NCBI GenBank assembly: GCA_028277945.1
Contig: JANQFH010000068.1
Location: 186,001 to 250,000, forward strand
DNA: 64,000 nt
Reading direction: 5' to 3'
Origin: Oligoflexia bacterium
GTDB lineage: Bacteria; Bdellovibrionota_G; JANQFH01
A program made the translations under genes and the position numbers. The stretch's first letter is position 1. The number at the start of each line of letters is the position of its first letter. The notes beneath the pieces were generated by a model. The model saw only the letters and a list, made by a program, of their open reading frames with translations. It was not told the DNA's origin and did no database searches. This document shows, in pieces, positions 1-64,000 of the stretch.

Positions 1-1953
1 GATTGTAAGGCTGCCGAAAAGAGCCTTAGAGCGGTTAAATCTGATTACTTGGTGCGGGACATTCTCTTAGCAGAGCTGGCCAGCTGTTTTGAGTCCCTAT
101 CTCAGTGGCGCAAGGCAGACCAATACAACAAACAGGCTTTGGCAACCATGCCACGGCTCAGTCCATCCTATCCGGCTCTACTACTACAACGTGCCTACTT
201 AGTGGCTATGCAACAAAAGTGGAAAGAGCTTCGTAAGATAGTTGGCAGACTGCCACCACCATCACAGTTAGACGATGTCAAGAGCATTGCTCGCTATTTG
301 TCGCTGTTCCGTGTCGACGCAGATAGGGGAAAGCGACTGTTGCAACCATACCGCCGCGATCTTTACCTTAGTTTTTTGGCACGGCAAGATGATGCCGCGG
401 CAAAGCAGGTGATGGGCCGTCAAGATCCAACCGAAGTCTGGCAGGATGATGCCTTGCTAAAAGATCTAGCGCAAGCCTACCGTACAAGAAAGGAATATAG
501 GAAAGCACGGGACTACTATCAGCAGTATTTTGATCGCACTAAGGATTATTCCATTCTCTTTACCTTAGCACGCATCCACAAACTCCTTGCCAACCCTGCT
601 GATAGAGAGAAGACCTTGTTTACCAAGGTGGAGAGTGCGCGAACCGTTGCCGAAAAACAGATTAGCATGATCCAGTTAGGCCGTTTCTTCTGGAACAACA
701 ACCGTATCCAGGAGGCACGACGGATGTTTGATCAGGCGTGGAGATTATCGCAAGAGAGCCCAGAGGCGATCTCAGCGCTCTACTACCATGGGCGTCTACT
801 AGAGATTGAGGGCGACTGGCAGGGGGCAGAGGTGCTGCTCGAGAAGGCCTTTCCCTTACGCACGCAAGCGCTACCTTTCAAAAAGCGCCGCTTACAAGCG
901 CTGCAAAGGCTTGGCTGGATCGCGTACAAACAGGGATTTTATCGTCGGGCCATCGGTTGGTATGACGCAGTCATCAACGAGGACGACGAAGGGTCGTTTC
1001 GTGACGCCAGCTATTTTTGGCTGGCGTTGAGTTATCAAGCTCTGCATGAACAGGGTAACGCCTTTGCTGCATTAGCCAAACTCGTAAAAGAGTATCCGTT
1101 GTCCTATTACGGTCTGCTAGCGAGAAAACGGCTCTCTGAAAAGGCGCTGCTGCCGGAACAGCCACAGTTTTCTTTGCTGACGCCGCAAAAGCCTATGGTT
1201 TCGATGCAGCAATTGCGCGATTCCTTGCAACCGGCTGAGTGGATTTTTCTACGTCGCTATGCTGAACTCGCGGCTGCCGAGTTGGAATCTCTCGCAGCTG
1301 CTGAACTAAAACCCATTAGTTGGCGGCGAAAGCCAGCGAGTGCGTTGCTATTTCTCGCCACTTGTTTGCATGAGGTGGGTGATGTCTTTACTGCGCTACG
1401 TTTGGCAAAGTTTGCCATAAGCTACGACGAAAGCAACCCACCCAAAAAATGGTTGGCCTTTTTGTACCCTCGTCCTTACTGGCAGCAGGTGCAGTACTAT
1501 GCGGCGCAAAGCCAGTTTGATGCCTATTTGAGCCTGGCTCTGATGCGTCAGGAGTCCGAGTTTGACCAACGTTCGCTCTCTCATGCCGATGCTTATGGCC
1601 TGATGCAGATCATCCCGCCTTTGGCATTCAAAATCGCTGCAGATTTCGGCCTACCAGCGTTTGCAGCGAGTGAGCTGTTCAATCCGGGTTTTAACGTACG
1701 GCTTGGATCGTATCATCTAGGAAAGCTACTGCACCGCTACCAAGGCAATGCCGTCTATGCGTTGGCAGCCTACAACGGCTCCGAGTCAGCTCTGGCACGC
1801 TGGCGCAAAGCGTATGGCCGACTACCGTTGGCGCGTTTTATCGAGGAGATCACCTATGGCGAAACCAAGAACTACGTCAAGCGGGTTGTGCGCAACTACG
1901 CTGTTTATCAGCTACTCTATTTGGGAGAGATGGATTTACAAAGCCTTCCCTAA
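1..1953 (+). CDS. Soluble lytic murein transglycosylase (Slt-type), 5' end outside the window
   Basis: The frame is open from base 1, so the gene begins upstream and about 650 codons are visible. The first ~480 residues are a helical, TPR-like solenoid (for example AYRTRKEYRKARDYYQ), as in the doughnut part of Slt70. The last ~150 residues form the SLT catalytic domain: RQESEF holds the catalytic glutamate, followed by AYGLMQI and LAAYNGS, the usual family motifs in the right order. The enzyme would cut the MurNAc-GlcNAc bond of peptidoglycan in the periplasm, leaving 1,6-anhydroMurNAc ends. The signal peptide would lie outside the window. It is convergent with the following lipoprotein gene; their stop codons are 17 bases apart. 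Confidence 0.9.
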   Translation, partial: DCKAAEKSLRAVKSDYLVRDILLAELASCFESLSQWRKADQYNKQALATMPRLSPSYPALLLQRAYLVAMQQKWKELRKIVGRLPPPSQLDDVKSIARYLSLFRVDADRGKRLLQPYRRDLYLSFLARQDDAAAKQVMGRQDPTEVWQDDALLKDLAQAYRTRKEYRKARDYYQQYFDRTKDYSILFTLARIHKLLANPADREKTLFTKVESARTVAEKQISMIQLGRFFWNNNRIQEARRMFDQAWRLSQESPEAISALYYHGRLLEIEGDWQGAEVLLEKAFPLRTQALPFKKRRLQALQRLGWIAYKQGFYRRAIGWYDAVINEDDEGSFRDASYFWLALSYQALHEQGNAFAALAKLVKEYPLSYYGLLARKRLSEKALLPEQPQFSLLTPQKPMVSMQQLRDSLQPAEWIFLRRYAELAAAELESLAAAELKPISWRRKPASALLFLATCLHEVGDVFTALRLAKFAISYDESNPPKKWLAFLYPRPYWQQVQYYAAQSQFDAYLSLALMRQESEFDQRSLSHADAYGLMQIIPPLAFKIAADFGLPAFAASELFNPGFNVRLGSYHLGKLLHRYQGNAVYALAAYNGSESALARWRKAYGRLPLARFIEEITYGETKNYVKRVVRNYAVYQLLYLGEMDLQSLP

Positions 1954-1977
1954 AAGGTACGGCCTTACTTTCAGGGA
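1954..1977. repeat. Half copy of the palindromic element found after ftsZ
   Basis: These 24 bases are identical to one arm of the 66-bp palindrome at 14025-14090 (shared core GGTACGGCCTTACTTTCAGG). The preceding decamer is also similar (8 of 10). Here the second arm is absent. The repeat begins directly after the transglycosylase stop codon and supplies the stop and last codons of the convergent gene. Confidence 0.75.
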
Positions 1978-3143
1978 TAGACCAGAACCTTTTGTTGGCT
2001 CTGTTGGTAAAAGCTCTGATGGTAGTAGGTGGTGCAGTCGTTGTTGCACACCGAAGCCGTGAAAAATCCAGTAACGCCCCGTCTGTCAGCTTCGTTGATC
2101 TCAAACACGCCGGTTTCGGTTTCGCGAATCGTGTGCAGATCAAAGGCCTGGGGTGCCAAACAGCTTATAAAGGCTTTGTCGCCAATGCGCTGCAAAGAGA
2201 TGTCGGTGCCGCCACGGCTGTCCACCACCACGGGGGTGGCAAAGCTAAGATCGTCGCGCTGGCGCACGAATTTGAGGTGATCGTTTGTGGCATCATAGTA
2301 GGCGATCCACTTTAGCCCATTCGGCCCAGCAATCATATCAACCCAAGCGCCGACGTTGGCTTGGTAATCTTTATCAATGGCGGTGGCAATCCAAACTCTA
2401 GCCGCATCGGTTGGCTCGGCTCGGAGTAGGTAGAGATCACCCTCACCCACAAAGTAGGCAGCAATGGCAACTGACCCACCGTCTTCTACCAAAATGGCCG
2501 AGTAGCGACCAATGTCCATTGCTCCCATGGGTGTGGTTGCATCAAACATCGGCTGAACCCGTTCCACCTGCCATGAGCCCTCCTGTAGCGTGGCGTAGTA
2601 GAGGTCACCGTGGGTTTCATCATAGAAAGAGATATGGGGCTGGTTTTTTCTGTCCACGGCAATAGAGGGCCACAAGCCGAGATAACGGTCGCCAACCTCT
2701 GCGACCACGGCCTCAGGCTCTGAGAAGTTGCCATCTTTACCGGATATATAAAGAGGTCGGCGCTCCGTACGGCTGAAAGTAACTATGTGTACCCGATCTT
2801 CAGCATCGACAGCCAGATCATTGTACAGCCCAATGATTTGTCCAGGGACTTTGATCAACTGGTAGTCAAACTCCCGGCTACCTGGGGTGCGTTCTATACC
2901 AACGGTCAGTCCTCCCTGACTTTCATTGAAGTAGGCGACGATATGACGGCCATCAGATGTTTGTCCTGCCTTGAGAAAGTCGCCGATGAGATCGTTAGTG
3001 TCGTTGAGCAAGGTACCACCCTGCTTGTCACGTTCCAAAGTTGCGTGGTCACCGAACTTGTCTGGATCACATGCTGTTCCTACCAACAGCGTCGCAATAG
3101 AAAAAAGGACAGCCAACCCTGTTGTGGTTCGATTAGAGATCAT
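1971..3143 (-). CDS. Exported lipoprotein with propeller-like repeats, function unknown
   Basis: 390 residues. The N-terminus has a positive start, a hydrophobic stretch and VGTAC, a lipobox-like site that would make Cys25 the lipidated residue. The mature part contains repeating units resembling SIAVD...PHISFYDE...DLYYA and DLAVDAEDRVHIVTFS, as in BNR/sialidase-like beta-propellers, but no catalytic Asp-box set can be assigned. The start overlaps the stop of the upstream gene by ATGA, so the two are probably co-translated. The last codons come from the half repeat at 1954-1977. A surface or periplasmic binding role is possible but unproven. Confidence 0.7.
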   Translation of the reverse strand: MISNRTTTGLAVLFSIATLLVGTACDPDKFGDHATLERDKQGGTLLNDTNDLIGDFLKAGQTSDGRHIVAYFNESQGGLTVGIERTPGSREFDYQLIKVPGQIIGLYNDLAVDAEDRVHIVTFSRTERRPLYISGKDGNFSEPEAVVAEVGDRYLGLWPSIAVDRKNQPHISFYDETHGDLYYATLQEGSWQVERVQPMFDATTPMGAMDIGRYSAILVEDGGSVAIAAYFVGEGDLYLLRAEPTDAARVWIATAIDKDYQANVGAWVDMIAGPNGLKWIAYYDATNDHLKFVRQRDDLSFATPVVVDSRGGTDISLQRIGDKAFISCLAPQAFDLHTIRETETGVFEINEADRRGVTGFFTASVCNNDCTTYYHQSFYQQSQQKVLVYP

Positions 3144-4720
3144 GATTTTTCCAGTACTTCTTTTGCCATCCGCACCAGCTCTTCACTAAGACCCTCAACA
3201 CCGAGACCGACGACAAGATCACGACGAGCTTCTTTAGTCGCTGGATCGTTTTGTTCTACCAATGTTAGACCGCTGATGGCCACGTTAACGCCACCGAGGG
3301 CAAAGTTTGTTGGTAGCAGCGGATACCTAAAGTCCAGAAAGGCTTGCAGCATACCATCTTTACCATTCAGTAAATCGTTGAGCAGCTCCATGACCGGCCC
3401 TATCTGCTCACGGTCAAAGGGGTGGTTTTCAGGTAGGCGAACATCGATGTTATGACCATCGGTGTCGCGTGGATAGAGTTTGGCAAAGATATTTTCCTCT
3501 CCCACCTCTACTGCGGCCACCAGATCGGGATCGTACTCAAGATCCACGGCAGGAAAGTAGGGCGTATCACGATGTTCTATATGCAGCCTAATGCGCGCCT
3601 GCCAGGTACTCCCTCCCAGTGAGGTCTGTACCTCGCCAGCTGCGTTTTCCTCTAACCTCAACCAAGGCAACTTCAAAGGAAGCGTTGCCATGTGAATCTC
3701 CGCTCCTGGAGCAACATTGGGAAGGATACGAAAGTAGGTTCGCTCTGCTGAGATGCTGGGGGCTTCGATGTAGAGTCGATGCCACATTTTGTCGATGGTG
3801 TCGTTGATGAGTTTTTCGGGCAGAGAGAGCCAAATGGGACCATCTTGATCTTGCGGAAACTTTGGCAGCTCTGTAGAGAACTTATTGGACGTGTCGATGC
3901 GGGATGTTGGTGGTATGTAGTAACGTGCCTTTCCACGGCTATGAATCTGTGGTTGACCGTAAATATCAATACCCTCTTCTGAAACGTCAACGCGTATGCC
4001 GCCGGTATCTCTAAGGCGATGGCTGCGGACAATCCTGAGTTCATCACCTGTTGGTAATGGAATAACGCGTCCCCCCTCTTCAGGTATGAGGTTTTCGGCA
4101 TCGGTGGCGGGACCCAAGGCGGACTTGACAAGGTTAGGCAGAGCAATATTGAGCAGCAACGGCATGACACTAGCCAACTTTTTATTGTTAGAATTGACCT
4201 CACCCGGTTGCTTCAATTCGACGTGGGGCTCTTCAAGCGTCCATGAATCCTGCTGGAACGTTGTACTAAAGGTAAATTGGGTGCCCGTCACATGGACGAC
4301 GTTGTGATTGTCTCCAGCTGCAACACCAAACCTATCGCAGAAAAATTTTTTCGCACGGCCGACCTCTTCAGTATTTAGCTCTCCGGTGATGGTCCCGGCC
4401 AAGGTAGAGTCCATCGCTACCGTAGCGACGAGCTCTTGTTCGGGCAGCGACACCTGCACCTCCTCAAGGGTAAAGCGGCTATCCATGGACTGTACCCGCA
4501 ATCCGGTACAGACAGGCACCGGCAGGCTGTCACTTTGCAGCTCAAACTCTGTACCGGTGAGCTCTTCATTGAGCCACTCGATAAACTGTGGTGTGATGCG
4601 GATGCCGGCTAGCGGCAGATTGGCAATATTGCTGTCACTGTGGAAGGACCAGCTAAGTCCCACAGCACATACAAAAACTATCAGTGTACGACTGCGTATT
4701 TTTTTATATACGCTTCTCAA
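3140..4720 (-). CDS. Exported protein of unknown function
   Basis: 526 residues. The N-terminus (basic, then TLIVFVCAVGLSWSF) looks like a signal peptide or anchor. No catalytic motif is recognisable. The body is rich in alternating polar/hydrophobic strands, with long amphipathic stretches near residues 300-350 and 430-500, which could suit a lipid-binding or barrel-like fold; that is only inference. It overlaps the downstream lipoprotein start by four bases, so the pair forms a two-gene exported-protein operon. Confidence 0.6.
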   Translation of the reverse strand: MRSVYKKIRSRTLIVFVCAVGLSWSFHSDSNIANLPLAGIRITPQFIEWLNEELTGTEFELQSDSLPVPVCTGLRVQSMDSRFTLEEVQVSLPEQELVATVAMDSTLAGTITGELNTEEVGRAKKFFCDRFGVAAGDNHNVVHVTGTQFTFSTTFQQDSWTLEEPHVELKQPGEVNSNNKKLASVMPLLLNIALPNLVKSALGPATDAENLIPEEGGRVIPLPTGDELRIVRSHRLRDTGGIRVDVSEEGIDIYGQPQIHSRGKARYYIPPTSRIDTSNKFSTELPKFPQDQDGPIWLSLPEKLINDTIDKMWHRLYIEAPSISAERTYFRILPNVAPGAEIHMATLPLKLPWLRLEENAAGEVQTSLGGSTWQARIRLHIEHRDTPYFPAVDLEYDPDLVAAVEVGEENIFAKLYPRDTDGHNIDVRLPENHPFDREQIGPVMELLNDLLNGKDGMLQAFLDFRYPLLPTNFALGGVNVAISGLTLVEQNDPATKEARRDLVVGLGVEGLSEELVRMAKEVLEKS

Positions 4721-4738
4721 GATTCCCCCAAACCCACG

Positions 4739-4767
4739 GCAGAAAATCGGCCGATGCCGATTTCTGC
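4739..4767. other. Inverted repeat in the divergent gap before ligA
   Basis: Arms GCAGAAAATCGGC and GCCGATTTCTGC pair with one bulged base around a four-base loop. It lies just upstream of the minus-strand exported-protein gene and about 140 bases before ligA. It could be an operator or a hairpin; the sequence does not decide. Confidence 0.35.
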
Positions 4768-4905
4768 TCTAAATACCATATTTTAGGTAAAATTTCATCT
4801 TTTTAACGCACTCTGGCGTCCACTTAACCTATTGAAAATAAATAATTAATCATGATATTGGTGGAGAGTTGACAATCTCGACAGCCTCCTCAATCATGGC
4901 CGCCG

Positions 4906-6957
4906 ATGGCTCGTTCAGTAGTAAAAAAAGTGAACCCTGCCACCGTTGCCGAGTATGAGCAGTTGGTGCGCGAGGTGTCGCACCACGATTGGCTCTACTA
5001 TGTTAAGGATTCGCCGAAGATTAGCGATGCCTACTACGATCGCCTTTACCGCAAGTTGCGCGAACTAGAGGAACGCTTTCCCCAGCTCACCCTGCCACAC
5101 TCACCAACCCAACGAGTGGGTGGCGAAGTGATTGCCGCCTTCTCCAAAGTCAAACATCCGCAGAAGATGCTGAGTCTGGACAACACCTATGACGAAGAAG
5201 AGCTCAAACAGTTTTTGCGTCGTAATCAAGAAGGCTTAGGTAAGATGCCAACAGCTTGGGTGGCAGAACCAAAGATTGACGGTTTAAGTATTGAGCTGAC
5301 CTACGACAACAACCATGGGGCTGCATTGGTCACCGCAGCAACCCGTGGTGATGGCATCTACGGTGAGGACGTCACCCACAACATCCGCACCATCCGTACC
5401 GTGCCACTACTCTTTAAGGATATGCCCTTTTCTCCCTGTACGGTGCGTGGAGAGATCTTTATTGAACGATCCGCTTTAGAGATGATCAACCAGCAGCGTG
5501 TCGACGAGGGCGAGGCACCATTTAAGAACTGCCGCAACGCTGCAGCAGGCTCGGTACGCCTATTAGACAACACGATCACCGCCAAACGGCCTTTGAAGTT
5601 CTTTGCCTGGGGGCTGCTGGAGGCAGAACGTGCCGTTGAAGACCACTGGCAGGCAATGGAGCTGCTTAAGAGCAGTGGCTTTCCGATCAATCCAGTCAAT
5701 CGTTTGCTGCACACAGCAGCAGAGCTTTTCAACTGGGTGCATGAGTTTGACAAAACCGTCCATACGCTCGCCTATCCCACCGATGGTGTGGTGATCAAGG
5801 TCAACCGTTTTGATCAGCAGCGCAAGCTCGGCTCGACGAGCAAGTACCCACGGTCGGCTATTGCCTTTAAGTACTCGGCTGAGAAGGCCATCACCCAGAT
5901 TAAGCAGATTCAAGTGCAGGTGGGTCGAACCGGAACGTTGACACCGGTGGCAGAGTTGGTGCCTGTTGAGCTTTCTGGAACAGAGGTAGCGCGGGCTTCT
6001 CTGCATAACGAAGATGAAATCGCTCGCAAGGATGTTCGTCAGGGTGATTGGGTCGAGATCGAAAAGGCTGGCGAGATCATTCCGCAGGTGGTGCGAGTTT
6101 TGAAGCAACGTCGTCGGTCTGCGTTAAAGCGTTTTGTCATGCCCAAGCGTTGTCCAGCCTGTGGCTCTGAGGTGGTGCGTGATGCCGAGGCAGTAGCGCG
6201 CCGTTGTTCAAACCGCACCTCTTGTCCGGCACAGTTGCGCGAAGCGATTTTGTTTTTTGCCTCACGCAGTGCCATGAACATTGAGCATCTTGGTCCAGCG
6301 CTTGTGGATCAGCTGTTGCAGCGAGGTTTGATCAAAGACGCTGCCGATCTCTTTCAATTGCGCCAGCAGGATTTAGCAGCGCTCGAGCGCATGGCAGAGA
6401 AGTCTGCAGAAAATGTCGTAGCAGCCATCGAGGTGAGTCGGTCGCGTGCGACCCTGCCCCAGCTGATCACCGGCCTTGGTATTCCACACGTCGGTGCGGT
6501 GGCAGCAGGCATGCTGGCGGATTACTTTGGTTCGCTTGCAGCCATGCTTAACAAAAATCCACAAGCGTTGCAGGCCGAGCTTGAAGCAATCCATGGCATT
6601 GGTCCGGTCATAGCGGCTGCGGTTGCTGCCTTTTTACAACAGAGCAGCAGTAAACGGCTGCTGAAGAAGCTCTTAAAACTCGGTATCGATCCCAAACAGC
6701 CAAAGGCTCATGCGCGTGACGCCAACCTACCACTGGCTGGCCTCTCTTTTTGTATTACCGGCACACTGAGCAAACCACGGCAGGAGTACAAAGAGATTAT
6801 CCAGACAATGGGGGGGCAGTTTCACAGCACGGTAAAAAAGGATACCAGCTATCTTGTTAAGGGCGAAGGAGCCGCGAGTCGCAAAGATCAACTTGCTGCC
6901 AAGTATGGCACTCGGGTAATCACTGAAAGCGATTTCAACACACTCACCGCTCGATAA
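4906..6957 (+). CDS. ligA: NAD-dependent DNA ligase LigA
   Basis: 683 residues, the normal length. It seals nicks in duplex DNA using NAD+, in replication and repair. The adenylation lysine is K123 in AEPKIDGLS. The adenylation domain is followed by an OB fold, a four-cysteine zinc finger (CPACGS ... CSNRTSC), helix-hairpin-helix repeats (LITGLGIPHVGAVAA, IHGIGPVIAAAVAA) and a C-terminal BRCT domain (LPLAGLSFCITGTLS). The ATG at 4906 starts the family-typical N-terminus; no strong Shine-Dalgarno is seen. A TTGACA at 4869-4874 could be a -35 element but the matching -10 is weak. The gene is transcribed alone. Confidence 0.97.
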   Translation: MARSVVKKVNPATVAEYEQLVREVSHHDWLYYVKDSPKISDAYYDRLYRKLRELEERFPQLTLPHSPTQRVGGEVIAAFSKVKHPQKMLSLDNTYDEEELKQFLRRNQEGLGKMPTAWVAEPKIDGLSIELTYDNNHGAALVTAATRGDGIYGEDVTHNIRTIRTVPLLFKDMPFSPCTVRGEIFIERSALEMINQQRVDEGEAPFKNCRNAAAGSVRLLDNTITAKRPLKFFAWGLLEAERAVEDHWQAMELLKSSGFPINPVNRLLHTAAELFNWVHEFDKTVHTLAYPTDGVVIKVNRFDQQRKLGSTSKYPRSAIAFKYSAEKAITQIKQIQVQVGRTGTLTPVAELVPVELSGTEVARASLHNEDEIARKDVRQGDWVEIEKAGEIIPQVVRVLKQRRRSALKRFVMPKRCPACGSEVVRDAEAVARRCSNRTSCPAQLREAILFFASRSAMNIEHLGPALVDQLLQRGLIKDAADLFQLRQQDLAALERMAEKSAENVVAAIEVSRSRATLPQLITGLGIPHVGAVAAGMLADYFGSLAAMLNKNPQALQAELEAIHGIGPVIAAAVAAFLQQSSSKRLLKKLLKLGIDPKQPKAHARDANLPLAGLSFCITGTLSKPRQEYKEIIQTMGGQFHSTVKKDTSYLVKGEGAASRKDQLAAKYGTRVITESDFNTLTAR

Positions 6958-7000
6958 GAATCAGTGTAGGTCCCACCATAATTTTTTAAACACCTTCCAC

Positions 7001-7209
7001 GTCTAATGCCGTCTCTGTAGGCGTATCCAACCAAACCTTCGGCGGATGGCTCGTCGGACTATTATTTTGGGGGCCCGTCCTCGCTTCGCTGCGGCGATGC
7101 CCCCAAGCCCCGCGCTCACGGTCGAGTGAATCGACCGTTCGCTTATCGTCCTCCTGCGCTTTATTCCGCCTCAGGCTGGTTGGATACGCCTTTAGAGCTG
7201 GTTTTAGAC
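7001..7209. mobile_element. MITE-like element 1 with terminal inverted repeats
   Basis: About 209 bp of non-coding DNA. The ends begin GTCTAA and finish TTAGAC. An inner, nearly perfect inverted repeat (AGGCGTATCCAACCA on the left, its complement on the right) is the strongest part. Inside are further hairpins, for example CGGTCGA/TCGACCG at 7119-7137 and GGGGGC/GCCCCC flanking 7070-7105. There is no open reading frame. The right arm carries, on the minus strand, a 25-base core (7154-7178) shared at 21 of 25 positions with the neighbouring element. No transposase is present. Confidence 0.6.
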
Positions 7210-7246
7210 GCGATGACTTTTAATTTTTGTTGCACACACTCTGAAA

Positions 7247-7413
7247 TAGTGATGGTGCGACAGCCTGAGAGAAAATAAAGCGCAGACGAGCAGCGAGCGC
7301 CTGACGAGCCTTTAGGCGAGGAAGGAAAGCTCGCTCAATGCAATCGCTAGCTAGCGTAGCGATTCTCTTCTATCGAGGCGAGCCATTTCTCGAAGGTTGT
7401 CGTACCATCACTA
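7247..7413. mobile_element. MITE-like element 2 with terminal inverted repeats
   Basis: About 167 bp. Terminal repeats of 20 bases (TAGTGATGGTGCGACAGCCT at 7247-7266 and its complement at 7394-7413) match at 18 of 20 positions. The interior contains AATCGCTA/TAGCGATT and other short inverted repeats and no coding frame. It shares a core (CAGCCTGAG, four variable bases, AATAAAGCGCAG) with element 1, in the opposite orientation. The rest of 6958-7482 holds no gene that I can support. Confidence 0.6.
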
Positions 7414-7482
7414 ATTTAGGCGTGTGGAACGAAAATAAGACGATTGCCTCTAACTTTGGCAAAATGCTTGTAGGGTAGAATA

Positions 7483-8373
7483 CTAGTAGAGATTCAATAG
7501 CGACAGCGGGTTGAACATATTGCCCTTCCAGTAAGCCGACCAGTGCAGGTGTGGACCATTGACACGACCACTGCTGCCACTGTAGCCAATCACCTCACCA
7601 GCGATAACTTCTTGTTTATGCTCAACCAAGATCTTATCGAGGTGAGAGTAACCGGTTATGAGGCCATTGCCATGATCGACAAAGACACAGTTGCCGGGAA
7701 TGAAAAACTCACCTGTCAGTAACACCTGGCCATGGTTGGTAGCGCGCACGGGTGTACCAACGGCGGCACGAAAGTCCGTACCCCAATGCGGGGATCGTGG
7801 TTTGTTGTTTTGCCGGCGTCGGATACCAAATGGGCTGGTGATCTTCCCAGCCACCGGACGTTGAAAGTCAGTTTTCCACAGCCGCTGTTTTGCTGATTGC
7901 GTGAACGCCGTCCGGATCTGTTGCTTTTCTTGCTTGGCGCGGCGGCGTTGTTGAGCCGAGAGTTCTGCGAACTTCCGTGGTACTGTCAAATGTTCAATTC
8001 CCCAGCGTTTTTGTTTAATCTCAATTTGTCGGACAAAATGCCAAGCATCGCCATGGCGATTAAGCAAGGCAATCTTGACTGAGTAAAGACCCGGCACGCT
8101 GTCCGTGGGAGCCGCAACGACAGCTTCATGGTAATTGCTTAGGTGATTTGTACGACGCTTCTTTGGTTGGGGTAGTGGCTGCAGGCGTAGCACTTTGCCC
8201 GCAAAGAGTGCGTAGGCGAGCTCATAGTTCTCTGGTAACTGTAGCGACAGTAGCACTGCATCCCCTTGCAGCATGGCTTGTGGCAACTTGGGGTCGATCG
8301 ATGGAGAGGCGCTTGCTGCAACAGCGTGCCATGCACCAATCAACAGGCACCTTACGATTAACCTAGAGATCAC
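7483..8373 (-). CDS. LytM/M23-family zinc endopeptidase, exported
   Basis: The C-terminal third is a peptidase M23 domain with the full set of zinc and catalytic residues: HWGTDFRA (H...D), GLITGYSHLD and GPHLHW (HxH). Such enzymes cut peptide cross-links of peptidoglycan or, when degenerate, activate amidases; here the site is intact. I chose GTG at 8373, which gives a clean signal peptide (MISRLIVRCLLIGAWHAVA). An ATG at 8424 in the same frame would give 313 residues but would overlap pfkA by 38 bases. The middle is basic and probably helical (residues ~130-180). It follows pfkA closely on the same strand. Confidence 0.88.
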   Translation of the reverse strand: MISRLIVRCLLIGAWHAVAASASPSIDPKLPQAMLQGDAVLLSLQLPENYELAYALFAGKVLRLQPLPQPKKRRTNHLSNYHEAVVAAPTDSVPGLYSVKIALLNRHGDAWHFVRQIEIKQKRWGIEHLTVPRKFAELSAQQRRRAKQEKQQIRTAFTQSAKQRLWKTDFQRPVAGKITSPFGIRRRQNNKPRSPHWGTDFRAAVGTPVRATNHGQVLLTGEFFIPGNCVFVDHGNGLITGYSHLDKILVEHKQEVIAGEVIGYSGSSGRVNGPHLHWSAYWKGNMFNPLSLLNLY

Positions 8374-8386
8374 TTGCAAGCTCGAC

Positions 8387-9421
8387 CTAGCAGAAGAACT
8401 GCTTGGCGATGGCGTAGAATTCATCAGGAACGGTTTTGATGCCCTCGCGCACCCGTTGCAGGCTCTCTGCTTCTATATTATTGCCGCGCAAAACCGCCAT
8501 CTTGCCAAAGTCCTGTTTGAGTACGAGCTCCATGGCAAAGAGACCGTAGCGGGTTGAGAGAATGCGATCACTTGCTGTCGGGCTACCACCACGTTGAATG
8601 TGACCGAGGCTGGTCGCACGCGTGTCCAAGGCGGTCTTCTCTTTAATGGCATTGGCGAGTTGTTCGCCAATGCCACCAAGTCGTTTGTGGCCAAAGGCAT
8701 CGGTCTCCTCGCTGGCGACATTGCCCAGACCTTTGATTTCTGCTCCCTCAGCCACGACAACGATATTATAGCCCTTACCCCGCTGCCGCTGCTGCTTCAG
8801 GATAGCGGTAATCTCATCCACCGTCATCGAGTGTTCCGGCGTGATGACGACATCTGCACCACCGGCAATGCCAGCAAAGGTGGCGATCCAACCGGCATGC
8901 CGTCCCATCAGCTCCAACACCATGGTGCGATTGTGAGATTTGGCAGTGGTGCGCAAACGATCGATGGCGTCTGTGGCAATGCTTACAGCAGTGTCAAAGC
9001 CAAAGGTAAAATCGGTGCCGAGCAAATCGTTATCAATGGTTTTAGGCACGCCGATCATGGGCAGCCCTTCACTAGCTAGGTGCGCTGCAAAGCCGAGCGT
9101 ATCTTCGCCGCCGATGGCGATGAGCGCATCTAGTGCGAGCGCTTTAAAGTTGTTTATGCAAGTGGCAACGCCGTTGTCGATTTTCCGCGGGTTGGTACGG
9201 GAAGTGCCAAGGATAGTACCTCCAAGCGCAAAGATCTCTTCTGCCTCCGCATAGTTCAGTGGCCGGGTCTCTCTCTCAAGCAGGCCCTTCCACCCACCTT
9301 GGATGCCGAGGACCTCAAAGCCATTGGCCTCGGCCTTGGCCACAACAGCGCGGATGACCGCGTTTAATCCAGGGCAGTCACCACCCCCTGTGAGGATGCC
9401 AATTTTCATAGGAGGGCTCAT
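8387..9421 (-). CDS. pfkA: 6-phosphofructokinase, residues suggest pyrophosphate-dependent type
   Basis: 344 residues. The start GGGDCPGLNAVIR, the PKTIDND catalytic loop and ELMGRHAGWIA identify the phosphofructokinase family, which phosphorylates fructose 6-phosphate in glycolysis. The catalytic base is D130. Two positions known to separate phosphoryl donors are Asp107 (in GGEDT) and Lys127 (in PKTIDND). ATP enzymes of the E. coli type have Gly at both, while pyrophosphate enzymes have Asp and Lys. The donor is therefore probably pyrophosphate and the reaction reversible; this is inference from family knowledge. Either MSPP or the MKIG four codons later could be the start. Confidence 0.93.
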   Translation of the reverse strand: MSPPMKIGILTGGGDCPGLNAVIRAVVAKAEANGFEVLGIQGGWKGLLERETRPLNYAEAEEIFALGGTILGTSRTNPRKIDNGVATCINNFKALALDALIAIGGEDTLGFAAHLASEGLPMIGVPKTIDNDLLGTDFTFGFDTAVSIATDAIDRLRTTAKSHNRTMVLELMGRHAGWIATFAGIAGGADVVITPEHSMTVDEITAILKQQRQRGKGYNIVVVAEGAEIKGLGNVASEETDAFGHKRLGGIGEQLANAIKEKTALDTRATSLGHIQRGGSPTASDRILSTRYGLFAMELVLKQDFGKMAVLRGNNIEAESLQRVREGIKTVPDEFYAIAKQFFC

Positions 9422-9454
9422 AACATAGATGCCATGCAGGGTAAATTTATCTTC

Positions 9455-9489
9455 TTGACTATTCTGAAGTAATACTTCAGAATAGTCAA
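9455..9489. promoter_or_regulatory. Perfect 35-bp palindrome abutting the ATPase start
   Basis: TTGACTATTCTGAAGTA at 9455-9471 and its exact complement at 9473-9489 are separated by one base. The ATG of the DUF4143 ATPase follows one base later, so no Shine-Dalgarno fits between. It may be an operator, a hairpin controlling translation, or the end of a mobile segment. Confidence 0.6.
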
Positions 9490-9490
9490 A

Positions 9491-10705
9491 ATGGAAATAA
9501 AGAGGAATATTTTCGGTAAGCTGTGTGATGACCGACAGCGACCCGAGAGCTCTATACTCGTGGGCCCTCGGCAGGTTGGGAAAACCTATCTTTTGCGTAA
9601 GATCGAGTCACACTTGCGTGGCTGCGGTGACAAGACAGCCTTCTTCGACCTTGAGCAACCCACGGTGCTTGCCCAGTTTAATCAGAGTGACGCTGATTTA
9701 TTAGAAATGCTTAGTACGAGCGGTGAGGTCCTATTTATTGACGAATTTCACTATCTAAAAAATGCCTCGAAATTGTTGAAGGCCTTGTACGATCGAGGTG
9801 ACAGCACAAAGATCTACGCTTCTGGTTCATCGGCGATGGAAATGCATTCACATCTGAAGGAGTCTCTGGCAGGACGCAAGTATGTCTATCCTATTTATTC
9901 TTGCGGCCTTGAAGAAATAAGCCAAGTCATTCCTTGCCAACCGATTCAATACCTTTTCCAGTATGGCGGCATGCCTGGCACGATACACGAAGAATCTGAG
10001 ACAAAAAAACAACAGCTTTTGTCTGACATCCTACAGTCCTACATACTCAAAGACATTAAGTCATTAGTACGTGAAGAGAATTTGCGTGCTTTCAACCATC
10101 TCCTTTACCTCCTGGCGCAATCTCAAGGTAATTTAGTATCGACGGATAGTCTTGCCCGAGAGGTGGGTCTGTCTTCCCATACCATTAACGATTATCTTGA
10201 ATTACTTTCTCAGACCTATGTAAATTTTCCAGTATACAGCTACAGTCGAAACTTTGGTAACGAACTAAAAAAGTCAAAAAAGTATTATCTATATGACCTG
10301 GGTATAAGAAATGCTTTACTAAAAAATTACGCTGCCTTCGATAGACGTCGTGACGCTGGTACAATAGCGGAGTCCTATGTTTTTCTTGAGTTACAGCGCC
10401 AGTTGACGCCAGACACAGAAATCAGATTTTGGCGTTTGAAAAGCGGCGATGAAGTTGACTTTCTTTGGATTAAGAACCAGGTGCCTTATCCAATTGAAGT
10501 AAAATTAAACTGGCCAACAACCAAGGTTCCTAAAGGCCTACAGAGTTTTTTACGTAGATACCCGGACACAAACCGCGCTTTTGTTATTGGCAGTCGCAGC
10601 CAAGAAGAAATTGATTTCAATAGCATTCGGATCCATTTTCTTCCCCTAGAAAAGGCGACGGAACTACCAGCGCTTCTATTGGCATGTTCGGCGAACTTAG
10701 ACTAG
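9491..10705 (+). CDS. AAA-family ATPase with DUF4143 domain
   Basis: 404 residues. The N-terminal ATPase has Walker A VGPRQVGKT (K31) and Walker B EVLFIDEFHYL (D84, E85). A winged-helix region follows (SLAREVGLSSHTINDYLELL), then a C-terminal DUF4143 part ending in a nuclease-like strand pattern, GDEVDFLW...YPIEVKLN. Proteins of this kind are common, patchily distributed and of poorly known function, and often look horizontally acquired. The gene is on the plus strand between two minus-strand housekeeping groups, stands alone, and is slightly richer in A+T than its neighbours. A palindrome sits directly on its 5' edge. Confidence 0.85.
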   Translation: MEIKRNIFGKLCDDRQRPESSILVGPRQVGKTYLLRKIESHLRGCGDKTAFFDLEQPTVLAQFNQSDADLLEMLSTSGEVLFIDEFHYLKNASKLLKALYDRGDSTKIYASGSSAMEMHSHLKESLAGRKYVYPIYSCGLEEISQVIPCQPIQYLFQYGGMPGTIHEESETKKQQLLSDILQSYILKDIKSLVREENLRAFNHLLYLLAQSQGNLVSTDSLAREVGLSSHTINDYLELLSQTYVNFPVYSYSRNFGNELKKSKKYYLYDLGIRNALLKNYAAFDRRRDAGTIAESYVFLELQRQLTPDTEIRFWRLKSGDEVDFLWIKNQVPYPIEVKLNWPTTKVPKGLQSFLRRYPDTNRAFVIGSRSQEEIDFNSIRIHFLPLEKATELPALLLACSANLD

Positions 10706-10771
10706 TCTGCCGAAAGAGCCTAGACCCTATTCCTAATAAACGGTTTACGTCACTCGCATTGAGGAGGCTCG

Positions 10772-10987
10772 TTAATCAAAGGGTTTGCACTGCAAGTTGT
10801 CGTCGAGAGTCTCCACTTGGATCTTTTGCTTAGCCTGCAAATGTTGGCGTAGCTCATGGAGAATCGCCAGCGCTGCCTGCATGGTTTCTACCTTCTTATG
10901 GAAGCCCCTGCCGGCATCGTTGATCACGGCTTCAAGTTTCTCCAACTCGGCAAAGCTCTTGGCAAGATCGATGGGCTTTGTCGCCAT
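10772..10987 (-). CDS. xseB: Exodeoxyribonuclease VII small subunit
   Basis: 71 residues from the ATG at 10987. It shows the family pattern SFAELEKLEAVINDAG, followed by a helical region. It forms exonuclease VII with XseA and degrades single-stranded DNA to oligonucleotides. The start codon overlaps the xseA stop (TGATG), so translation is coupled. A TTG two codons upstream is less likely. Confidence 0.9.
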   Translation of the reverse strand: MATKPIDLAKSFAELEKLEAVINDAGRGFHKKVETMQAALAILHELRQHLQAKQKIQVETLDDNLQCKPFD

Positions 10988-12243
10988 CAGCAACCCCTTG
11001 GTTTTCCTTTATGCGTTTGCTCTACCTTGCAGTCGAGGCTACCGCGGTGGAGCCGGACCACGATAGGCTCACCTCTCTTCACCTTACTGGCGTCTTGCAG
11101 GATAGGGCCTGAAGGCTTCTGAGCTAGAGCAAAGCCACGTTGCAGCACCTGCAACGGATTGAGCGCTACTAGGCGCTGGGCCGGAGCCAGCAGGCTAGCT
11201 CGCCTGGTGTGCAACCAGTCGCCGATCTTGAAGTCCAGCTGTTCGCACAGGCGGTCGAGCATCTGCTGGCGATCGACAATGAACTTTTCTGGAAAACGAA
11301 ACACTGTGGCACTGGCAAAGCGTTGATGGGCTTCTTTGGCTAGCTCGAGCTCTTGTTCCATGGCTGTAAGTAGTCGCTTGCCCGTGTGGTCGAGCTCGCG
11401 CAGCAACTCCTCGCAGTTGGGTAGGGCGAGTTCAGCTGCATGGGTTGGTGTGGCCGCACGCACATCGGCGACAAAGTCGCTGATGGTGAAGTCGGTCTCG
11501 TGGCCGACAGCGGAGATAATCGGAATCTTGGCAGCAAAAATGGCCCGCGCCACGGCCTCCTCATTAAAGGGCCACAGATCCTCAATAGAACCACCCCCAC
11601 GCGCTAGGATGATGGTATCGACTTGTGGTTGTTGGCAGCGATGCAAGCGCTCAATGGCCTTAACAATAGAAGCTGCGGCCTGTTCTCCTTGTACTTGGGC
11701 TGGAGCTACCAGCACCCGTACCGCTGGATAGCGCTTCTGCACGATCTTTAAGATGTCACGAATCACCGCACCCGTTGGCGAGGTGACAATTCCGAGGGTC
11801 ACAGGAAAAGCGGGGAGTGGCTGTTTGGTGGCTGCAGCAAAGAGCCCTTGCTCATCTAGCTTGCGCTTGAGCTTTTCAAACTGCAAGAAGAGCTTGCCTC
11901 TGCCCTCGGGTAGTAGGCGTTCGACGATGAGTTGGTAGCGTCCATGGGGAGCGTAGACATTGAGCTGGCCACAGGCAATGACCGCCATGCCTTCATCGGG
12001 TTCAAAGTCGAGTTGAGCGTTCTTGCCAGCAAAGAAGACCAGTGGCAGCGTCGCTCTTTCATCCTTGAGACTGAAGTACATATGCCCTTTTTGATTGCGG
12101 CCACGGTAGTTGGAGATCTCTCCCCGCACCCAGATTGGCAAGCCAGAAAACTCAGAACTAATCGCAGCAGTGATCCGCTGGGTGACTTCTTCTACGGAAT
12201 AGATGGGCTCGTCTACATGTAGTAGTTCTTCTTGCATGCTCAC
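10987..12243 (-). CDS. xseA: Exodeoxyribonuclease VII large subunit
   Basis: 418 residues. An N-terminal OB-fold (IWVRGEISNYRGRNQKGHMYFSL, residues ~38-60) binds single-stranded DNA. The catalytic core includes GIVTSPTGAVIRDIL, ILARGGGSIEDLWPFN and ISAVGHETDFTISDFVADVRAATPTHAAE, all hallmark motifs. The GTG start overlaps the argS stop as GTGA; an ATG two codons later (12237) is an alternative. The order argS-xseA-xseB suggests one transcript, possibly continuing from the dcw cluster. Confidence 0.96.
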   Translation of the reverse strand: MSMQEELLHVDEPIYSVEEVTQRITAAISSEFSGLPIWVRGEISNYRGRNQKGHMYFSLKDERATLPLVFFAGKNAQLDFEPDEGMAVIACGQLNVYAPHGRYQLIVERLLPEGRGKLFLQFEKLKRKLDEQGLFAAATKQPLPAFPVTLGIVTSPTGAVIRDILKIVQKRYPAVRVLVAPAQVQGEQAAASIVKAIERLHRCQQPQVDTIILARGGGSIEDLWPFNEEAVARAIFAAKIPIISAVGHETDFTISDFVADVRAATPTHAAELALPNCEELLRELDHTGKRLLTAMEQELELAKEAHQRFASATVFRFPEKFIVDRQQMLDRLCEQLDFKIGDWLHTRRASLLAPAQRLVALNPLQVLQRGFALAQKPSGPILQDASKVKRGEPIVVRLHRGSLDCKVEQTHKGKPRGC

Positions 12244-13955
12244 ATCTTCTCAGGAATGGGGATGCCAAGCAGGTTTAGGCCAACATCAAGCGTTGTCGAG
12301 GTACAGAAGGTCAACAGCACCCTTGCTAAGGAGATTTCACCGTCTTGATCGAGCACCCGGTATTTGTTGTAGAACTTGTTGTAGAGCTTGGCCAGGCGCA
12401 TGAGGTAGGAGGCGAGCACAAAGGGCTCTCTCTCCTCAAGAGCCTCTAAAATGGTGCGCGAGAACAGCCCCAAAGCCTTGATGAGTTCCTGCTCTTCAGC
12501 TTCGCCGAGTTTTTCAAAGTCGACTTTGTCTGTTAGCGTGCCAGAGAATTTTTCCAGCAGACTACGGATGCGTACAGAGGTGTACTGCAGATAGGGACCG
12601 GTCTCACCATCGAAGTTGAGGATCTCTTCCCAGCTGAACTTCACGTCTTTGCGTCTTTTGGCGCTGAAATCTGCATAGATGAGAGCGGCAATGCCTACTT
12701 GGATAGCAACCTTTTCGCGGTTTTCAAGCTGAGGGTTCTTCTCCTTGATGATATCGTCGGCCAACTCTACGGCACGGTCGAGAACATCTTTGAGAAAGAC
12801 AATGGTACCGCTACGAGTGGACATGCCAGCGCCACTCTCTTTAAGCGTGAGGTGGCCGAAGCTGATGTGTTCGCACTCTTTTGCCCACTCATGCGCCATT
12901 TTCACTAAGATGGCAAACAGCTGCTGAAAGTGTAGCTGCTGTGGAGTGCCGACGACGTAAAGCATCTCTTCAAAGGAATAGGTTTCATGGCGGTAGATGG
13001 CAGCCGCAAGATCACGAGTGATGTAGAGTGTACTGTCGTCGCTCTTCTTAATGATGGCCGGTGGCAGCCCTTCCTTCTCAAGGCGGACAATCTGAGCGCC
13101 TTCGCTCTCTTCCAGCAATCCGAGTTTTTTGAGCTGATCAATGACTGCAGGCATCTTGTCGGTATAGAAACTCTCGCCAAGCTGGTGGTCAAAGTGGATG
13201 TCAAACAGAGAGTAGATGCCGCGGATTTCCTCCATACTGACATCCCGAAACCACTCCCACAGCTCACGTACTTCACGATCGCCGCGCTCGAGTTTTGCAA
13301 ACCACTGGCGTGCTTCGTCCGTAAGCTCGGGATGCTTCTCTTCTTCTTGGTGAAACTGAACGTAGAGTTTATAGAGGTTCATCAGCGGATCGCCCTTTAG
13401 GAAGTCCGCCTTACCCCACTTTTTGTAGGCAGTGATGATCTTGCCAAACTGGGTGCCCCAATCGCCTAGGTGGTTGATCGTGGTGACTTGATAGTTGAGG
13501 AATTTGTAGATGCGCGTGAGCGCGTTGCCGATGATGGTCGAGCGGAGATGGCCAATACCAAAGGGCTTGGCGATGTTTGGGCTGGAGAACTCGATGACCA
13601 CCCGACGTCCCTTACCACGATCAGAGGCACCGTAGGCATCACGTTCATCGTAAATCTCCTTGAGAACAGTCTCCGCCAGTTTGGCTGGCTTGATGAAGAA
13701 GTTCACATAACCGGTGAGCGCTTCCACACGGTCGATGTTGTCTGTAAGCTTGAGCTTGGCGGCAAGCTCTTTGGCAATAGTCTGTGGCGGCTTTTTTTCC
13801 GCCTTGGCTAGAACAAAACAGGGAAAGGCAAAATCACCATGTGCACTCTCTGTGGGAAGTTCCAGGAGCTCGCCGATCTGTTTACTCGCAAGACCCGCCT
13901 TGCCGCCGATCTCTTTGCGAAGAACTTGGGTAATCTCTTTACGAAACCGCTCCAT
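12240..13955 (-). CDS. argS: Arginyl-tRNA synthetase
   Basis: 571 residues. It charges tRNA-Arg. An Add-1 N-terminal domain is followed by the class I signature SPNIAKPFGIGHLRST. The region matching KMSKS reads GMSTRSG, without the usual first lysine, as is frequent in arginyl-tRNA synthetases. The C-terminal anticodon-binding DALR domain ends GIPIPEKM. It lies downstream of ftsZ on the same strand, separated by 137 bases that hold a 66-bp palindrome. Confidence 0.97.
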   Translation of the reverse strand: MERFRKEITQVLRKEIGGKAGLASKQIGELLELPTESAHGDFAFPCFVLAKAEKKPPQTIAKELAAKLKLTDNIDRVEALTGYVNFFIKPAKLAETVLKEIYDERDAYGASDRGKGRRVVIEFSSPNIAKPFGIGHLRSTIIGNALTRIYKFLNYQVTTINHLGDWGTQFGKIITAYKKWGKADFLKGDPLMNLYKLYVQFHQEEEKHPELTDEARQWFAKLERGDREVRELWEWFRDVSMEEIRGIYSLFDIHFDHQLGESFYTDKMPAVIDQLKKLGLLEESEGAQIVRLEKEGLPPAIIKKSDDSTLYITRDLAAAIYRHETYSFEEMLYVVGTPQQLHFQQLFAILVKMAHEWAKECEHISFGHLTLKESGAGMSTRSGTIVFLKDVLDRAVELADDIIKEKNPQLENREKVAIQVGIAALIYADFSAKRRKDVKFSWEEILNFDGETGPYLQYTSVRIRSLLEKFSGTLTDKVDFEKLGEAEEQELIKALGLFSRTILEALEEREPFVLASYLMRLAKLYNKFYNKYRVLDQDGEISLARVLLTFCTSTTLDVGLNLLGIPIPEKM

Positions 13956-14024
13956 CTGCGCTCACAGAGCTAACACAGCAGAAACACGGGGTCAATTGGA
14001 CAAGAGGAGTTGGCGTGCGCGGCT

Positions 14025-14090
14025 CCCAAGAAGGTACGGCCTTACTTTCAGGGAATGCATTCCCTGAAAGTGAGGCCGTACCTTCTTGGG
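14025..14090. repeat. 66-bp near-perfect palindrome between ftsZ and argS
   Basis: Two 33-base arms meet at ATGCAT without a loop and differ at one position. It begins two bases after the ftsZ stop codon, reading on the minus strand. In RNA it would make a long hairpin that could terminate or stabilise the ftsZ message; there is no T-run after it. One arm recurs at 1954-1977, so it is a dispersed repeat and not only a local terminator. Confidence 0.8.
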
Positions 14091-14092
14091 AC

Positions 14093-15280
14093 TCAGTCCA
14101 CCTGCTTACGAATAAAAGTGGGGATGTCGTACTTTTCCTCTTCGGTTGGATCCAAGCCAAACTCGTTGACACGGCGACGGCTTTCACCCACGTCGCCGCT
14201 CGCCTGTTTGCGCATCTGTGTTGGCACGTCCATATTGGGTTGGTTGAGGATGGAGGACTGGCTGATGGTATCCACGTACCGTCGTTTTTGCTCTTCCTCG
14301 CGTCCAAAACCTGTGGCAATGACGGTCACTCGCATATCCTCGTTGTACTTATCATCCACCACCGCGCCAAAGATGATGTTGGCATCTTCGTGCGCCGCCT
14401 CTTGGATTAACATCGCTGCCTGATTGACTTCGTGCAAAGTCATCGAACGTGAGCCGGTAACGTTGATGAGAATGCCACGGGCGCCATCTATCTCAATATC
14501 CTCTAGCAGGGGACTGGAGATGGCACGTTGGGCCGCTTCAACACTGCGCCGCTCACCGGTTGCCACACCGGTTCCCATGAGCGCCATGCCCATCTCATTC
14601 ATGATCGTGCGCACATCGGCAAAATCGAGGTTGATCAGTCCGGGAATGGTGATCAGATCAGAGATTCCTTGGGTGGCGTGTAGCAGGACTTCATCGGCCT
14701 TTTTAAAGCTATCGATGATAGATGTGGTCTCTCCCACGAGGTTGATGAGCCGTTGGTTGGGAATGGTGATCAAGGTGTCGAGGGACTCCTTAAGCTCAGT
14801 AATACCCTCATCAGCGTACTTCATGCGCTTTCTGCCTTCAAAGAGGAAGGGCTTGGTGACCACACCAACAGCGAGAGCACCGGATTCCTTGGCAATACGA
14901 GCAATGACGGGTGCTGCACCCGTGCCCGTGCCACCCCCCATGCCAGCGGTGATAAACACCATGTCCGCCTCAGCCATGGCTTCGGCGATCTTGTCGCGAC
15001 TCTCCAAGGCGGCCTCGCGACCAATCTCTGGGTTGGCGCCGGCGCCAAGCCCACGGGTGACACGTTCGCCAAGCTGCACCTTGTTGGGTGCCCGGGAGGT
15101 TTTTAAAGCCTGCAGGTCTGTGTTGGCGGCGATAAAATCACAGCCCTCGAGCTTTTCACTGATCATGGTGTTGACAGCGTTGCCGCCACCGCCACCAATG
15201 CCAATGACCTTGATCTTGGCCACGTGGGGTATCTGTTCTTCAAACTCAAACATCAGTCTCTGTTTCTCGCTCGCTTTCAT
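14093..15280 (-). CDS. ftsZ: Cell-division GTPase FtsZ
   Basis: 395 residues from the ATG at 15280, which has an AAGGAG Shine-Dalgarno at proper spacing. The same frame stays open to 15367, but that part belongs to the 120-bp repeat and is unlikely to be translated. The tubulin/FtsZ signature GMGGGTGTG is at residues 113-121, and the synergy region and the conserved C-terminal peptide DIPTFIRKQ, which binds FtsA, are present. FtsZ polymerises into the Z ring at mid-cell. It is the last gene of the dcw cluster and is followed by the 66-bp palindrome. Confidence 0.98.
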
Positions 15281-15314
15281 CGACCCTCTCCTTCGGTCTT
15301 GGTTATTCACCATG

Positions 15315-15434
15315 GCAACGTGCAGATTTCCGCATCTCTGCGTTGGTCGGCTGCGAGCGGTGCTCACTTACTCTTAAAGTAAGCTCCGCTCCGTTCTCGC
15401 CTCCCGCCTTGATCTGCAAAAATCTGCACGTTGC
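15315..15434. mobile_element. 120-bp inverted-repeat element, copy 1 (between ftsA and ftsZ)
   Basis: It begins GCAACGTGCAGATTT and ends with the complement AAATCTGCACGTTGC. Between them are GCGTTGGTCGGCTGCGAGCG and a small inverted repeat (ACTTACTCTTAAAGTAAG). A second copy at 50746-50864 is almost identical. There is no coding capacity. It fills most of the 186-base gap between the ftsA stop and the ftsZ start, so it will be transcribed as part of the division message. Confidence 0.8.
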
Positions 15435-15466
15435 TGCTAACATGATACGTCTCATGAGTATTAGTT

Positions 15467-16693
15467 TTAGACTAGCTCGGCAAACCACTCTCGCATTCTC
15501 GTTTTTACCTTGGAATAGATGTTGTCTTCGCGAATCTTGAAGTGACTGCCCCGTTTCTGCTTACTGCCGTAAATGACTAGCCCCACGCCTGTGGAGTACA
15601 TGGGATTGCTTACCACATCGACAAGACCGCCAATGCCCTCAGGAATGCCGCGGCGTACGGGCATGTTGAATACCGATTCCGCCAATTCAATCATACCGTC
15701 CAGCAGTACTGTACCACCAGTGAGGACAATACCGCTACCAATAACGTCATTGTGACCTGAGCGGGTGATCTCGTTGTAGATCATGGTGAGGATCTCCTCG
15801 ACACGGGACTCAATGATCTCCGATAGCACTTGGCGCGACATGCTCTGATTCTTGCGGCCGCCAACACTTGGCACCTCAATGGTCTCATCTTTTTTCACTT
15901 TGGCGGCCATGGCACAGCCGTAGCGACGCTTGATCAGTTCAGCTTCATTGCGTGGGGTTCGCATACCCACGGCAATGTCGTTGGTTAGATGGTCTCCCCC
16001 GAGACCAAGCACAGCGGTATGGGCGATGCTGCCATCGTGAAAGATGACGAGATCGGAGGTGCCGCCACCAATGTCGACCAAGGCAACCCCGATATCCTTC
16101 TCATCCTGGCTGAGCGTTGCTTCACTGGAGGCGAGCTGCTCCAAGCAGATGTCGCTGACATTCAGGCCAGTGCGGTTGGCGCACTTAATAATGTTTTGCG
16201 CTGACGATACAGCCGCCGTGACAATGTGCACTTTGGCCTCAAGCCGTACACCAGTCATGCCCAGAGGCTCCTTAATGCCATCTTGTTCATCAACCACATA
16301 CTCTTGCGGCAGAATATGGATGACCTCACGGTCTAGTGGGATAGCGACGGCCTTGGCAGCATCCAACACCCGTTCTATGTCGTTAGCCGAGACCTCTCGA
16401 TGTTTAACGGCAACAATGCCATGGGAGTTGAAACCCTTAATATGGCCACCGGCAATACCGGCGTAGACGTTGTTAATTTCACATCCAGCCATCAGCTCGG
16501 CCTCTTCAATGGCCTTACGAATGGAGGCGACCGTACTCTCAATGTTGATTACCACCCCCCGCTTCAGACCCTTTGAGGGGTGGGTGCCAATACCGATAAT
16601 ATCAATGCCTTCGTCAGTAACTTCCCCAACAATGGCGCAGATTTTGGTGGTACCGATGTCCAAACCAACAATGAATTCGTCTTTCTTACCCAT
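15467..16693 (-). CDS. ftsA: Cell-division protein FtsA
   Basis: 408 residues of the actin-like ATPase fold. Phosphate 1 motif near VGLDIGTTKICAIVGE, phosphate 2 motif VALVDIGGGTSDLVIF, and an adenosine motif near GSGIVLTGGTVLLDGM. The C-terminus KVKTRMREWFAELV is an amphipathic helix that would anchor the Z ring to the membrane. It follows ftsQ by three bases. Confidence 0.97.
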   Translation of the reverse strand: MGKKDEFIVGLDIGTTKICAIVGEVTDEGIDIIGIGTHPSKGLKRGVVINIESTVASIRKAIEEAELMAGCEINNVYAGIAGGHIKGFNSHGIVAVKHREVSANDIERVLDAAKAVAIPLDREVIHILPQEYVVDEQDGIKEPLGMTGVRLEAKVHIVTAAVSSAQNIIKCANRTGLNVSDICLEQLASSEATLSQDEKDIGVALVDIGGGTSDLVIFHDGSIAHTAVLGLGGDHLTNDIAVGMRTPRNEAELIKRRYGCAMAAKVKKDETIEVPSVGGRKNQSMSRQVLSEIIESRVEEILTMIYNEITRSGHNDVIGSGIVLTGGTVLLDGMIELAESVFNMPVRRGIPEGIGGLVDVVSNPMYSTGVGLVIYGSKQKRGSHFKIREDNIYSKVKTRMREWFAELV

Positions 16694-16696
16694 GGT

Positions 16697-17476
16697 TCAC
16701 CAACCTTTCTTTGCGAGGATCTGATGTCCCTGATGTTTCCAGCGAACAAAGGCCCTACTATTATAGTCTAGGTCGAGCAATTCTATATCGAATAATCGAT
16801 CTTCGAGACGCTCAAGAATGCGCTGCATACGCGCCACCTTGTTTTCAAAAGGAGGCATACCAAGTACGATGCAGCCACCAACACGATTAGTAAACAGCGA
16901 ATATCCAGCAGTCGGGTCAACATGGACTTCCGATATCGTGTGACCCTGTTGTTGGAACCACTCCTCTGTCAATTGCAGTAGTTGCAGGGCGGTTTTCACT
17001 ACCTGCTGGCGCTCCGTATGGATCATAGTACGACCATCTTGGATGCCGGTGATGATGGGAAAGTCGAGCAGGTCACCAGGCTCAAGAGTCTTAAAAGTGT
17101 TACCAGCGCTATCTGTATAGGTGAGACCTCTGCCACCAACAATGGCTACAGGCTGGCGTAGTTGGATATCGATGTGGACGACACCGTTTAAACGGCGGCT
17201 CAGGGTTGCCTGATCGACCAATGGATGGGCTCGCAGACGAGCCAGCACACGTTTTGCAGAGAAAAACAGTAAGGGGCTGCCACTTGGAATCGCAGCAATC
17301 TGCCGCATCTGGTTTAGATCGATGGGTCCATCGGCGCTGAGGTGCACCTGCTTCACTTCGGGAGAGAGGCGGCTCAGCTGGGTAAGAGACTGTTGGCGCA
17401 GCTCCGGCATCAGCGCCAGCGATACCGCCAAGAGAGTCAACAGCAGACAGGTAGACAGAATGGCACGACCTCTCAT
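16697..17476 (-). CDS. ftsQ: Cell-division protein FtsQ
   Basis: 259 residues. A short cytoplasmic N-terminus is followed by one membrane segment (ILSTCLLLTLLAVSLAL) and a POTRA domain (VHLSADGPIDLNQMRQIAA to LRQPVAIV, residues ~45-115), then a beta domain. In the divisome it bridges FtsBL to the ring and FtsW/FtsI. The start overlaps the murB stop by four bases (ATGA). No ddl gene lies between murB and ftsQ, unlike in many Proteobacteria. Confidence 0.9.
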   Translation of the reverse strand: MRGRAILSTCLLLTLLAVSLALMPELRQQSLTQLSRLSPEVKQVHLSADGPIDLNQMRQIAAIPSGSPLLFFSAKRVLARLRAHPLVDQATLSRRLNGVVHIDIQLRQPVAIVGGRGLTYTDSAGNTFKTLEPGDLLDFPIITGIQDGRTMIHTERQQVVKTALQLLQLTEEWFQQQGHTISEVHVDPTAGYSLFTNRVGGCIVLGMPPFENKVARMQRILERLEDRLFDIELLDLDYNSRAFVRWKHQGHQILAKKGW

Positions 17477-18384
17477 GCTAGCACCTCAAGCTCCGTTTCT
17501 AACTCAATGCCGTGCTCCTGATAAACACGCTCTTTGGCTAGTTGGATCAAGCGTAACACATCTTCAGCAGAGGCGTCACCACGGTTGATGATGAAGTTGG
17601 CATGTCGATCGCTGATCATGGCACCGCCGACACACTTACCCTTGAGGCCGCTCATCTCTATGAGGCGACCGGCAAAATCACCCTTGGGATTTTTGAATAC
17701 ACTGCCTGCGTTCGCCATCTCCAGAGGCTGGTTTTCTCGAAAGGATTTAATTTTCGCAACCTTAGCGTTGATCTGCCGCGGCTCGCCGCGTTTGAGTTCT
17801 ACCCGGCCACTGAGGATAGCGACATTCCGTGGTAGCCCACAACTGCGATAACGGAACGGCACTTCAGCAGCCTGCAGTTCTCGTAGTTGACCATCAGCTC
17901 CTATGATTTGCATGGAATGGAGGATCTCATCGACAGAGCCAGCACGCGTACCTCCGTTCATCCACAGCACACCACCAAAGGTTCCAGGAATACCAGCGGC
18001 GAACTCCATTCCTGCCAAACCTTGCGAGCTGCAGAAGCTAAGGAGTCGCGACATACGCACGCCGCATTCGGCAAAGAGTAGGGCAGTCTGCTCCTCTTCT
18101 CGCTCCAAGTGAAAGCGATTCATATGTCTGGTCGTACAGAGCAGCACACCGGCATAACCTGTATCCGCTACCAGCAGGTTGGTGCCGCCCCCGAGCAGAC
18201 GCCAAGCGGTTTCATGTTGATTGCAGAGTTGGACCACTTTTGTGACCTCTACGGCACTATTAGGATAGGTGATGGCGTCGGCAGGACCGCCTATCCTTAG
18301 AGAGGTGAAAGGTTTGAGATGGATCTCAAACTGTACCCGTTCTCCCAACAACGCTTGCAGCTGCGCTTTTAGGTCTGGATGCAT
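17473..18384 (-). CDS. murB: UDP-N-acetylenolpyruvoylglucosamine reductase MurB
   Basis: 303 residues, short type I/II-like form. It reduces the MurA product to UDP-MurNAc using NADPH and FAD. FAD-binding region: TSLRIGGPADAITYP, WRLLGGGTNLLVADTGYAG and GIPGTFGGVLWMNGG. Catalytic serine in NAGSVFKNP and C-terminal glutamate in GIELETELEVL. The start overlaps the murC end by 16 bases. Confidence 0.97.
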   Translation of the reverse strand: MHPDLKAQLQALLGERVQFEIHLKPFTSLRIGGPADAITYPNSAVEVTKVVQLCNQHETAWRLLGGGTNLLVADTGYAGVLLCTTRHMNRFHLEREEEQTALLFAECGVRMSRLLSFCSSQGLAGMEFAAGIPGTFGGVLWMNGGTRAGSVDEILHSMQIIGADGQLRELQAAEVPFRYRSCGLPRNVAILSGRVELKRGEPRQINAKVAKIKSFRENQPLEMANAGSVFKNPKGDFAGRLIEMSGLKGKCVGGAMISDRHANFIINRGDASAEDVLRLIQLAKERVYQEHGIELETELEVLA

Positions 18385-19781
18385 CGATCCTCCGCAAGTC
18401 TAGCTGCCATGGCTGTCCCAACCTTGTCGATGTCACCAGCGCCAATGGTAACCAAGAGATCTCCACTCTCTACCTGTTGACAGAGAAAATCTACGGCAGC
18501 CTCTTTGTTTGGCAGGTAGTCCGCCCGTTGCCGGTGCTGGTGGGCAAGGTCTTTGACAAAGGCAGCTGGCGATCGCTGCAGCGGGCTGTTGTCACTTTCA
18601 AAGGCGCTGTAGATAGGAAGTACGACAATGCGGTCAGCAGCAGCAAAGGAGGTGAGAAACTCATCATAGAGATGGACAAAACGACTATACCGGTGGGGTT
18701 GGAAGATAGCCCAGAGTCGATGGTGTGTCTCGTGGCGCAGGGTCGTAAGCAGAGCACGAATCTCCGTGGGGTGGTGCGCGTAGTCGTCGTAGATGGTGAT
18801 GCCACGGCAACGTGCCGTCAGTTGGCTGCGCCGCTTAACCCCTTGGTAACCGTTGAGACCTTGGATCAAGTGTTCAGCGCGGCATCCAAGGTGAAGACAG
18901 ACTGCTGCCGCGGCAACGGCATTGCTGATATTGTGGCTGCCACCGATCTGCATCGTGACCTCACCGAGACAGGTGTCTTTTTGGTAGAGCTGGAAACGAC
19001 TGGGGCGTCCACTGTCGATAACCTGGGCCCAAGTATCCGCCTTTTGTTGTACGGAGAAGCAGTGCAGTTTTTTCCCTTGCAGTGGGATCGATGTATGGCA
19101 GAGTTCGGCATCGTCTTGGTTGATGAAGATCATTCCCTCAACCGGTACGAGTTCTAGGAAGTTACGCAACGAACGTTGGATGGCTGCGACATTGGGATAA
19201 AAGTCCATATGTTCCCGATCAATGTTGGTACAAACGGCGAAGGTGGGATGCAGCCGGACAAAACTGGCATCGCTCTCATCGGCTTCGACCACCATGATCT
19301 CATCGTTGCCAGTGTGGGCGTTGGTATGGGTAGCGTTGTCAATACCGCCGATCAAAAAGGTTGGATCCAAACCTGTGCTTCTAAGGATGGACAGAATCAT
19401 GGCACAGGTTGTTGTTTTGCCATGGGCTCCAGTGACCGCGATCGCCTTGGCCTCTTTCATGAGTTCGCCGAGCAGTGTTGCACGGTGAATAACCGAGATT
19501 CCCAAACGCTGGGCCTCTTGCAGCTCACAGTTGTCTTGCGCCACAGCACCGGAATGGACAATGAGGTCGCTGCCATGCACTTGACTGGCGACGTGGCCGA
19601 CAAACAGCGTCGCTCCCATCTCTTGCAGCTGTTGGGTGGTCTGTGAACTTTTCAGGTCCGAGCCTGAGACACGATAGCCGCTTTCGAGCATGATCTTAGC
19701 AAGTGCGCTCATACCAATGCCACCAATGCCGACAAAGTGAATCTGTTTTGCCTCTTTTAGGCAGCTAAGCTTGTTTGCCAT
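18369..19781 (-). CDS. murC: UDP-N-acetylmuramate-L-alanine ligase MurC
   Basis: 470 residues from the ATG at 19781, which has GGAG eight bases upstream; a start nine codons earlier is possible but overlaps murG more. Nucleotide-binding start IHFVGIGGIGMSALA, ATP loop VTGAHGKTTTCAMI, and Mur-ligase motifs DDYAHHPTEIRALL and QPHRYSRF. It adds L-alanine to UDP-MurNAc in the cytoplasm. Confidence 0.97.
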   Translation of the reverse strand: MANKLSCLKEAKQIHFVGIGGIGMSALAKIMLESGYRVSGSDLKSSQTTQQLQEMGATLFVGHVASQVHGSDLIVHSGAVAQDNCELQEAQRLGISVIHRATLLGELMKEAKAIAVTGAHGKTTTCAMILSILRSTGLDPTFLIGGIDNATHTNAHTGNDEIMVVEADESDASFVRLHPTFAVCTNIDREHMDFYPNVAAIQRSLRNFLELVPVEGMIFINQDDAELCHTSIPLQGKKLHCFSVQQKADTWAQVIDSGRPSRFQLYQKDTCLGEVTMQIGGSHNISNAVAAAAVCLHLGCRAEHLIQGLNGYQGVKRRSQLTARCRGITIYDDYAHHPTEIRALLTTLRHETHHRLWAIFQPHRYSRFVHLYDEFLTSFAAADRIVVLPIYSAFESDNSPLQRSPAAFVKDLAHQHRQRADYLPNKEAAVDFLCQQVESGDLLVTIGAGDIDKVGTAMAARLAEDRCIQT

Positions 19782-20859
19782 ATCCAAGCTCCACACAGGT
19801 TTTTGCAATGATCGTCGCGGCGTCTCGTTGTCCTAGACGGTATGCCGCCTTGCCCATAGTGACAACACGCGGACGATCTTGGTTAAAATCTTGGATGATT
19901 GTGCTGAGGCGTGGTCCGGTACATTGATGGTCTTCCACAATCATGGCAGCGCCTGCTTTGACAAAGAGGCGGGCATTTGCACTCTGATGGTTGTCGGCTG
20001 CATAAGGAAAGGGCACCAACACCATGCCGCGGCCACAAGCAGCCACCTCAAAGATACCACCACCGCTACGACCGATGACAAGATGCACACGCGTATAGAT
20101 ACTGGCGATGTCGGCAAAAAAAGCTGCCACCGTGGCATCGAAACCCCCTTGATCATACGCTCGTTGCACGCGTTCCACATCTTCTGCTCCGGTTTGGTGG
20201 ACAAAGGTGAGCTCTGTTTTTATGGTTGCAAGTCCTGGCAGGGCAGCGATCATCGCCTCGTTGAGCCGGCGTGCTCCTTGAGAACCACCTAGCACAAAAA
20301 TGCTGAGGCGTTCTTTTTGCGGCAGACGCTTCAGCGGCGGAACTTTGAGAATGGCGGCACGGACAGGATTGCCAGAGACGATCGTCTTGTTGCCGGGGAA
20401 GTAGCCTGCAGATCCAGGGAAGGTGACAAAAATCTTTTTGGCTACTTTGCCCAGGAGACGATTGGTCAATCCAGGAATGGCGTTTTGTTCCTGGATCGCC
20501 ACGGGAATGCCGAGCAGGCGTGCCATCAAACAGAGCGGACCGGTGGCGTAGCCGCCAGTGCCAAGGACGACATTTGGCGAGTAACCATCGAGGATGCGCA
20601 GTGACGCGACAAAGGCTCGCGGTAGATGCAAGAGCGTTTTTAGGCGAGAGCCGAAGCTGCCGCCCTTGAGCCCTCGGGTTTTAAAATGGATAAGCGACAG
20701 CGAAAAACCCGCCTCAGGCACCAGTTGGTTTGCCATGCCTTTACTGGTGCCAACAAAGAGAACACGCGGACACTCTGCCTCCTGTTGAAACGCTTCTGCC
20801 ACGGCAATGCCTGGGAAGATGTGCCCTCCTGTACCACCGCCGACAATCAGGAGCTTCAT
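19765..20859 (-). CDS. murG: Lipid I N-acetylglucosaminyltransferase MurG
   Basis: 364 residues, a GT-B glycosyltransferase that turns lipid I into lipid II on the inner membrane face. It has the N-terminal GGGTGGHIFPGIAVAE loop, the GGYATGPLCLMA and EQNAIPGLTNRL motifs, the second glycine loop VLGGSQGARRLNE, and the donor site IGRSGGGIFEVAACGRGMVLVP written here only by its ends (IGRSGG ... GMVLVP). The start overlaps the ftsW stop by ATGA. Confidence 0.97.
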   Translation of the reverse strand: MKLLIVGGGTGGHIFPGIAVAEAFQQEAECPRVLFVGTSKGMANQLVPEAGFSLSLIHFKTRGLKGGSFGSRLKTLLHLPRAFVASLRILDGYSPNVVLGTGGYATGPLCLMARLLGIPVAIQEQNAIPGLTNRLLGKVAKKIFVTFPGSAGYFPGNKTIVSGNPVRAAILKVPPLKRLPQKERLSIFVLGGSQGARRLNEAMIAALPGLATIKTELTFVHQTGAEDVERVQRAYDQGGFDATVAAFFADIASIYTRVHLVIGRSGGGIFEVAACGRGMVLVPFPYAADNHQSANARLFVKAGAAMIVEDHQCTGPRLSTIIQDFNQDRPRVVTMGKAAYRLGQRDAATIIAKTCVELGYGKQA

Positions 20860-21959
20860 CGTCGTCTCTCCTGCCGACTGGCGGCAATAGCTTGCAGGAT
20901 GCCTAAACCAGCAAAGGTAGCCACCAGTGAGGAGCCGCCACAGCTGATGAGCGGCAAGGTCAACCCCTTGGTTGGTAGGCTGCCCATAACCACAGCCATG
21001 TTGGTAAAAGCCTGCATGCCAATGGAAAAGACGATGCCAGCGGCAAGCAGGCTATGAAAACGCGCGCCGCTTGTGGCGGCAATGTAGGCGCCACGGGCGA
21101 CAAAGAGCATAAACAGGGCGATAACGACAAACATGCCAACAAAGCCAAGCTCCTCGCCAATGATGGCAAAGACAAAGTCGGTGTGCGCCGCTGGCAGGTA
21201 AAAAGCCTTTTGCACCCCATCCCCCAGCCCCTGGCCGAAGAGACCACCAGAACGAATGGCGATAAAAGACTGAATGATCTGAAAGCCACGGTTCATGGAA
21301 TCCTGCCACGGGTCGAGAAAAGTGAGCAGTCTCTCCCGTCGGTAAGCCGAGCCGAGCAACATGTAAAGTGCCACGGGCGCAATCAACAGCTGTGTCAGGA
21401 GCAGGTGTTTAAAACGGGCGCCGGCAAGGTAGAGCAAGACGACGCCAGTGACGAAGATCGACACCGCAGAGCCAAAGTCGGGTTCGCACAGGATCAGCGC
21501 TGCTACGATGGCGAGCAGGAGCAAGGGCAACAACACTCCTTGTCGCAGCTGCAATATAGCGTCTCCCCTGTTGGTGAGAAGATGGGCGAGAAAGAGAATG
21601 GTTCCAAGGCGAGCAAATTCAGACGGCTGAAACCGCAAGCCCATCAATTCAATCCAGCGGTAGGCACCACCTCCATAACTTGCAAGCGGAGAAGAAATCG
21701 CTAGTACCAAGAGTAGAACAGAGATGACAAAAAGCGGCAGTGAAAGCTTGCGCCAGCCCTCTACCCGCAGACGACAGGTGATCATGAACACCAGTACGCC
21801 TAGTGCCAAGTAGGCAAGATGTCGTTTGATAAAAAAGTAGCGATCGCCAATGTTTTCGGCTGCAATCACATAACTGCTGCTGCAAACCATTAGCAAACCA
21901 ATAGCGCTCAAGACAACGGTGATAATCAGAAGCATGTTGTCTAGCCGACGTGTTTTCAT
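20856..21959 (-). CDS. ftsW: Septal peptidoglycan polymerase FtsW (SEDS family)
   Basis: 367 residues with about ten hydrophobic segments. Family marks include the PSEFARLGTILFLAH region with the conserved acidic site, the GLGDGVQKAFYLPAAHTDF loop and the C-terminal TNMAVVMGSLPTKGLTLPL signature. It polymerises lipid II into glycan at the septum together with FtsI. The start overlaps murD by four bases. Confidence 0.96.
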   Translation of the reverse strand: MKTRRLDNMLLIITVVLSAIGLLMVCSSSYVIAAENIGDRYFFIKRHLAYLALGVLVFMITCRLRVEGWRKLSLPLFVISVLLLVLAISSPLASYGGGAYRWIELMGLRFQPSEFARLGTILFLAHLLTNRGDAILQLRQGVLLPLLLLAIVAALILCEPDFGSAVSIFVTGVVLLYLAGARFKHLLLTQLLIAPVALYMLLGSAYRRERLLTFLDPWQDSMNRGFQIIQSFIAIRSGGLFGQGLGDGVQKAFYLPAAHTDFVFAIIGEELGFVGMFVVIALFMLFVARGAYIAATSGARFHSLLAAGIVFSIGMQAFTNMAVVMGSLPTKGLTLPLISCGGSSLVATFAGLGILQAIAASRQERRR

Positions 21960-23365
21960 GCAACACCACCTTTGACCAGCGCTGTAAAACGATCACCACG
22001 TTCTACGTAGTCACGAAACTGATCGAGGCTGGAGGCCGCTGGTGAGAGCAATACTATCTCGCCTGCCTTGGCCATCTGCATAGCCGTTCTAACCGCATCG
22101 TCAAACCCACTCGTAGTATGAAATGGGCCAGAAAAACCTATCTCTTGTTGCATTCGTGCTGCTGTTTCACCGTAGGCGACAATGGCCCTGGTCGTTCTGG
22201 TAACGCCATCTCGCAACATTTGATAGTGTGCACTTTTGTCACTGCCTCCAAGGATGAGGACCAAGGGCTGTACAAAAGCACATAGCGCCTGCAGTGTCGA
22301 TGCAACGGTCGTGCTCTTTGAGTCGTTGATATAGACAACGCCGTCACGCTCGGCAACCCGCTCTAGTCGGTGTGGCGGTGGTTTTGCGCTGTCCACAGTC
22401 TGCTGCATCACTTTTACGGGAACGCCGAGGATGGCTCCAACAGCAGCCATGGCCATGAGGTTGCTGCGGTTGTGTTTTCCTAAGAGCGGACACGACTGCG
22501 TTTGCAAATGGAGTTTTTTATCACCGAACTCCAGACAAATATCTTCTGCCTGCAACTTCACAGCCGCAGTGTTGTCCGTTTGGGTTGAAAAGCAGAGTTT
22601 ACGCATGGGTCGCGATGCTGCCAGTTGCATGGCTGTAGCGTCATCGGCATTGACAACGGCCCAATGGTGTGACGTCTGGTTTAAGAAAATATTCCCCTTT
22701 AGTCGGCGATAGTTTGCCAAGCTCTGGTGACGGTCAAGATGATCTTCGCTGACGTTGAGCAAGATTGAAATATTCGCACAAAAGCTTGAGATGGTTTCGA
22801 GTTGAAAGCTACTGACTTCTACAACCACGTAGTCAAAATTCTTACCAATGGCGCCAACCAGTGGTATGCCAATGTTACCGCCAAGAAAAACCCGCTTATT
22901 CCAGTTTTTCAACATCTGAGCAATGAGCCCAGCCGTGGTTGTTTTGCCGTTAGTACCAGTCACCGCCACAATAGGTGCGTCTAAGAACCAAGAAGAAAAC
23001 TCGATTTCGCCAACTAGCGGCTTGCCCGCCGCTTTGGTCGCGGCAAACACCGGCTCAGAGAGAGGTACTCCCGGGCTGGCAATGAGCAGATCGACATGGC
23101 TGATCCAGGAAAAATCGTTATCGGCAAAAACCTTATGAATGTGTAGCTCTCTATCTGCTTGTCGCACTTCTTGGCTTTGCAACAACTGCTGCAGATTAGC
23201 CTGCAGTTTCGCTGCTGGTTGTCTGTCGTAGAGTACAAGGTTGGCTCCCTGTTGCACCAAAAAGCGTGACAACGCTACGCCCGTTCTGGGACCGAAGCCG
23301 ACTATACCAATCTGCTTACCAACCAGTTTTGTCAGATTTGTTTTATCAATGGTAACAGCCAACAC
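21956..23365 (-). CDS. murD: UDP-MurNAc-L-alanine:D-glutamate ligase MurD
   Basis: 469 residues. N-terminal Rossmann region IGIVGFGPRTGVALSRFL, ATP loop VTGTNGKTTTAGLI, and motifs NVSEDHLDRH and INDSKSTTVASTL are typical of MurD. It adds D-glutamate in the cytoplasmic branch of peptidoglycan synthesis. It lies 12 bases after mraY and is coupled to ftsW. Confidence 0.96.
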   Translation of the reverse strand: MLAVTIDKTNLTKLVGKQIGIVGFGPRTGVALSRFLVQQGANLVLYDRQPAAKLQANLQQLLQSQEVRQADRELHIHKVFADNDFSWISHVDLLIASPGVPLSEPVFAATKAAGKPLVGEIEFSSWFLDAPIVAVTGTNGKTTTAGLIAQMLKNWNKRVFLGGNIGIPLVGAIGKNFDYVVVEVSSFQLETISSFCANISILLNVSEDHLDRHQSLANYRRLKGNIFLNQTSHHWAVVNADDATAMQLAASRPMRKLCFSTQTDNTAAVKLQAEDICLEFGDKKLHLQTQSCPLLGKHNRSNLMAMAAVGAILGVPVKVMQQTVDSAKPPPHRLERVAERDGVVYINDSKSTTVASTLQALCAFVQPLVLILGGSDKSAHYQMLRDGVTRTTRAIVAYGETAARMQQEIGFSGPFHTTSGFDDAVRTAMQMAKAGEIVLLSPAASSLDQFRDYVERGDRFTALVKGGVA

Positions 23366-23377
23366 CTTTTGCTTTCC

Positions 23378-24469
23378 TTAGCGTAATTTTAAACTGCTGA
23401 GTGCCAACAGGCTGAGAATGATTGATATAATCCAAAAGCGTACAATCACCTTGGGCTCAGCCCAGCCCTTGAGTTCAAAGTGATGGTGGATCGGTGCCAT
23501 ACGAAAGATGCGCTTGCCGGTTAATTTGAAAGAAGTGACCTGCATGATGACCGACAGTGCTTCCATGACAAAGATTCCGCCAACCAGTGCCCAAAGGATT
23601 TCCTGCTTGATTGCCAACGCTACCGTGCCCAAGGCGCCGCCAATACCTAATGCTCCGACATCTCCCATAAACACCTGGGCGGGATAGGTGTTGTACCAGA
23701 GAAAACCAAGGCTCGCGCCTACCAGCGTGCCGCAGAAGATTGCCAGTTCACCGGTTTGATCGACGTTAGCGACGTTGAGGTAGGACGCAATCTGCGAGTG
23801 CCCACTAATGTAAGCGAGAATAAGAAAGGTGACTGCTGCCGTCATTACGGGACCAATGGCAAGCCCATCGAGACCGTCCGTAAGATTGACGGCATTAGAA
23901 CTGCCAACGATGATGAAGATCATCCATGGTATAAAAAGCCAACCAATAGTTGGCGTCACATCTTTGAAAAAAGGAAAATAGATAGAGGTGTCAAAATTTT
24001 GCAGTTTTGGGATTCCATCTCCCAAAAACAGCAGAGCAGTGGCTATGAGTGCTACGATACTCTGAAACAACAGTTTTTGTTTAGCGCTAAGGCCCTTGGG
24101 CATTCGTTTTAACTTGATGTAGTCATCAACAAAACCAATGCTACCCATACCGAGAAAGACAAAAAGGACAACCCAGACGTAGAGGTTATCCAATCTGGTC
24201 CACAACAGGGTAGCAAGCGCCACAGCAATGAGGATAAGGATGCCGCCCATCGTCGGGGTACCCGCCTTTTTAAGATGGCTCTCTGGTCCGTCATCGCGGA
24301 CCACTTGGCCGATCTGTTTTTTGGAGAGTAGCTCAATAAGGTAGGGGCCAAGGATAAAACAGATAAACATAGCCGTAAGGATGGCAGCTGCGGTACGGAA
24401 GGTAATGTAGCGAAAGACACGGAAGGCGCCTATGGTCTCAGAAATCGGATAGAGCAGATGGTACAGCAA
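23378..24469 (-). CDS. mraY: Phospho-MurNAc-pentapeptide transferase MraY
   Basis: 363 residues, about ten membrane segments. It moves phospho-MurNAc-pentapeptide onto undecaprenyl phosphate to form lipid I. Signatures: GTPTMGGILILIAV, FVDDYIKLKR, NAVNLTDGLDGLAIG with the catalytic aspartates, and the C-terminal APIHHHFELKGWAEPKVI loop. It is two bases from murF. Confidence 0.98.
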   Translation of the reverse strand: MLYHLLYPISETIGAFRVFRYITFRTAAAILTAMFICFILGPYLIELLSKKQIGQVVRDDGPESHLKKAGTPTMGGILILIAVALATLLWTRLDNLYVWVVLFVFLGMGSIGFVDDYIKLKRMPKGLSAKQKLLFQSIVALIATALLFLGDGIPKLQNFDTSIYFPFFKDVTPTIGWLFIPWMIFIIVGSSNAVNLTDGLDGLAIGPVMTAAVTFLILAYISGHSQIASYLNVANVDQTGELAIFCGTLVGASLGFLWYNTYPAQVFMGDVGALGIGGALGTVALAIKQEILWALVGGIFVMEALSVIMQVTSFKLTGKRIFRMAPIHHHFELKGWAEPKVIVRFWIISIILSLLALSSLKLR

Positions 24470-24471
24470 GA

Positions 24472-25887
24472 TTACACCTCGTTCCTTTTAAAGTGATGCA
24501 GTAGATGATGGCCTACACGCTCCATTTGCATCAGCCGCGAGCCTTTTATCAGTATAACGTCGCCAGCTTCTACGGTTTGCACCAACCTCTGCTGAAGCTG
24601 GTCCAAGTCGTCAAAGCTATGCACGTGGGCGAGTTGCAACTTTTTGGCAGCAGCGACAAAGTGGGGGCCATAACAGAGTATGGGCGCAAAACCATCGGCA
24701 GTAGCCTGCTCAAGGAGTTTTTCGTGGGCGGAGCGGCTGGCGCTCGCAAGCTCCTGCATGTCACCAAGCACAGCCACCTTGCGTTCCGCCTTAACCGTAG
24801 CAACCGTGCGTAGTGCCGCCACCATGGAGGCTGGGTTAGCGTTGTAACAGTCGTTGTAGAGCGTGCTACCGTTGCCAAGCTGCAACCACTGACCGCGCCA
24901 CTCTTCTGCATTTACGTTGGCAATACCGTGTAGGATAGCACGCGGGGGTATATCAAGCGCAAAAGCAGCGGCAGCCGCGGCGAGCATATTGCTAACGTTG
25001 TGTTCGCCAGCGAGTGGCAACCTAAATTCGTGGAGTTCTTGTCCTAGTCTTAGTCTGCCTTGAGCGCCCTGCATGCCCAGCAGCTCTACTTGGTTGAGTC
25101 CAACATCAGCATCGGACGACAATGTGCGGCTATAGCTGACCTCTTTACACACGTGCGGCCGACGCATCTTACTAATGTAGGGGTCATCGAGGTTGACGAT
25201 AAAGGTATCTTGAGGCGCTAGGTTTTCAAGGAGCTCGCTCTTGGCCTTGGCTACTCCGTCTAGATCCTCGACGCCGTCGAGGTGTACTGGCATAACGTTG
25301 GTAATGAGACGGTGGGTTGGTTGAGCAATCTCTGCAAGACGACGGATCTCGCCAAATTGGTTCATGCCCATCTCCAGAACCACGTGGCTGTGATGGTTCC
25401 GCAGCCGCAATAGACATAGAGGCAATCCAAGCAAGTTGTTCCAGTTTTTCCAGGTTGCCAAAGGCGTTTGATATTCGGCAAGAATGGCCGTGAGTATGGT
25501 TTTTGTCGTGGTTTTGCCATTGGCACCGGTGATAGCGACTATCGGAAGAGAAAATTTCTGTCGCCAGGCGTGTGCTAGATCGCCCAGCGCCTGCAGCGTG
25601 TCCTCTACCTCAAACCAGGTCACCGATGGAGTTTTTTGCGGCGGCTTGCGACCAGTTTTACAGATAACAGCGGTAGCGCCGTTGTCTATCGCATTACCTA
25701 TATAATGGTGACCGTCATGGTTTTTGCCATGGATGGCAATAAATAGATCTCCTCGCCTAACCATGCGTGAATCCGTGGTGATTCCATAACAGTTGTGTTG
25801 CGACAAACCCGTCACATTGCCAGCGGTCGCTTCGGCAATCCAACTAAGCGGCAAATCAAAATCCTCTATACGGAAGTGAGGTTCCAT
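24472..25887 (-). CDS. murF: UDP-MurNAc-tripeptide:D-alanyl-D-alanine ligase MurF
   Basis: 471 residues. ATP loop ITGANGKTTTKTIL, plus MGMNQFGEIRRLAEI and YNDCYNANPASMVAALR, motifs typical of MurF. It completes the UDP-MurNAc pentapeptide with D-Ala-D-Ala. The start overlaps the murE end by 22 bases. The partner D-Ala-D-Ala ligase gene is not in this window. Confidence 0.97.
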   Translation of the reverse strand: MEPHFRIEDFDLPLSWIAEATAGNVTGLSQHNCYGITTDSRMVRRGDLFIAIHGKNHDGHHYIGNAIDNGATAVICKTGRKPPQKTPSVTWFEVEDTLQALGDLAHAWRQKFSLPIVAITGANGKTTTKTILTAILAEYQTPLATWKNWNNLLGLPLCLLRLRNHHSHVVLEMGMNQFGEIRRLAEIAQPTHRLITNVMPVHLDGVEDLDGVAKAKSELLENLAPQDTFIVNLDDPYISKMRRPHVCKEVSYSRTLSSDADVGLNQVELLGMQGAQGRLRLGQELHEFRLPLAGEHNVSNMLAAAAAAFALDIPPRAILHGIANVNAEEWRGQWLQLGNGSTLYNDCYNANPASMVAALRTVATVKAERKVAVLGDMQELASASRSAHEKLLEQATADGFAPILCYGPHFVAAAKKLQLAHVHSFDDLDQLQQRLVQTVEAGDVILIKGSRLMQMERVGHHLLHHFKRNEV

Positions 25888-27440
25888 CCCATTTTCTCAA
25901 TTATCTCTACGGCAACGCCTCGATCATCAAAGGGATGACGTATGCCATGGATTTCCTGATAGTCTTCGTGTCCTTTCCCAGCAATCAGTACCACATCGTT
26001 TTTCTTTGCCATGGTTAAAGCCAGATGGATCGCCTGACGTCGATCTGGTTGAATGGTGGCTACCGGTGTTGTCGCGAATTCCTTGTCGGTGACGCTATGG
26101 CAATCTCGGAGCGCCGTTTGTACTTGCGGATCCGCAGCAATATCGGCAATGATCTCTTCTGGCGCCTCACTGCGTGGATTGTCAGAGGTAATGACGGTCA
26201 GGTCGCTGGCGCTTACTGCAGCATGGCCCATGCGCGGACGTTTCAGCCGGTCGCGGTCTCCACCACAGCCAAAAACCGTGATGATGCGCCCGCGTCCTTG
26301 TTGATTGTTTTGGCGGACGGTCTCAATGGCATTGAGGACGTTCTTTAACGCATCATCTGTATGGGCAAAATCGATATAGACGGTCACCCCAGCATCAGTG
26401 CCAAGACGCTCAAGCCTACCGGGTACATTCTTTAAGCACGAAATTCCCTGGGCAATGGTTTGCCAATCAACACCAAGTTCTCTAGTTACGGCAGCTGCAG
26501 CAATACAGTTTTGCAAGTTGTGTGTACCACTAAGCTGCGAACGAATCGATTGTCTGCCATTTGGGCCAACGATATCCGTGTGAAACCCAATCGGATCGTA
26601 AGCTGTTTGTTCAGCACGGTAATCACAACCCAGCGACTGTCCAAACAGCAGGTGTTTTATGGCACCTTTTTGCCGCAGTCGTTCAATGATACTTTGACTA
26701 CAGGGATCGTCGCCATTGATGATGGCAGTGGCGTGTCTGCACTTGCTGCTGTTAGCCATTTGGCGAAAAAGCTGCTCTTTAGCCTCGACATAGGCGGGCA
26801 GATCGCCATGGAAGTCGAGATGATCTTGGGTGATATTGGTTAGTAGGCCAATATCAAACTCACAGGCGTTGACCCTGCCAAGGCTCAGTCCGTGGCTAGA
26901 GACCTCCATGACAACATGGGTGACGCCGGCGTCGAGCATATCCCGCAAAAGCCTTAACAGATCGACCGACTCTGGCGTGGTGTGAAGCGCCTTCAGTCGT
27001 TTGCCGGCAAAGCGATGCTCAATGGTGCCGATAAGCCCGGTTTCCAGGCCCGCTTGGCGGAGAATCGATTCGATAAGATAGGTTGTGGTAGTTTTGCCGT
27101 TGGTTCCGGTGACACCGATCAACTTGAGAGAGAGCGTTGGTCTGTTGTAGAGCCTGTTGGCGATGGTGCCAAGAGCGTGACGGACGTTTTTGACTTCCAC
27201 AAGCGTAACCCCTGCAGGCGGAGTTTCTAGCAAGCTGCCTTCATAGACAATGCAAGGTGCGCCCGCGTTTACAGCATCTGTGACAAACTTTCTGCCATCG
27301 GTTCTTTGTCCCTGAATGCAAGCAAACGCTGCTCCAGCACGCACCTGGCGTGAGTCATAGGTAATGTCGCTAATGTCGATGGCCCGGCTTCCTTGCACTC
27401 GCGAGGGGGCAATCTCTTTTAGCAGCTCCTTCAGGTGCAC
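25866..27440 (-). CDS. murE: UDP-MurNAc-dipeptide:meso-diaminopimelate ligase MurE
   Basis: 524 residues. ATP loop GVTGTNGKTTTTYLIESIL, carbamylated-lysine region and the MurE motif FDIGLLTNITQDHLDFHG. The substrate loop reads SDNPRSEAPEEI; the DNPR form is the signature for meso-diaminopimelate, as in Gram-negative bacteria, not lysine. One base separates it from the ftsI stop. Confidence 0.97.
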   Translation of the reverse strand: MHLKELLKEIAPSRVQGSRAIDISDITYDSRQVRAGAAFACIQGQRTDGRKFVTDAVNAGAPCIVYEGSLLETPPAGVTLVEVKNVRHALGTIANRLYNRPTLSLKLIGVTGTNGKTTTTYLIESILRQAGLETGLIGTIEHRFAGKRLKALHTTPESVDLLRLLRDMLDAGVTHVVMEVSSHGLSLGRVNACEFDIGLLTNITQDHLDFHGDLPAYVEAKEQLFRQMANSSKCRHATAIINGDDPCSQSIIERLRQKGAIKHLLFGQSLGCDYRAEQTAYDPIGFHTDIVGPNGRQSIRSQLSGTHNLQNCIAAAAVTRELGVDWQTIAQGISCLKNVPGRLERLGTDAGVTVYIDFAHTDDALKNVLNAIETVRQNNQQGRGRIITVFGCGGDRDRLKRPRMGHAAVSASDLTVITSDNPRSEAPEEIIADIAADPQVQTALRDCHSVTDKEFATTPVATIQPDRRQAIHLALTMAKKNDVVLIAGKGHEDYQEIHGIRHPFDDRGVAVEIIEKMGWNLTSV

Positions 27441-27441
27441 T

Positions 27442-29448
27442 TCAGAGATTCCTTTTTGCTACAGGTTCGAAGTAAACGATCCACTTTTGTTTGCCTGTGG
27501 AGTCGTTTTTGTCTACGTGAATTTTTCCCGTGGCAAAACCAGAGCCCCTGACACTAACCTCTATGCCGTTCTTTTGGGTCAACCTTAGTACTTCACGTAT
27601 GGTTAGGCCTTGGAGGTGCTCTGTCTTGCTGAGGTCAGTTGGGTTCAACGTGTCGGTTGTAGCGGCCACGCGCCTTATCAATTTTCTTGTTGGTATACCT
27701 GCCTGTAGGGATTCGGCTGTCTTGTCTGGCTTTATATTTAAATGTTCAGCCGCCAGTTGGGCAATACGCCTAAATACCGGGGCGGCAACGCCACCGCCAC
27801 CTGTCAACTTTCCTTGTGGTTGATCGACAACCACCAAAATGACCAGTTGTGGGTTCTCCGCAGGCAGGTAGCCGATGAAGGAGCTTGTATAGTTATTCTC
27901 TGGATAGGTGCCGCTTACTGGGTCAAAACGTTGTGCCGTGCCGGTTTTGCCGCCAACGCTGTGGTGTGCCAGTGCCGCACGAAAGCCGGTACCCTTAGGC
28001 TCGATTACCGTAGTTAGCATTGCCCGCATGTTGGTGGATACATGTGTGTTGACAGTCTTACGGAGAATACGATGCTTGTGTTGCAGTTCTATTCTGCGGT
28101 TCCCTTCCATGGCATGGGACAGTACGGTTGGTTGGAGAAGGTAGCCGCCGTTTAGAAGCGAGGAAAAACCGCGAATCAATTGCAAACCGGTGACACCAAT
28201 GCCCTGACCAAAGGCTGCGCTTGCCACATCGTAGTCGGTCCAATGCCTAGTTGGGTGAGTTAAGCCGGCGGACTCACCAGGTAGACCAATATGACTCTTT
28301 TCGCCAAAACCAAAACGATTGAGCATCTGCTTCATGCGTTTGGACCCGAGCAGCAGGCCGATTTTAGCAGCGCCAATGTTGCTCGAGTATTTGAGTATCT
28401 CGGCGGTCGTCAACCACTCATGCCGGTGCTCTTCGTTGATGATACGAGACTGGATTGCCAGGGATCCGGCTTTGCAGAAGAAGCGGTCGTTTCTAGCGAG
28501 AATACCTTCCTGCATGGCATGGGCGATGACAAACGATTTAAAGGTGGATCCAGGTTCAAAGATGTCGGTAATAACACGATTACGCCAACTCTGCCGGGAG
28601 TATTCGCGATAGCGATTGGGATCGAAGGTTGGATGGCTTGCCATGGCAAGAATTTCGCCGGTATGGGGATGCATCATCAGCGCCAATGCTGCAGAGGCTT
28701 GATTTTCTTGTTGTGCACGCTCAAGCTCACGCTCGACAGCGTGTTGTAGGACGCTGTCAATGGTAAGGTAGAGCTGTTTTCCGGGACGCCCCTTCTTTTC
28801 GATGCCACCAATGAGCAGACGCCTGCCCTTGGCATCGCGTTGTGCCCGCAGTGTGCTCTTCTCGCCGCGTAGTAGATCGTCCATGGCAAACTCAAGGCCC
28901 TCGATGCCATCACCATCGAGATTGGTAAAACCCAGCAAGTGTGCCGCGAGCGAGCCATTTGGATAAAAACGCTTGCTTTCGCTAATGAAATGCACGCCGG
29001 ACGCTTTCAGTGCTTCGATTTCTTTTGCCACGTAGGGAGAGAGATGGCGTTTTACCCAGAAAAAGCGTGAGGCACGGTTGAGTCGTCGTTTTAGTGTTTT
29101 GAGTTCAACTCCGGTTTTTTTGGCGATCGTACGAAGTGTCGCGGAAAAATTATGCTGTTCCTTAAAACGTAGGGGGTCGATGTAGAGTGATTTTACCGGA
29201 ACATTGACAGCTAACTCTCTACCATGACGGTCAAAGACCGTAGCTCGATTATGTTGTGCGATGGTAATGCTGCTTGGTTGCGCCCGCTGCATGAAGCGTT
29301 CGAGTTTGGGTTGTTGCATAAACTGCAGCTGGGCGGATCGGAGGATGAGCAGTGTAAAGGCGAGCGTCAACGGTACAAAGGCCACGACAATGCGTGGGCC
29401 GATACGTGGGCGCGTTCTATATGGGCGTCGAAACCTTTTTGGCATCAA
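27442..29448 (-). CDS. ftsI: Septal transpeptidase FtsI (PBP3) with C-terminal PASTA domain
   Basis: 668 residues. One N-terminal membrane helix (~residues 20-43), a pedestal domain, then the transpeptidase with the serine motif S301TFK, the S355SN motif and K501TG. A C-terminal PASTA-like domain (residues ~595-660: GLTIREVLRLTQKNGIEVSV) follows; it is absent in E. coli FtsI but found in Deltaproteobacteria and Gram-positives. It cross-links septal peptidoglycan and works with FtsW. Confidence 0.96.
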   Translation of the reverse strand: MMPKRFRRPYRTRPRIGPRIVVAFVPLTLAFTLLILRSAQLQFMQQPKLERFMQRAQPSSITIAQHNRATVFDRHGRELAVNVPVKSLYIDPLRFKEQHNFSATLRTIAKKTGVELKTLKRRLNRASRFFWVKRHLSPYVAKEIEALKASGVHFISESKRFYPNGSLAAHLLGFTNLDGDGIEGLEFAMDDLLRGEKSTLRAQRDAKGRRLLIGGIEKKGRPGKQLYLTIDSVLQHAVERELERAQQENQASAALALMMHPHTGEILAMASHPTFDPNRYREYSRQSWRNRVITDIFEPGSTFKSFVIAHAMQEGILARNDRFFCKAGSLAIQSRIINEEHRHEWLTTAEILKYSSNIGAAKIGLLLGSKRMKQMLNRFGFGEKSHIGLPGESAGLTHPTRHWTDYDVASAAFGQGIGVTGLQLIRGFSSLLNGGYLLQPTVLSHAMEGNRRIELQHKHRILRKTVNTHVSTNMRAMLTTVIEPKGTGFRAALAHHSVGGKTGTAQRFDPVSGTYPENNYTSSFIGYLPAENPQLVILVVVDQPQGKLTGGGGVAAPVFRRIAQLAAEHLNIKPDKTAESLQAGIPTRKLIRRVAATTDTLNPTDLSKTEHLQGLTIREVLRLTQKNGIEVSVRGSGFATGKIHVDKNDSTGKQKWIVYFEPVAKRNL

Positions 29449-29473
29449 TACTCTCGAAGCTGGTATGGCCGTG

Positions 29474-29791
29474 CTACGGCTCCATCAAGACGACCGGCGG
29501 CCTCCTCTCCAGTTCCTCGCGGTTTTTCAATCCGAGCTTTTCTCTAGCAATCTTTTCAATGCGTTGGGGTGATTTCAGCCTACCAACTTCCACACGCAGC
29601 CGGGCATTCTCCTTTTTGATCGTGGCATGTTGTCTTTGCAGTTTAGCGTAATCGTAGCTTAGATCGATCACCCACAGTCTTGAACGTAGATACGCCAAAG
29701 TGGCAACAAGGCAGACGATCAGCACCAATAGAAATCGACGCTTTGTCTGTCTGTCTCGTTCGGTCTTTTTCTGCCGATAGTTCCTATGCAT
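29474..29791 (-). CDS. ftsL: Cell-division protein FtsL
   Basis: 105 residues: basic cytoplasmic N-terminus, one membrane helix (FLLVLIVCLVATLAYLRSRL), then a periplasmic coiled coil (YAKLQRQHATIKKENARLRV) and a conserved tail RIEKIAREKLGLK. Size, topology and its place between rsmH and ftsI identify FtsL, which with FtsB links FtsQ to FtsWI. Sequence conservation in this family is low, so context carries part of the call. Confidence 0.88.
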   Translation of the reverse strand: MHRNYRQKKTERDRQTKRRFLLVLIVCLVATLAYLRSRLWVIDLSYDYAKLQRQHATIKKENARLRVEVGRLKSPQRIEKIAREKLGLKNREELERRPPVVLMEP

Positions 29792-29798
29792 GGTTGTT

Positions 29799-30770
29799 CT
29801 ATGCGCCGGTCCTGGTAGCGGCGCGCAGGCAGGCGCTACGGCTGCGGCTATTTTGCTGGCACTCTTCTACCGTTGGTTTTAATGGTTTTTTTGTCAACAG
29901 GCTTAAGCGGGCGCGATGGTTACAAGTACAGTAGAGTTGTGTCGTTGGGCAGAGACAGTCCCGACTTTCGCGCCTGAAAAACTGTTTGACGAGACGATCC
30001 TCACCCGAGTGGTAGGAGAGCAGCACTAGCCTACCTCCTGGTTTGAGGAGTGTTACTGCCGCTTCGAGACTGTTGCTGAGCTCTTGCAGTTCATCGTTGA
30101 CGGCAATCCGCAAGGCCATAAAGTTTCTGGCCAAGGTTTTAATTCGTTGTACAGGTTGTTTGGGTTTTAATGCTGAGACAATGACATCGCGTAGAGCAAA
30201 GGTCGTCGTTAGTGGTTGCTGCTGACGGCGTTCGACTAGGATTCGTGCCAACCGTGCAGCGCGCATCTCATCACCGTAGTTTTTAAAGATTGCCGTCAAC
30301 TCTTTTACGTTCGCCTGCTCGAGAATAGATCGCGCGGTTTTTCTTTGAGTCTGGTTCATTCGCATATCCAGGGGACCATCGGTGTCGAAAGAAAAACCGC
30401 GCGCAGGATTGTCAAGCTGATCTGATGAAAGGCCAAGATCAAAGAGAATGCCATCGACATTTGCAGTGGCTTCTGCCGCCAGCAACTTGGCAAAATGCGA
30501 GAAGGTATCGTTAACAAATTGCATGGCAAACGGTTTTTGTCCGGCAAAACGATTGCGCAGTTTGGCGTTGACATCAGGATCACGATCCACCGCAATCAGG
30601 CGTCCATGGCGGCCTAGAGCCGAGCCAATGACAGCACTGTGACCACCGCCTCCAGCCGTGGCATCGATGTAACAGCCATCTGGTTGGACCTTGAGCATTT
30701 CAAGGACTTCGGCTGCCATGACGGGCAGATGGGTTGTCGTCTCTTTATAGGCCAAGCTCTCCAAGGACAT
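29799..30770 (-). CDS. rsmH: 16S rRNA (cytosine-1402-N4) methyltransferase RsmH (MraW)
   Basis: 323 residues. SAM-binding motif IDATAGGGGHSAVIG, then ILFDLGLSSDQLDNPARGFS and LVLLSYHSGEDRLVKQFF, hallmarks of the family. It methylates C1402 in the ribosomal P site. The start overlaps the mraZ end by 26 bases, the usual arrangement. Confidence 0.97.
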   Translation of the reverse strand: MSLESLAYKETTTHLPVMAAEVLEMLKVQPDGCYIDATAGGGGHSAVIGSALGRHGRLIAVDRDPDVNAKLRNRFAGQKPFAMQFVNDTFSHFAKLLAAEATANVDGILFDLGLSSDQLDNPARGFSFDTDGPLDMRMNQTQRKTARSILEQANVKELTAIFKNYGDEMRAARLARILVERRQQQPLTTTFALRDVIVSALKPKQPVQRIKTLARNFMALRIAVNDELQELSNSLEAAVTLLKPGGRLVLLSYHSGEDRLVKQFFRRESRDCLCPTTQLYCTCNHRARLSLLTKKPLKPTVEECQQNSRSRSACLRAATRTGA

Positions 30771-31185
30771 CGCTTAAACTCATGAAACTCTTTTGTGATT
30801 TAGTAAACTCCTGTTGCCAGCGTTCTTTTGACCAGATCTCAAATTTTTTCAACAGACCAATGACCACGGCATCTTTTTTAAGTCCCGCATGTTCACGTAG
30901 GGTTGGTGGGATGAGGATACGTCCCTGTTTATCGATCGGGCACTCCGTCGCCCCAGAAATAAAAAAGCGCTGAAACGCCTGGACCGCCTTTTTCATCTGT
31001 GGCAGTGAGGCCGCTCGACGTTCGAGAGCCTCCCACTCCTCTAATGGATAGGCAACCAGGCAGCGATCCAAGTTGGTGAGGATAAGGATCTCTGAATAAT
31101 GCGAGGCCACGTGTTCACGAAACCTTGCAGGAATACTCATGCGCCCCTTGGCATCAAGGCTGTGTGCAAAGCGTCCTCTTAACAT
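30745..31185 (-). CDS. mraZ: Transcriptional regulator MraZ
   Basis: 146 residues with two AbrB-like halves, each containing the DxxGR signature: LDAKGRMSIPARFRE and DKQGRILIPPTLREHAG. MraZ is a ring-shaped DNA-binding protein that represses its own dcw promoter by binding repeated TGGG sites. Three such sites at exact 10-bp spacing lie just upstream. The N-terminus MLRGRFAHSLD fits the family start, although the Shine-Dalgarno is weak at this ATG. Confidence 0.96.
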   Translation of the reverse strand: MLRGRFAHSLDAKGRMSIPARFREHVASHYSEILILTNLDRCLVAYPLEEWEALERRAASLPQMKKAVQAFQRFFISGATECPIDKQGRILIPPTLREHAGLKKDAVVIGLLKKFEIWSKERWQQEFTKSQKSFMSLSDVLGELGL

Positions 31186-31200
31186 CGATGGAAATGGCCT

Positions 31201-31226
31201 CCCACTCTACCCCACTTTCCCCCACT
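31201..31226 (-). promoter_or_regulatory. Three MraZ boxes (AGTGGG) at 10-bp spacing
   Basis: On the minus strand AGTGGG occurs at 31201-31206, 31211-31216 and 31221-31226, one helical turn apart, on one face of the helix. This is the known MraZ operator layout. The sites lie between the predicted -10 and the mraZ start, consistent with autorepression of the whole cluster. Confidence 0.85.
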
Positions 31227-31233
31227 CTTCGCC

Positions 31234-31263
31234 TATATACTCTGGCGCCAAGAGCGTTGTCAA
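31234..31263 (-). promoter_or_regulatory. Sigma-70-type promoter of the dcw cluster
   Basis: TTGACA (31258-31263) and TATATA (31234-31239) are separated by 18 bases; a one-base shift (GTATAT) gives 17. Transcription would start near 31227 and run into the MraZ boxes and mraZ. Confidence 0.75.
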
Positions 31264-31306
31264 GGGGAAAATATATGAGATTTCGTGCAGTTAAGTCACA
31301 GTGAGG

Positions 31307-32053
31307 TTAGTTGGCGACAACCGGGGTAGGCGCTTTGAGATGGGCGCGTAGGTAGGCCACGGTTTTATGGGCCGGCGAGATGCCTTGGTTCAACAACTCG
31401 ATCTGCTCGCTCGGCCAATCGAGATGAAGCTTGAAGAAGGCCTCTGAGGGCAGCATCAGACCTCGGGCTTCCCACTCTTGGCGGTCGATACAGCGATCCA
31501 GGGTCGAACGGTAGTAGGTGGCGGTGTAAAGGAGCAACCGCCGCAGGTGAAAGTAACTGACTCCTTTGAGATAGGGGTAGCGCTTGGCGTGCTCTTTGGT
31601 CACGGGCCAGGGGTAGTCACGACCCAGAGGGATGACGGCAGGGCTCTGCAACTTGCCGCGTTTATACGACCCAGAGAGAATAACCCATTGGCCGAGTCGC
31701 ACGTAAAACTCCATACGAGCCATGTCGTACTCTTGCCACTTGGCCTTGAGCAAGCTCTCGGCGGCACTGCCAAGGTGTAACTCGAACCAGCGCAGCTGTT
31801 TCTTAACGTTGAAGCACTCACCACTATAGCGAACACGGCCGATAACGTGGATTTTGCCTCCAGGGTTGGCTTTGGCTGCTTTCGCATCGAACCTCTCAAC
31901 CGGGATGAGCAGCAGTGGATCGACGTAGTAGTCTGGCAGCCAGCAGAGAAGTTCAAAGAGATTGCCAATGCCGTTTTCCTCTAGATGTTGGCTGGTATCG
32001 CGACCAACTCGGTGTAATAGACCCACGGGTGGATTGGCATGCAGCAGGTTCAT
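31307..32053 (-). CDS. Stand-alone RecG-like wedge/OB domain protein, no helicase motor
   Basis: 248 residues. The pattern follows the N-terminal wedge region of RecG: GIGNLFELLCWLPDYYVD (compare the RecG 'DLLFYLPRRYED' segment), an OB-like stretch with GKIHVIGRVRY and QWVILSGSYKRG, then RYPYLKGVSYFHLRRLL and GISPAHKTVAYLRAHL. In full RecG, helicase motif I would follow, but here the frame stops and the dcw promoter begins about 45 bases on. RecG remodels stalled forks, and the wedge binds branched DNA. This product could bind such DNA without ATP-driven movement, or be a truncated relic. The start overlaps the proC stop by ATGA. Assignment is by eye, not by alignment. Confidence 0.55.
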   Translation of the reverse strand: MNLLHANPPVGLLHRVGRDTSQHLEENGIGNLFELLCWLPDYYVDPLLLIPVERFDAKAAKANPGGKIHVIGRVRYSGECFNVKKQLRWFELHLGSAAESLLKAKWQEYDMARMEFYVRLGQWVILSGSYKRGKLQSPAVIPLGRDYPWPVTKEHAKRYPYLKGVSYFHLRRLLLYTATYYRSTLDRCIDRQEWEARGLMLPSEAFFKLHLDWPSEQIELLNQGISPAHKTVAYLRAHLKAPTPVVAN

Positions 32054-32910
32054 GGGCGTACCTCCTTGCGGCCGGGTTTTTCCTCTGGAGCCAGAGAGCT
32101 GGCAATACGTGCGGCCTCTTCAACCCCGCGTGCCAAGACAGAACGGATGCGTCCATCTTCGAGATGAAGCAGCGCACCTATGGTGCATCCTGCCGGCGTG
32201 GTGACGTCGTCTTTCAGATCCGCTGGATGACGGCCGGTTTCCAATAAGGTTCGTGCCCCACCTAGTAGAGTCTGCGCTGCCAGTCGCAGCGCTACTTTAC
32301 GCGGCAGACCACGCATGACACCCCCGTCGGCCAGCGCTTCGATCATCACGTAAACAAAAGCGGGGCCGCTGGCACTCAATCCGGTGATCGTATCCATGTG
32401 ATCTTCCTCAAGCTCCAGGTAGTCGCCAAAGGCGGCAAAGAGTCTTTGTGTTAACTGTTTTTCTTTGGCGGTTACTTTGTTAGAGAAGCTGCATACGGTA
32501 ATGCCGGCACCTATCAACCCAGGCGTGTTCGGCACAGCGCGCACGATGTGTGCTCTCTCACCAAGAGAGCGTTGTATCGACGCAATAGACGCGCCGGTGA
32601 CGATCGAAATAAGCAGAGGGTTGTGCTTGAGCGCCTGGTCTTTTTTAATCTGCTCCAGTACCTGGTTGCAATCTTGCGGCTTCACACAGACAAAAATAGC
32701 CGCTGAATTTTTCAGCGCTTTGTGGCGATCGACCGTGGCGTTGAGTTGCCACTGCTGGCGCAACTTGGCTGCTTGCTGCGGACGTCGAACGATCACCTTA
32801 AGACGCTGAGACGAGACAATCTTACTATCAATAAGACGACGTCCCAGACCAACGCCCATGACGCCACCGCCAATGATGGCTACCGACAGATTTTGCACCT
32901 TTACGGCCAT
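32050..32910 (-). CDS. proC: Pyrroline-5-carboxylate reductase
   Basis: 286 residues. It reduces 1-pyrroline-5-carboxylate to proline with NAD(P)H. N-terminal dinucleotide loop VAIIGGGVMGVGLGRRL, VCVKPQD, RAVPNTPGLIGAGIT, and the C-terminal signature LSASGPAFVYVMIEALADGG through DVTTPAGCTIGALLHLE, here given only by parts. The C-terminus is extended by a basic tail. It is translationally coupled to the RecG-like gene downstream. Confidence 0.95.
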   Translation of the reverse strand: MAVKVQNLSVAIIGGGVMGVGLGRRLIDSKIVSSQRLKVIVRRPQQAAKLRQQWQLNATVDRHKALKNSAAIFVCVKPQDCNQVLEQIKKDQALKHNPLLISIVTGASIASIQRSLGERAHIVRAVPNTPGLIGAGITVCSFSNKVTAKEKQLTQRLFAAFGDYLELEEDHMDTITGLSASGPAFVYVMIEALADGGVMRGLPRKVALRLAAQTLLGGARTLLETGRHPADLKDDVTTPAGCTIGALLHLEDGRIRSVLARGVEEAARIASSLAPEEKPGRKEVRP

Positions 32911-33033
32911 GCAAGCACCCTTTTACCATAGCTGGTCACGATTCTCTACTACCTACCCTGGGCTCAGCAGCCCCTCGCTTCTCTGTTTTACTTTGAATAT
33001 AAGCAGGGTAAGATCGCCGGGGATGCAAACAGA

Positions 33034-33678
33034 GTGAAAAGCCCACTCATCATCTTTGATTTTGATGGAACCCTGTGCGATTCTTACTTAGCGTTGATCA
33101 CCGCTCTTAACGCCATTTCCGCTGACTACGGCTTTAGGAAAATCAAACAGGAAGAAGTGGATTCTTTGAGGGACCTGGGCTCAAGGGCAGTGCTCAAAGA
33201 AATTGGCATTTCACCCCTCAAACTACCGCTGGTCGTGCGGCGGATTAAGAAGCAGCTCAGGCGACAGGTTCCTCAGCTTGCCGTCGTTTCCGGTATGCCA
33301 CAGCTCCTCAGGAGTCTCCGCAAAAGCAAGGTTTGCCTTGCTCTCCTATCCTCTAACTCTAGGGAGAACGTTGCAGCCTTTTTAAAGACACAGCAGTTAC
33401 AGCTGTTTGACTTCATTTGCACCGGTAGCAAGGTATTTGGTAAAGATCGCCGGCTCAAAAACATCCTCTCCATTTCCAAACGGACTCCGGACAAGGACAG
33501 GCTGTTTTATGTGGGTGATGAGACTAGAGATGTGCATGCAGCGAGAAAGGCACAATTTACTGCCATTGCTGTTTCATGGGGCTATAATTCTGCCAAGGCG
33601 CTGCGCCAAGCTCGTCCTGATCATCTATTTCAGACGCCGGCAGAGCTGGGCGGCTTCTTGGAGTCTAACCTTGAATGA
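33034..33678 (+). CDS. HAD-superfamily hydrolase, phosphoglycolate phosphatase-like
   Basis: 214 residues from a GTG start. All HAD motifs are present: DFDGTLCDS (nucleophile and acid/base Asp), LLSSNSRENV (motif II Ser/Asn), K at FGKDRRLK (motif III) and YVGDETRDVHAAR (motif IV). The alpha-helical cap inserted after motif I is of the Gph type. The substrate cannot be fixed. The stop is 14 bases before the M16 gene start, suggesting one transcript. Confidence 0.85.
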   Translation: MKSPLIIFDFDGTLCDSYLALITALNAISADYGFRKIKQEEVDSLRDLGSRAVLKEIGISPLKLPLVVRRIKKQLRRQVPQLAVVSGMPQLLRSLRKSKVCLALLSSNSRENVAAFLKTQQLQLFDFICTGSKVFGKDRRLKNILSISKRTPDKDRLFYVGDETRDVHAARKAQFTAIAVSWGYNSAKALRQARPDHLFQTPAELGGFLESNLE

Positions 33679-33691
33679 TGCCAGATCCGTT

Positions 33692-35704
33692 ATGAAGTCA
33701 CTGCTTGCTTTGATATTTGTCTTTTATAGCCTTGCTCCTAGCAGCTTGGCGTTGTCTGAGTCCAGTCCAGTAAGCGTGTTTCAAAAGATTCAACAGCACG
33801 ATTTAGATAACGGTGTTTCACTCTATTACACACCACTCGACTCAGCACGCTTCTTTAAATTTACCCTCTACGTTTGGGCTGGCAGCGTCGATGAAGTTGA
33901 AGGTCAGACCGAAGGAGCCGCCCATGCTGTGGAACATCTGCTGTTTCAACTGGAGAAGAGCGGTGAGATTGAATTTGATCAAGCGATTAAGGCGCTCGGC
34001 GGCTCTTACAACGCCTTTACCTACAGACCCTATAGCCGCTATTTTGTCTATCTGCCCAAGGAGCATCTTGAGGAGGGTGTGTCTTGGCTGTGGCGGGTGG
34101 TCTTCAATAAACAGTTACGGCGAGATCGCTTTTCCCACGTACAAGAGATTATCGATCGAGAAAACGGCTGGTCAGATCCCACCTGGATCGATATGTTACA
34201 AAAATTCTTAACGTCACCCGAATACCTCAAGGGTCCTGGATTTTGGCAACGCTACTTTGGCTGGCCGGCCTACGATCGCCCTGTTAGCGGCCGGGCCGAA
34301 ATTGCTAGAGGCCTCCGCTTCCAAGATGTTGAGGCGTTTCATCAACGTTATTATAATACTGCCAACGTGACGGCGATTTACGTGGGGCCGCATTTACCCG
34401 CGGAGTTGCTCGTGGTCTTAAACAACTTTGCCGGGCGTTGGCCCGGTATCACCGCTGGTCGCTTCAATCAGCGTGCTGTTTTCAAGCCATCAAAGAGTCG
34501 TCAACCGCGTCCCTACCGCTCCATCGAGTTTAACGATCAGCAACCCAGTGTTACCCTTGGTTACCTCTTTGATTCTCTCGACTACAAAGATGCTCCCTTC
34601 CTTACCCTCTACACCCAGCTAATGCGACGTCACCTCTATGAGAAGATTCGTCTTCGCAGTGCCCAGACCTACGTTGTTGATAGTACAGCCGAGACCTTTG
34701 GGCATGGGGGTTATCTCGCCTTTCACTCTCAGGCGAACCGACTTAGTTTTTCGGCAATTCGTGACTTCATGATGGCCTCGGTCTTGCAGCCGCTGCCGCA
34801 GGTTATCTCCGAAGAGCAGTTTGCCAAAGCCAAGGCCGATCAACTGCAGTTTATTGCCAGTCGACTGCATCAGCCTGAAGTGATCGACGCCTTTCTTGGT
34901 CTGATGGTGCGCAAGTATCCTAACCACAAGCCTCTGCCAGCCGAACTCGACTGGCTGGGAGCGCTTGCAAGTATCTCTTATGACGACCTTGCCGCTTGGG
35001 TGCAGAAGCGTCTCAAAAAGGAGCAGCGTTACGAATACCTCACTGCACCGTCGATGTTTCTTCCTTACGAAATCTTACCGCTAATCCTCATCACTGCCAT
35101 GGTGACGCTCTTCTTCTGGAAGCGCATGCTGCTCAACCCAGCCAACATTCGCCAGGTACGTATGGAGGCTACCATGCCTTTGCTGCCTGTTGGCTTTTTG
35201 CCACTATTGCTCTTGTTCTACCTAGGCTACTATGTCGCCATCCATCTTCTCCATATTGTTGATTTAGGTGTGGACTTTTTAATGATGCAAGGTCTGCCGC
35301 TCTATTTTGGTGGCTATCTTAGTAGCGTGGCTTCGGCGATAATCGTCGTCTCGGTGTTTATTTTGACTTTCAATCTCATGCCGCGGCGTGTACTGATAAC
35401 GCCAGATCGCCTGACAATCAAATCGCTCAATTACTTTTCCTTTTTCATCCCATTGCTGCAGATTCAGGAGATCGAACGTGGGAGTCTATGGCAGGCATTG
35501 CGTGCCAAGGCGTTACCGCTGCACCTGTTTTTTCGGCGCGGCATTTTACTGCAACGCAAACAAGGTCTACCTCTCGCCTTCCGCGTCAAGAACGCCGCTA
35601 CCTTTGTCGAGATGATCAAACTGGCAAGCAAGGGCCGCGGCCGCGACTACCGCCAGATAAGCTTTCCTGGCATGCGCCCGATGAAGAATAAGGAAAAGTC
35701 TTAG
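33692..35704 (+). CDS. Exported M16-family zinc protease fused to membrane segments and a PH-like tail
   Basis: 670 residues from the ATG at 33692, which gives a signal peptide (LLALIFVFYSLAPSSLALS). The frame remains open 95 codons further upstream, but that part overlaps the HAD gene. An M16 N-terminal domain holds the inverted zinc motif H78AVEH82, with E157 as likely third ligand. A second M16-like half (residues ~230-440) follows with RSAQTYVV. Then come three hydrophobic segments (~455-480, 497-525, 540-560) and a C-terminal strand-rich region (LITPDRLTIKS ... LAFRVKN) like bacterial PH domains. The protease would face the periplasm, the tail the cytoplasm. Substrate unknown; the fusion is unusual. 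Confidence 0.8.
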   Translation: MKSLLALIFVFYSLAPSSLALSESSPVSVFQKIQQHDLDNGVSLYYTPLDSARFFKFTLYVWAGSVDEVEGQTEGAAHAVEHLLFQLEKSGEIEFDQAIKALGGSYNAFTYRPYSRYFVYLPKEHLEEGVSWLWRVVFNKQLRRDRFSHVQEIIDRENGWSDPTWIDMLQKFLTSPEYLKGPGFWQRYFGWPAYDRPVSGRAEIARGLRFQDVEAFHQRYYNTANVTAIYVGPHLPAELLVVLNNFAGRWPGITAGRFNQRAVFKPSKSRQPRPYRSIEFNDQQPSVTLGYLFDSLDYKDAPFLTLYTQLMRRHLYEKIRLRSAQTYVVDSTAETFGHGGYLAFHSQANRLSFSAIRDFMMASVLQPLPQVISEEQFAKAKADQLQFIASRLHQPEVIDAFLGLMVRKYPNHKPLPAELDWLGALASISYDDLAAWVQKRLKKEQRYEYLTAPSMFLPYEILPLILITAMVTLFFWKRMLLNPANIRQVRMEATMPLLPVGFLPLLLLFYLGYYVAIHLLHIVDLGVDFLMMQGLPLYFGGYLSSVASAIIVVSVFILTFNLMPRRVLITPDRLTIKSLNYFSFFIPLLQIQEIERGSLWQALRAKALPLHLFFRRGILLQRKQGLPLAFRVKNAATFVEMIKLASKGRGRDYRQISFPGMRPMKNKEKS

Positions 35705-35968
35705 CAGAGCGCACTGCTTAACCTAAAATGTCTAGCCTGATTCGTAAACTGTCTGAGGATCAGGTGTTGAAGTTCGTTCAAAGTCCGTGGAAATCGTTAA
35801 CACGGTGTTTGTCTCGGGTGAAAATAAACCTAAAGTAATAATTATGGCACCACTGATCTTATTGATAGTAGTCTTTGCGACACTCGAATCTTATCGAATG
35901 TGGAAGAAGGGCTCTGGTCGCACAGGTTCTTAGAAAGCAAGAAAACGACCAAATGGAGGCCATGAGGA

Positions 35969-35993
35969 CGGTAGTGCGAGCCTGCACCTACCG
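35969..35993. other. Strong hairpin in the 35705-36023 gap
   Basis: CGGTAG and CTACCG enclose a second pairing (TGC/GCA). An outer pair TGAGGACGG (35963-35971) and CCGTCCTCA (36018-36026) can compete with it. It sits between the convergent M16 and antiporter genes and may end both transcripts, though no T-run follows. The rest of this 319-base gap shows no gene that I can support. Confidence 0.4.
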
Positions 35994-36023
35994 TAAGACC
36001 TTGGATAATCCCCGCTGCCGTCC

Positions 36024-37259
36024 TCAACCTCGCCTTACTTGGGCCGCCATGAGCAACTGTTTGACCCAGATTACAAAGAGTGGCGTTAATGCCAGGTTAA
36101 GTACAAGAGCAAGTATGGCAACAGACACGACAGGTCCACCAATGCCGTAACCTAAGCTAAGGAGTATAATACCTGCCCCTACTTCACCACGAGGGCACAT
36201 GGCAAGTGCCACCGCCAGGCGCTCTCGCCAGTTGGCTTCTTTGCGATAACAAAAAGCTGGAAACATCTTGCCTAGATTAATGATGAGCGTAAGAACCAGC
36301 GTATGAAAGATCATTGCCCCCCAAGAGATGCCAGGTTGGACTGCCGTAACTGATTCCAATAAACTAGATTGTGCATTCACGACAGGTTTGCCTGTTAGAA
36401 GTGGCATGCTAAGACCCACTAAAACCATGAATATCGCAGATACAATCGTAGAGACGCGCTGCTCCTCAGGAGTCTCAGGGCCTTCCTGGTGGCCTTCGCG
36501 TTCATCATCTGAATGCGCGTCTGAACCTTTTGGGTGCGCCATAATGCAGCCAAGTACAAAGGCAGGCAGGAGGACTTCAATATGAATCGGCACGCGGTAG
36601 TCGATGAGCTTAGTGGCAAAATAGACCACTTCACTCACTGCTGCAATGCCAACAGAGTAAAGTAAAACATAGGGCCAGGTAACAGGAATTTTGATTTGAT
36701 GCAGAAAGCGCCAAGCAACCCATAGCAGAATGACCATGACCACAACAACGATCCCCAACTGCCAGGCCAATCCTACCATCATGATCTTAAGGGGTATCAT
36801 CAGCAAGACGGTATCTAGGTCGTCAAAGATAACCAGTATGCGGGTTTTACGGAACATCCATGTGGCACTGAGACCAGCAGCAGCGAGCATGGAGAAGAGG
36901 ACACCCGTAGCCGTTGGTGCAGCAAAACGACCAATGAGCAGCACTTCTTTCCAGGCATCCCAACTATTCCAGAGATCCGAAGGCAGCAGGATATAGAGAA
37001 AATAGAGAGCTGCAAAAATCCAAGGAAAACCGGCCGTGGTGATGGCTACCATGTAGTCCCAGCCGTATTGCCGCACATTGCTGCGATCAATTTCGAACTC
37101 GTAGCCAACGTGAATCATAATGAAGGATAGACCCGTCATGGTGAGAAAGATCACAATTTCCATAAAGAGGCGATGAGTATCACCTAGCACGCCAGGAAGA
37201 ATCTGGGATCCGATCAAACCAAGTATTAAAAGAACCGAAAATCCAAATACTTTTTTCAT
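36024..37259 (-). CDS. Cation:proton antiporter, CPA2-like membrane protein
   Basis: 411 residues with about 11-12 hydrophobic segments. Recognisable pieces are FLTMTGLSFIMIHVGYEFEID, shown by its centre LSFIMIHVGYEFE, then FAAPTATGVLFSMLAAAG, VIFDDLDTVLLMIP (an acidic pair in a membrane segment, as in Na+/H+ exchangers) and AMCPRGEVGAGIILL, which matches the antiporter 'RGE' region. A charged, His/Asp/Glu-rich cytoplasmic loop is at residues ~243-268. It would exchange Na+ or K+ for protons; the ion is not determined. ATG start; downstream neighbour is the hairpin at 35969. Confidence 0.85.
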   Translation of the reverse strand: MKKVFGFSVLLILGLIGSQILPGVLGDTHRLFMEIVIFLTMTGLSFIMIHVGYEFEIDRSNVRQYGWDYMVAITTAGFPWIFAALYFLYILLPSDLWNSWDAWKEVLLIGRFAAPTATGVLFSMLAAAGLSATWMFRKTRILVIFDDLDTVLLMIPLKIMMVGLAWQLGIVVVVMVILLWVAWRFLHQIKIPVTWPYVLLYSVGIAAVSEVVYFATKLIDYRVPIHIEVLLPAFVLGCIMAHPKGSDAHSDDEREGHQEGPETPEEQRVSTIVSAIFMVLVGLSMPLLTGKPVVNAQSSLLESVTAVQPGISWGAMIFHTLVLTLIINLGKMFPAFCYRKEANWRERLAVALAMCPRGEVGAGIILLSLGYGIGGPVVSVAILALVLNLALTPLFVIWVKQLLMAAQVRRG

Positions 37260-37266
37260 GAGTTTC

Positions 37267-37592
37267 CTATTTAAATAAGAATTTAGAAGCAGTTAGGAAA
37301 TCATTTGCTGGTACGGCAGCGAAGATACGTGTTTCAAAGGAGCACTCCAAATGATTACCAATGCGCCGGCTAGCCTCGATATTTAATGTTGCTCCCCATG
37401 AGTCCAAGTCGAATACTCCACCCGCAAGGATTTGTAAATCTTCTTCCTCAAAGGGTGTTGTCGCCGTTGTGCCACGTAGATCATACAGGTATTCAGCAAG
37501 AGCCCTAGGTCGGCGGCACTTTTAAATATGCCGTACAGAGTGTATTCAAAACCTGTAGCTAAAGCAATGGGGACGTATTTTGCTGAGGGCAA
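37267..37592 (-). pseudogene. Decayed C-terminus of an outer-membrane beta-barrel protein
   Basis: Two minus-strand frames together read like the end of a porin-like barrel. The first piece contains ALATGFEYTLYGIFKSAADL. After a frameshift near 37500 the sequence continues EYLYDLRGTTATTPFEE, GGVFDLDSWGATLNIEASRR and ends FLTASKFLFK-stop. A central strand-turn of the usual family appears deleted as well. No start codon or signal peptide remains. It lies between antiporter and cytochrome c genes, in a zone with two other gene remnants. Confidence 0.65.
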
Positions 37593-37653
37593 CGACTATG
37601 CCAAGGAGAACATGGGAGAGTTATGCGCGGACAGTACGCTTATCTGAGTTTGT

Positions 37654-38037
37654 CTATTCACTTTTCTTATTTTTTTTCTCCTGCGCCTGTTTGCCGAGCT
37701 TACGAAGGTAAGCAATAATGTTGTCAATCTCCTCGGGTTTCAGCATGGCCTTCCACCCAAGCATAAGCGGGGAGAGTCCTTCAGCCGGCCCACCGTTAGC
37801 AATGACGTTGTGTAACTGTTTGTCGTTCAGTTCTGTTGTCTGAAGGTTTTTTGGTCTAGGATTGTAGGCTGTTGATGCTGGGCCATCTCCCAAACCTGTA
37901 TTCCCATGACAAGTTGCGCATACTTGCAAAAATTTTGTTTTGCCAGCGTTGGGATCAGCCGCATTCGACCTGTCAGCTGCCATAATAATCAAAACAGGCA
38001 AAGTAACCAAAACTAATCTAACAGGAAGACATGGCAT
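37654..38037 (-). CDS. Small periplasmic cytochrome c
   Basis: 127 residues from ATG 38037, chosen because AAGGAGG lies five bases upstream. Signal peptide (LVLVTLPVLIIMAADRSNA), one haem site CATCHG and a probable distal Met ligand in SPLMLGWK, followed by a C-terminal helix DNIIAYLRKLGKQ and a lysine-rich tail. Class I cytochrome c that shuttles electrons in the periplasm; the partner is unknown. A site like those of FNR/CRP proteins lies about 150 bases upstream. Confidence 0.88.
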   Translation of the reverse strand: MPCLPVRLVLVTLPVLIIMAADRSNAADPNAGKTKFLQVCATCHGNTGLGDGPASTAYNPRPKNLQTTELNDKQLHNVIANGGPAEGLSPLMLGWKAMLKPEEIDNIIAYLRKLGKQAQEKKNKKSE

Positions 38038-38183
38038 CGAGACCTCCTTCGGTATCATTTTAAAAGAGACATTTTACTCGATATTTCACTTTTGCCGTAG
38101 CACAATTTCAGGAATCAATTGTCATCTTCATTGGCCATCGATTCCGGACTTATTAGCATATTGTATTTCTTTAATAAAAATAC

Positions 38184-38197
38184 ATGATCTAAATCAT
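38184..38197. promoter_or_regulatory. Possible FNR/CRP-family binding site
   Basis: ATGATCTAAATCAT is a perfect inverted repeat with TGAT-N4-ATCA, the core of FNR-type sites. It lies in the 550-base gap between the cytochrome c gene and the NmrA-like gene, so it could control either. No regulator gene is nearby. Confidence 0.35.
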
Positions 38198-38269
38198 ATT
38201 CTGGCAGTTTTTGGGGATTTTAGGAGGTTTGGATTTGGATGCGGCTTTCTCAGGAACCGCTGCCATCCT

Positions 38270-38420
38270 TCTTAACTCCAAACTGCTTGAAAGGTTAAAT
38301 CGGACGGGCAAAATGCATCTCACGTATACTAAGCTTCACGACAAGTACACGTTACGATTGAATACCTCGCAAGCGCGAACTACAGAGGAAGACATTACCG
38401 CTGCGTGGGACCTAATTTAA
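38270..38420 (+). pseudogene. C-terminal remnant of a PLP-dependent amino acid decarboxylase
   Basis: About 50 codons in one frame, LNRTGKMHLTYTKLHDKYTL followed by RTTEEDITAAWDLI and a stop. This matches the last part of aromatic-amino-acid/glutamate decarboxylases (pattern 'LNxTGxxxLTHTxLxGxxxLR...TTxxxIxxAWxxI'). The remaining ~400 residues are missing upstream, where no matching frame is found. The rest of 38038-38589 shows only the FNR-like site and A+T-rich spacer. Confidence 0.6.
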
Positions 38421-38589
38421 GAACTCGGCAGCAACGTTAAGTGCTTTGGGAAAGTAGGGCGTGCCTTGAATATCATTTTCTCTAATAATTACAAATAGTT
38501 AAAGAATATATTGTGATCGGGAAAAGAACGATCTATAAGAAGAGCTTTGCAACAACGGATCTTAGCAAACTCTCAGAGGAGCTTAGAAC

Positions 38590-39492
38590 ATGGCAACAAA
38601 CATCTATTCCATTATGGGAGCCACTGGAAACATCGGCCACATTGTAACCGAGGAACTGCTCAAGAGGGGTCATGAAGTACGAGCCCTTGGTAGGAATCAA
38701 GAAAAACTAGCGGCTCTTGAGTCCAAGGGAGCCAAGGTTTACCCAGTAGAATTTAACAATTCAACGTCGCTGGCCGAAGCGTTCCAGGGAGCCACTGCAG
38801 TGTTTAGCTTTATTCCAGCGTTTTACGGTGCGGATGACTTTGGCGCTTATCAAGACCTTGTCGGTGAAGCGATCCTCGCCGCACTTTCCAAGACTGGAGT
38901 TTCCCACGTTCTGAATTTGAGTAGCATCGGCGCCCATTTAGACAAGGGAACCGGTCCGGTTGTTGGGCTGCATCGCCACGAAGAACGCCTGAATACATTA
39001 GAGGATGTAAACCTACTTCATCTTCGACCGATGTATTTCATGGAGAATCAGTTTTGGGCGATTCCGTTAATTAAGAGTGAGGGCATCAACGGCTCTACGC
39101 TGCGTGGTGATTTACCGATTCCAGTGGTGGCTACACGTGATATCGGTAAGAAAGCTGCGAGTTTTTTGGATCGGCTGGATTTTAATGGGATTAGCGAGTT
39201 TGATTTCGTAGGCCCCGAAGAGGTAACGTTGGAGAGGTTCACCTCTGTGTTAGGCAAGGCTATAGGAAAGCCGGATCTTCGCTATGTGCAATTTCCTTAT
39301 GAGGAGCAAAGAAAGGCAATGCTCGCCTCTGGCATGAAAGCGAGCATAGTGGATCTTCTGATTGAATTAGATAGATCCTTCAATGAAGGAAAGATTAAAC
39401 TAACGCAAGGGTTAAACGAAGATCATAAAGGATCCACGACTATCGAGAAGTTTGCTGAGGTTTTTGCCAGCGTTTTTGCTGAGGCGAATTAA
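38590..39492 (+). CDS. NmrA-like NAD(P)-binding protein
   Basis: 300 residues. N-terminal Rossmann loop SIMGATGNIGHIVTEELL; the catalytic Tyr-Lys of short-chain dehydrogenases is not evident. The remaining architecture follows NmrA/atypical SDR proteins (FSFIPAFYG, LNLSSIGAH, LRPMYFMEN, PVVATRDIGKKAASFL). These act as NADP sensors or quinone reductases; the role here is unknown. Shine-Dalgarno GAGGAG before the ATG is good. Confidence 0.82.
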   Translation: MATNIYSIMGATGNIGHIVTEELLKRGHEVRALGRNQEKLAALESKGAKVYPVEFNNSTSLAEAFQGATAVFSFIPAFYGADDFGAYQDLVGEAILAALSKTGVSHVLNLSSIGAHLDKGTGPVVGLHRHEERLNTLEDVNLLHLRPMYFMENQFWAIPLIKSEGINGSTLRGDLPIPVVATRDIGKKAASFLDRLDFNGISEFDFVGPEEVTLERFTSVLGKAIGKPDLRYVQFPYEEQRKAMLASGMKASIVDLLIELDRSFNEGKIKLTQGLNEDHKGSTTIEKFAEVFASVFAEAN

Positions 39493-39567
39493 CAACGATC
39501 GACTACCCTAGAACGGTAACTGCCAGAACTTCCGTGGAACCTAGACGAGGATAGGGTTTTTAAAGCC

Positions 39568-39936
39568 ATGCCTCATCTCATTATTGAACATTCCGTAGCG
39601 CTTCCATCCGAGATAAGAATCACTGACCTTCTCAGCGAACTACATGAGTGTCTAGGGAGTTTGAAACGCATCAAACATGCTAGAGTAAAGAGCCGCGTTA
39701 TTCCTTGTGAGCACTGTTTGGTTGGAAAGCGAGTAAATCAGGCCCAGTTCATTCATGTAACGGTCTTGCTACTTGAAGGTAGATCCGCTGAAGATAGACA
39801 TCGCCTAGGTGAGAAACTTTTTCGTATTTTGAGAAAACGTCTTGAGCCGTATTTTCAAGATTTGTTGTCAGGAGCAGTAACACTAGAAGTAAGAGAGATG
39901 AAGAAAGAAGCCTATTTTTCAACAGCTTTAAATTAA
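39568..39936 (+). CDS. 5-carboxymethyl-2-hydroxymuconate isomerase-like tautomerase
   Basis: 122 residues. It begins MPHLIIEHS; after Met removal Pro1 would be the catalytic base as in the tautomerase superfamily and HpaF. The rest (FIHVTVLLLEGRSAEDRHRL) agrees with the CHMI family. No other homoprotocatechuate genes are nearby, so the natural substrate is open. Confidence 0.75.
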   Translation: MPHLIIEHSVALPSEIRITDLLSELHECLGSLKRIKHARVKSRVIPCEHCLVGKRVNQAQFIHVTVLLLEGRSAEDRHRLGEKLFRILRKRLEPYFQDLLSGAVTLEVREMKKEAYFSTALN

Positions 39937-39994
39937 CTGATTCCTGCTTTCTCGGCGCAGCAATCGATTCACGAATGATTACTCTTAGTAAAAT

Positions 39995-40243
39995 CTAGGT
40001 CTTCACCCAATCTTCGAGCAGGCGCTGAATCTGTGTCTGATAAGGAACACCCATGGCTCTCGCTTTGGCTTTTGCCGCTTTGAGAAGTGACTCTGAGATT
40101 CTTAGGCTGATCAGTCGTTTCTTGGAGGGTTGTGAGGTATGCAAGAGACGAAAGTCTTCAAGAAACTGGGCGATCTGATCGGGACGTATGGCCTGGCAGT
40201 TTTGCAGATACTCCTTGCTGAAGTATTGTGTGCACCTTTTCAT
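39995..40243 (-). CDS. Ribbon-helix-helix (CopG/BrnA-like) DNA-binding protein
   Basis: 82 residues. The C-terminal half is a ribbon-helix-helix: strand KRLISLRISESLLKAAK, then AKARAMGVPYQTQIQRLLED, as in CopG or BrnA antitoxins. The N-terminal part is less typical. The start overlaps the nucleotidyltransferase stop by ATGA, so both are made together. Probable repressor of its own operon, acting at the palindrome 40701-40716. Confidence 0.75.
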   Translation of the reverse strand: MKRCTQYFSKEYLQNCQAIRPDQIAQFLEDFRLLHTSQPSKKRLISLRISESLLKAAKAKARAMGVPYQTQIQRLLEDWVKT

Positions 40244-40701
40244 TTGAGTTCCTCCAATGCTCTGGCGTCCTCTAGGTCTTGAGGCCGTCCAGCCTGCCGC
40301 TTCATCTTGATGAGCTCAGGTTTCGCTAGTATGTGAACAGCCTTTCTTTGTATTCTTATGACCTTGGTGGGAATTACTCTCTTTCCATAAGTGATGACAA
40401 TATCCACAAGGCGGGAGGGGTCTCTAGGATCATAAAAGGACCACGCTCTCAGGTTGCGATCGCGAATATATTCGCGGCGAAACTGAAACACCTCTTTGGC
40501 CGTTACAGGAAGCTTGGATTCAAGTCCCAGTGACTTGAGAGCATTTTCGCAGCCCACATAGGAGGACTCCGACAAGGAAATCACCACGTCGACATCGACA
40601 GTTCCCCGCACTGCCCCGTGTAGGGCTACCGCATGGCCTCCGGCAATGGCGTAGGCAATCCCTGCCTTTTCTAGCGCCGTAACGATATCTAAAAGAAACA
40701 T
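40240..40701 (-). CDS. Nucleotidyltransferase-fold protein (AbiEii/MNT-like)
   Basis: 153 residues from ATG 40701; a start six codons upstream lies inside the palindrome. The nucleotidyltransferase motif is present: IAGGHAVALHG, then TVDVDVVIS with the paired aspartates, and a later LVDIVIT acidic strand. It lacks the large partner domain of full AbiEii toxins. Coupled to a ribbon-helix-helix gene, it resembles a small toxin-antitoxin-type or accessory module; which one is toxic, if any, is unknown. Confidence 0.7.
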   Translation of the reverse strand: MFLLDIVTALEKAGIAYAIAGGHAVALHGAVRGTVDVDVVISLSESSYVGCENALKSLGLESKLPVTAKEVFQFRREYIRDRNLRAWSFYDPRDPSRLVDIVITYGKRVIPTKVIRIQRKAVHILAKPELIKMKRQAGRPQDLEDARALEELK

Positions 40702-40716
40702 ATATACTAGTATATA
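40701..40716. promoter_or_regulatory. Operator palindrome TATATACTAGTATATA
   Basis: A perfect 16-bp palindrome ends at the ATG of the nucleotidyltransferase gene and contains a -10-like TATACT on the minus strand. Binding by the ribbon-helix-helix product would block transcription. If TATACT is the -10, the message is leaderless or nearly so. Confidence 0.55.
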
Positions 40717-40819
40717 CAAAATCTCTGAATTTGGAAACTGTTCGGCGATTTGGTCCTCTGGCCCGAGAATCTTCAGCCTATTTCCTTTTTAATGCCCATG
40801 TGTTACGCATTACGCCAAA

Positions 40820-41473
40820 ATGAGCTCTGGTGCTGAAAAGATACAAGGCTACTTCTCCGCCGATCTAGAGCTGCGGGGAGAGCGGGTTGTTCTGAGGGCA
40901 CCTGTTGAGTGCGATGAACCGGTGATACAGAGGATATTGAGTGATCCAAAGACCATGGAACATTTGCAATACATGGCGCATCTCAAAGAGGGTGGTTGGA
41001 CATTAGAACAAGTGCAAAAGCGACATAGTGATCGTCAGCTCAAGCGAGCAAAGCAAGAGTGTCTGGATTTCATCGTCCATGATGCCAAAAGCGACGAGGT
41101 CCTCGGCAGTTGTGGCTTTACCTCAATTGACCTCACCCATAAGAACGGAGTCTTTGGCCTTATCATTCATTATCCCTACTGGAGAAAGGGTGTTGCTACG
41201 GATTGTCATCTGCTCTGTCTAGATTATGCCTTTTCGACACTAGGATTACATCGTGTCGAATTTACTACATCCACCAAGAATGTGAGGATGAGGCAGTTCT
41301 TTGCGAAGGTTGGTATTGCATTTGAGGCGGAAAAAAAGAAGTGTTATCTCGAATCTGGCGAGTTCAAAGATGAGGCTGTTTATGCGCTTTTCGCAAATCA
41401 ATGGTCAATTGTGAAGAGTGCCCTTGAGAGTCGTTTGCGTGCTCAATCCATACAGCCTAAATCCAATGGCTGA
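40820..41473 (+). CDS. GNAT-family acetyltransferase (RimJ/RimL type)
   Basis: 217 residues. It starts with the LRGERVVLRAPVECDEPVI pattern of RimJ/RimL-like acetyltransferases and has the acetyl-CoA loop region YPYWRKGVATDCHLLCLDYA and the HRVEFTTSTKNVRMRQFFAK strand-helix, shown by its core TSTKNVRMRQFFAKVG. Substrate unknown. It overlaps the following methyltransferase by eight bases. Confidence 0.85.
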   Translation: MSSGAEKIQGYFSADLELRGERVVLRAPVECDEPVIQRILSDPKTMEHLQYMAHLKEGGWTLEQVQKRHSDRQLKRAKQECLDFIVHDAKSDEVLGSCGFTSIDLTHKNGVFGLIIHYPYWRKGVATDCHLLCLDYAFSTLGLHRVEFTTSTKNVRMRQFFAKVGIAFEAEKKKCYLESGEFKDEAVYALFANQWSIVKSALESRLRAQSIQPKSNG

Positions 41474-42272
41474 CATCTCAAAAGAGACACTTGAAATCAT
41501 CGAGAAACTTCGCTTGATGCATGAGGTATTGCGTGAGGATCGCCAGGCGGCCTGGAAACGGGCGGGTTTTGCATCTGGACAGGCGATTGCTGAGATGGGG
41601 TGTGGTCCTGGTTTTGCCGCGATTGACCTGGCGAGGTTGGTAAAAGAAGATGGAAGAGTCATAGCGTGTGATAAGAATTCAGAATTCATTAGTTTTCTCA
41701 ATCACGAGCTGAACCGGCTCAATATTTCAAATGTTGAAGGAGTTACAGAAGACTTGGATGATCCTTGCAGTGAACTACCACCATTAGACGCTGCCTATGC
41801 CGGTTTTGTGATGTGTTATTTAAAACAGCCAAAAAAATCTCTTAAGTGGATATTCGACCATTTGCAGCCAGAGGGAGTGCTGTTGATTACCGACTATCTC
41901 TCTCAAACATTCTGGGCATCCTCAGAAGTCTCTAAGCTCGATGAAATCATAAAAGCTATCGAAGAGAGCTGGTCATCACTAGGCGGAACCCTAGGAATTC
42001 AAAAGTCTATGCCTAGAATCCTCGGTGAAATTGGCTTTCAAGTTACAGAAATAAAACCTATCCTACATACAGCAAAGCCAGACTCTAACACCTTTAAATG
42101 GATCGAAACCTTCCTGTTTGACTATGTTCCTCAGCTCGTTGCTAAGCAGTACCTTGAGAGTAAAGATTGGGATGCTTTCAAGAGTTCATGGGCGAACAAT
42201 AAGGAAGAGAAAGGATTTTTCATCACTGCTCCTCCGATAGTGGATATAGTGGCTCGCAAGGTATCACGGTAA
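41466..42272 (+). CDS. SAM-dependent methyltransferase, class I
   Basis: 268 residues from ATG 41466 (MADISKETLE), which overlaps the acetyltransferase end; the frame is open 16 codons more. Motif I IAEMGCGPGFAAIDLARLV, motif II VIACDKNSEF, motif IV-like DAAYAGFVMCYLKQPKKSL and QPEGVLLITDY. Substrate not evident. Followed after six bases by the cupin remnant. Confidence 0.85.
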   Translation: MADISKETLEIIEKLRLMHEVLREDRQAAWKRAGFASGQAIAEMGCGPGFAAIDLARLVKEDGRVIACDKNSEFISFLNHELNRLNISNVEGVTEDLDDPCSELPPLDAAYAGFVMCYLKQPKKSLKWIFDHLQPEGVLLITDYLSQTFWASSEVSKLDEIIKAIEESWSSLGGTLGIQKSMPRILGEIGFQVTEIKPILHTAKPDSNTFKWIETFLFDYVPQLVAKQYLESKDWDAFKSSWANNKEEKGFFITAPPIVDIVARKVSR

Positions 42273-42278
42273 AGAAAA

Positions 42279-42454
42279 ATGACAGACAACATTTTCAAAG
42301 GCATTCCGAAAGACATGCCTGATGAAATCAGTCAAACGATCGTTTTGAATTTCAAGAAGGTGACTATATGAACATTCCAGCTCACTGCAAGCATCGGGTG
42401 GAGTGGACAACACCAGAAACAGAGACCATTTGGCTAGCGATCTTTTATAAGTAG
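42279..42454 (+). pseudogene. Internally deleted cupin gene
   Basis: The N-terminal 22 codons read MTDNIFKGIPKDMPDEISQT, the start of a small cupin. The sequence then jumps to the C-terminal part in another frame, FEFQEGDYMNIPAHCKHRVE and WTTPETETIWLAIFYK-stop. About 60 middle codons, including the first metal-binding motif, are missing, and the ends are joined out of frame. Not functional. Confidence 0.7.
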
Positions 42455-42483
42455 TTAGTAGATCCTCTAGCTGCAAAGATGGT

Positions 42484-43548
42484 TTAGGGTTGTGACTCTT
42501 CCCCTTCCTCTCCTTCTTCCTCAGTGGGTTGGGCGACTCCAGCACCGCCACTGTCAGCCTGAATGGCAAGCGTCGCAGAAATCTCCGTCTCTTGGCCAGC
42601 GTTGTTTTGATCTGGCTCATAGGAGAGTTCAAATGAAGCCAGCAGGTCTGGCTCGGTGGAGAGTGCATCTGGCGTAGTGGCAAAGACAATGGCGCCGGTC
42701 ATATCAAAGTCAACCACCCAAACATTGCCTTCTGCTGTTAACTCTTCGTAGGTCACCGTGAAGCTGGGCGATATGGGCACAGAGAATGGAATGTATTCAG
42801 GATTGCCTTGGCCCGGGAATTCATAATCGACCAGTTTGGACTCTTGGATGAGCCCCTCTGCCACATCAGTGCGCGTGGCGGCACAGCCCGAGCTGTTACA
42901 CCATCTAAAAGTGGTTTCCTCTGAGGTCTTGATCAACTTATCGCCCCTGGACATAGTACCACTCACATCATCAGCCGTTGCCTCAGTGACAAAGACCGTA
43001 CGGATGGTAAAGGTCTTATCTAACGTTGCGCCACCAGCGGTATTCTCTAAAGTAAAGGTCGCATCAAGATAGTCGTAGCTGAATTCCATACGGGTGATGA
43101 TGGGCGGATCAGGCATGTCCTCCTCAGAGGGAACCGCATACTTGCCCGAGAGAACCGTCGAGTCGATGAGCGAGAATTCAAGGGTACCGCCAATGCCACT
43201 CGATGGATCTAATATAATGTCATCGGTTGCCCCAAGCATGGTGATCTGAAAGGCACCTTCGCCAAGCTCGCCTAACATGGCACCGCCGGAAAAAATCCGT
43301 CCTTCTAAGTTTGTCGGTGTGCAAGAGGATGCTGTTTCACTGCAGGCTTCATCGGACTGCGCCAGCAGCACGTCCAAGTCGTCGCCTCCTAGCTTTGTCG
43401 CAGCAGCCAGGTTTGTGCTGGATAATTTGACATCCGCATCCAGCAAGCCCTCACTATCACCATCACTACTACTGCTACTACTACTGCCGTTACAGCCAAG
43501 GATAAACGTTACTATCATGATTAAGGTCAACAGCTGCGTGCGTTGCAT
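42484..43548 (-). CDS. Lipoprotein of unknown function, serine-rich linker
   Basis: 354 residues. Signal peptide with lipobox FILGC (Cys19), then a serine run (SSSSSSS), a tether common in surface lipoproteins. The body is acidic and strand-rich with a disulfide-prone SGCA-like cysteine pair (RWCNSSGC), and ends in an acidic tail EEEGEEGEESQP. No family recognised. A hairpin region separates it from the SRPBCC gene. Confidence 0.7.
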   Translation of the reverse strand: MQRTQLLTLIMIVTFILGCNGSSSSSSSDGDSEGLLDADVKLSSTNLAAATKLGGDDLDVLLAQSDEACSETASSCTPTNLEGRIFSGGAMLGELGEGAFQITMLGATDDIILDPSSGIGGTLEFSLIDSTVLSGKYAVPSEEDMPDPPIITRMEFSYDYLDATFTLENTAGGATLDKTFTIRTVFVTEATADDVSGTMSRGDKLIKTSEETTFRWCNSSGCAATRTDVAEGLIQESKLVDYEFPGQGNPEYIPFSVPISPSFTVTYEELTAEGNVWVVDFDMTGAIVFATTPDALSTEPDLLASFELSYEPDQNNAGQETEISATLAIQADSGGAGVAQPTEEEGEEGEESQP

Positions 43549-43697
43549 GGCAATCCCTCCTTCGTCAATAGATGCCTATTTTGCAATGTGAGTTTGGTCA
43601 GATTGGCTGGGAGGCTTTTTCAATTATACACGACGACAAATCTTACTGTCATCTGGGTAAAAATTCACAGCTGTATAATCTTTTGAAAACATGTATT

Positions 43698-43725
43698 TTT
43701 GTATACGCCAGTGGCCGTATACAAA
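43698..43725. other. Hairpin TTTGTATACGCC in the 43549-43807 gap
   Basis: TTTGTATACGCC (43698-43709) pairs with GGCCGTATACAAA (43713-43725), one base bulged, with a three-base loop. It lies between divergent genes (lipoprotein on the minus strand, SRPBCC on the plus strand). It might be an operator (GTATAC-centred) or an RNA hairpin. Confidence 0.4.
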
Positions 43726-43772
43726 GAATCTAGACAGTTCACAGCAAAATTAGTAGTTAGAGCGCCTGAGCA

Positions 43773-43794
43773 TGTAGGGAAATTCGCCCCTACA
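43773..43794. other. Hairpin before the SRPBCC gene
   Basis: TGTAGGG and CCCTACA enclose the eight-base loop AAATTCGC. A run of this kind, TGTAGGG with a complementary CCCTACA, recurs as a dispersed repeat in many bacterial genomes. It lies directly before the ribosome-binding site GGAGG. Confidence 0.45.
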
Positions 43795-43807
43795 GGGAGG
43801 TATAGCA

Positions 43808-44296
43808 ATGCAAGAACATGATTGGTCGACGTTTACCGCAAAAACCTACATCCACGCCAGGCCAGAAAAAATCTACAACGCCTGGTTAACGGCAGCAGAG
43901 ATGGAAAACTGGTTTCTCAAAGCGTGCCGTTTTGGCAGCCGCAGCCGCAACGAACTCGCCCAAGGGGGTGATGACTACATCTGGACCTGGCACACCAAGG
44001 ACGACTATACCGATAAGGGTAAGATCATTGAAGCCCAGGACCCAAACTATTTGAAGTTCACCTTTGGCCCAGCAACCTGTGCGGTGAGCATTACTGAAGA
44101 AAAAGGGGCTACGCTGGTTAAGGTTGTGCAGGAGAATATCCCCACGGATGAAAAGTCCAAAGTCATGTGGAATGTGGGCTGTCAAAGTGGCTGGACCTAT
44201 TTCCTTACTGTGCTCAAGGCTTATTTAGAGCATGGCATTGATCTGCGCGATAAGGATCCACAGCGGTTGGAAGACTGTAGCGACTATCAAGCGTAG
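43808..44296 (+). CDS. SRPBCC/AHSA1-domain protein
   Basis: 162 residues. It matches the AHSA1/START-like pattern: TYIHARPEKIYNAWLTAAEME and W near WFLKACR, a hydrophobic cavity, and the C-terminal helix GCQSGWTYFLTVLKAYLEHG. Such proteins bind small hydrophobic ligands or act as polyketide-like cyclases; the ligand is unknown. Good Shine-Dalgarno (GGGAGG). Confidence 0.85.
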   Translation: MQEHDWSTFTAKTYIHARPEKIYNAWLTAAEMENWFLKACRFGSRSRNELAQGGDDYIWTWHTKDDYTDKGKIIEAQDPNYLKFTFGPATCAVSITEEKGATLVKVVQENIPTDEKSKVMWNVGCQSGWTYFLTVLKAYLEHGIDLRDKDPQRLEDCSDYQA

Positions 44297-44332
44297 GTAG
44301 TCGGCGTCAAAACAAAACGTCTGCTCGTGCTG

Positions 44333-45307
44333 TCATCTGTAGCGATCACAGCGCTCTAACACTTGCAACAACTGTTGCATATCATCCGGCAGGGGTGCTT
44401 GCTGCTGTTGGCGTTTGCCCGTGCCTGGATGGACAAAGCTTAGATAGCGTGCATGCAGTGCATGTCGCGCCATATTTTCGATGGCCTGCTTGATTTCTTG
44501 CGGCAGCGGCCGTTTGCTTAGCGCGCCGCCATAGAGCTTATCACCAACAATAGGATGGCCACTATCTGCTAGGTGGACACGGATCTGATGCGTGCGCCCA
44601 GTCTTTGGTTGTAGTTTGAGATGGGTAAAGTGGCGGTAGCACTGGATGCGGCTAAAGCGGGTTTCCGCAGGGCGTCCTTGGTGCTGTGTCTTTGTTGTGT
44701 GCATCTTCTGGCGGCGTTGAGGATGGCGGCTGATCGCTGCGGTGATGTTGCCTGCAGTTTTTTCCACTCGACCAAAAACCACGGCTTCGTAAATCTTCTC
44801 GACTTCACGCTTGGCAAACTGTTTGGCGAGGTGAAGGTGGGCGGCGTCACTCTTGGCAATCAACAGCACACCACTGGTCTCCTTGTCCAGTCGGTGGACA
44901 ATGCCAGGTCGTTTCGGTCCACCAATGGTCGAGAGTTTGCAGCCATAGTGCAATAGGGCGTGTACCAATGTCGCGTCACTCTTTCCCGCACCTGGATGCA
45001 CCACTAGTCCAGCGGCTTTGTTGAGGATGAGTAGCTCTTCGTCTTCGTAGAGGATGGTCAGCGGTATGGCTGCTGGTTGTAGCGTTGAGGTGGGTGGTGT
45101 GGGTAGGGTCAAAAGAACACTGCTGCCGGCTCTTATCAATGTCTTGGGTGTTGTTCGCTTGCCGTCAACCGAGACCTTGCCGTCACGAATGAGACGCTGA
45201 ATACGGCTACGTGATAGCCCCGCAGGTGCATGCTCAACCAAAAAGAGATCAAGGCGTTTGCCTGCCTCAGCTTTGGAGATCCTAAAGTTCAAGGTTCGTG
45301 GCTTCAA
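44333..45307 (-). CDS. rluD: 23S rRNA pseudouridine synthase, RluA/RluD family
   Basis: 324 residues. An N-terminal S4 RNA-binding domain (RLDLFLVEHAPAGLSRSRIQ) precedes a catalytic domain with GIVHRLDKETSGVLL, whose aspartate attacks the uridine. HQIRVHLADSGHPIVGDKLYG is the other conserved block, shown here by HPIVGDKLYG. RluD isomerises U1911/1915/1917; the S4 domain and length favour RluD over RluA. It follows a small unknown gene on the same strand. Confidence 0.93.
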   Translation of the reverse strand: MKPRTLNFRISKAEAGKRLDLFLVEHAPAGLSRSRIQRLIRDGKVSVDGKRTTPKTLIRAGSSVLLTLPTPPTSTLQPAAIPLTILYEDEELLILNKAAGLVVHPGAGKSDATLVHALLHYGCKLSTIGGPKRPGIVHRLDKETSGVLLIAKSDAAHLHLAKQFAKREVEKIYEAVVFGRVEKTAGNITAAISRHPQRRQKMHTTKTQHQGRPAETRFSRIQCYRHFTHLKLQPKTGRTHQIRVHLADSGHPIVGDKLYGGALSKRPLPQEIKQAIENMARHALHARYLSFVHPGTGKRQQQQAPLPDDMQQLLQVLERCDRYR

Positions 45308-45319
45308 ATGGAGGATCAG

Positions 45320-45586
45320 CTACCAGATTCTCGATTTGACGTGTGCCTTATTTTTGATCAGCACATCGACAATGGCACGGTCGTAGAAGTTATACTTATC
45401 GTAGATTTCAGCAGAGACTTTGTTCTTGTAGTATTCGCGACCCTCTTCGATCTCATCCTGAAGAATTTCAAAGAGCGTATCTTGCTCGATACCCTCTTGT
45501 ACCTTTTCCGTGTTGTAGAGACTAATATCTGAGGCAATGGCTCGGGCACACCGTCTTGCTGCCTCAACATCGGTAATCTGACTCAT
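45320..45586 (-). CDS. Small conserved-looking protein, function unknown
   Basis: 88 residues, acidic and helical (residues ~1-60), ending in a basic strand (LIKNKAHVKSRIW). No motif recognised. It is 12 bases from the rluD start and 82 bases from selA, so it may belong to a selA-x-rluD transcript. The ATG has no obvious Shine-Dalgarno. Confidence 0.6.
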   Translation of the reverse strand: MSQITDVEAARRCARAIASDISLYNTEKVQEGIEQDTLFEILQDEIEEGREYYKNKVSAEIYDKYNFYDRAIVDVLIKNKAHVKSRIW

Positions 45587-45668
45587 CTGCTCGTCTCAAT
45601 CTCCAAGTTGCTAACAATTATATAAAGTAAGTGTGGAACGAACAACCTTATCACTCCAGGTTGTTGGT

Positions 45669-47057
45669 TCAACCCCCAGGCTGCCACTGCCGACAAGCGC
45701 GGACAATGGCCTGCAACTCGCTACGGTCTAGAAGGCTACGCAGATCAAAAATCAAGCCGCCATCGCGACGGCTGATGATGGGCTGTGGCTGCTGGCGAAG
45801 ATGCCGATCGAGCTGATCGAGCCGCTGCCGTGTCGAGCTAACCTGTACCAATAGAGTGGGAAGAGAGCAACCAGGACGTGAGCCGCCACCCATGCTACTG
45901 CTGCCTTCAACTAGGCTGACTTGGCATTCCCACTTCATCAGCGCCGCTTCGAGCCCGTGGATTAGCTCTTTGCCCATCTGGCGTAGCTCACTGGTCGGAC
46001 GCTGCAACATCTCTGTAATTGGCAGTGGCTGGCCCGCCTCACCTCGAAGTTTTTGCTGCAAAACCCACTCGAGGAGAGAGAGCGTCACCTTGTCTAACCG
46101 CAACGCCCTGAATAGTGGATTAGTGCGCAGTCTTTGCAACAGAGCATTCTTGCCTAGGATGATACCAGCCTGCGGCCCACCGAGAAGTTTGTCAGCACTA
46201 AAACATACGATATCCACTCCAGAAGCGAGCATGGTGGCTGGTCTCAGGTCAGCGTTAGATGTGGCAGCATGGCTGCATGCGGACAGATCGGCACTGCCGA
46301 GATCGTACAGCAGCGGTAGATGGCGACGCCGGGCTAGCTGGAGGAGCTCTGGCAATGTTGGTTGTCTGGTGAAGCCGACAATGCGGAAATTGCTTGGGTG
46401 CACCTTGAGCAGCAGTGCGGTGTTGGTGTCGATAGCCTGCTCGTAATCCTGCAGACGGGTGCGGTTGGTGCTCCCCACCTCGCGCAGCTTAGCGCCACTG
46501 GCAGTAATAATATCGGGAATGCGAAAGCCATCGCCGATCTCAATGAGCTCACCGCGGCTGATGACGGCTTGGCATCCTGAGGCGAGCGTGTGCAGGATGA
46601 GGTGCAGCGCGGCAGCGTTGTTGTTGACGACCAGCGCCTGCTGCGCTCCACTCATCAGGGTTAGCAGCCAACGCACGCGTTGATCCCTTTGACCTCGCTT
46701 TGCAGAGTCGACGTCATATTCTAAGTTGCTGTAGCCGGTGGCAATATGCGCTGCCTGTGCCATGGCGGCCACGGGAAGAGGGGCCCGGCCGAGGTTGGTG
46801 TGCAACAGCACTCCGGTAGCGTTGATAACCCTTTGGTAGTGCGGTTGCTCTAGCTTCTGCAGCTGCTGTAGCACAGCCTCGACAACCTGTGTGGGTTCGG
46901 TAGTGCCCCCAGTGCGACAAGCCTCCACGGTCTGTTGTATCAGGTTCTTAAGAAAGGCTCTCGGCATGCGACCGGCCTTGGCACCAATCTGCTCGTTGTG
47001 AAGCAGGCTATGAACCGAGGGTAGCAATCGTCTGTCTCTATCCTGATGCTCAAGCAT
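45669..47057 (-). CDS. selA: L-seryl-tRNA(Sec) selenium transferase SelA
   Basis: 462 residues. It converts Ser-tRNA(Sec) to Sec-tRNA(Sec) with selenophosphate. Pyridoxal-phosphate lysine in CFSADKLLGGPQAG, plus the N-terminal RVINATGVLLHTNLGRAPLP motif and GSTNRTRLQDYEQAI. Its presence implies the organism decodes UGA as selenocysteine somewhere; selB, selD and tRNA(Sec) are not in the window. No ribosomal or tRNA gene is near. Confidence 0.96.
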   Translation of the reverse strand: MLEHQDRDRRLLPSVHSLLHNEQIGAKAGRMPRAFLKNLIQQTVEACRTGGTTEPTQVVEAVLQQLQKLEQPHYQRVINATGVLLHTNLGRAPLPVAAMAQAAHIATGYSNLEYDVDSAKRGQRDQRVRWLLTLMSGAQQALVVNNNAAALHLILHTLASGCQAVISRGELIEIGDGFRIPDIITASGAKLREVGSTNRTRLQDYEQAIDTNTALLLKVHPSNFRIVGFTRQPTLPELLQLARRRHLPLLYDLGSADLSACSHAATSNADLRPATMLASGVDIVCFSADKLLGGPQAGIILGKNALLQRLRTNPLFRALRLDKVTLSLLEWVLQQKLRGEAGQPLPITEMLQRPTSELRQMGKELIHGLEAALMKWECQVSLVEGSSSMGGGSRPGCSLPTLLVQVSSTRQRLDQLDRHLRQQPQPIISRRDGGLIFDLRSLLDRSELQAIVRACRQWQPGG

Positions 47058-47577
47058 GGTGTCACCCTAACTGCTTTAACCTCAGATGAAAAGACAGGGC
47101 GGTGGAGAGCCTGAGCTCATAAGAGGGGGGTATTTCCTGACATGGGCGATAATCCTTTTGACAGGCTCAAAAGCCTATCGGCAGGGAAAGGTAGGAGCAA
47201 TCGACCGATGGGTCGCTTGGTAGCTGTGTTTGCGCTTTGAAGATGTAATTCATTGAAAAGGCGGAAAAATTGATGTGGATCGACCTCCGGCCTACAATGA
47301 CAAAAAAGCCTCTATTAAAATAAATAAGAAATACGATATATTGCAATACACGCACACTCCTCCTTGACTTTCGTCAGGCCGATCCATAAAAATGATGCTT
47401 ACGGCAAGTTCGCACCTCGGTGTGATCTTTCCATAAGGGCCAAGAGCCCCAAACAACAAGCCACATTAAAGACAACAGGCTCTACGCAGGTTGGGAGTAC
47501 GGATGACATAATGCGTAGCAAGGGTCTCTTTTACGCTTTCAAATAGATTGTAGAACCTGTAGAGATTGAGGTGATCC
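47058..47577. other. 520-base gap between selA and nrdJ: probable nrdJ leader
   Basis: No gene or tRNA found. Short hairpins include AGGCT-CAAA-AGCCT near 47165, CGACC-GATG-GGTCG near 47200 and GGGC-CAAGA-GCCC near 47440. A TTGACT at 47364 could be a -35. At 47331-47346 ATACGATATATTGCAA resembles an NrdR box (consensus ACACNATATATNGTGT); only one copy is convincing. The nrdJ message may have a long leader. Confidence 0.35.
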
Positions 47578-50500
47578 ATGCAGCAGAGCGGCGCCAGACC
47601 CACAACCAAAAAACAAAAGATCAATAGAGTTAGACGGGGTCTAACGATTTCACGCCACTTCACTGAGGAAGGCAGTGCGTCCTTTAATAAGATCAAGTGG
47701 ACCACACGACGATCGGAGATCAACAATCCTGACGGCTCGGTTGTTTTTGCTATGGATGAGGTCCGGGTACCACAGTCCTGGAGTCAACTAGCGACAGACG
47801 TGGTCGTTAGCAAGTACTTTCGCAAGTCAGGCGTGCCAGAAACAGAGCATGAGACCACGGTCCAGCAGGTCATCTATCGCGTGGCCCATACCTTAAGGCA
47901 AGCAGGGGAGAGCCTTGGTGGTTACTTTGCGACGCCTAAGGATGCAGAGGTTTTTGAAGCCGAACTCACCCACCTCTTGGTCCATCAGATGGCTGCCTTC
48001 AACTCTCCAGTTTGGTTCAACTGCGGCCTTTACCAGGTTTATGGCATTGAAGGCCGTAACGGCAACTACTATTGGGATGCAGAGCAACAGGAAATATTGG
48101 AAGCGCCTGATGCCTATGCGCACCCGCAGTGCTCAGCCTGCTTCATCCAATCGGTCGAAGATGATTTGATGAGCATCTTTGATCTGGCCAAAAACGAGGC
48201 CAAGATCTTCAAGTACGGCTCTGGCACGGGCACCAATTTTTCAAAGATTCGCGGCAAACAAGAGCAACTTTCTGGCGGCGGTCTCTCCTCAGGTCTGATG
48301 TCCTTTCTTGAAGTTCTCGACCGTGGAGCAGGCGCTACCAAGAGCGGTGGCACGACTAGGCGTGCGGCCAAAATGGTATGTCTCGACCTCGACCATCCAG
48401 AGATCGTCGATTACATCCACTGGAAGGTGCGTGAAGAGGACAAGGCGCGTGCCCTTATAGAGAAGGGTTATCCAGCTGACTTTAATGGTGAGGCCTATCA
48501 CACGGTTTCCGGTCAAAACTCTAACAACTCCGTGCGTATCCCAGATGAATTTATGCATGCCGTGGTCAACGACAGTGACTGGCAGACACGTTACCGTACC
48601 AGCGGTAAAGTGTGCGAGACCTTCAAGGCGCGTGATCTCTTCAAGCAGATATGCGAAGCCGCTTGGCGTTGTGCTGACCCTGGTGTGCAGTTCGATACAA
48701 CGATCAACGACTGGCACACTTGCGCCGCAGTCGATCGCATATACGGCAGCAATCCTTGTTCTGAGTATATGTTTCTAGACAACACCGCTTGCAATCTTGC
48801 CTCCTTGAACCTCATGAAGTTTTTGAATGAGCAGGGAGAGTTTGACATTGAGGCGTTTAAGAAAGCCGTGCGGCTATTTGCTCTCGCCATGGAGATTGTT
48901 GTTGACTTTGCCTCCTATCCCACTAAGTCGATAGCGCAAAACAGCCATGACTATCGGCCGCTTGGTTTAGGTTACGCCAACCTCGGTACGCTGTTGATGG
49001 TTCAAGGTCTGCCGTATGACTCGGAGAGGGGCCGCGCGGTGGCTGGCGCCATTACGGCTATGCTCTCAGGTGAGGGCTACAAGACTTCAGCAGAGATCGC
49101 CGCATGCAAAGCTGCCTTTCCAGGATTTGCAAAGAACCGCTATGCGATGCTGCGGGTCATGCACAAACATCGCCAGGCTTGCGATGAGATTCCTGTAGAT
49201 GATGTTGTCGGTGATCTCATCGTTGCAGCTAAAAGATCGTGGGATGAAGCTTTAGAGCTAGGCCAAGAGCACGGTTACCGTAATGCCCAGATTAGCGTGC
49301 TTGCCCCCACAGGAACGATTGGCTTGATGATGGACTGTGATACCACAGGCGTAGAACCAGACTTTGCTTTGGTAAAGTTCAAAAAGCTTGCTGGTGGTGG
49401 CTACTTTAAGATCGTCAACCAGTCGGTACCGCTGGCGTTGCGCAACCTCGGTTATAGTGAGGTACAGATTGGCGACATTCTTACCTATATGCTAGGAACG
49501 CTCAACTTTGACGTCACGGCTCCTATCAACCGTGCATCCTTACGCGCCAAAGGTTTGAGCAGCAGCCATATTGAGCAGATCGAGAAGAAGTTGGCAGGTG
49601 TGTTTGATTTGCAGCAGGCGTTTATGCGTTGGAATTTGGGCGATGAACTGCTCGATGAGCTGGAAATTTTTAAACGCGACTACAGTGATGAGAGGTTCAA
49701 CCTGCTTACTCACTTAGGTTTTTCTGACAAAGAGATTGAAGCTTCCAACAGGGTTATCTGCGGTACGATGACGCTTGAAGGCGCGCCCCACCTAAAGGAA
49801 GAGCACCTACCTGTGTTTGACTGTGCCAACAAGTGTGGTGCAACGGGCCAGCGTTTCATCGCACCCATGGGCCATGTCAAAATGATTGCGGCGACACAAC
49901 CCTTTATCTCTGGGGCGATCTCGAAAACCATCAATCTGCCTAAAGAGGCAAGCGTACAGGATGTCCACGACATCTACATGGAGTCCTGGCGTCTCGGTCT
50001 CAAGGCTGTCGCGCTCTACCGCGACGGCAGCAAGGCGTCGCAGCCGCTCTCGAACCGTAGTGACAGCAAAACCAAGGCCGATAAAGCGCCTGTGGGCGAC
50101 GGTCTCACCCGGCGCCGGCTACCGCAGAAACGGCGTGGTTTTACCCAGGAGGCCAAGGTCGCAGGTCACAAAGTCTATCTACGTACTGGTGAGTATGAAG
50201 ACAGCTCTCTTGGAGAGATCTTTATCGACATGCACAAAGAGGGCGCAACCTTCCGTAGCCTACTCAACTGTTTTGCCATTGCCGTCTCTCTTGGTCTGCA
50301 GTATGGCGTACCGCTTAAAGAGTTTGTCGATGTTTTTACTTTTACTAGGTTTGAACCGCAGGGCATTGTTGACCATCCAAACATCAAGAGCGCCACAAGC
50401 GTGATCGACTATATTTTTCGTGTGCTCGGCATGGAGTACATGGGAAGAACCGATTTTGTCCACGTCAAACCAACGACAAAGAATGGCCATCTGCTGCGTG

Positions 50501-50727
50501 AAGTGATTGCCAAGCCATCCAAGCCGCACGACCAGGAGAGTGCATCCAGTGCAGCGCAATCAGACAAGGCAACAACAGCTAGCGAGCATCCACCTGACGT
50601 TCTTGATCAGCAACTCAAGGGCATGATGGGCGATGCACCCTTTTGCAACATCTGTGGCCACACCACTGTGCGCAATGGCTCCTGTTATCGCTGCTTGAAC
50701 TGCGGCAACTCCATGGGCTGCTCTTAG
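47578..50727 (+). CDS. nrdJ: Adenosylcobalamin-dependent (class II) ribonucleotide reductase
   Basis: 1049 residues, the length of the large NrdJ form. It makes deoxyribonucleotides using a thiyl radical generated from vitamin B12. Typical blocks: [58 protein letters not shown], and a C-terminal [20 protein letters not shown] zinc-like redox motif ending MGCS. The Shine-Dalgarno GAGGTGATC is almost ideal. The leader is described separately. B12 supply could come from the FecCD/BtuCD-type importer at 56-58 kb. Confidence 0.96.
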
Positions 50728-50745
50728 GTTGAACTATTCACAACA

Positions 50746-50864
50746 GCAACGTGCAGATTTTCGCATATCTGCGTTGGTCGGCTGCGAGCGGTGCTCACTT
50801 ACCTGTTAGTAAGCTCCGCTCCGTTCTCGCCTCCCGCCTTGATCTGCAAAAATCTGCACGTTGC
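50746..50864. mobile_element. 120-bp inverted-repeat element, copy 2 (after nrdJ)
   Basis: It is nearly identical to 15315-15434, with the same ends (GCAACGTGCAGATTT and its complement) and the same interior (GCGTTGGTCGGCTGCGAGCG, CTCCGCTCCGTTCTCGCCTC). Only the small central inverted repeat differs (CTTACCTGTTAGTAAG). It lies 18 bases after the nrdJ stop. The rest of 50728-51165 holds a weak inverted repeat (AATCACT/AGTGATT) and no gene. Confidence 0.8.
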
Positions 50865-51165
50865 TGCCAAGCACAGTGAGTTTCGGGAATAGTGCTGGTT
50901 AGTAAGGACTCTCAATCTTATTAATCGCGGTATTTGACCCACGGCCGCACTCCTTGGCTGCAACCAGGGTTGACACAAAAGTAACCAAGGTTTACAGGGA
51001 TAGCTCCCGCCAGATTGACAGAGCAGGCCTAACTATTCTTAATCACTGGTGATCGTGAAGCTTATAGTGATTTTCAAGCTGGCATAGATATTGATAATAG
51101 TAGTATCTGTTATTAGGAGTAAAACGATTTCGAGGAAGATCATCTCACCCGAGGAGGAGTCCATC

Positions 51166-51495
51166 ATGCGATTTAAACTTCTGACTCTAGCGCCGTTTTT
51201 ACTGTTTTTACTTATATTTCATCTTGAGGCCCCAGCACAGAGCTATTATTATCAGGAAGAAGAAATAACACGGGCTGGTGACATCAAAGGACCTGATTTT
51301 GTTGGCGCGCCTGACAACTCAGAAGAACCATGCGGATGTCCCATATCTATAACGATGGACCCAGAACTTGTTCAAGTGATCACGCCCTGTCCTGAGACTT
51401 GTGACTCCGATGAGTACGATTGTAACTATTACTATGCTGGTTATGTATTTACAGCCCAGTGTCAACCACCTGGCGAGACCGGCTATGTGTATTAG
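51166..51495 (+). CDS. Small secreted cysteine-rich protein
   Basis: 109 residues from ATG 51166, which has GAGGAGGAG upstream; the same frame opens further back but without a Shine-Dalgarno. A signal peptide (LLTLAPFLLFLLIFHLEAPA) is followed by an acidic mature part with six cysteines (CGC, CPETC, one more each in YDCNYY and AQCQPP), suggesting disulfides. No family recognised. Confidence 0.6.
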   Translation: MRFKLLTLAPFLLFLLIFHLEAPAQSYYYQEEEITRAGDIKGPDFVGAPDNSEEPCGCPISITMDPELVQVITPCPETCDSDEYDCNYYYAGYVFTAQCQPPGETGYVY

Positions 51496-51532
51496 AGACA
51501 AGTTCAGCAATATAACTTACGAGTAAGCCAGG

Positions 51533-52126
51533 CTAGTATCCCACGGGTAGCCAGATCCAGTTGCTGTTTAGATCGGGAGTGTCGATATCGACGGTATCCA
51601 AGGCGTCGATTGCTGAGACATTAGAGGGTGGTGCAGTAAGATCCTCTAGAGTTTTTAAAGCCACGAATGTTTCCGTAGAGGTTGGCTTAGGGCGTTTGTT
51701 GTTCTTCAGCTGCGTTTGAACTCCTGCTGTACGGCGACGAAAACTTGTTGGAGCTTTCAGCTTGCCTTTTCGAAGTGATTTGACCTTTGCCTGAAACGAA
51801 CTGCGAATTTTTCTGCCACCCACACGCAGACGTGCTGGGCGTATCCGACTGCGCTGGATCTTCGGTACAGTAATCTTGCCCTGTCTCAGCAATTTCCTAC
51901 GGTCGGCGCTCTGTTGCCGTTGCAACTTTTGCTGTCCAATATTAGGTTTGATGATCTTTGGTTTGATGATGCGTTTGCTGCGAGGCACACCTTGCTGGAC
52001 CGAACTCTTCTGTATGGGCTCTACCTCTATGGACTTGGTCGCCAAGGCCTCAGAAGCCATCAAGGTGAAGCTCAGCAACAGCAGCACGCTGAGCCGTTTT
52101 ATTTCTATCTGGCCATGCAGCAACAT
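51533..52126 (-). CDS. Exported, very basic protein of unknown function
   Basis: 197 residues from ATG 52126, which gives a signal peptide (RLSVLLLLSFTLMASEALA) and has AGGG upstream; a start 13 codons earlier is possible. The mature part is strongly basic, rich in Lys-Arg-Pro-Gln with repeats such as KIIKPKIIKPN, and ends in an acidic and hydrophobic tail. It is probably disordered and could bind DNA, LPS or cell wall; no evidence chooses among these. Confidence 0.55.
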   Translation of the reverse strand: MLLHGQIEIKRLSVLLLLSFTLMASEALATKSIEVEPIQKSSVQQGVPRSKRIIKPKIIKPNIGQQKLQRQQSADRRKLLRQGKITVPKIQRSRIRPARLRVGGRKIRSSFQAKVKSLRKGKLKAPTSFRRRTAGVQTQLKNNKRPKPTSTETFVALKTLEDLTAPPSNVSAIDALDTVDIDTPDLNSNWIWLPVGY

Positions 52127-52201
52127 CTTACACCCTAGGTTGTGCAAAATTTGTACCTTGGCCAAGGGATCATGCTACCCATTGTTTGTCAATGTCCCCG
52201 G

Positions 52202-52741
52202 CTAGGGAAAGCTGGTGGTGGTAAAGCTGTAGAGCTCGCCTCCCTGCCAGTCACCGGTCTCGATGCCAGATTTTTTTGCCAGTTCTTTCAAGTAGTTATC
52301 TAGATCCCAGCCTTGCTCGCGTGCCACCTCCGGCAGAAAAAGGCCAAAAAAGGGCGGCTTGCGCAGGATGAGGCCATGCCTGCCGAGTTCGATCTGATCC
52401 AGTGATTCCACCTGCCTTGGCTGGGAGAGCAGTGAGACCTTAATGTCCAGCCGCGACATCTCCTGGGCAGTGAGTGGTGGGAAGCGGGGGTCTGCAAAAG
52501 CAGCCTTGCAAGCCACCTCTGCAAGCTCCTCACAGAGTGGCTTGCTGCCATAGACGGAACCTATACAGCCACGCAGGTTGCCTGCGAGACGGAGGGTGAC
52601 GAACACACCACAAACCTGTCTGCAGGCATCGCTGTAGGTCGCATGGTTTATATCGACGCTGCTATTTTGCAGTTTTGCCCTGAGCGCCTGTTGCGTTAGC
52701 TCAAGTAAAAGCTGTTTGTCTTGGTCGCTGACCTTAAGCAT
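52202..52741 (-). CDS. amrA: AMMECR1-domain protein (AmmeMemoRadiSam system protein A)
   Basis: 179 residues from ATG 52741; a GTG one codon earlier sits on the murA stop. Family signature LRGCIGSVYGSKPLCEELAE and the surrounding GVFVTLRLAGNLRG are AMMECR1 marks. The biochemical role is not established; the other two genes of the AmmeMemoRadiSam set are not in the window. It directly follows murA. Confidence 0.88.
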   Translation of the reverse strand: MLKVSDQDKQLLLELTQQALRAKLQNSSVDINHATYSDACRQVCGVFVTLRLAGNLRGCIGSVYGSKPLCEELAEVACKAAFADPRFPPLTAQEMSRLDIKVSLLSQPRQVESLDQIELGRHGLILRKPPFFGLFLPEVAREQGWDLDNYLKELAKKSGIETGDWQGGELYSFTTTSFP

Positions 52742-52743
52742 CA

Positions 52744-54018
52744 CTACTGTCGCACTCGCTGGATACGCGCCCCTAACGCGCGCAGTTTCTCATCCATCCT
52801 CTCATAACCACGATCAAGGTGGTAGATACGGCGGATTTCGCTACTGCCTTTGGCTGCCAGTGCTGCCAATACCAAGCTCGCACTAGCGCGCAGATCCGTT
52901 GCCATCATCGGTGCGCCACTTAAGCCTTCCACCCCTTCGACCAAAACGGCATTGTCCCTAATTTGCAAACGGGCACCCATCCGTTGTAGCTCACTAACGT
53001 GCATAAAACGATTCTCAAAGATGTTTTCTGTGACTACTGAGTTTCCTGCGGCGATCGTCAACAAGGCTAAGAACTGGGCTTGCATGTCGGTGGGAAAACC
53101 TGGAAAGGGTTGGGTGACAATATCCACTGCCTTGGGTCTATTGGGTGCAACAATCTCCAGCCAAGGCCGTTGTCCATCATCACTTGTACCATAGGTGATA
53201 ACCGCACCGCTCGCTTCGAGTTTGTCCAGTACTGCCTGCAGAGAGTCAGAGCGGATATCCTCGGTGCGTATGCTACCACCAGTGAGCATGGCTGCAGTAA
53301 GATAGGTGCCACACTCTATCCGGTCAGGCATGATCGTGTAGTTCATGCCACCTAGGCGATCCACGCCCTCGATGGTGATCTGAGAACTGCCAGCGCCGTG
53401 GATTTTTGCGCCACGTTGGTTTAGCGAGTTAACCAGATCGACAACCTCAGGTTCGCGTGCGGCGTTGTCAATGATGGTGGTCCCTGCAGCTAGCGATGCG
53501 GCCATCACAACGTTCATCGTGCCGGTAACCGTGGGTATGGTGAGTCGGATTCTATTCCCCACCAATTTCCTACTGTAAGCTTCAACATAGCCCTCCACTA
53601 GCTTAATATCACAGCCCATACGATTGAGTGCTTGCAGATGCAGATTGATGGGACGAGCACCAATGGCGCAGCCCCCTGGCAATGAGATGCGTGCTCTCTG
53701 TGCTCGTGCCAGCAGAGGGCCTAACAAGAGCACCGAAGCACGCATCTTACGTACTAGATCATAAGGTGCTTCTACAGACTTGATCTGTGCACAGTTGATT
53801 GTCAGGGTGCGCTCTTCCCAGATAATCTCTGCACCAAGAAGTTGTAGCAACTTAACGATGGTATGGACGTCCTGGAGCTTAGGAACATTGTGGATGACGT
53901 TGGTCTTATCACTGAGAAGGGTCGAGGCTAAAATCGGCAGCGCACTGTTCTTTGCACCACTAATACGAACCGTGCCTGAGAGAGGTTGGCCGCCTTCGAT
54001 GACAAGCTTCTCTAGCAC
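52744..54018 (-). CDS. murA: UDP-N-acetylglucosamine 1-carboxyvinyltransferase MurA
   Basis: 424 residues. It performs the first committed step of peptidoglycan synthesis, transferring enolpyruvate to UDP-GlcNAc. Lys22 in SGAKNSALPIL and the catalytic Cys117 in GGCAIGARPINLHL are present, so it is the fosfomycin-sensitive type by this residue. The six-fold beta-alpha repeats are complete. Order prfA-prmC-murA, six bases after prmC, is common in Deltaproteobacteria. Confidence 0.97.
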   Translation of the reverse strand: MLEKLVIEGGQPLSGTVRISGAKNSALPILASTLLSDKTNVIHNVPKLQDVHTIVKLLQLLGAEIIWEERTLTINCAQIKSVEAPYDLVRKMRASVLLLGPLLARAQRARISLPGGCAIGARPINLHLQALNRMGCDIKLVEGYVEAYSRKLVGNRIRLTIPTVTGTMNVVMAASLAAGTTIIDNAAREPEVVDLVNSLNQRGAKIHGAGSSQITIEGVDRLGGMNYTIMPDRIECGTYLTAAMLTGGSIRTEDIRSDSLQAVLDKLEASGAVITYGTSDDGQRPWLEIVAPNRPKAVDIVTQPFPGFPTDMQAQFLALLTIAAGNSVVTENIFENRFMHVSELQRMGARLQIRDNAVLVEGVEGLSGAPMMATDLRASASLVLAALAAKGSSEIRRIYHLDRGYERMDEKLRALGARIQRVRQ

Positions 54019-54024
54019 GGCTTC

Positions 54025-54945
54025 TCACTCTCCGTTGCGTGCAATGAGACAACGTTTGATTGAGGCGAGATCACGACGAAAGAAGAATCTGCCAAAACTC
54101 TGACTCTTTAAGATGCGACTGACAGCCTCATGCTGGCCAGCACCTACTTCCATAATGAGGTGGCCATCGGCACGCAGCAGCTGACGGCTTTTACAGATGA
54201 GTGGTTCGATAAAACGCAGGCCATCGCTACCGCCGTCAATGGCGATCCTCGGTTCAAAATCACGCACTTCTCGTGGTAAGGCCATAAAGTCTTTTGCCGA
54301 ACAGTAAGGCGGGTTGCTGACAATGAGATCAAAACGCCTCTTACCCAAGTCCGTCTCATCAAAGTCAAGTTGTTGAATAGTTAGGCGGCGTTGTGCTGTC
54401 TGCGTAAGTAGCCTCGTTGCATTCTTTTTTGCTACGGTAACGGCCGCTTCTGAGACATCGATGGCAAGGATATTGGCATTGGGAATGGCGTGCAGCAGCG
54501 AAATGGCAATGGCGCCACAGCCGGTGCCGACTTCGAGAATTTCTGTAACCTCAGCCGGACGATTGCTACCAAGCTCGGCAAAGATCTCTATGGTGCTCTC
54601 TACAAGGATTTCGGTTTCTGGTCTGGGAATGAGCACCTCAGCAGTAATATGAAACTCGTTCTTATAGAATGCACGCCGTCCGGTTATGTGTGCTAGTGGC
54701 TCACCTTGAAGGCGTCTCTGTAGCAGGCGAACCAGATCATCTCGGTCAGCCTTACTTAGCGACTGATCCTGTTCGCCGTAGAGCTGTTCGCGCCTCAGCT
54801 TGAGTAGGTGTGCGAGCAACAGCTCTGCTTCGAGCCGAGGGTTGTCGATGTTGCCTTTGGCAAGCAGCCGTACAGCCCATCGCAGTGCCGCCGTGCGCGA
54901 AGCAGGGCAGTCATGGCGCAGTGGCGGTTGCATTACCGTACTCAT
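54025..54945 (-). CDS. prmC: Release-factor glutamine N5-methyltransferase PrmC
   Basis: 306 residues. It methylates the glutamine of the GGQ motif in RF1/RF2. SAM motif [18 protein letters not shown] and the substrate-binding NPPYCS (residues 211-216), preceded by the N-terminal helical domain with [14 protein letters not shown]. Its ATG overlaps the stop of prfA, its substrate, by four bases, so enzyme and substrate are co-translated. Confidence 0.95.
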
Positions 54946-56000
54946 GTTTCTGCCACCTCTTTGAGCAGCCCTTGGTTGAGCGTGGCAGTGACTTCTTGTA
55001 GGTCACCGTCGAGGATTTGCTCTAGTCGGTGGCTGGTAAGATTTACACGATGGTCGGTGACACGGTTTTGCGGAAAGTTGTAGGTACGAACGCGTTCGCT
55101 ACGGTCACCGCTGCCGACTTGTGATCGACGCTGCTCTGTAATTGATTGCTGTTGTTTAGCCTGTTCATGGTCAAGGATGCGTGCCCGCAGTACCTTCATG
55201 GCTTTGGCTTTGTTTTTATGTTGCGACTTTTCATCCTGACAGCTGACGACAATGCCGGTTGGTAAGTGCGTCACTCGTACGGCGCTGTCGGTGGTGTTGA
55301 CACTCTGTCCGCCCGGACCGGAAGAGCGGAAGACGTCGATTCGCAGGTCTTCCTCTTTGATGGCGACTTCGACTTCATCCACCTCAGGTAGAACAGCCAC
55401 AGTGACAGCAGAGGTGTGAATACGTCCTTGCGACTCTGTTTCGGGTATGCGCTGGACGCGATGGACACCACTCTCAAAGCGCAGATGGTGATAGGCGGCT
55501 TTGCCTTTTACGAGCAGTATGATCTCTTTGTAGCCACCAAGGCCGGTTTCATGGCTGCTGATGATTTCAGTCTGCCAGCCTTGGCGCTCAGCAAAGCGGC
55601 TGTACATGCGGAACAGATCTGCGACAAACAGGCTTGCCTCCTCGCCGCCGGTGCCGGCACGAATCTCCAAGAAGACGTTCTTACCCTCGTTGGGGTCCTT
55701 AGGGATTAACAGCGCTCGGAGTTGCTTGTCGAGCTCTTCCCTCTTTTCCTCAAGCTGGTGGATTTCACTCTTGGCGAGCTCCACCATGTCGGTATCGTTT
55801 TCATCAAGCAGCGCTTTGGTGTCGCGTAGTTGTTCATCGACACGTTGCCATTGGGCAAAGGTCTCAACAATCGGCCTGAGTTCCGCCTGTTCCTTGGCGA
55901 TTTCACGGTAGCGGTTCTGGTTAGCGGCGATTTCAGGGGTGGCCATCTCACTGCAAAGCTGTTGGTAGCGTGCCTGCAGGTTTTTGAGTTTGTCTAACAG
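54942..56000 (-). CDS. prfA: Peptide chain release factor 1, probable CTG start
   Basis: 352 residues from CTG at 56000. The codons before the first ATG (55946) read [17 protein letters not shown], which aligns with the N-terminus of RF1 (B. subtilis MLDRLKS...). No ATG, GTG or TTG occurs in frame between the upstream TAA and 55946, so CTG directly before LDKLK is the best start; GAGG lies nine bases upstream. The PET tripeptide (stop-codon recognition, RF1 type), GGQ loop [18 protein letters not shown] and the rest are intact. It ends peptide chains at UAA and UAG. An ATG at 55946 would lose 18 N-terminal residues. Confidence 0.9.
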
Positions 56001-56028
56001 AGCTCCGATCCTCGCTTACTTTGGCGAG

Positions 56029-56229
56029 TTACTTTTTACCATACTTCTTACGGAACTTTTCGATACGACCGGCGGTATCGAGGAGCTTCTGCGTGCCGGT
56101 ATAGAAAGGGTGGCAGTTGGAGCAGATCTCAACATTGATCTCCTTTTTACTGGAGATCGTCTCAATGACGTTGCCGCACGCACAGCGGATGCTAACCGCA
56201 TGCATTTCTGGATGGATGCCTTGCTTCAT
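56029..56229 (-). CDS. rpmE: 50S ribosomal protein bL31, zinc-binding form
   Basis: 66 residues. The C+ form: cysteines in IRCACGN and ICSNCHPF bind zinc. KQGIHPEM is the typical start. It is 28 bases upstream of prfA, so rpmE-prfA-prmC-murA form one unit. Upstream, rho is not present; instead an importer operon precedes it on the same strand. Confidence 0.96.
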
Positions 56230-56284
56230 AGCTCCTGCCTAGTAAACAGCTAGGCCTACCACAGAGCCTGACTCCTGGCAAGTA

Positions 56285-57067
56285 TCAAAGTAGCGGGGTT
56301 ATGTGCGGTGGGCTATCCGCAGCACCTGGGCGCAGTCGCACCGGACAATCAAAGATGGTCGTGAGGTTTTTTTCCGTGAGCACATCGCTTGGACTGCCGT
56401 CGTAGATCTTCTTACCCTCTTTGAGCAGCCACACCCTAGAGGCGTAACTGTGAACGAGGTTGAAGTCATGCGAAGCCATAATGATGGTGATCGCCTGTTG
56501 TTGGCGACGGTTGAGTTGCAGCAGCGCCCGTAAGATTTCAACGGTATGACGGACATCGAGATGGGCTGTGGGTTCGTCGAGTAAAAGCAGTGGACTCTGT
56601 TGCGCAATGGCGCGAGCCATAAGACAGAGTTGACGTTGACCACCACTTAGCGCTTGATAACGGCGATGGCGCAGGTCTTCTAGCCCACAGATCTTTAAGG
56701 CTCGATCCACGGCTTCGTGGTCGGCTGCGCCAAAGGCAGCTAAATGCCGCACGTATGGGTAGCGTCCCATGGCAACGATCTCTGCAACAGTCAGCGGCAT
56801 CTCAATCCAGAGGTTTTGTCCGACGGTGGCAATCTGTTGCGCACGGCAGAACCCCTTCAGGTCTGTAAGCGGTTTGTGGTCCAGCAACAGTGTCCCCGTT
56901 GTGGGTTGCAAGTATCCTGCGAGCAATCGTAGCAGCGTGCTCTTGCCAGCACCGTTTGGTCCTAAGAGCGCAATAAACTCAGATGCCTTGACCTCTGCGT
57001 CCACTCCGCTGAGTACCTTGTGGCGACCGTAGGCAAAACTCAGCTGTTGCAGCAGCAGCTGTTTCAT
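56285..57067 (-). CDS. ABC importer ATPase, FecE/BtuD-like
   Basis: 260 residues. Walker A GPNGAGKST, signature LSGGQRQ, Walker B LLLLDEPTAHLD and a downstream His switch (ASHDFN). The subgroup is that of iron-siderophore/haem/cobalamin importers. It overlaps the permease gene by ATGA. No substrate-binding protein is in the window. Transport of B12 would fit the B12-dependent NrdJ but is not shown. Confidence 0.9.
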   Translation of the reverse strand: MKQLLLQQLSFAYGRHKVLSGVDAEVKASEFIALLGPNGAGKSTLLRLLAGYLQPTTGTLLLDHKPLTDLKGFCRAQQIATVGQNLWIEMPLTVAEIVAMGRYPYVRHLAAFGAADHEAVDRALKICGLEDLRHRRYQALSGGQRQLCLMARAIAQQSPLLLLDEPTAHLDVRHTVEILRALLQLNRRQQQAITIIMASHDFNLVHSYASRVWLLKEGKKIYDGSPSDVLTEKNLTTIFDCPVRLRPGAADSPPHITPLL

Positions 57068-58137
57068 GCCTGCAGACCTCGTCGTTGCCGGCCCTTTTGC
57101 ATGAGCATATAGAGGAAAAGCGGGCTGCCGAGAAATGCAGAGATGACGCCCACGGGTAGTTCGGTGTGGGTGATGAGCAGCTGCCGCGCTACGGTGTCGG
57201 CAAGCAGCATGAAGGCAGCGCCACCTAACAGGGTCGCCGGCAGTATGATGACGATGCGTCCAGGCAACAGTAAACGGAATAGATGCGGTACCAAAAGACC
57301 GACAAAGCCGATCATGCCAACAAAGGCAACAGTTGCAGCAACCATCAGGGAGGCAACCAGCAAGACGCGAAAACGGACTCCAGCGGCATCAAAGCCGACA
57401 CTCTCGGCCCACTCCTCGCTGATGCTGAGCGCTCCTAGAGCACGGGCATAGAAAACAAAGAAGAGCGCGCCGACGACTAACATTACCGCGAGAACGACGA
57501 TCTCCCAAGACCAAATGCCAGAGAAGCTTCCCATCCACAGATGTAAAAATTCTGGCATCTGCGACGGACGTAGGAGAAAGAGGGTCAACATCATCAGCGC
57601 ACCCATAAAGAAGTTGAGCATGACGCCAACCAACAGTAGCTGCGTCTCATCGCGTCCGCGCCTCACCCCGGCGATGGCAAAGAGCAGCAGGATGGTAAAG
57701 ACCCCACCAACAAAGGCAGACAACAGTCCAGGTAGGTAAGCGCTACCAAAGCAGGCCCGACCAAGAACGGCAAAAAAGGCAGCACCGCTAGAGACGCCAA
57801 GGATAAAGGGTTCGGCGAGCGAGTTGCGCAAGACGTTTTGGTAGACCAAACCGCTGATCGCCAGCGTGGCGCCGACGGTCATGGCCATGCCAAGGCGAGG
57901 CAGGCGGATGGTGAGAAGGATTCTCTCGGCGGTGGCGGCAAGCTGTTGGTTGCTGTCAACGCTGCCCTGTATACGGGCAAGCAGATAGCGCAGGGAATCC
58001 GTCAGAGGAATGTCGACGCTACCCAGACTTAGCGCCAACATAGCTGCAGCCACCACGGCAACGGCGAGAAGCGTGTAAACCACGACGATCTGTAGAGGTT
58101 GGTGGCACTTTTCTCGGTTGCGTAGGTGCGGTGACAT
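57064..58137 (-). CDS. FecCD-family importer permease
   Basis: 357 residues, about ten hydrophobic segments. Typical FecCD pieces are RLPRLGMAMTVGATLAISG, ILGVSSGAAFFAVLGRA and GVVHRF-like region reading GLLVPHLFRLLLPG. It forms the inner-membrane channel for siderophore, haem or cobalamin import with the following ATPase. It is divergent from cvpA across a short gap holding an 8+8 inverted repeat. Confidence 0.9.
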   Translation of the reverse strand: MSPHLRNREKCHQPLQIVVVYTLLAVAVVAAAMLALSLGSVDIPLTDSLRYLLARIQGSVDSNQQLAATAERILLTIRLPRLGMAMTVGATLAISGLVYQNVLRNSLAEPFILGVSSGAAFFAVLGRACFGSAYLPGLLSAFVGGVFTILLLFAIAGVRRGRDETQLLLVGVMLNFFMGALMMLTLFLLRPSQMPEFLHLWMGSFSGIWSWEIVVLAVMLVVGALFFVFYARALGALSISEEWAESVGFDAAGVRFRVLLVASLMVAATVAFVGMIGFVGLLVPHLFRLLLPGRIVIILPATLLGGAAFMLLADTVARQLLITHTELPVGVISAFLGSPLFLYMLMQKGRQRRGLQA

Positions 58138-58166
58138 TCCCGGCCGCTACCAAATATAGTAAATGA

Positions 58167-58188
58167 TGTCAAATATTTACATTTGACA
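58167..58188. promoter_or_regulatory. Inverted repeat, likely operator between permease and cvpA
   Basis: TGTCAAAT and ATTTGACA flank ATTTAC. It lies in the 85-base divergent gap and includes TTGACA on both strands, so a repressor bound here could control the importer or cvpA. The regulator cannot be named from the sequence; it does not match a Fur box. Confidence 0.5.
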
Positions 58189-58222
58189 GCTATCGAGGTA
58201 TTTGGCACAAACGAGAGAGGTT

Positions 58223-58912
58223 ATGAATCTCTTTGATGGCCTCTGTCTCTTTTTGGTTGGCCTGCTCACCTTTCTTGGTTTTTTTCGCGGTCTCTTCTCA
58301 CAGATGGCCGGTCTGCTAGCGCTCATGGTGGCGATCTTTGCCTCCAAGGCGATTGCACCACCGCTGGTGGCATTGGCTGCTGGTAGCGATGTTTTGAGCG
58401 AGGTACACACCTACTATCTCGTGCGCATCTTTTGCGGTGGCATGCTCTATCTGCTGTTTAATGCGATGATCGGCTTTGTTGATAGAAGGCTGCGGCAGGC
58501 AGGGCTCAAACAGAGCAGTTTCAACCGCATGGGCGGCATGCTCTTTGGTTTTATCAAAGGTAGTGCCATCGTAGCCGTAGTCTTCTTTGCCTTGAGTTTC
58601 ATCCACCCGGACAAACTGCGGGAGAAGATGCCCCTCGTGGAAGAGGCGAAGGCCATGCAATTGGCAAGGCGTTACAACCCGATTCCTCACGATCTTGTGA
58701 TAAAAAATCTTAAAAGACTACTGCTGCAAGCCTCCAACCCCAAGGAGATCGACAAACTAAAAACAGTGCTGCAGGCAGAGGGTTTAGACGCCGAGAAGTT
58801 GTTACCACAGCTTGAGCAAGAACGTGTTCTCGCACTTCTTGAGGATGCTTCTTTTTTAAAATTCCTTGCTGGATCGGATATCGAAACCAACAAGAAACCG
58901 GCGAAAAAGTAG
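58223..58912 (+). CDS. CvpA-family membrane protein
   Basis: 229 residues from ATG 58223 (GAGAGAGG upstream); the frame opens seven codons earlier. Four hydrophobic segments in the N-terminal 140 residues match the CvpA pattern (LTFLGFFRGLFSQMAGLLAL). The C-terminal ~90 residues are cytoplasmic or periplasmic, helical, charged (LKTVLQAEGLDAEKLLPQLE). CvpA proteins are tied to envelope stress and colicin V export; the role here is unknown. Confidence 0.82.
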   Translation: MNLFDGLCLFLVGLLTFLGFFRGLFSQMAGLLALMVAIFASKAIAPPLVALAAGSDVLSEVHTYYLVRIFCGGMLYLLFNAMIGFVDRRLRQAGLKQSSFNRMGGMLFGFIKGSAIVAVVFFALSFIHPDKLREKMPLVEEAKAMQLARRYNPIPHDLVIKNLKRLLLQASNPKEIDKLKTVLQAEGLDAEKLLPQLEQERVLALLEDASFLKFLAGSDIETNKKPAKK

Positions 58913-58986
58913 ACAGGGTGGGCGTTTCCGGTGGAGTCCAACCGGTGGCTGTGCTATAGTAGCCATCAGAGGAGTTAAGATAAGCA

Positions 58987-59310
58987 ATGGAAAGAATCTG
59001 GAATAAGACCAAGGGAGTCTTTCGCAAGGGCCAAAGAGAGGTGATGAAGGTCTCTAAGATCGGCAAGATGAAGTTTGACTGCTCCGCACTGCAACGGGAG
59101 CGCCAACGTCTACTCACCGAGCTTGGAGATTTAGTCTGTCGTCTGGTCGATGAAGGTCGTCTGCAAGATGACGATGTCACGGCCAAGGTTCGAGGCATTC
59201 AGCATCTGAGTGAGCAAATCACCACAGCGGAAAGAGAGATGCGTGATTTGAGTGACGGCAAACCCACGGAAGTGCCGTCACCTGCGGATGACTCCAACGC
59301 AGAACACTAA
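58987..59310 (+). CDS. Small coiled-coil protein, function unknown
   Basis: 107 residues. Basic N-terminus (KTKGVFRKGQREVMKVSKIG) then a coiled coil (LQRERQRLLTELGDLVCRLV, HLSEQITTAEREMRDLS) and a proline/acid-rich tail. AGAGGAG lies about 10 bases upstream. The end overlaps the convergent mnmA stop by four bases. No family recognised. Confidence 0.6.
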   Translation: MERIWNKTKGVFRKGQREVMKVSKIGKMKFDCSALQRERQRLLTELGDLVCRLVDEGRLQDDDVTAKVRGIQHLSEQITTAEREMRDLSDGKPTEVPSPADDSNAEH

Positions 59311-60395
59311 ACGATCCAACCACCACCGAGGACCCGCTCACCGTCGTAGAGTACGGCTGCCTGTCCGGGTGCGGGTATCTCTTTTGTCTTTCTGAAATGG
59401 AGTTGCATTTCGCACTTGTCGAGCGTGGTGATTTTTGCTTCGATGGGGCGGCCGCGGTAGCGTAGCTGCAGTTGCACATCGCTGTTGTCTTTAAGCGGTT
59501 TGCCAATCCAAGAGAGCTGTTCTAACCGACAGCCTGATTTGAGTGCTGTCTCTCTGCTACCGACATGAACCTGTTGGGTTGCAGCATCAATCTTGGTCAC
59601 AAAGAGCGGTTGCGGGCTTGCCACACCAATGCCCTTACGCTGTCCGACCGTAAAACGATGGATCCCTTGGTGGGTTGCCAGTACTCGCTGCTGCTCATCG
59701 ACGATACTACCTCGAGCAATGGCTGTGGTTGCCCGCGCCTCGACAAAACTCGCATAGTCTTTACCATCGACAAAACAGATCTCACGACTCTCAGGTTTAT
59801 CGGCAGCGCTGCAGTTTGCCTGACGCAGTAACTGCCGCACCTCTTGTTTACACATCTCACCTAAAGGAAAGATCAGCCGCGCCAGTTTCTCTTGTGTTAG
59901 GCGAAAGAGAAAGTAAGACTGATCTCGCGTTTCATCCACACCACGCCAAAGTTGGTATTCACCCGTAGTTTTATCCTGTTTGATGCGGGCGTAATGACCT
60001 GTAGCCACATAGTCGGCATCGACGTCGTTGGCCAACAGATCGAGAAAGTGAAACTTGATCTTATCGTTGCAGACGACACAGGGGTTGGGTGTGCGACCCC
60101 TTAGATAGTCAGCGGTGAAGGTGTTGACAACTTCGTTGGCAAAGGTCTTTGAGTAGTCACGGACGTAGAAGGGAATCTCTAGTTGCGCGGCAATCTTGCG
60201 GGCATCACGCACATCTTCTGGGGTACAACAGCGGCCACTGCCGGCGTCCTCAGGGTACTGCCAGAGCTTGAGGATGATACCAACGACTTCGTAGCCAGAC
60301 CGATGCAAAAGCAGGGTTGCTGCAGAGCTGTCAGTGCCGCCACTCATGCCGCAGACGACACGTCTAGACGCACTCTTGCTGTAGAGGTTGATCAT
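59307..60395 (-). CDS. mnmA: tRNA-specific 2-thiouridylase MnmA
   Basis: 362 residues. It thiolates U34 of tRNA-Lys, -Glu and -Gln. PP-loop GMSGGTDSSAATLLL at the start, catalytic cysteine in GRTPNPCVVCNDKIKF, second cysteine in SREICFVDG, and HRFTVGQRKGIGVA. The PP-loop reads SGGTDSS, with Thr for the usual Val. Length and order fit the family. Confidence 0.96.
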   Translation of the reverse strand: MINLYSKSASRRVVCGMSGGTDSSAATLLLHRSGYEVVGIILKLWQYPEDAGSGRCCTPEDVRDARKIAAQLEIPFYVRDYSKTFANEVVNTFTADYLRGRTPNPCVVCNDKIKFHFLDLLANDVDADYVATGHYARIKQDKTTGEYQLWRGVDETRDQSYFLFRLTQEKLARLIFPLGEMCKQEVRQLLRQANCSAADKPESREICFVDGKDYASFVEARATTAIARGSIVDEQQRVLATHQGIHRFTVGQRKGIGVASPQPLFVTKIDAATQQVHVGSRETALKSGCRLEQLSWIGKPLKDNSDVQLQLRYRGRPIEAKITTLDKCEMQLHFRKTKEIPAPGQAAVLYDGERVLGGGWIV

Positions 60396-60434
60396 AGCTC
60401 TAGAAGGTATAGCAGAATGGGGACGATAAGTTAC

Positions 60435-60764
60435 TTAAGAATCGTACACCCTGGATGAGCGGTTGCCTGAGGTGTAGGTGTTGATCTTCATGCTGCGGTT
60501 CTTGTCGCTGTTGCTGCCACGGCCCCTCACGGTTGCCGTCGAGGCGGGCGCTTTGACAGCGCTCTGGCGCACGGGTGCGGCTGCCTGAGTTGCAGTTGGC
60601 CTGATAGCTTCGGCATTCTTGGTGGTGATGGTGCGTTCCAGATCCCGTAGGAGTTTAGTACGACGCACGCCTTGGTAGGGCACACCATAACGTGCTGCAG
60701 TGCGACGGAGCTCAAAAAAATCCATACTGCCTAGCATGACTCGGGTTAGTTCAGCAAAGGTCAT
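60435..60764 (-). CDS. Small protein with SAP/Rho-N-like N-terminal motif
   Basis: 109 residues. The first ~50 fit the SAP/Rho N-terminal helix pattern (MDFFELRRTAARYGVPYQGV, then RRTKLLRDLER), a nucleic-acid-binding fold. The rest is low complexity (Ala, Pro, Thr, Ser) and ends NRSSRVYDS. Probable nucleic-acid-binding protein; the match is by eye. Confidence 0.5.
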   Translation of the reverse strand: MTFAELTRVMLGSMDFFELRRTAARYGVPYQGVRRTKLLRDLERTITTKNAEAIRPTATQAAAPVRQSAVKAPASTATVRGRGSNSDKNRSMKINTYTSGNRSSRVYDS

Positions 60765-60847
60765 CTTCCTCGTCCTCCTAGTCTTTTCCTCATGAATCGA
60801 ACGCCATTATTAAAACAAAATTCCTTACATCTTTCAACCAGCCCTGG

Positions 60848-61954
60848 CTAGCAACACTCTGGCTGGATCGTACTGTACTGGCTATTGTAGTAATCACCAC
60901 TGCCCTCCCAGCCACGGCCAAGATAGCCAAGGTGGTTGGCGGCATGCGCCCAAGCTTCCACAGTGCCACGGGCTGCATGGACAATGCCGTGAATAATACG
61001 GTAAATCCCACCTTCTAAGCCTTCGGCGACACCATAGCCAGTGGCGTTCCAATCTATGAGGATGTTTTTCCACGGCGTATCGCGATAGTAGGTCTCCCTA
61101 TGCAGCTTCCTATCTGCCAGGGTCTCTTGCAGGTAGTGGCTGTTGATCACCTCGTCTTCAAAGCTGAGATTGCCCTGCTCGAGAAGATCAATAATGGTGT
61201 CCTGGTCCTCAGGCGGAAGGTTTTCAATAGCGGCTATCGCCTTTTTATGAGCTTCGTTTACCTTGTCCAAGTGTGTTCGCGTCTCTTTGGCGTACTTCTC
61301 TTTCTCTTCTGAACTACTTGCTGCCGCTGCCTTTTTCTCAGCCTCTTCTGCCATGGCATAGGCGTCGACCGCCTCTTCAAGGTGTTGCTTAACGATTAAG
61401 TGGGGGTTTGAGTCGTAGTGGGCTCGGCTACTGGCGTCTGGGTGATGATAGATGGATGTGCCATCTGGATAGGCGTAGGGAGGTCGGATGTGACCATGGC
61501 CGCCAATCCCAATCCCAAAACCACCACGAAAGCTACCCAAGAGGGAACCACCTATGGAGCCGCCACCAAGAAGAGAGCCACCGCGGTTTTGGTTTTGCAC
61601 AGGATAGTGCGGTAGGCCTGGCCGGCTGTAAGGGTTACTTGGATCATAGCTGTAGAGAGGATTCCCTTCGGCATCGCAGGGAACACAGTGGCCTGCAGGG
61701 AAGTAGGGAAATTCGGCCACGTTACGAGATCCACCAGCCTGCGGCAGAAACTGCGTTGACTGCGGCGGATAAAACTGCGCCGTCAAACCCCGGGTGGTTA
61801 ACCCTTGGCCAAAGGCTGGAGGCCTTCTTTGCCCGCTATCACAGGCGAGCAGCACCATGATCAGGGCGATGATGAGCATACCGATCAGGCGCAAGGCGAT
61901 CAAGCGGTACGGTGAAGCTGCCAGGCTCTGTGTTTGCATCTCTCTCATTCTCAT
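60848..61954 (-). CDS. Lipoprotein of unknown function with Gly-rich and helical parts
   Basis: 368 residues. Lipobox VLLAC after a hydrophobic stretch. The mature part has a Gly/Tyr-rich segment (residues ~125-165, GGSLLGGGSIGGSLLG), a helical, acidic/lysine coiled region (AEEAEKKAAAASSSEEKEKY) and a C-terminal part (YYRDTPWKNILIDWNATGYG) containing YYN and CC at the very end. No known family. The start could also be an in-frame ATG two or five codons later. Confidence 0.6.
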   Translation of the reverse strand: MRMREMQTQSLAASPYRLIALRLIGMLIIALIMVLLACDSGQRRPPAFGQGLTTRGLTAQFYPPQSTQFLPQAGGSRNVAEFPYFPAGHCVPCDAEGNPLYSYDPSNPYSRPGLPHYPVQNQNRGGSLLGGGSIGGSLLGSFRGGFGIGIGGHGHIRPPYAYPDGTSIYHHPDASSRAHYDSNPHLIVKQHLEEAVDAYAMAEEAEKKAAAASSSEEKEKYAKETRTHLDKVNEAHKKAIAAIENLPPEDQDTIIDLLEQGNLSFEDEVINSHYLQETLADRKLHRETYYRDTPWKNILIDWNATGYGVAEGLEGGIYRIIHGIVHAARGTVEAWAHAANHLGYLGRGWEGSGDYYNSQYSTIQPECC

Positions 61955-62027
61955 CCTCTACAGCAGTCGATCTCTAGCATTGATAACGCGCCTTGTCAAA
62001 CGGCTGTCGCCCATCGACCATCAAGCC

Positions 62028-62510
62028 TCAAAAGCCAATGTCGATCGGTTCATTGACCTCAGCAAACAGCTGCAGACCAGGCAGGTTGACCTCGATGGTG
62101 CAATCCACGGTGTTCTTTAGCAGTTGGTTACACTCAAAAAAGCCGCTGCCAGGGAAAATCGCCTGTTGGATGCCATTAAAGGTCAGGCTTAAAGTTGCAT
62201 TGACCTGATCAATGAGGTTGGGTCCAGGCTGAACCGAGAAGATATCAAAGATGGTTAGGTTCATAGAATCAAAGTCGTTGAAGTTAATGAGAATGCTTAG
62301 CGAGCTACCCGCAAAGGGCACACCCACGTTTCCAGGTAGGACCGCACCACCCAATCCACCGGCAACCACATCCACGCCGTTGACCGGTAGATCAAACTTC
62401 TGGCCGTTGACCACAGCAACCACGCTATCACCACCGCCGCAGCTGGTCAGCAGCAAGCCGACAAGCAGTATCGGCAACGCCCTTTTATAGATAGATTGGC
62501 TCCAGTCCAT
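62028..62510 (-). CDS. Lipoprotein of unknown function
   Basis: 160 residues from ATG 62510, preceded by AAGGAG. Signal peptide and lipobox LLTSC. Small, Gly/Val-rich, with alternating strands and two further cysteines (FECNQL, VDCTIE) that may pair. No family recognised. It is the middle of three lipoprotein-type genes in a row on the minus strand. Confidence 0.6.
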   Translation of the reverse strand: MDWSQSIYKRALPILLVGLLLTSCGGGDSVVAVVNGQKFDLPVNGVDVVAGGLGGAVLPGNVGVPFAGSSLSILINFNDFDSMNLTIFDIFSVQPGPNLIDQVNATLSLTFNGIQQAIFPGSGFFECNQLLKNTVDCTIEVNLPGLQLFAEVNEPIDIGF

Positions 62511-62684
62511 GGTTGTACTCCTTAGCTCTTTCCTTCGCTTACTAGCAATTAGCAAGGAGCATACCAGCGCCAACCACACTTTTTCTTTTATTATTACAAT
62601 AAGTTAAGATCACCGGCCGGCTGCGGCAGAGGGTCGTGGGTGGGGCAGCCGAGTCATCTCTGTCCCACTAAAGGGGGCGGAGGT

Positions 62685-63461
62685 CTATTGGTGAGGAGGC
62701 CATTCTTGGGCAGGTTCATCTTGCGGTGGCCACTCTGTGGGTGTGGGTCCTGAATCTTCTTCTATATAGTCTTTCCAGAACGCATTGGCAGGATTGCTGT
62801 CGAACCCCTCGTCTGGTCTGACGTCGGGTCTCCACACGTCGGTGGCGGGTTCTGGCGACAGGCCTAAACAATAAAACTCCTCCTTCCACGCATCTGGATT
62901 GGTGCCCGGTTCTTTCCAGCCATCATCTTGATCGATCGGTTTTTTCCAACGCCTAGGAAGATCACTCCCGGGTTTCTGCTCAATGCTTTCGATATCCTGC
63001 GGCTCTTCAGCTTCGGGATGATCGGGTTGCACGGTTGGCGTGTTAAGTTGCTTGACGATGGCGGCCAACTTTTTTGCCGGCATGGTTATGGTTTCTTGCG
63101 TCCACAAATCATCAATACGAATCAGTTCGCTACTGCTTTTGCCATCGCCCTCTCTCTTTGAGAAAATCTCATACCGCTTCACACATCGACCTGCTTGACC
63201 CTCTTCTCGGTCAAAAAGATAAAAACGCAGTTTCCATTCTTGTTGGATATGTTCTACACTTTTCTGGCGCTGTTCGTCCTCTTCCGACACCCTTGCCCAG
63301 GTCACCTCGCCACGATCGGCGTCATCATCTAAGGCTTGATTTCCCCCCTGCCCTCCTCGACTGTTTAGTCTCCCTTGGGCATCGACCTGGGTAACACAAC
63401 CAAAACAGCCGATTAAGGCAACGATGACGAAATTACTTAAATAGTTCTTGATGGTTGGCAT
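62685..63461 (-). CDS. Exported, acidic Trp/Pro-rich protein, possible lipoprotein
   Basis: 258 residues. The hydrophobic start leads to IGCFGC, where one cysteine could be lipidated. The mature part is acidic with repeated W-K/P and E-P motifs (WKEPGTNPDAWKEE, PTEWPPQDEPAQEWPPH). No catalytic motif. It is divergent from the acyl-CoA ligase gene. Confidence 0.55.
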   Translation of the reverse strand: MPTIKNYLSNFVIVALIGCFGCVTQVDAQGRLNSRGGQGGNQALDDDADRGEVTWARVSEEDEQRQKSVEHIQQEWKLRFYLFDREEGQAGRCVKRYEIFSKREGDGKSSSELIRIDDLWTQETITMPAKKLAAIVKQLNTPTVQPDHPEAEEPQDIESIEQKPGSDLPRRWKKPIDQDDGWKEPGTNPDAWKEEFYCLGLSPEPATDVWRPDVRPDEGFDSNPANAFWKDYIEEDSGPTPTEWPPQDEPAQEWPPHQ

Positions 63462-63592
63462 GGCTACCAGCCTCCTAAAATAGTGTCGCTTATCCTGGCT
63501 GCTTACCTACCATTGGCATTGCATTGTGTCAATCATTCAAGACTGCTTTGCGGTTGCTGCTTTTCATAAACGCGTATAAAACTCAGTAACCT

Positions 63593-64000
63593 ATGCACCG
63601 ACCGCTGCTCTCCAGCACGATTCCGGCGATGATTCAGCATGTAATTGCTGGCCGCGAACAGGCACCAGCCATGCACTGGTTTGCTCAAGCTGGTTGGCAG
63701 AGCCTCAGCTACCAGCAGCTCGGCTCGCGCATCAAGAACCTTGGCCTGGGATTTATTGAGACCGGTCTGCAGCGTGGCGATCACCTTGCCATCATTGCTC
63801 CCAACTGCCCGGAGTGGATCCTCTGCGATCTCGCCTTTGCCAGCATTGGTGTGGTCACCGTACCCATCCATCCGACCTTGAATGTTGCCGCCATGAAAGA
63901 GATTCTTGCCGACAGTCAAGCGCGCGGCATGGTGCTGGCCGAATCGCTGCTTCCCAAATGCGGGCAGAGGCTGCAACAACACTTTAAGAAAAAGACGGCA
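63593..64000 (+). CDS. Long-chain acyl-CoA synthetase/AMP-binding protein, 3' end outside the window
   Basis: 136 codons are visible. The N-terminus (FAQAGWQSLSYQQLGSRIKN, then GLQRGDHLAIIAPNCPEWIL and GVVTVPIHPTLNVAAMKEIL) follows long-chain acyl-CoA synthetases. The AMP-binding motif lies beyond the window end. It would activate fatty acids with ATP and CoA. No Shine-Dalgarno is obvious before the ATG. Confidence 0.85.
   Translation, partial: MHRPLLSSTIPAMIQHVIAGREQAPAMHWFAQAGWQSLSYQQLGSRIKNLGLGFIETGLQRGDHLAIIAPNCPEWILCDLAFASIGVVTVPIHPTLNVAAMKEILADSQARGMVLAESLLPKCGQRLQQHFKKKTA

What the first reader, a model, noticed from the sequence alone, without database searches (positions are those of the whole stretch)
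7001..7413. Two adjacent inverted-repeat elements sharing a core
Two non-coding elements, 209 and 167 bp, with different terminal repeats lie 37 bases apart. They share a 25-base core in opposite orientation (21 of 25 positions identical). This suggests a family of structured, non-autonomous elements that exchange ends, or an RNA with a conserved core. They fill the ligA 3' region with no gene between.
Basis: partly seen in the sequence, partly recalled or inferred. Interest (0 to 1): 0.6.

Follow-up and report, generated by a model that had tools for sequence, protein, structure and literature searches.

The report
Genome-wide repeat of paired capped hairpins
The two odd palindromes after ligA are one copy of a repeat, scattered over at least 27 gene-free spots of this uncultured bacterium's genome, made of two hairpins whose shared cap is kept in shape on one specific strand; it looks like a new lineage-specific variant of the small hairpin-forming mobile elements of bacteria.

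Summary
The two palindromes (7000-7210 and 7241-7419) form one composite double-hairpin unit (about 6963-7486) between convergent ligA and M23 peptidase genes. The same genome holds at least 27 intergenic loci with about 37 copies of the shared cap. There are two arm types (A, B), usually head to head at a fixed 89-bp core spacing, plus solos, flipped hairpins and three A/B chimeras. No copies were found in 95 other genomes searched (4 of the same phylum), nor by pattern in 84,980 species genomes, nor in plasmids or phages.

The cap is under structural selection on one strand. Its stem shows many compensatory changes. In the inner arms and cap stem, non-Watson-Crick cells are G.U 24 times and A.C once. 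Tandem G.A pairs recur (29/31 lower, 26/26 apical) under a GNA triloop.

Best reading: a lineage-specific, non-autonomous hairpin repeat (REPIN- and MITE-like) whose hairpin is used as a folded single strand, with copies later remodelled by recombination at the cores. Whether that strand is ssDNA or RNA is unresolved. No mobilising enzyme, empty site or target-site duplication was found.

The parts
6963..7486 (.). Whole composite unit: A outer flank, hairpin A, linker, hairpin B, B outer flank (edges approximate)
   Evidence: Flank alignments of A and B copies across the genome and BLAST of the unit
6963..6991 (-). Outer end of A, degenerate form of the promoter-like TTTACA-N17-TAGACT end (here TTTAAA...TACACT); points into the 3' end of ligA
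   Evidence: Alignment of A outer flanks; promoter reading is inference
7000..7210 (-). Hairpin A (sense CTGAG strand is the minus strand)
   Evidence: Inverted repeat I1, fold z -10.4
7154..7175 (-). A core, 5' half CCTGAGGCGGAATAAAGCGCAG
7036..7053 (-). A core, 3' half CGAGCCATCCGCCGAAGG
7059..7148 (-). Structured insert in the apical loop of A, related to the dispersed type D family (edges approximate)
7211..7240 (.). Linker between the A and B hairpins as defined by the 34-nt arms
   Evidence: Alignable in 9 head-to-head pairs with 89-90 bp between core starts
7241..7419 (+). Hairpin B (sense strand is the plus strand)
   Evidence: Inverted repeat I2, fold z -7.6
7264..7285 (+). B core, 5' half CCTGAGAGAAAATAAAGCGCAG
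7379..7396 (+). B core, 3' half CGAGCCATTTCTCGAAGG
7286..7378 (+). Insert in the apical loop of B, shared with the chimera at C47:40555 (L002)
7450..7486 (+). Outer end of B, degenerate promoter-like end
   Evidence: Alignment of B outer flanks; promoter reading is inference
4906..6957 (+). ligA, NAD-dependent DNA ligase, upstream neighbour
7483..8424 (-). M23 peptidase gene, convergent neighbour

Best explanation
It is one copy of a lineage-specific, non-autonomous interspersed element: a double hairpin (A and B, head to head, joined by a fixed linker) dispersed in intergenic space. Shown: copy number, the two arm types, fixed spacing, conserved cap, compensatory changes, strand-specific tolerance of G.U, recurrent tandem G.A pairs, flips and chimeras. 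Inferred: each hairpin is recognised as a folded single strand of the CTGAG...CGAAGG sense, in the manner of REP/REPIN hairpins, by a protein supplied in trans that was not identified here; this recognition kept the cap and inner arms paired while units spread. Afterwards copies changed by ordinary recombination: a hairpin flips between its own arms, cores that thereby became direct repeats recombine and delete the linker (A/B chimeras), apical caps are swapped between A and B, and the apical loop tolerates other structured inserts such as type D. Some unit ends keep an outward promoter-like sequence and may have been co-opted by downstream genes.
For: At least 27 loci carry A and/or B and the covariance model finds about 37 cores, all in this genome. 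The loci inspected are intergenic, about half between convergent genes and few between divergent genes (read by eye). Nine head-to-head pairs have 89-90 bp between core starts. Covariation score 0.373 against 0.162 in shuffles (0/500) and 0.04-0.11 with slid partners; helix 1 pairs in 97% of cells with 6 of 10 pairs doubly changed. G.U:A.C is 24:1 by cells and 17:1 by distinct column events in the inner 16 bp plus cap stem (binomial p 7e-5 by events), with no such bias in the outer arms. Tandem G.A in 29/31 lower and 26/26 apical sites and a GNA triloop in 26/26; these exist on one strand only. In one locus the sense strand folds better than antisense by 4-5 kcal/mol as RNA and 2-3 as DNA. Flips: A in L005, L030, L018, B in L018; fusions L042, L016, L002. 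Inverted hairpin doublets at a fixed distance with compensatory changes are described for REPINs (PMC3116915).
Against: No target-site duplication, no empty site and no second genome with the family, so transposition itself is not shown. The genome's two Y1 (RAYT-type) transposase genes are each flanked by different short repeats, not by A or B. The hairpins are far larger than REPs. The strand bias fits RNA as well as ssDNA.
Confidence: 0.57

Rival explanations
1. A structured RNA: the hairpins work in transcripts (5' or 3' untranslated regions or small RNAs), for example as protein-binding, stability or processing elements, and were spread by recombination or an unknown route. Selection acts on the RNA of the CTGAG sense.
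For: Strand-specific G.U tolerance and tandem G.A pairs, covariation, better RNA fold on the sense strand. In informative co-directional loci the sense agrees with gene direction in 4 (L004, L005, L015, L016) and disagrees in 1 (L001) (read by eye).
Against: In the usual head-to-head unit one of the two hairpins is antisense to any one transcript. No Rfam match; no csrA, so the GGA triloops are not CsrA sites; no reverse transcriptase for RNA-based spread. No expression data.
Confidence: 0.3
2. A classical DDE-type MITE whose ends are the GTGGGACACTAGACTA-like outer flanks; the inner hairpins are passengers.
For: Similar outer ends on both sides of the unit; intergenic dispersal.
Against: No target-site duplication in five units with both ends; only three well-kept ends in the genome, each before a gene start; the conserved part is the hairpin, not the ends; no transposase with these ends was seen. 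DDE families were not searched genome-wide.
Confidence: 0.08
3. Neutral palindromic repeats kept symmetric by intra-palindrome gene conversion or template switching, without selection on a folded strand.
For: Flips and fusions show that the arms do recombine.
Against: Conversion gives no strand preference, yet G.U exceeds A.C 24 to 1 in the inner hairpin and not in the outer arms, and the tandem G.A sites are maintained as mismatches.
Confidence: 0.05

Closest known systems
REPINs / REP-BIME elements with RAYT transposases
   Same: Intergenic, inverted pairs of hairpins at a fixed distance, compensatory changes in the stems, hairpin acting as a single strand, mosaic arrays (PMC3116915, PMC2817692, PMC3733652)
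   Different: REPs are 20-40 bp with a GTAG or CGTC tag, and GTAG REPs flank RAYT genes; A and B hairpins are about 90-210 bp, show no consistent tag, and both RAYT-type genes found here are flanked by other short repeats
Correia repeat enclosed elements and other bacterial MITEs
   Same: Non-autonomous inverted-repeat elements in intergenic space with a conserved core that can generate promoters at their ends (abstract of PMC2649163)
   Different: No target-site duplication found, no transposase with matching ends seen, and an internal strand-specific capped hairpin is the most conserved part
TIR repeats associated with tyrosine transposases (TIRtrons)
   Same: Longer inverted repeats forming moderately abundant families (PMC3733652)
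   Different: Neither of the two Y1 transposase genes in this genome is flanked by A or B arms
Double-hairpin elements of organelle genomes
   Same: Two linked hairpins dispersed in non-coding DNA (recalled; papers listed were not read)
   Different: Organellar; no sequence or mechanistic link was tested

Membership tests
REP / REPIN (RAYT-mobilised) | Palindrome of 20-40 bp | tested here: not met
   Hairpins of roughly 90-210 bp
REP / REPIN (RAYT-mobilised) | GTAG or CGTC tag at one end of the palindrome | tested here: not met
   No consistent tag in the arm and flank alignments of A and B, judged by eye
REP / REPIN (RAYT-mobilised) | The same repeat flanks a Y1/RAYT gene of the genome | tested here: not met
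   Two Y1_Tnp genes, flanked by TATCAAAAGGAAGCGGGTAC and by CCCTTAAAGGTACGGCCTTACTTTTAGGG, not by A or B
REP / REPIN (RAYT-mobilised) | Inverted doublet at a fixed distance with compensatory stem changes | tested here: met
   89-90 bp core spacing in nine pairs; covariation
MITE (DDE-mobilised) | Defined terminal inverted repeats | tested here: inconclusive
   Similar outer ends on A and B sides, but degenerate or missing in many copies
MITE (DDE-mobilised) | Target-site duplication | tested here: not met
   Common strings of 3-4 bases in five units, no longer than between mismatched units (mean 4.65)
MITE (DDE-mobilised) | An autonomous partner with the same ends | tested here: inconclusive
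   No A/B locus with a transposase gene was seen; DDE families were not searched genome-wide
Known structured RNA family (Rfam) | Match to a described covariance model | tested here: not met
   None at gathering threshold in the window; only chance-level matches at E up to 10
Retroelement RNA (group II intron, retron) | Reverse transcriptase encoded in the genome | tested here: not met
   No RVT_1 match in the 95.6% complete genome; controls ring

The most novel reading that the evidence does not exclude
A previously undescribed class of modular structured RNA (or ssDNA) element: exchangeable arms around a conserved cap built of stacked tandem G.A pairs and a GNA triloop, whose apical loop serves as a docking place for a second dispersed structured element (type D) that appears to use tandem G.A pairs as well, so that one uncultured lineage has evolved a set of mutually nesting, strand-specific hairpin elements.
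Probability: 0.25. Interest if true: 0.68.

Novelty: new variant of a known kind. Interest (0 to 1): 0.5.

Why it matters
Most bacterial hairpin repeats are too short to show which strand is under selection. Here the copies are long and diverged enough to show strand-specific structural selection, by the ratio of G.U to A.C and by tandem G.A pairs, from one genome alone. That test could be applied to other repeats. The genome also holds a typical RAYT/REP system and other hairpin families that nest in one another, which makes this uncultured lineage a good place to ask how such elements arise, exchange parts and become regulatory sequence.

Tried and rejected
Viral pattern hits (L091-L094) and the G055 hit: chance, since they lack the second core half. 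RNA-model hits in G060 and G063: E 0.4 and 0.8, treated as chance. Plasmid and phage BLAST: nothing. Rfam: nothing (in one search only tRNAs next to type D). RAYT as the mobiliser: the two Y1 genes have their own flanking repeats. Reverse transcriptase: none. CsrA sponge suggested by the GGA triloops: no csrA found. Target-site duplications: none. Integron attC site: considered by eye only; no RYYYAAC/GTTRRRY ends seen; dropped. Naming the organism through ligA: best relatives 47% identical, from several phyla, uninformative. A caution on my own scripts: loci with a minus-strand place were held reverse-complemented, so record coordinates printed for those are unreliable; spacings and sequences are not affected, and genome coordinates cited here come. 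The first attempt to submit was malformed and handed nothing in.

Full report
OBSERVATION. Their arms are 7000-7033/7177-7210 and 7241-7274/7386-7419, and the shared 25-mer is 7154-7178 against 7261-7285 in opposite orientation, 21 of 25 identical. Both fold far better than dinucleotide shuffles (z -10.4 and -7.6). A second shared block was missed: CGAGCCAT-N4-CGAAGG at 7036-7053(-) and 7379-7396(+). So each hairpin has the core CCTGAG-N4-AATAAAGCGCAG ... CGAGCCAT-N4-CGAAGG, and the two N4 blocks pair with each other. The elements fill the gap between ligA (4906-6957, +) and a convergent M23 peptidase gene (7483-8424, -).

A FAMILY IN THE GENOME. The core half CTGAG-N4-AATAAAGCGCAG (up to one mismatch) has 33 matches in the own genome and none for the control pattern. 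BLAST with a hand-made consensus of the A-B unit gives 67 matches, which collapse to 27 loci (collapsed by eye). A covariance model of the 61-base core finds about 37 cores, all in this genome; two weak hits elsewhere (E 0.4 and 0.8) are treated as chance. No copy was found in the other 95 genomes searched, of which only four are of the same phylum, nor with an exact pattern in the collection of 84,980 species genomes, nor in plasmids or phages. The four viral pattern hits lack the second core half. In what can be searched, the family is thus confined to this lineage. The organism could not be named: ligA relatives are at most 47% identical and come from many phyla.

ANATOMY. There are two arm types. 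A reads GGCGTGTCCAACCAG and B reads TAGCGATGGTACGACAA, each followed by the core and the complementary arm. In nine loci A and B lie head to head with 89 or 90 bp between the core starts, joined by an alignable linker. Solos of A and of B occur. Outside the hairpins, the outer flanks of A and of B end in similar sequences, roughly TTTACA (A) or TTGCCA (B), 17 bases, TAGACT. The form GTGGGACACTAGACTA is well kept (0-1 mismatch) at three places in the genome, each before a gene start. This looks like an outward promoter; that is inference, and many ends, including both in the window, are degenerate. The loci inspected are intergenic; about half lie between convergent genes and few between divergent genes (genes called from open reading frames only).

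STRAND-SPECIFIC STRUCTURE. On 26 short-loop copies (23 distinct) the core structure ..((((..((((((.....((...(((((((...)))))))..))..))))))..)))).. has a covariation score of 0.373 against 0.162 in shuffles (0 of 500 as high) and 0.04-0.11 when partners are slid. The N4 stem pairs in every copy with AU, GC, CG, UA and a few GU pairs. In the inner 16 bp of the arms plus the cap stem, the CTGAG strand shows G.U 24 times and A.C once (17 to 1 counting each column and type once; binomial p 7e-5), whereas the outer arms show no such bias (27 to 41). A.C on this strand would be G.U on the other, so the bias says which strand folds. The unpaired sites agree: tandem G.A pairs sit below the cap stem in 29 of 31 copies and in the apical stem in 26 of 26, at one of two heights, under a triloop that is GGA in 25 and GCA in 1. 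On the opposite strand these would be T.C mismatches. In one locus the sense strand is also the more stable fold, by 4-5 kcal/mol as RNA and 2-3 as DNA. The copies are related, so cells are not independent; the event count and the slid control are the fairer numbers.

REARRANGEMENTS. A is flipped between its own arms in L005, L030 and L018, and B in L018. L042 and L016 join one A outer arm and one B outer arm around a single core, with the linker and the inner arms gone, and L002 joins a B arm to an A arm on the linker side. L030 and L042 share the same flip junction, CCTTCG-GCGAAATCAAG. The simplest route is a flip, then recombination between two cores that have become direct repeats. Both apical cap types occur in A and in B, so caps have been swapped too. 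The A loop in the window, and those at C28:118811, C72:19865, C72:38533 and C59:338432, hold a second dispersed structured family, D, which also occurs on its own, in several cases next to tRNA genes.

MECHANISM. I take the element to be a non-autonomous interspersed repeat whose hairpins are recognised as folded single strands, in the way of REPINs, with later remodelling by recombination. The dispersal, the fixed doublet and the strand-specific fold are shown. The mobilising protein, transposition itself and the ssDNA nature are inferred. The main rival is a structured RNA spread by an unknown route; the strand bias fits it equally well. In the head-to-head unit one hairpin is always antisense to any given transcript, which is easier to understand for DNA. 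In informative co-directional loci the sense agrees with the genes in four and disagrees in one, too few to decide. No target-site duplication was found. The genome has two Y1 transposase genes of the RAYT type, but each is flanked by its own short repeat. It has no detectable reverse transcriptase and no CsrA.

COMPARISON. REPINs share the inverted doublet, fixed distance and compensatory stem changes (PMC3116915), but REPs are 20-40 bp, carry a GTAG or CGTC tag, and GTAG REPs have RAYT partners (PMC3733652). Three of four tested features are not met, so this is not filed as a REPIN. Correia elements are inverted-repeat elements with a conserved core that can make promoters at either end (PMC2649163 abstract); target-site duplication was tested and not met here, and no autonomous partner was seen. 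The element works like these miniature elements but is not shown to be a member of either.

VERDICT. A real lineage-specific repeat family with no match in the libraries searched, a new variant of a known kind, with unusually clear evidence for selection on one folded strand.

Noticed in passing
window 1947-1977 and 14024-14091; L142; genome-wide: A typical RAYT/REP system: a Y1 transposase gene (C9:48799-49125) flanked by inverted copies of CCCTTAAAGGTACGGCCTTACTTTTAGGG, with 55 matches of that repeat in the genome, many as inverted pairs about 30 bp apart.
   Followed up: partly
L141 (C61:13089-13403): A second Y1 transposase gene flanked by a different inverted repeat, TATCAAAAGGAAGCGGGTAC.
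   Followed up: no
L253, L258, L259, L261, L262, L263, L265; window 7059-7148: A second dispersed structured family (D): AAGCGA-stem-GATTYAYTC-stem-GAGCGC-...-TATAAT-...-GCGAGTAGC-..., with stems that appear to change together; 16 matches, several beside tRNA genes and five in the loops of A/B hairpins. No Rfam match.
   Followed up: partly
window 15304-15440 and 50735-50870: A further hairpin repeat, two copies 93-98% identical, arms AGCAACGTGCAGATTT.
   Followed up: no
L002, L012, L029 next to the A/B element: Another long foldback repeat with arms GAGGCAACTGGGTTGTTTTGC adjoining A/B elements.
   Followed up: no
window 7483-7485: The TAG stop codon of the M23 peptidase gene lies inside the outer end of the B flank, so the element may have set the end of that gene.
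   Followed up: no
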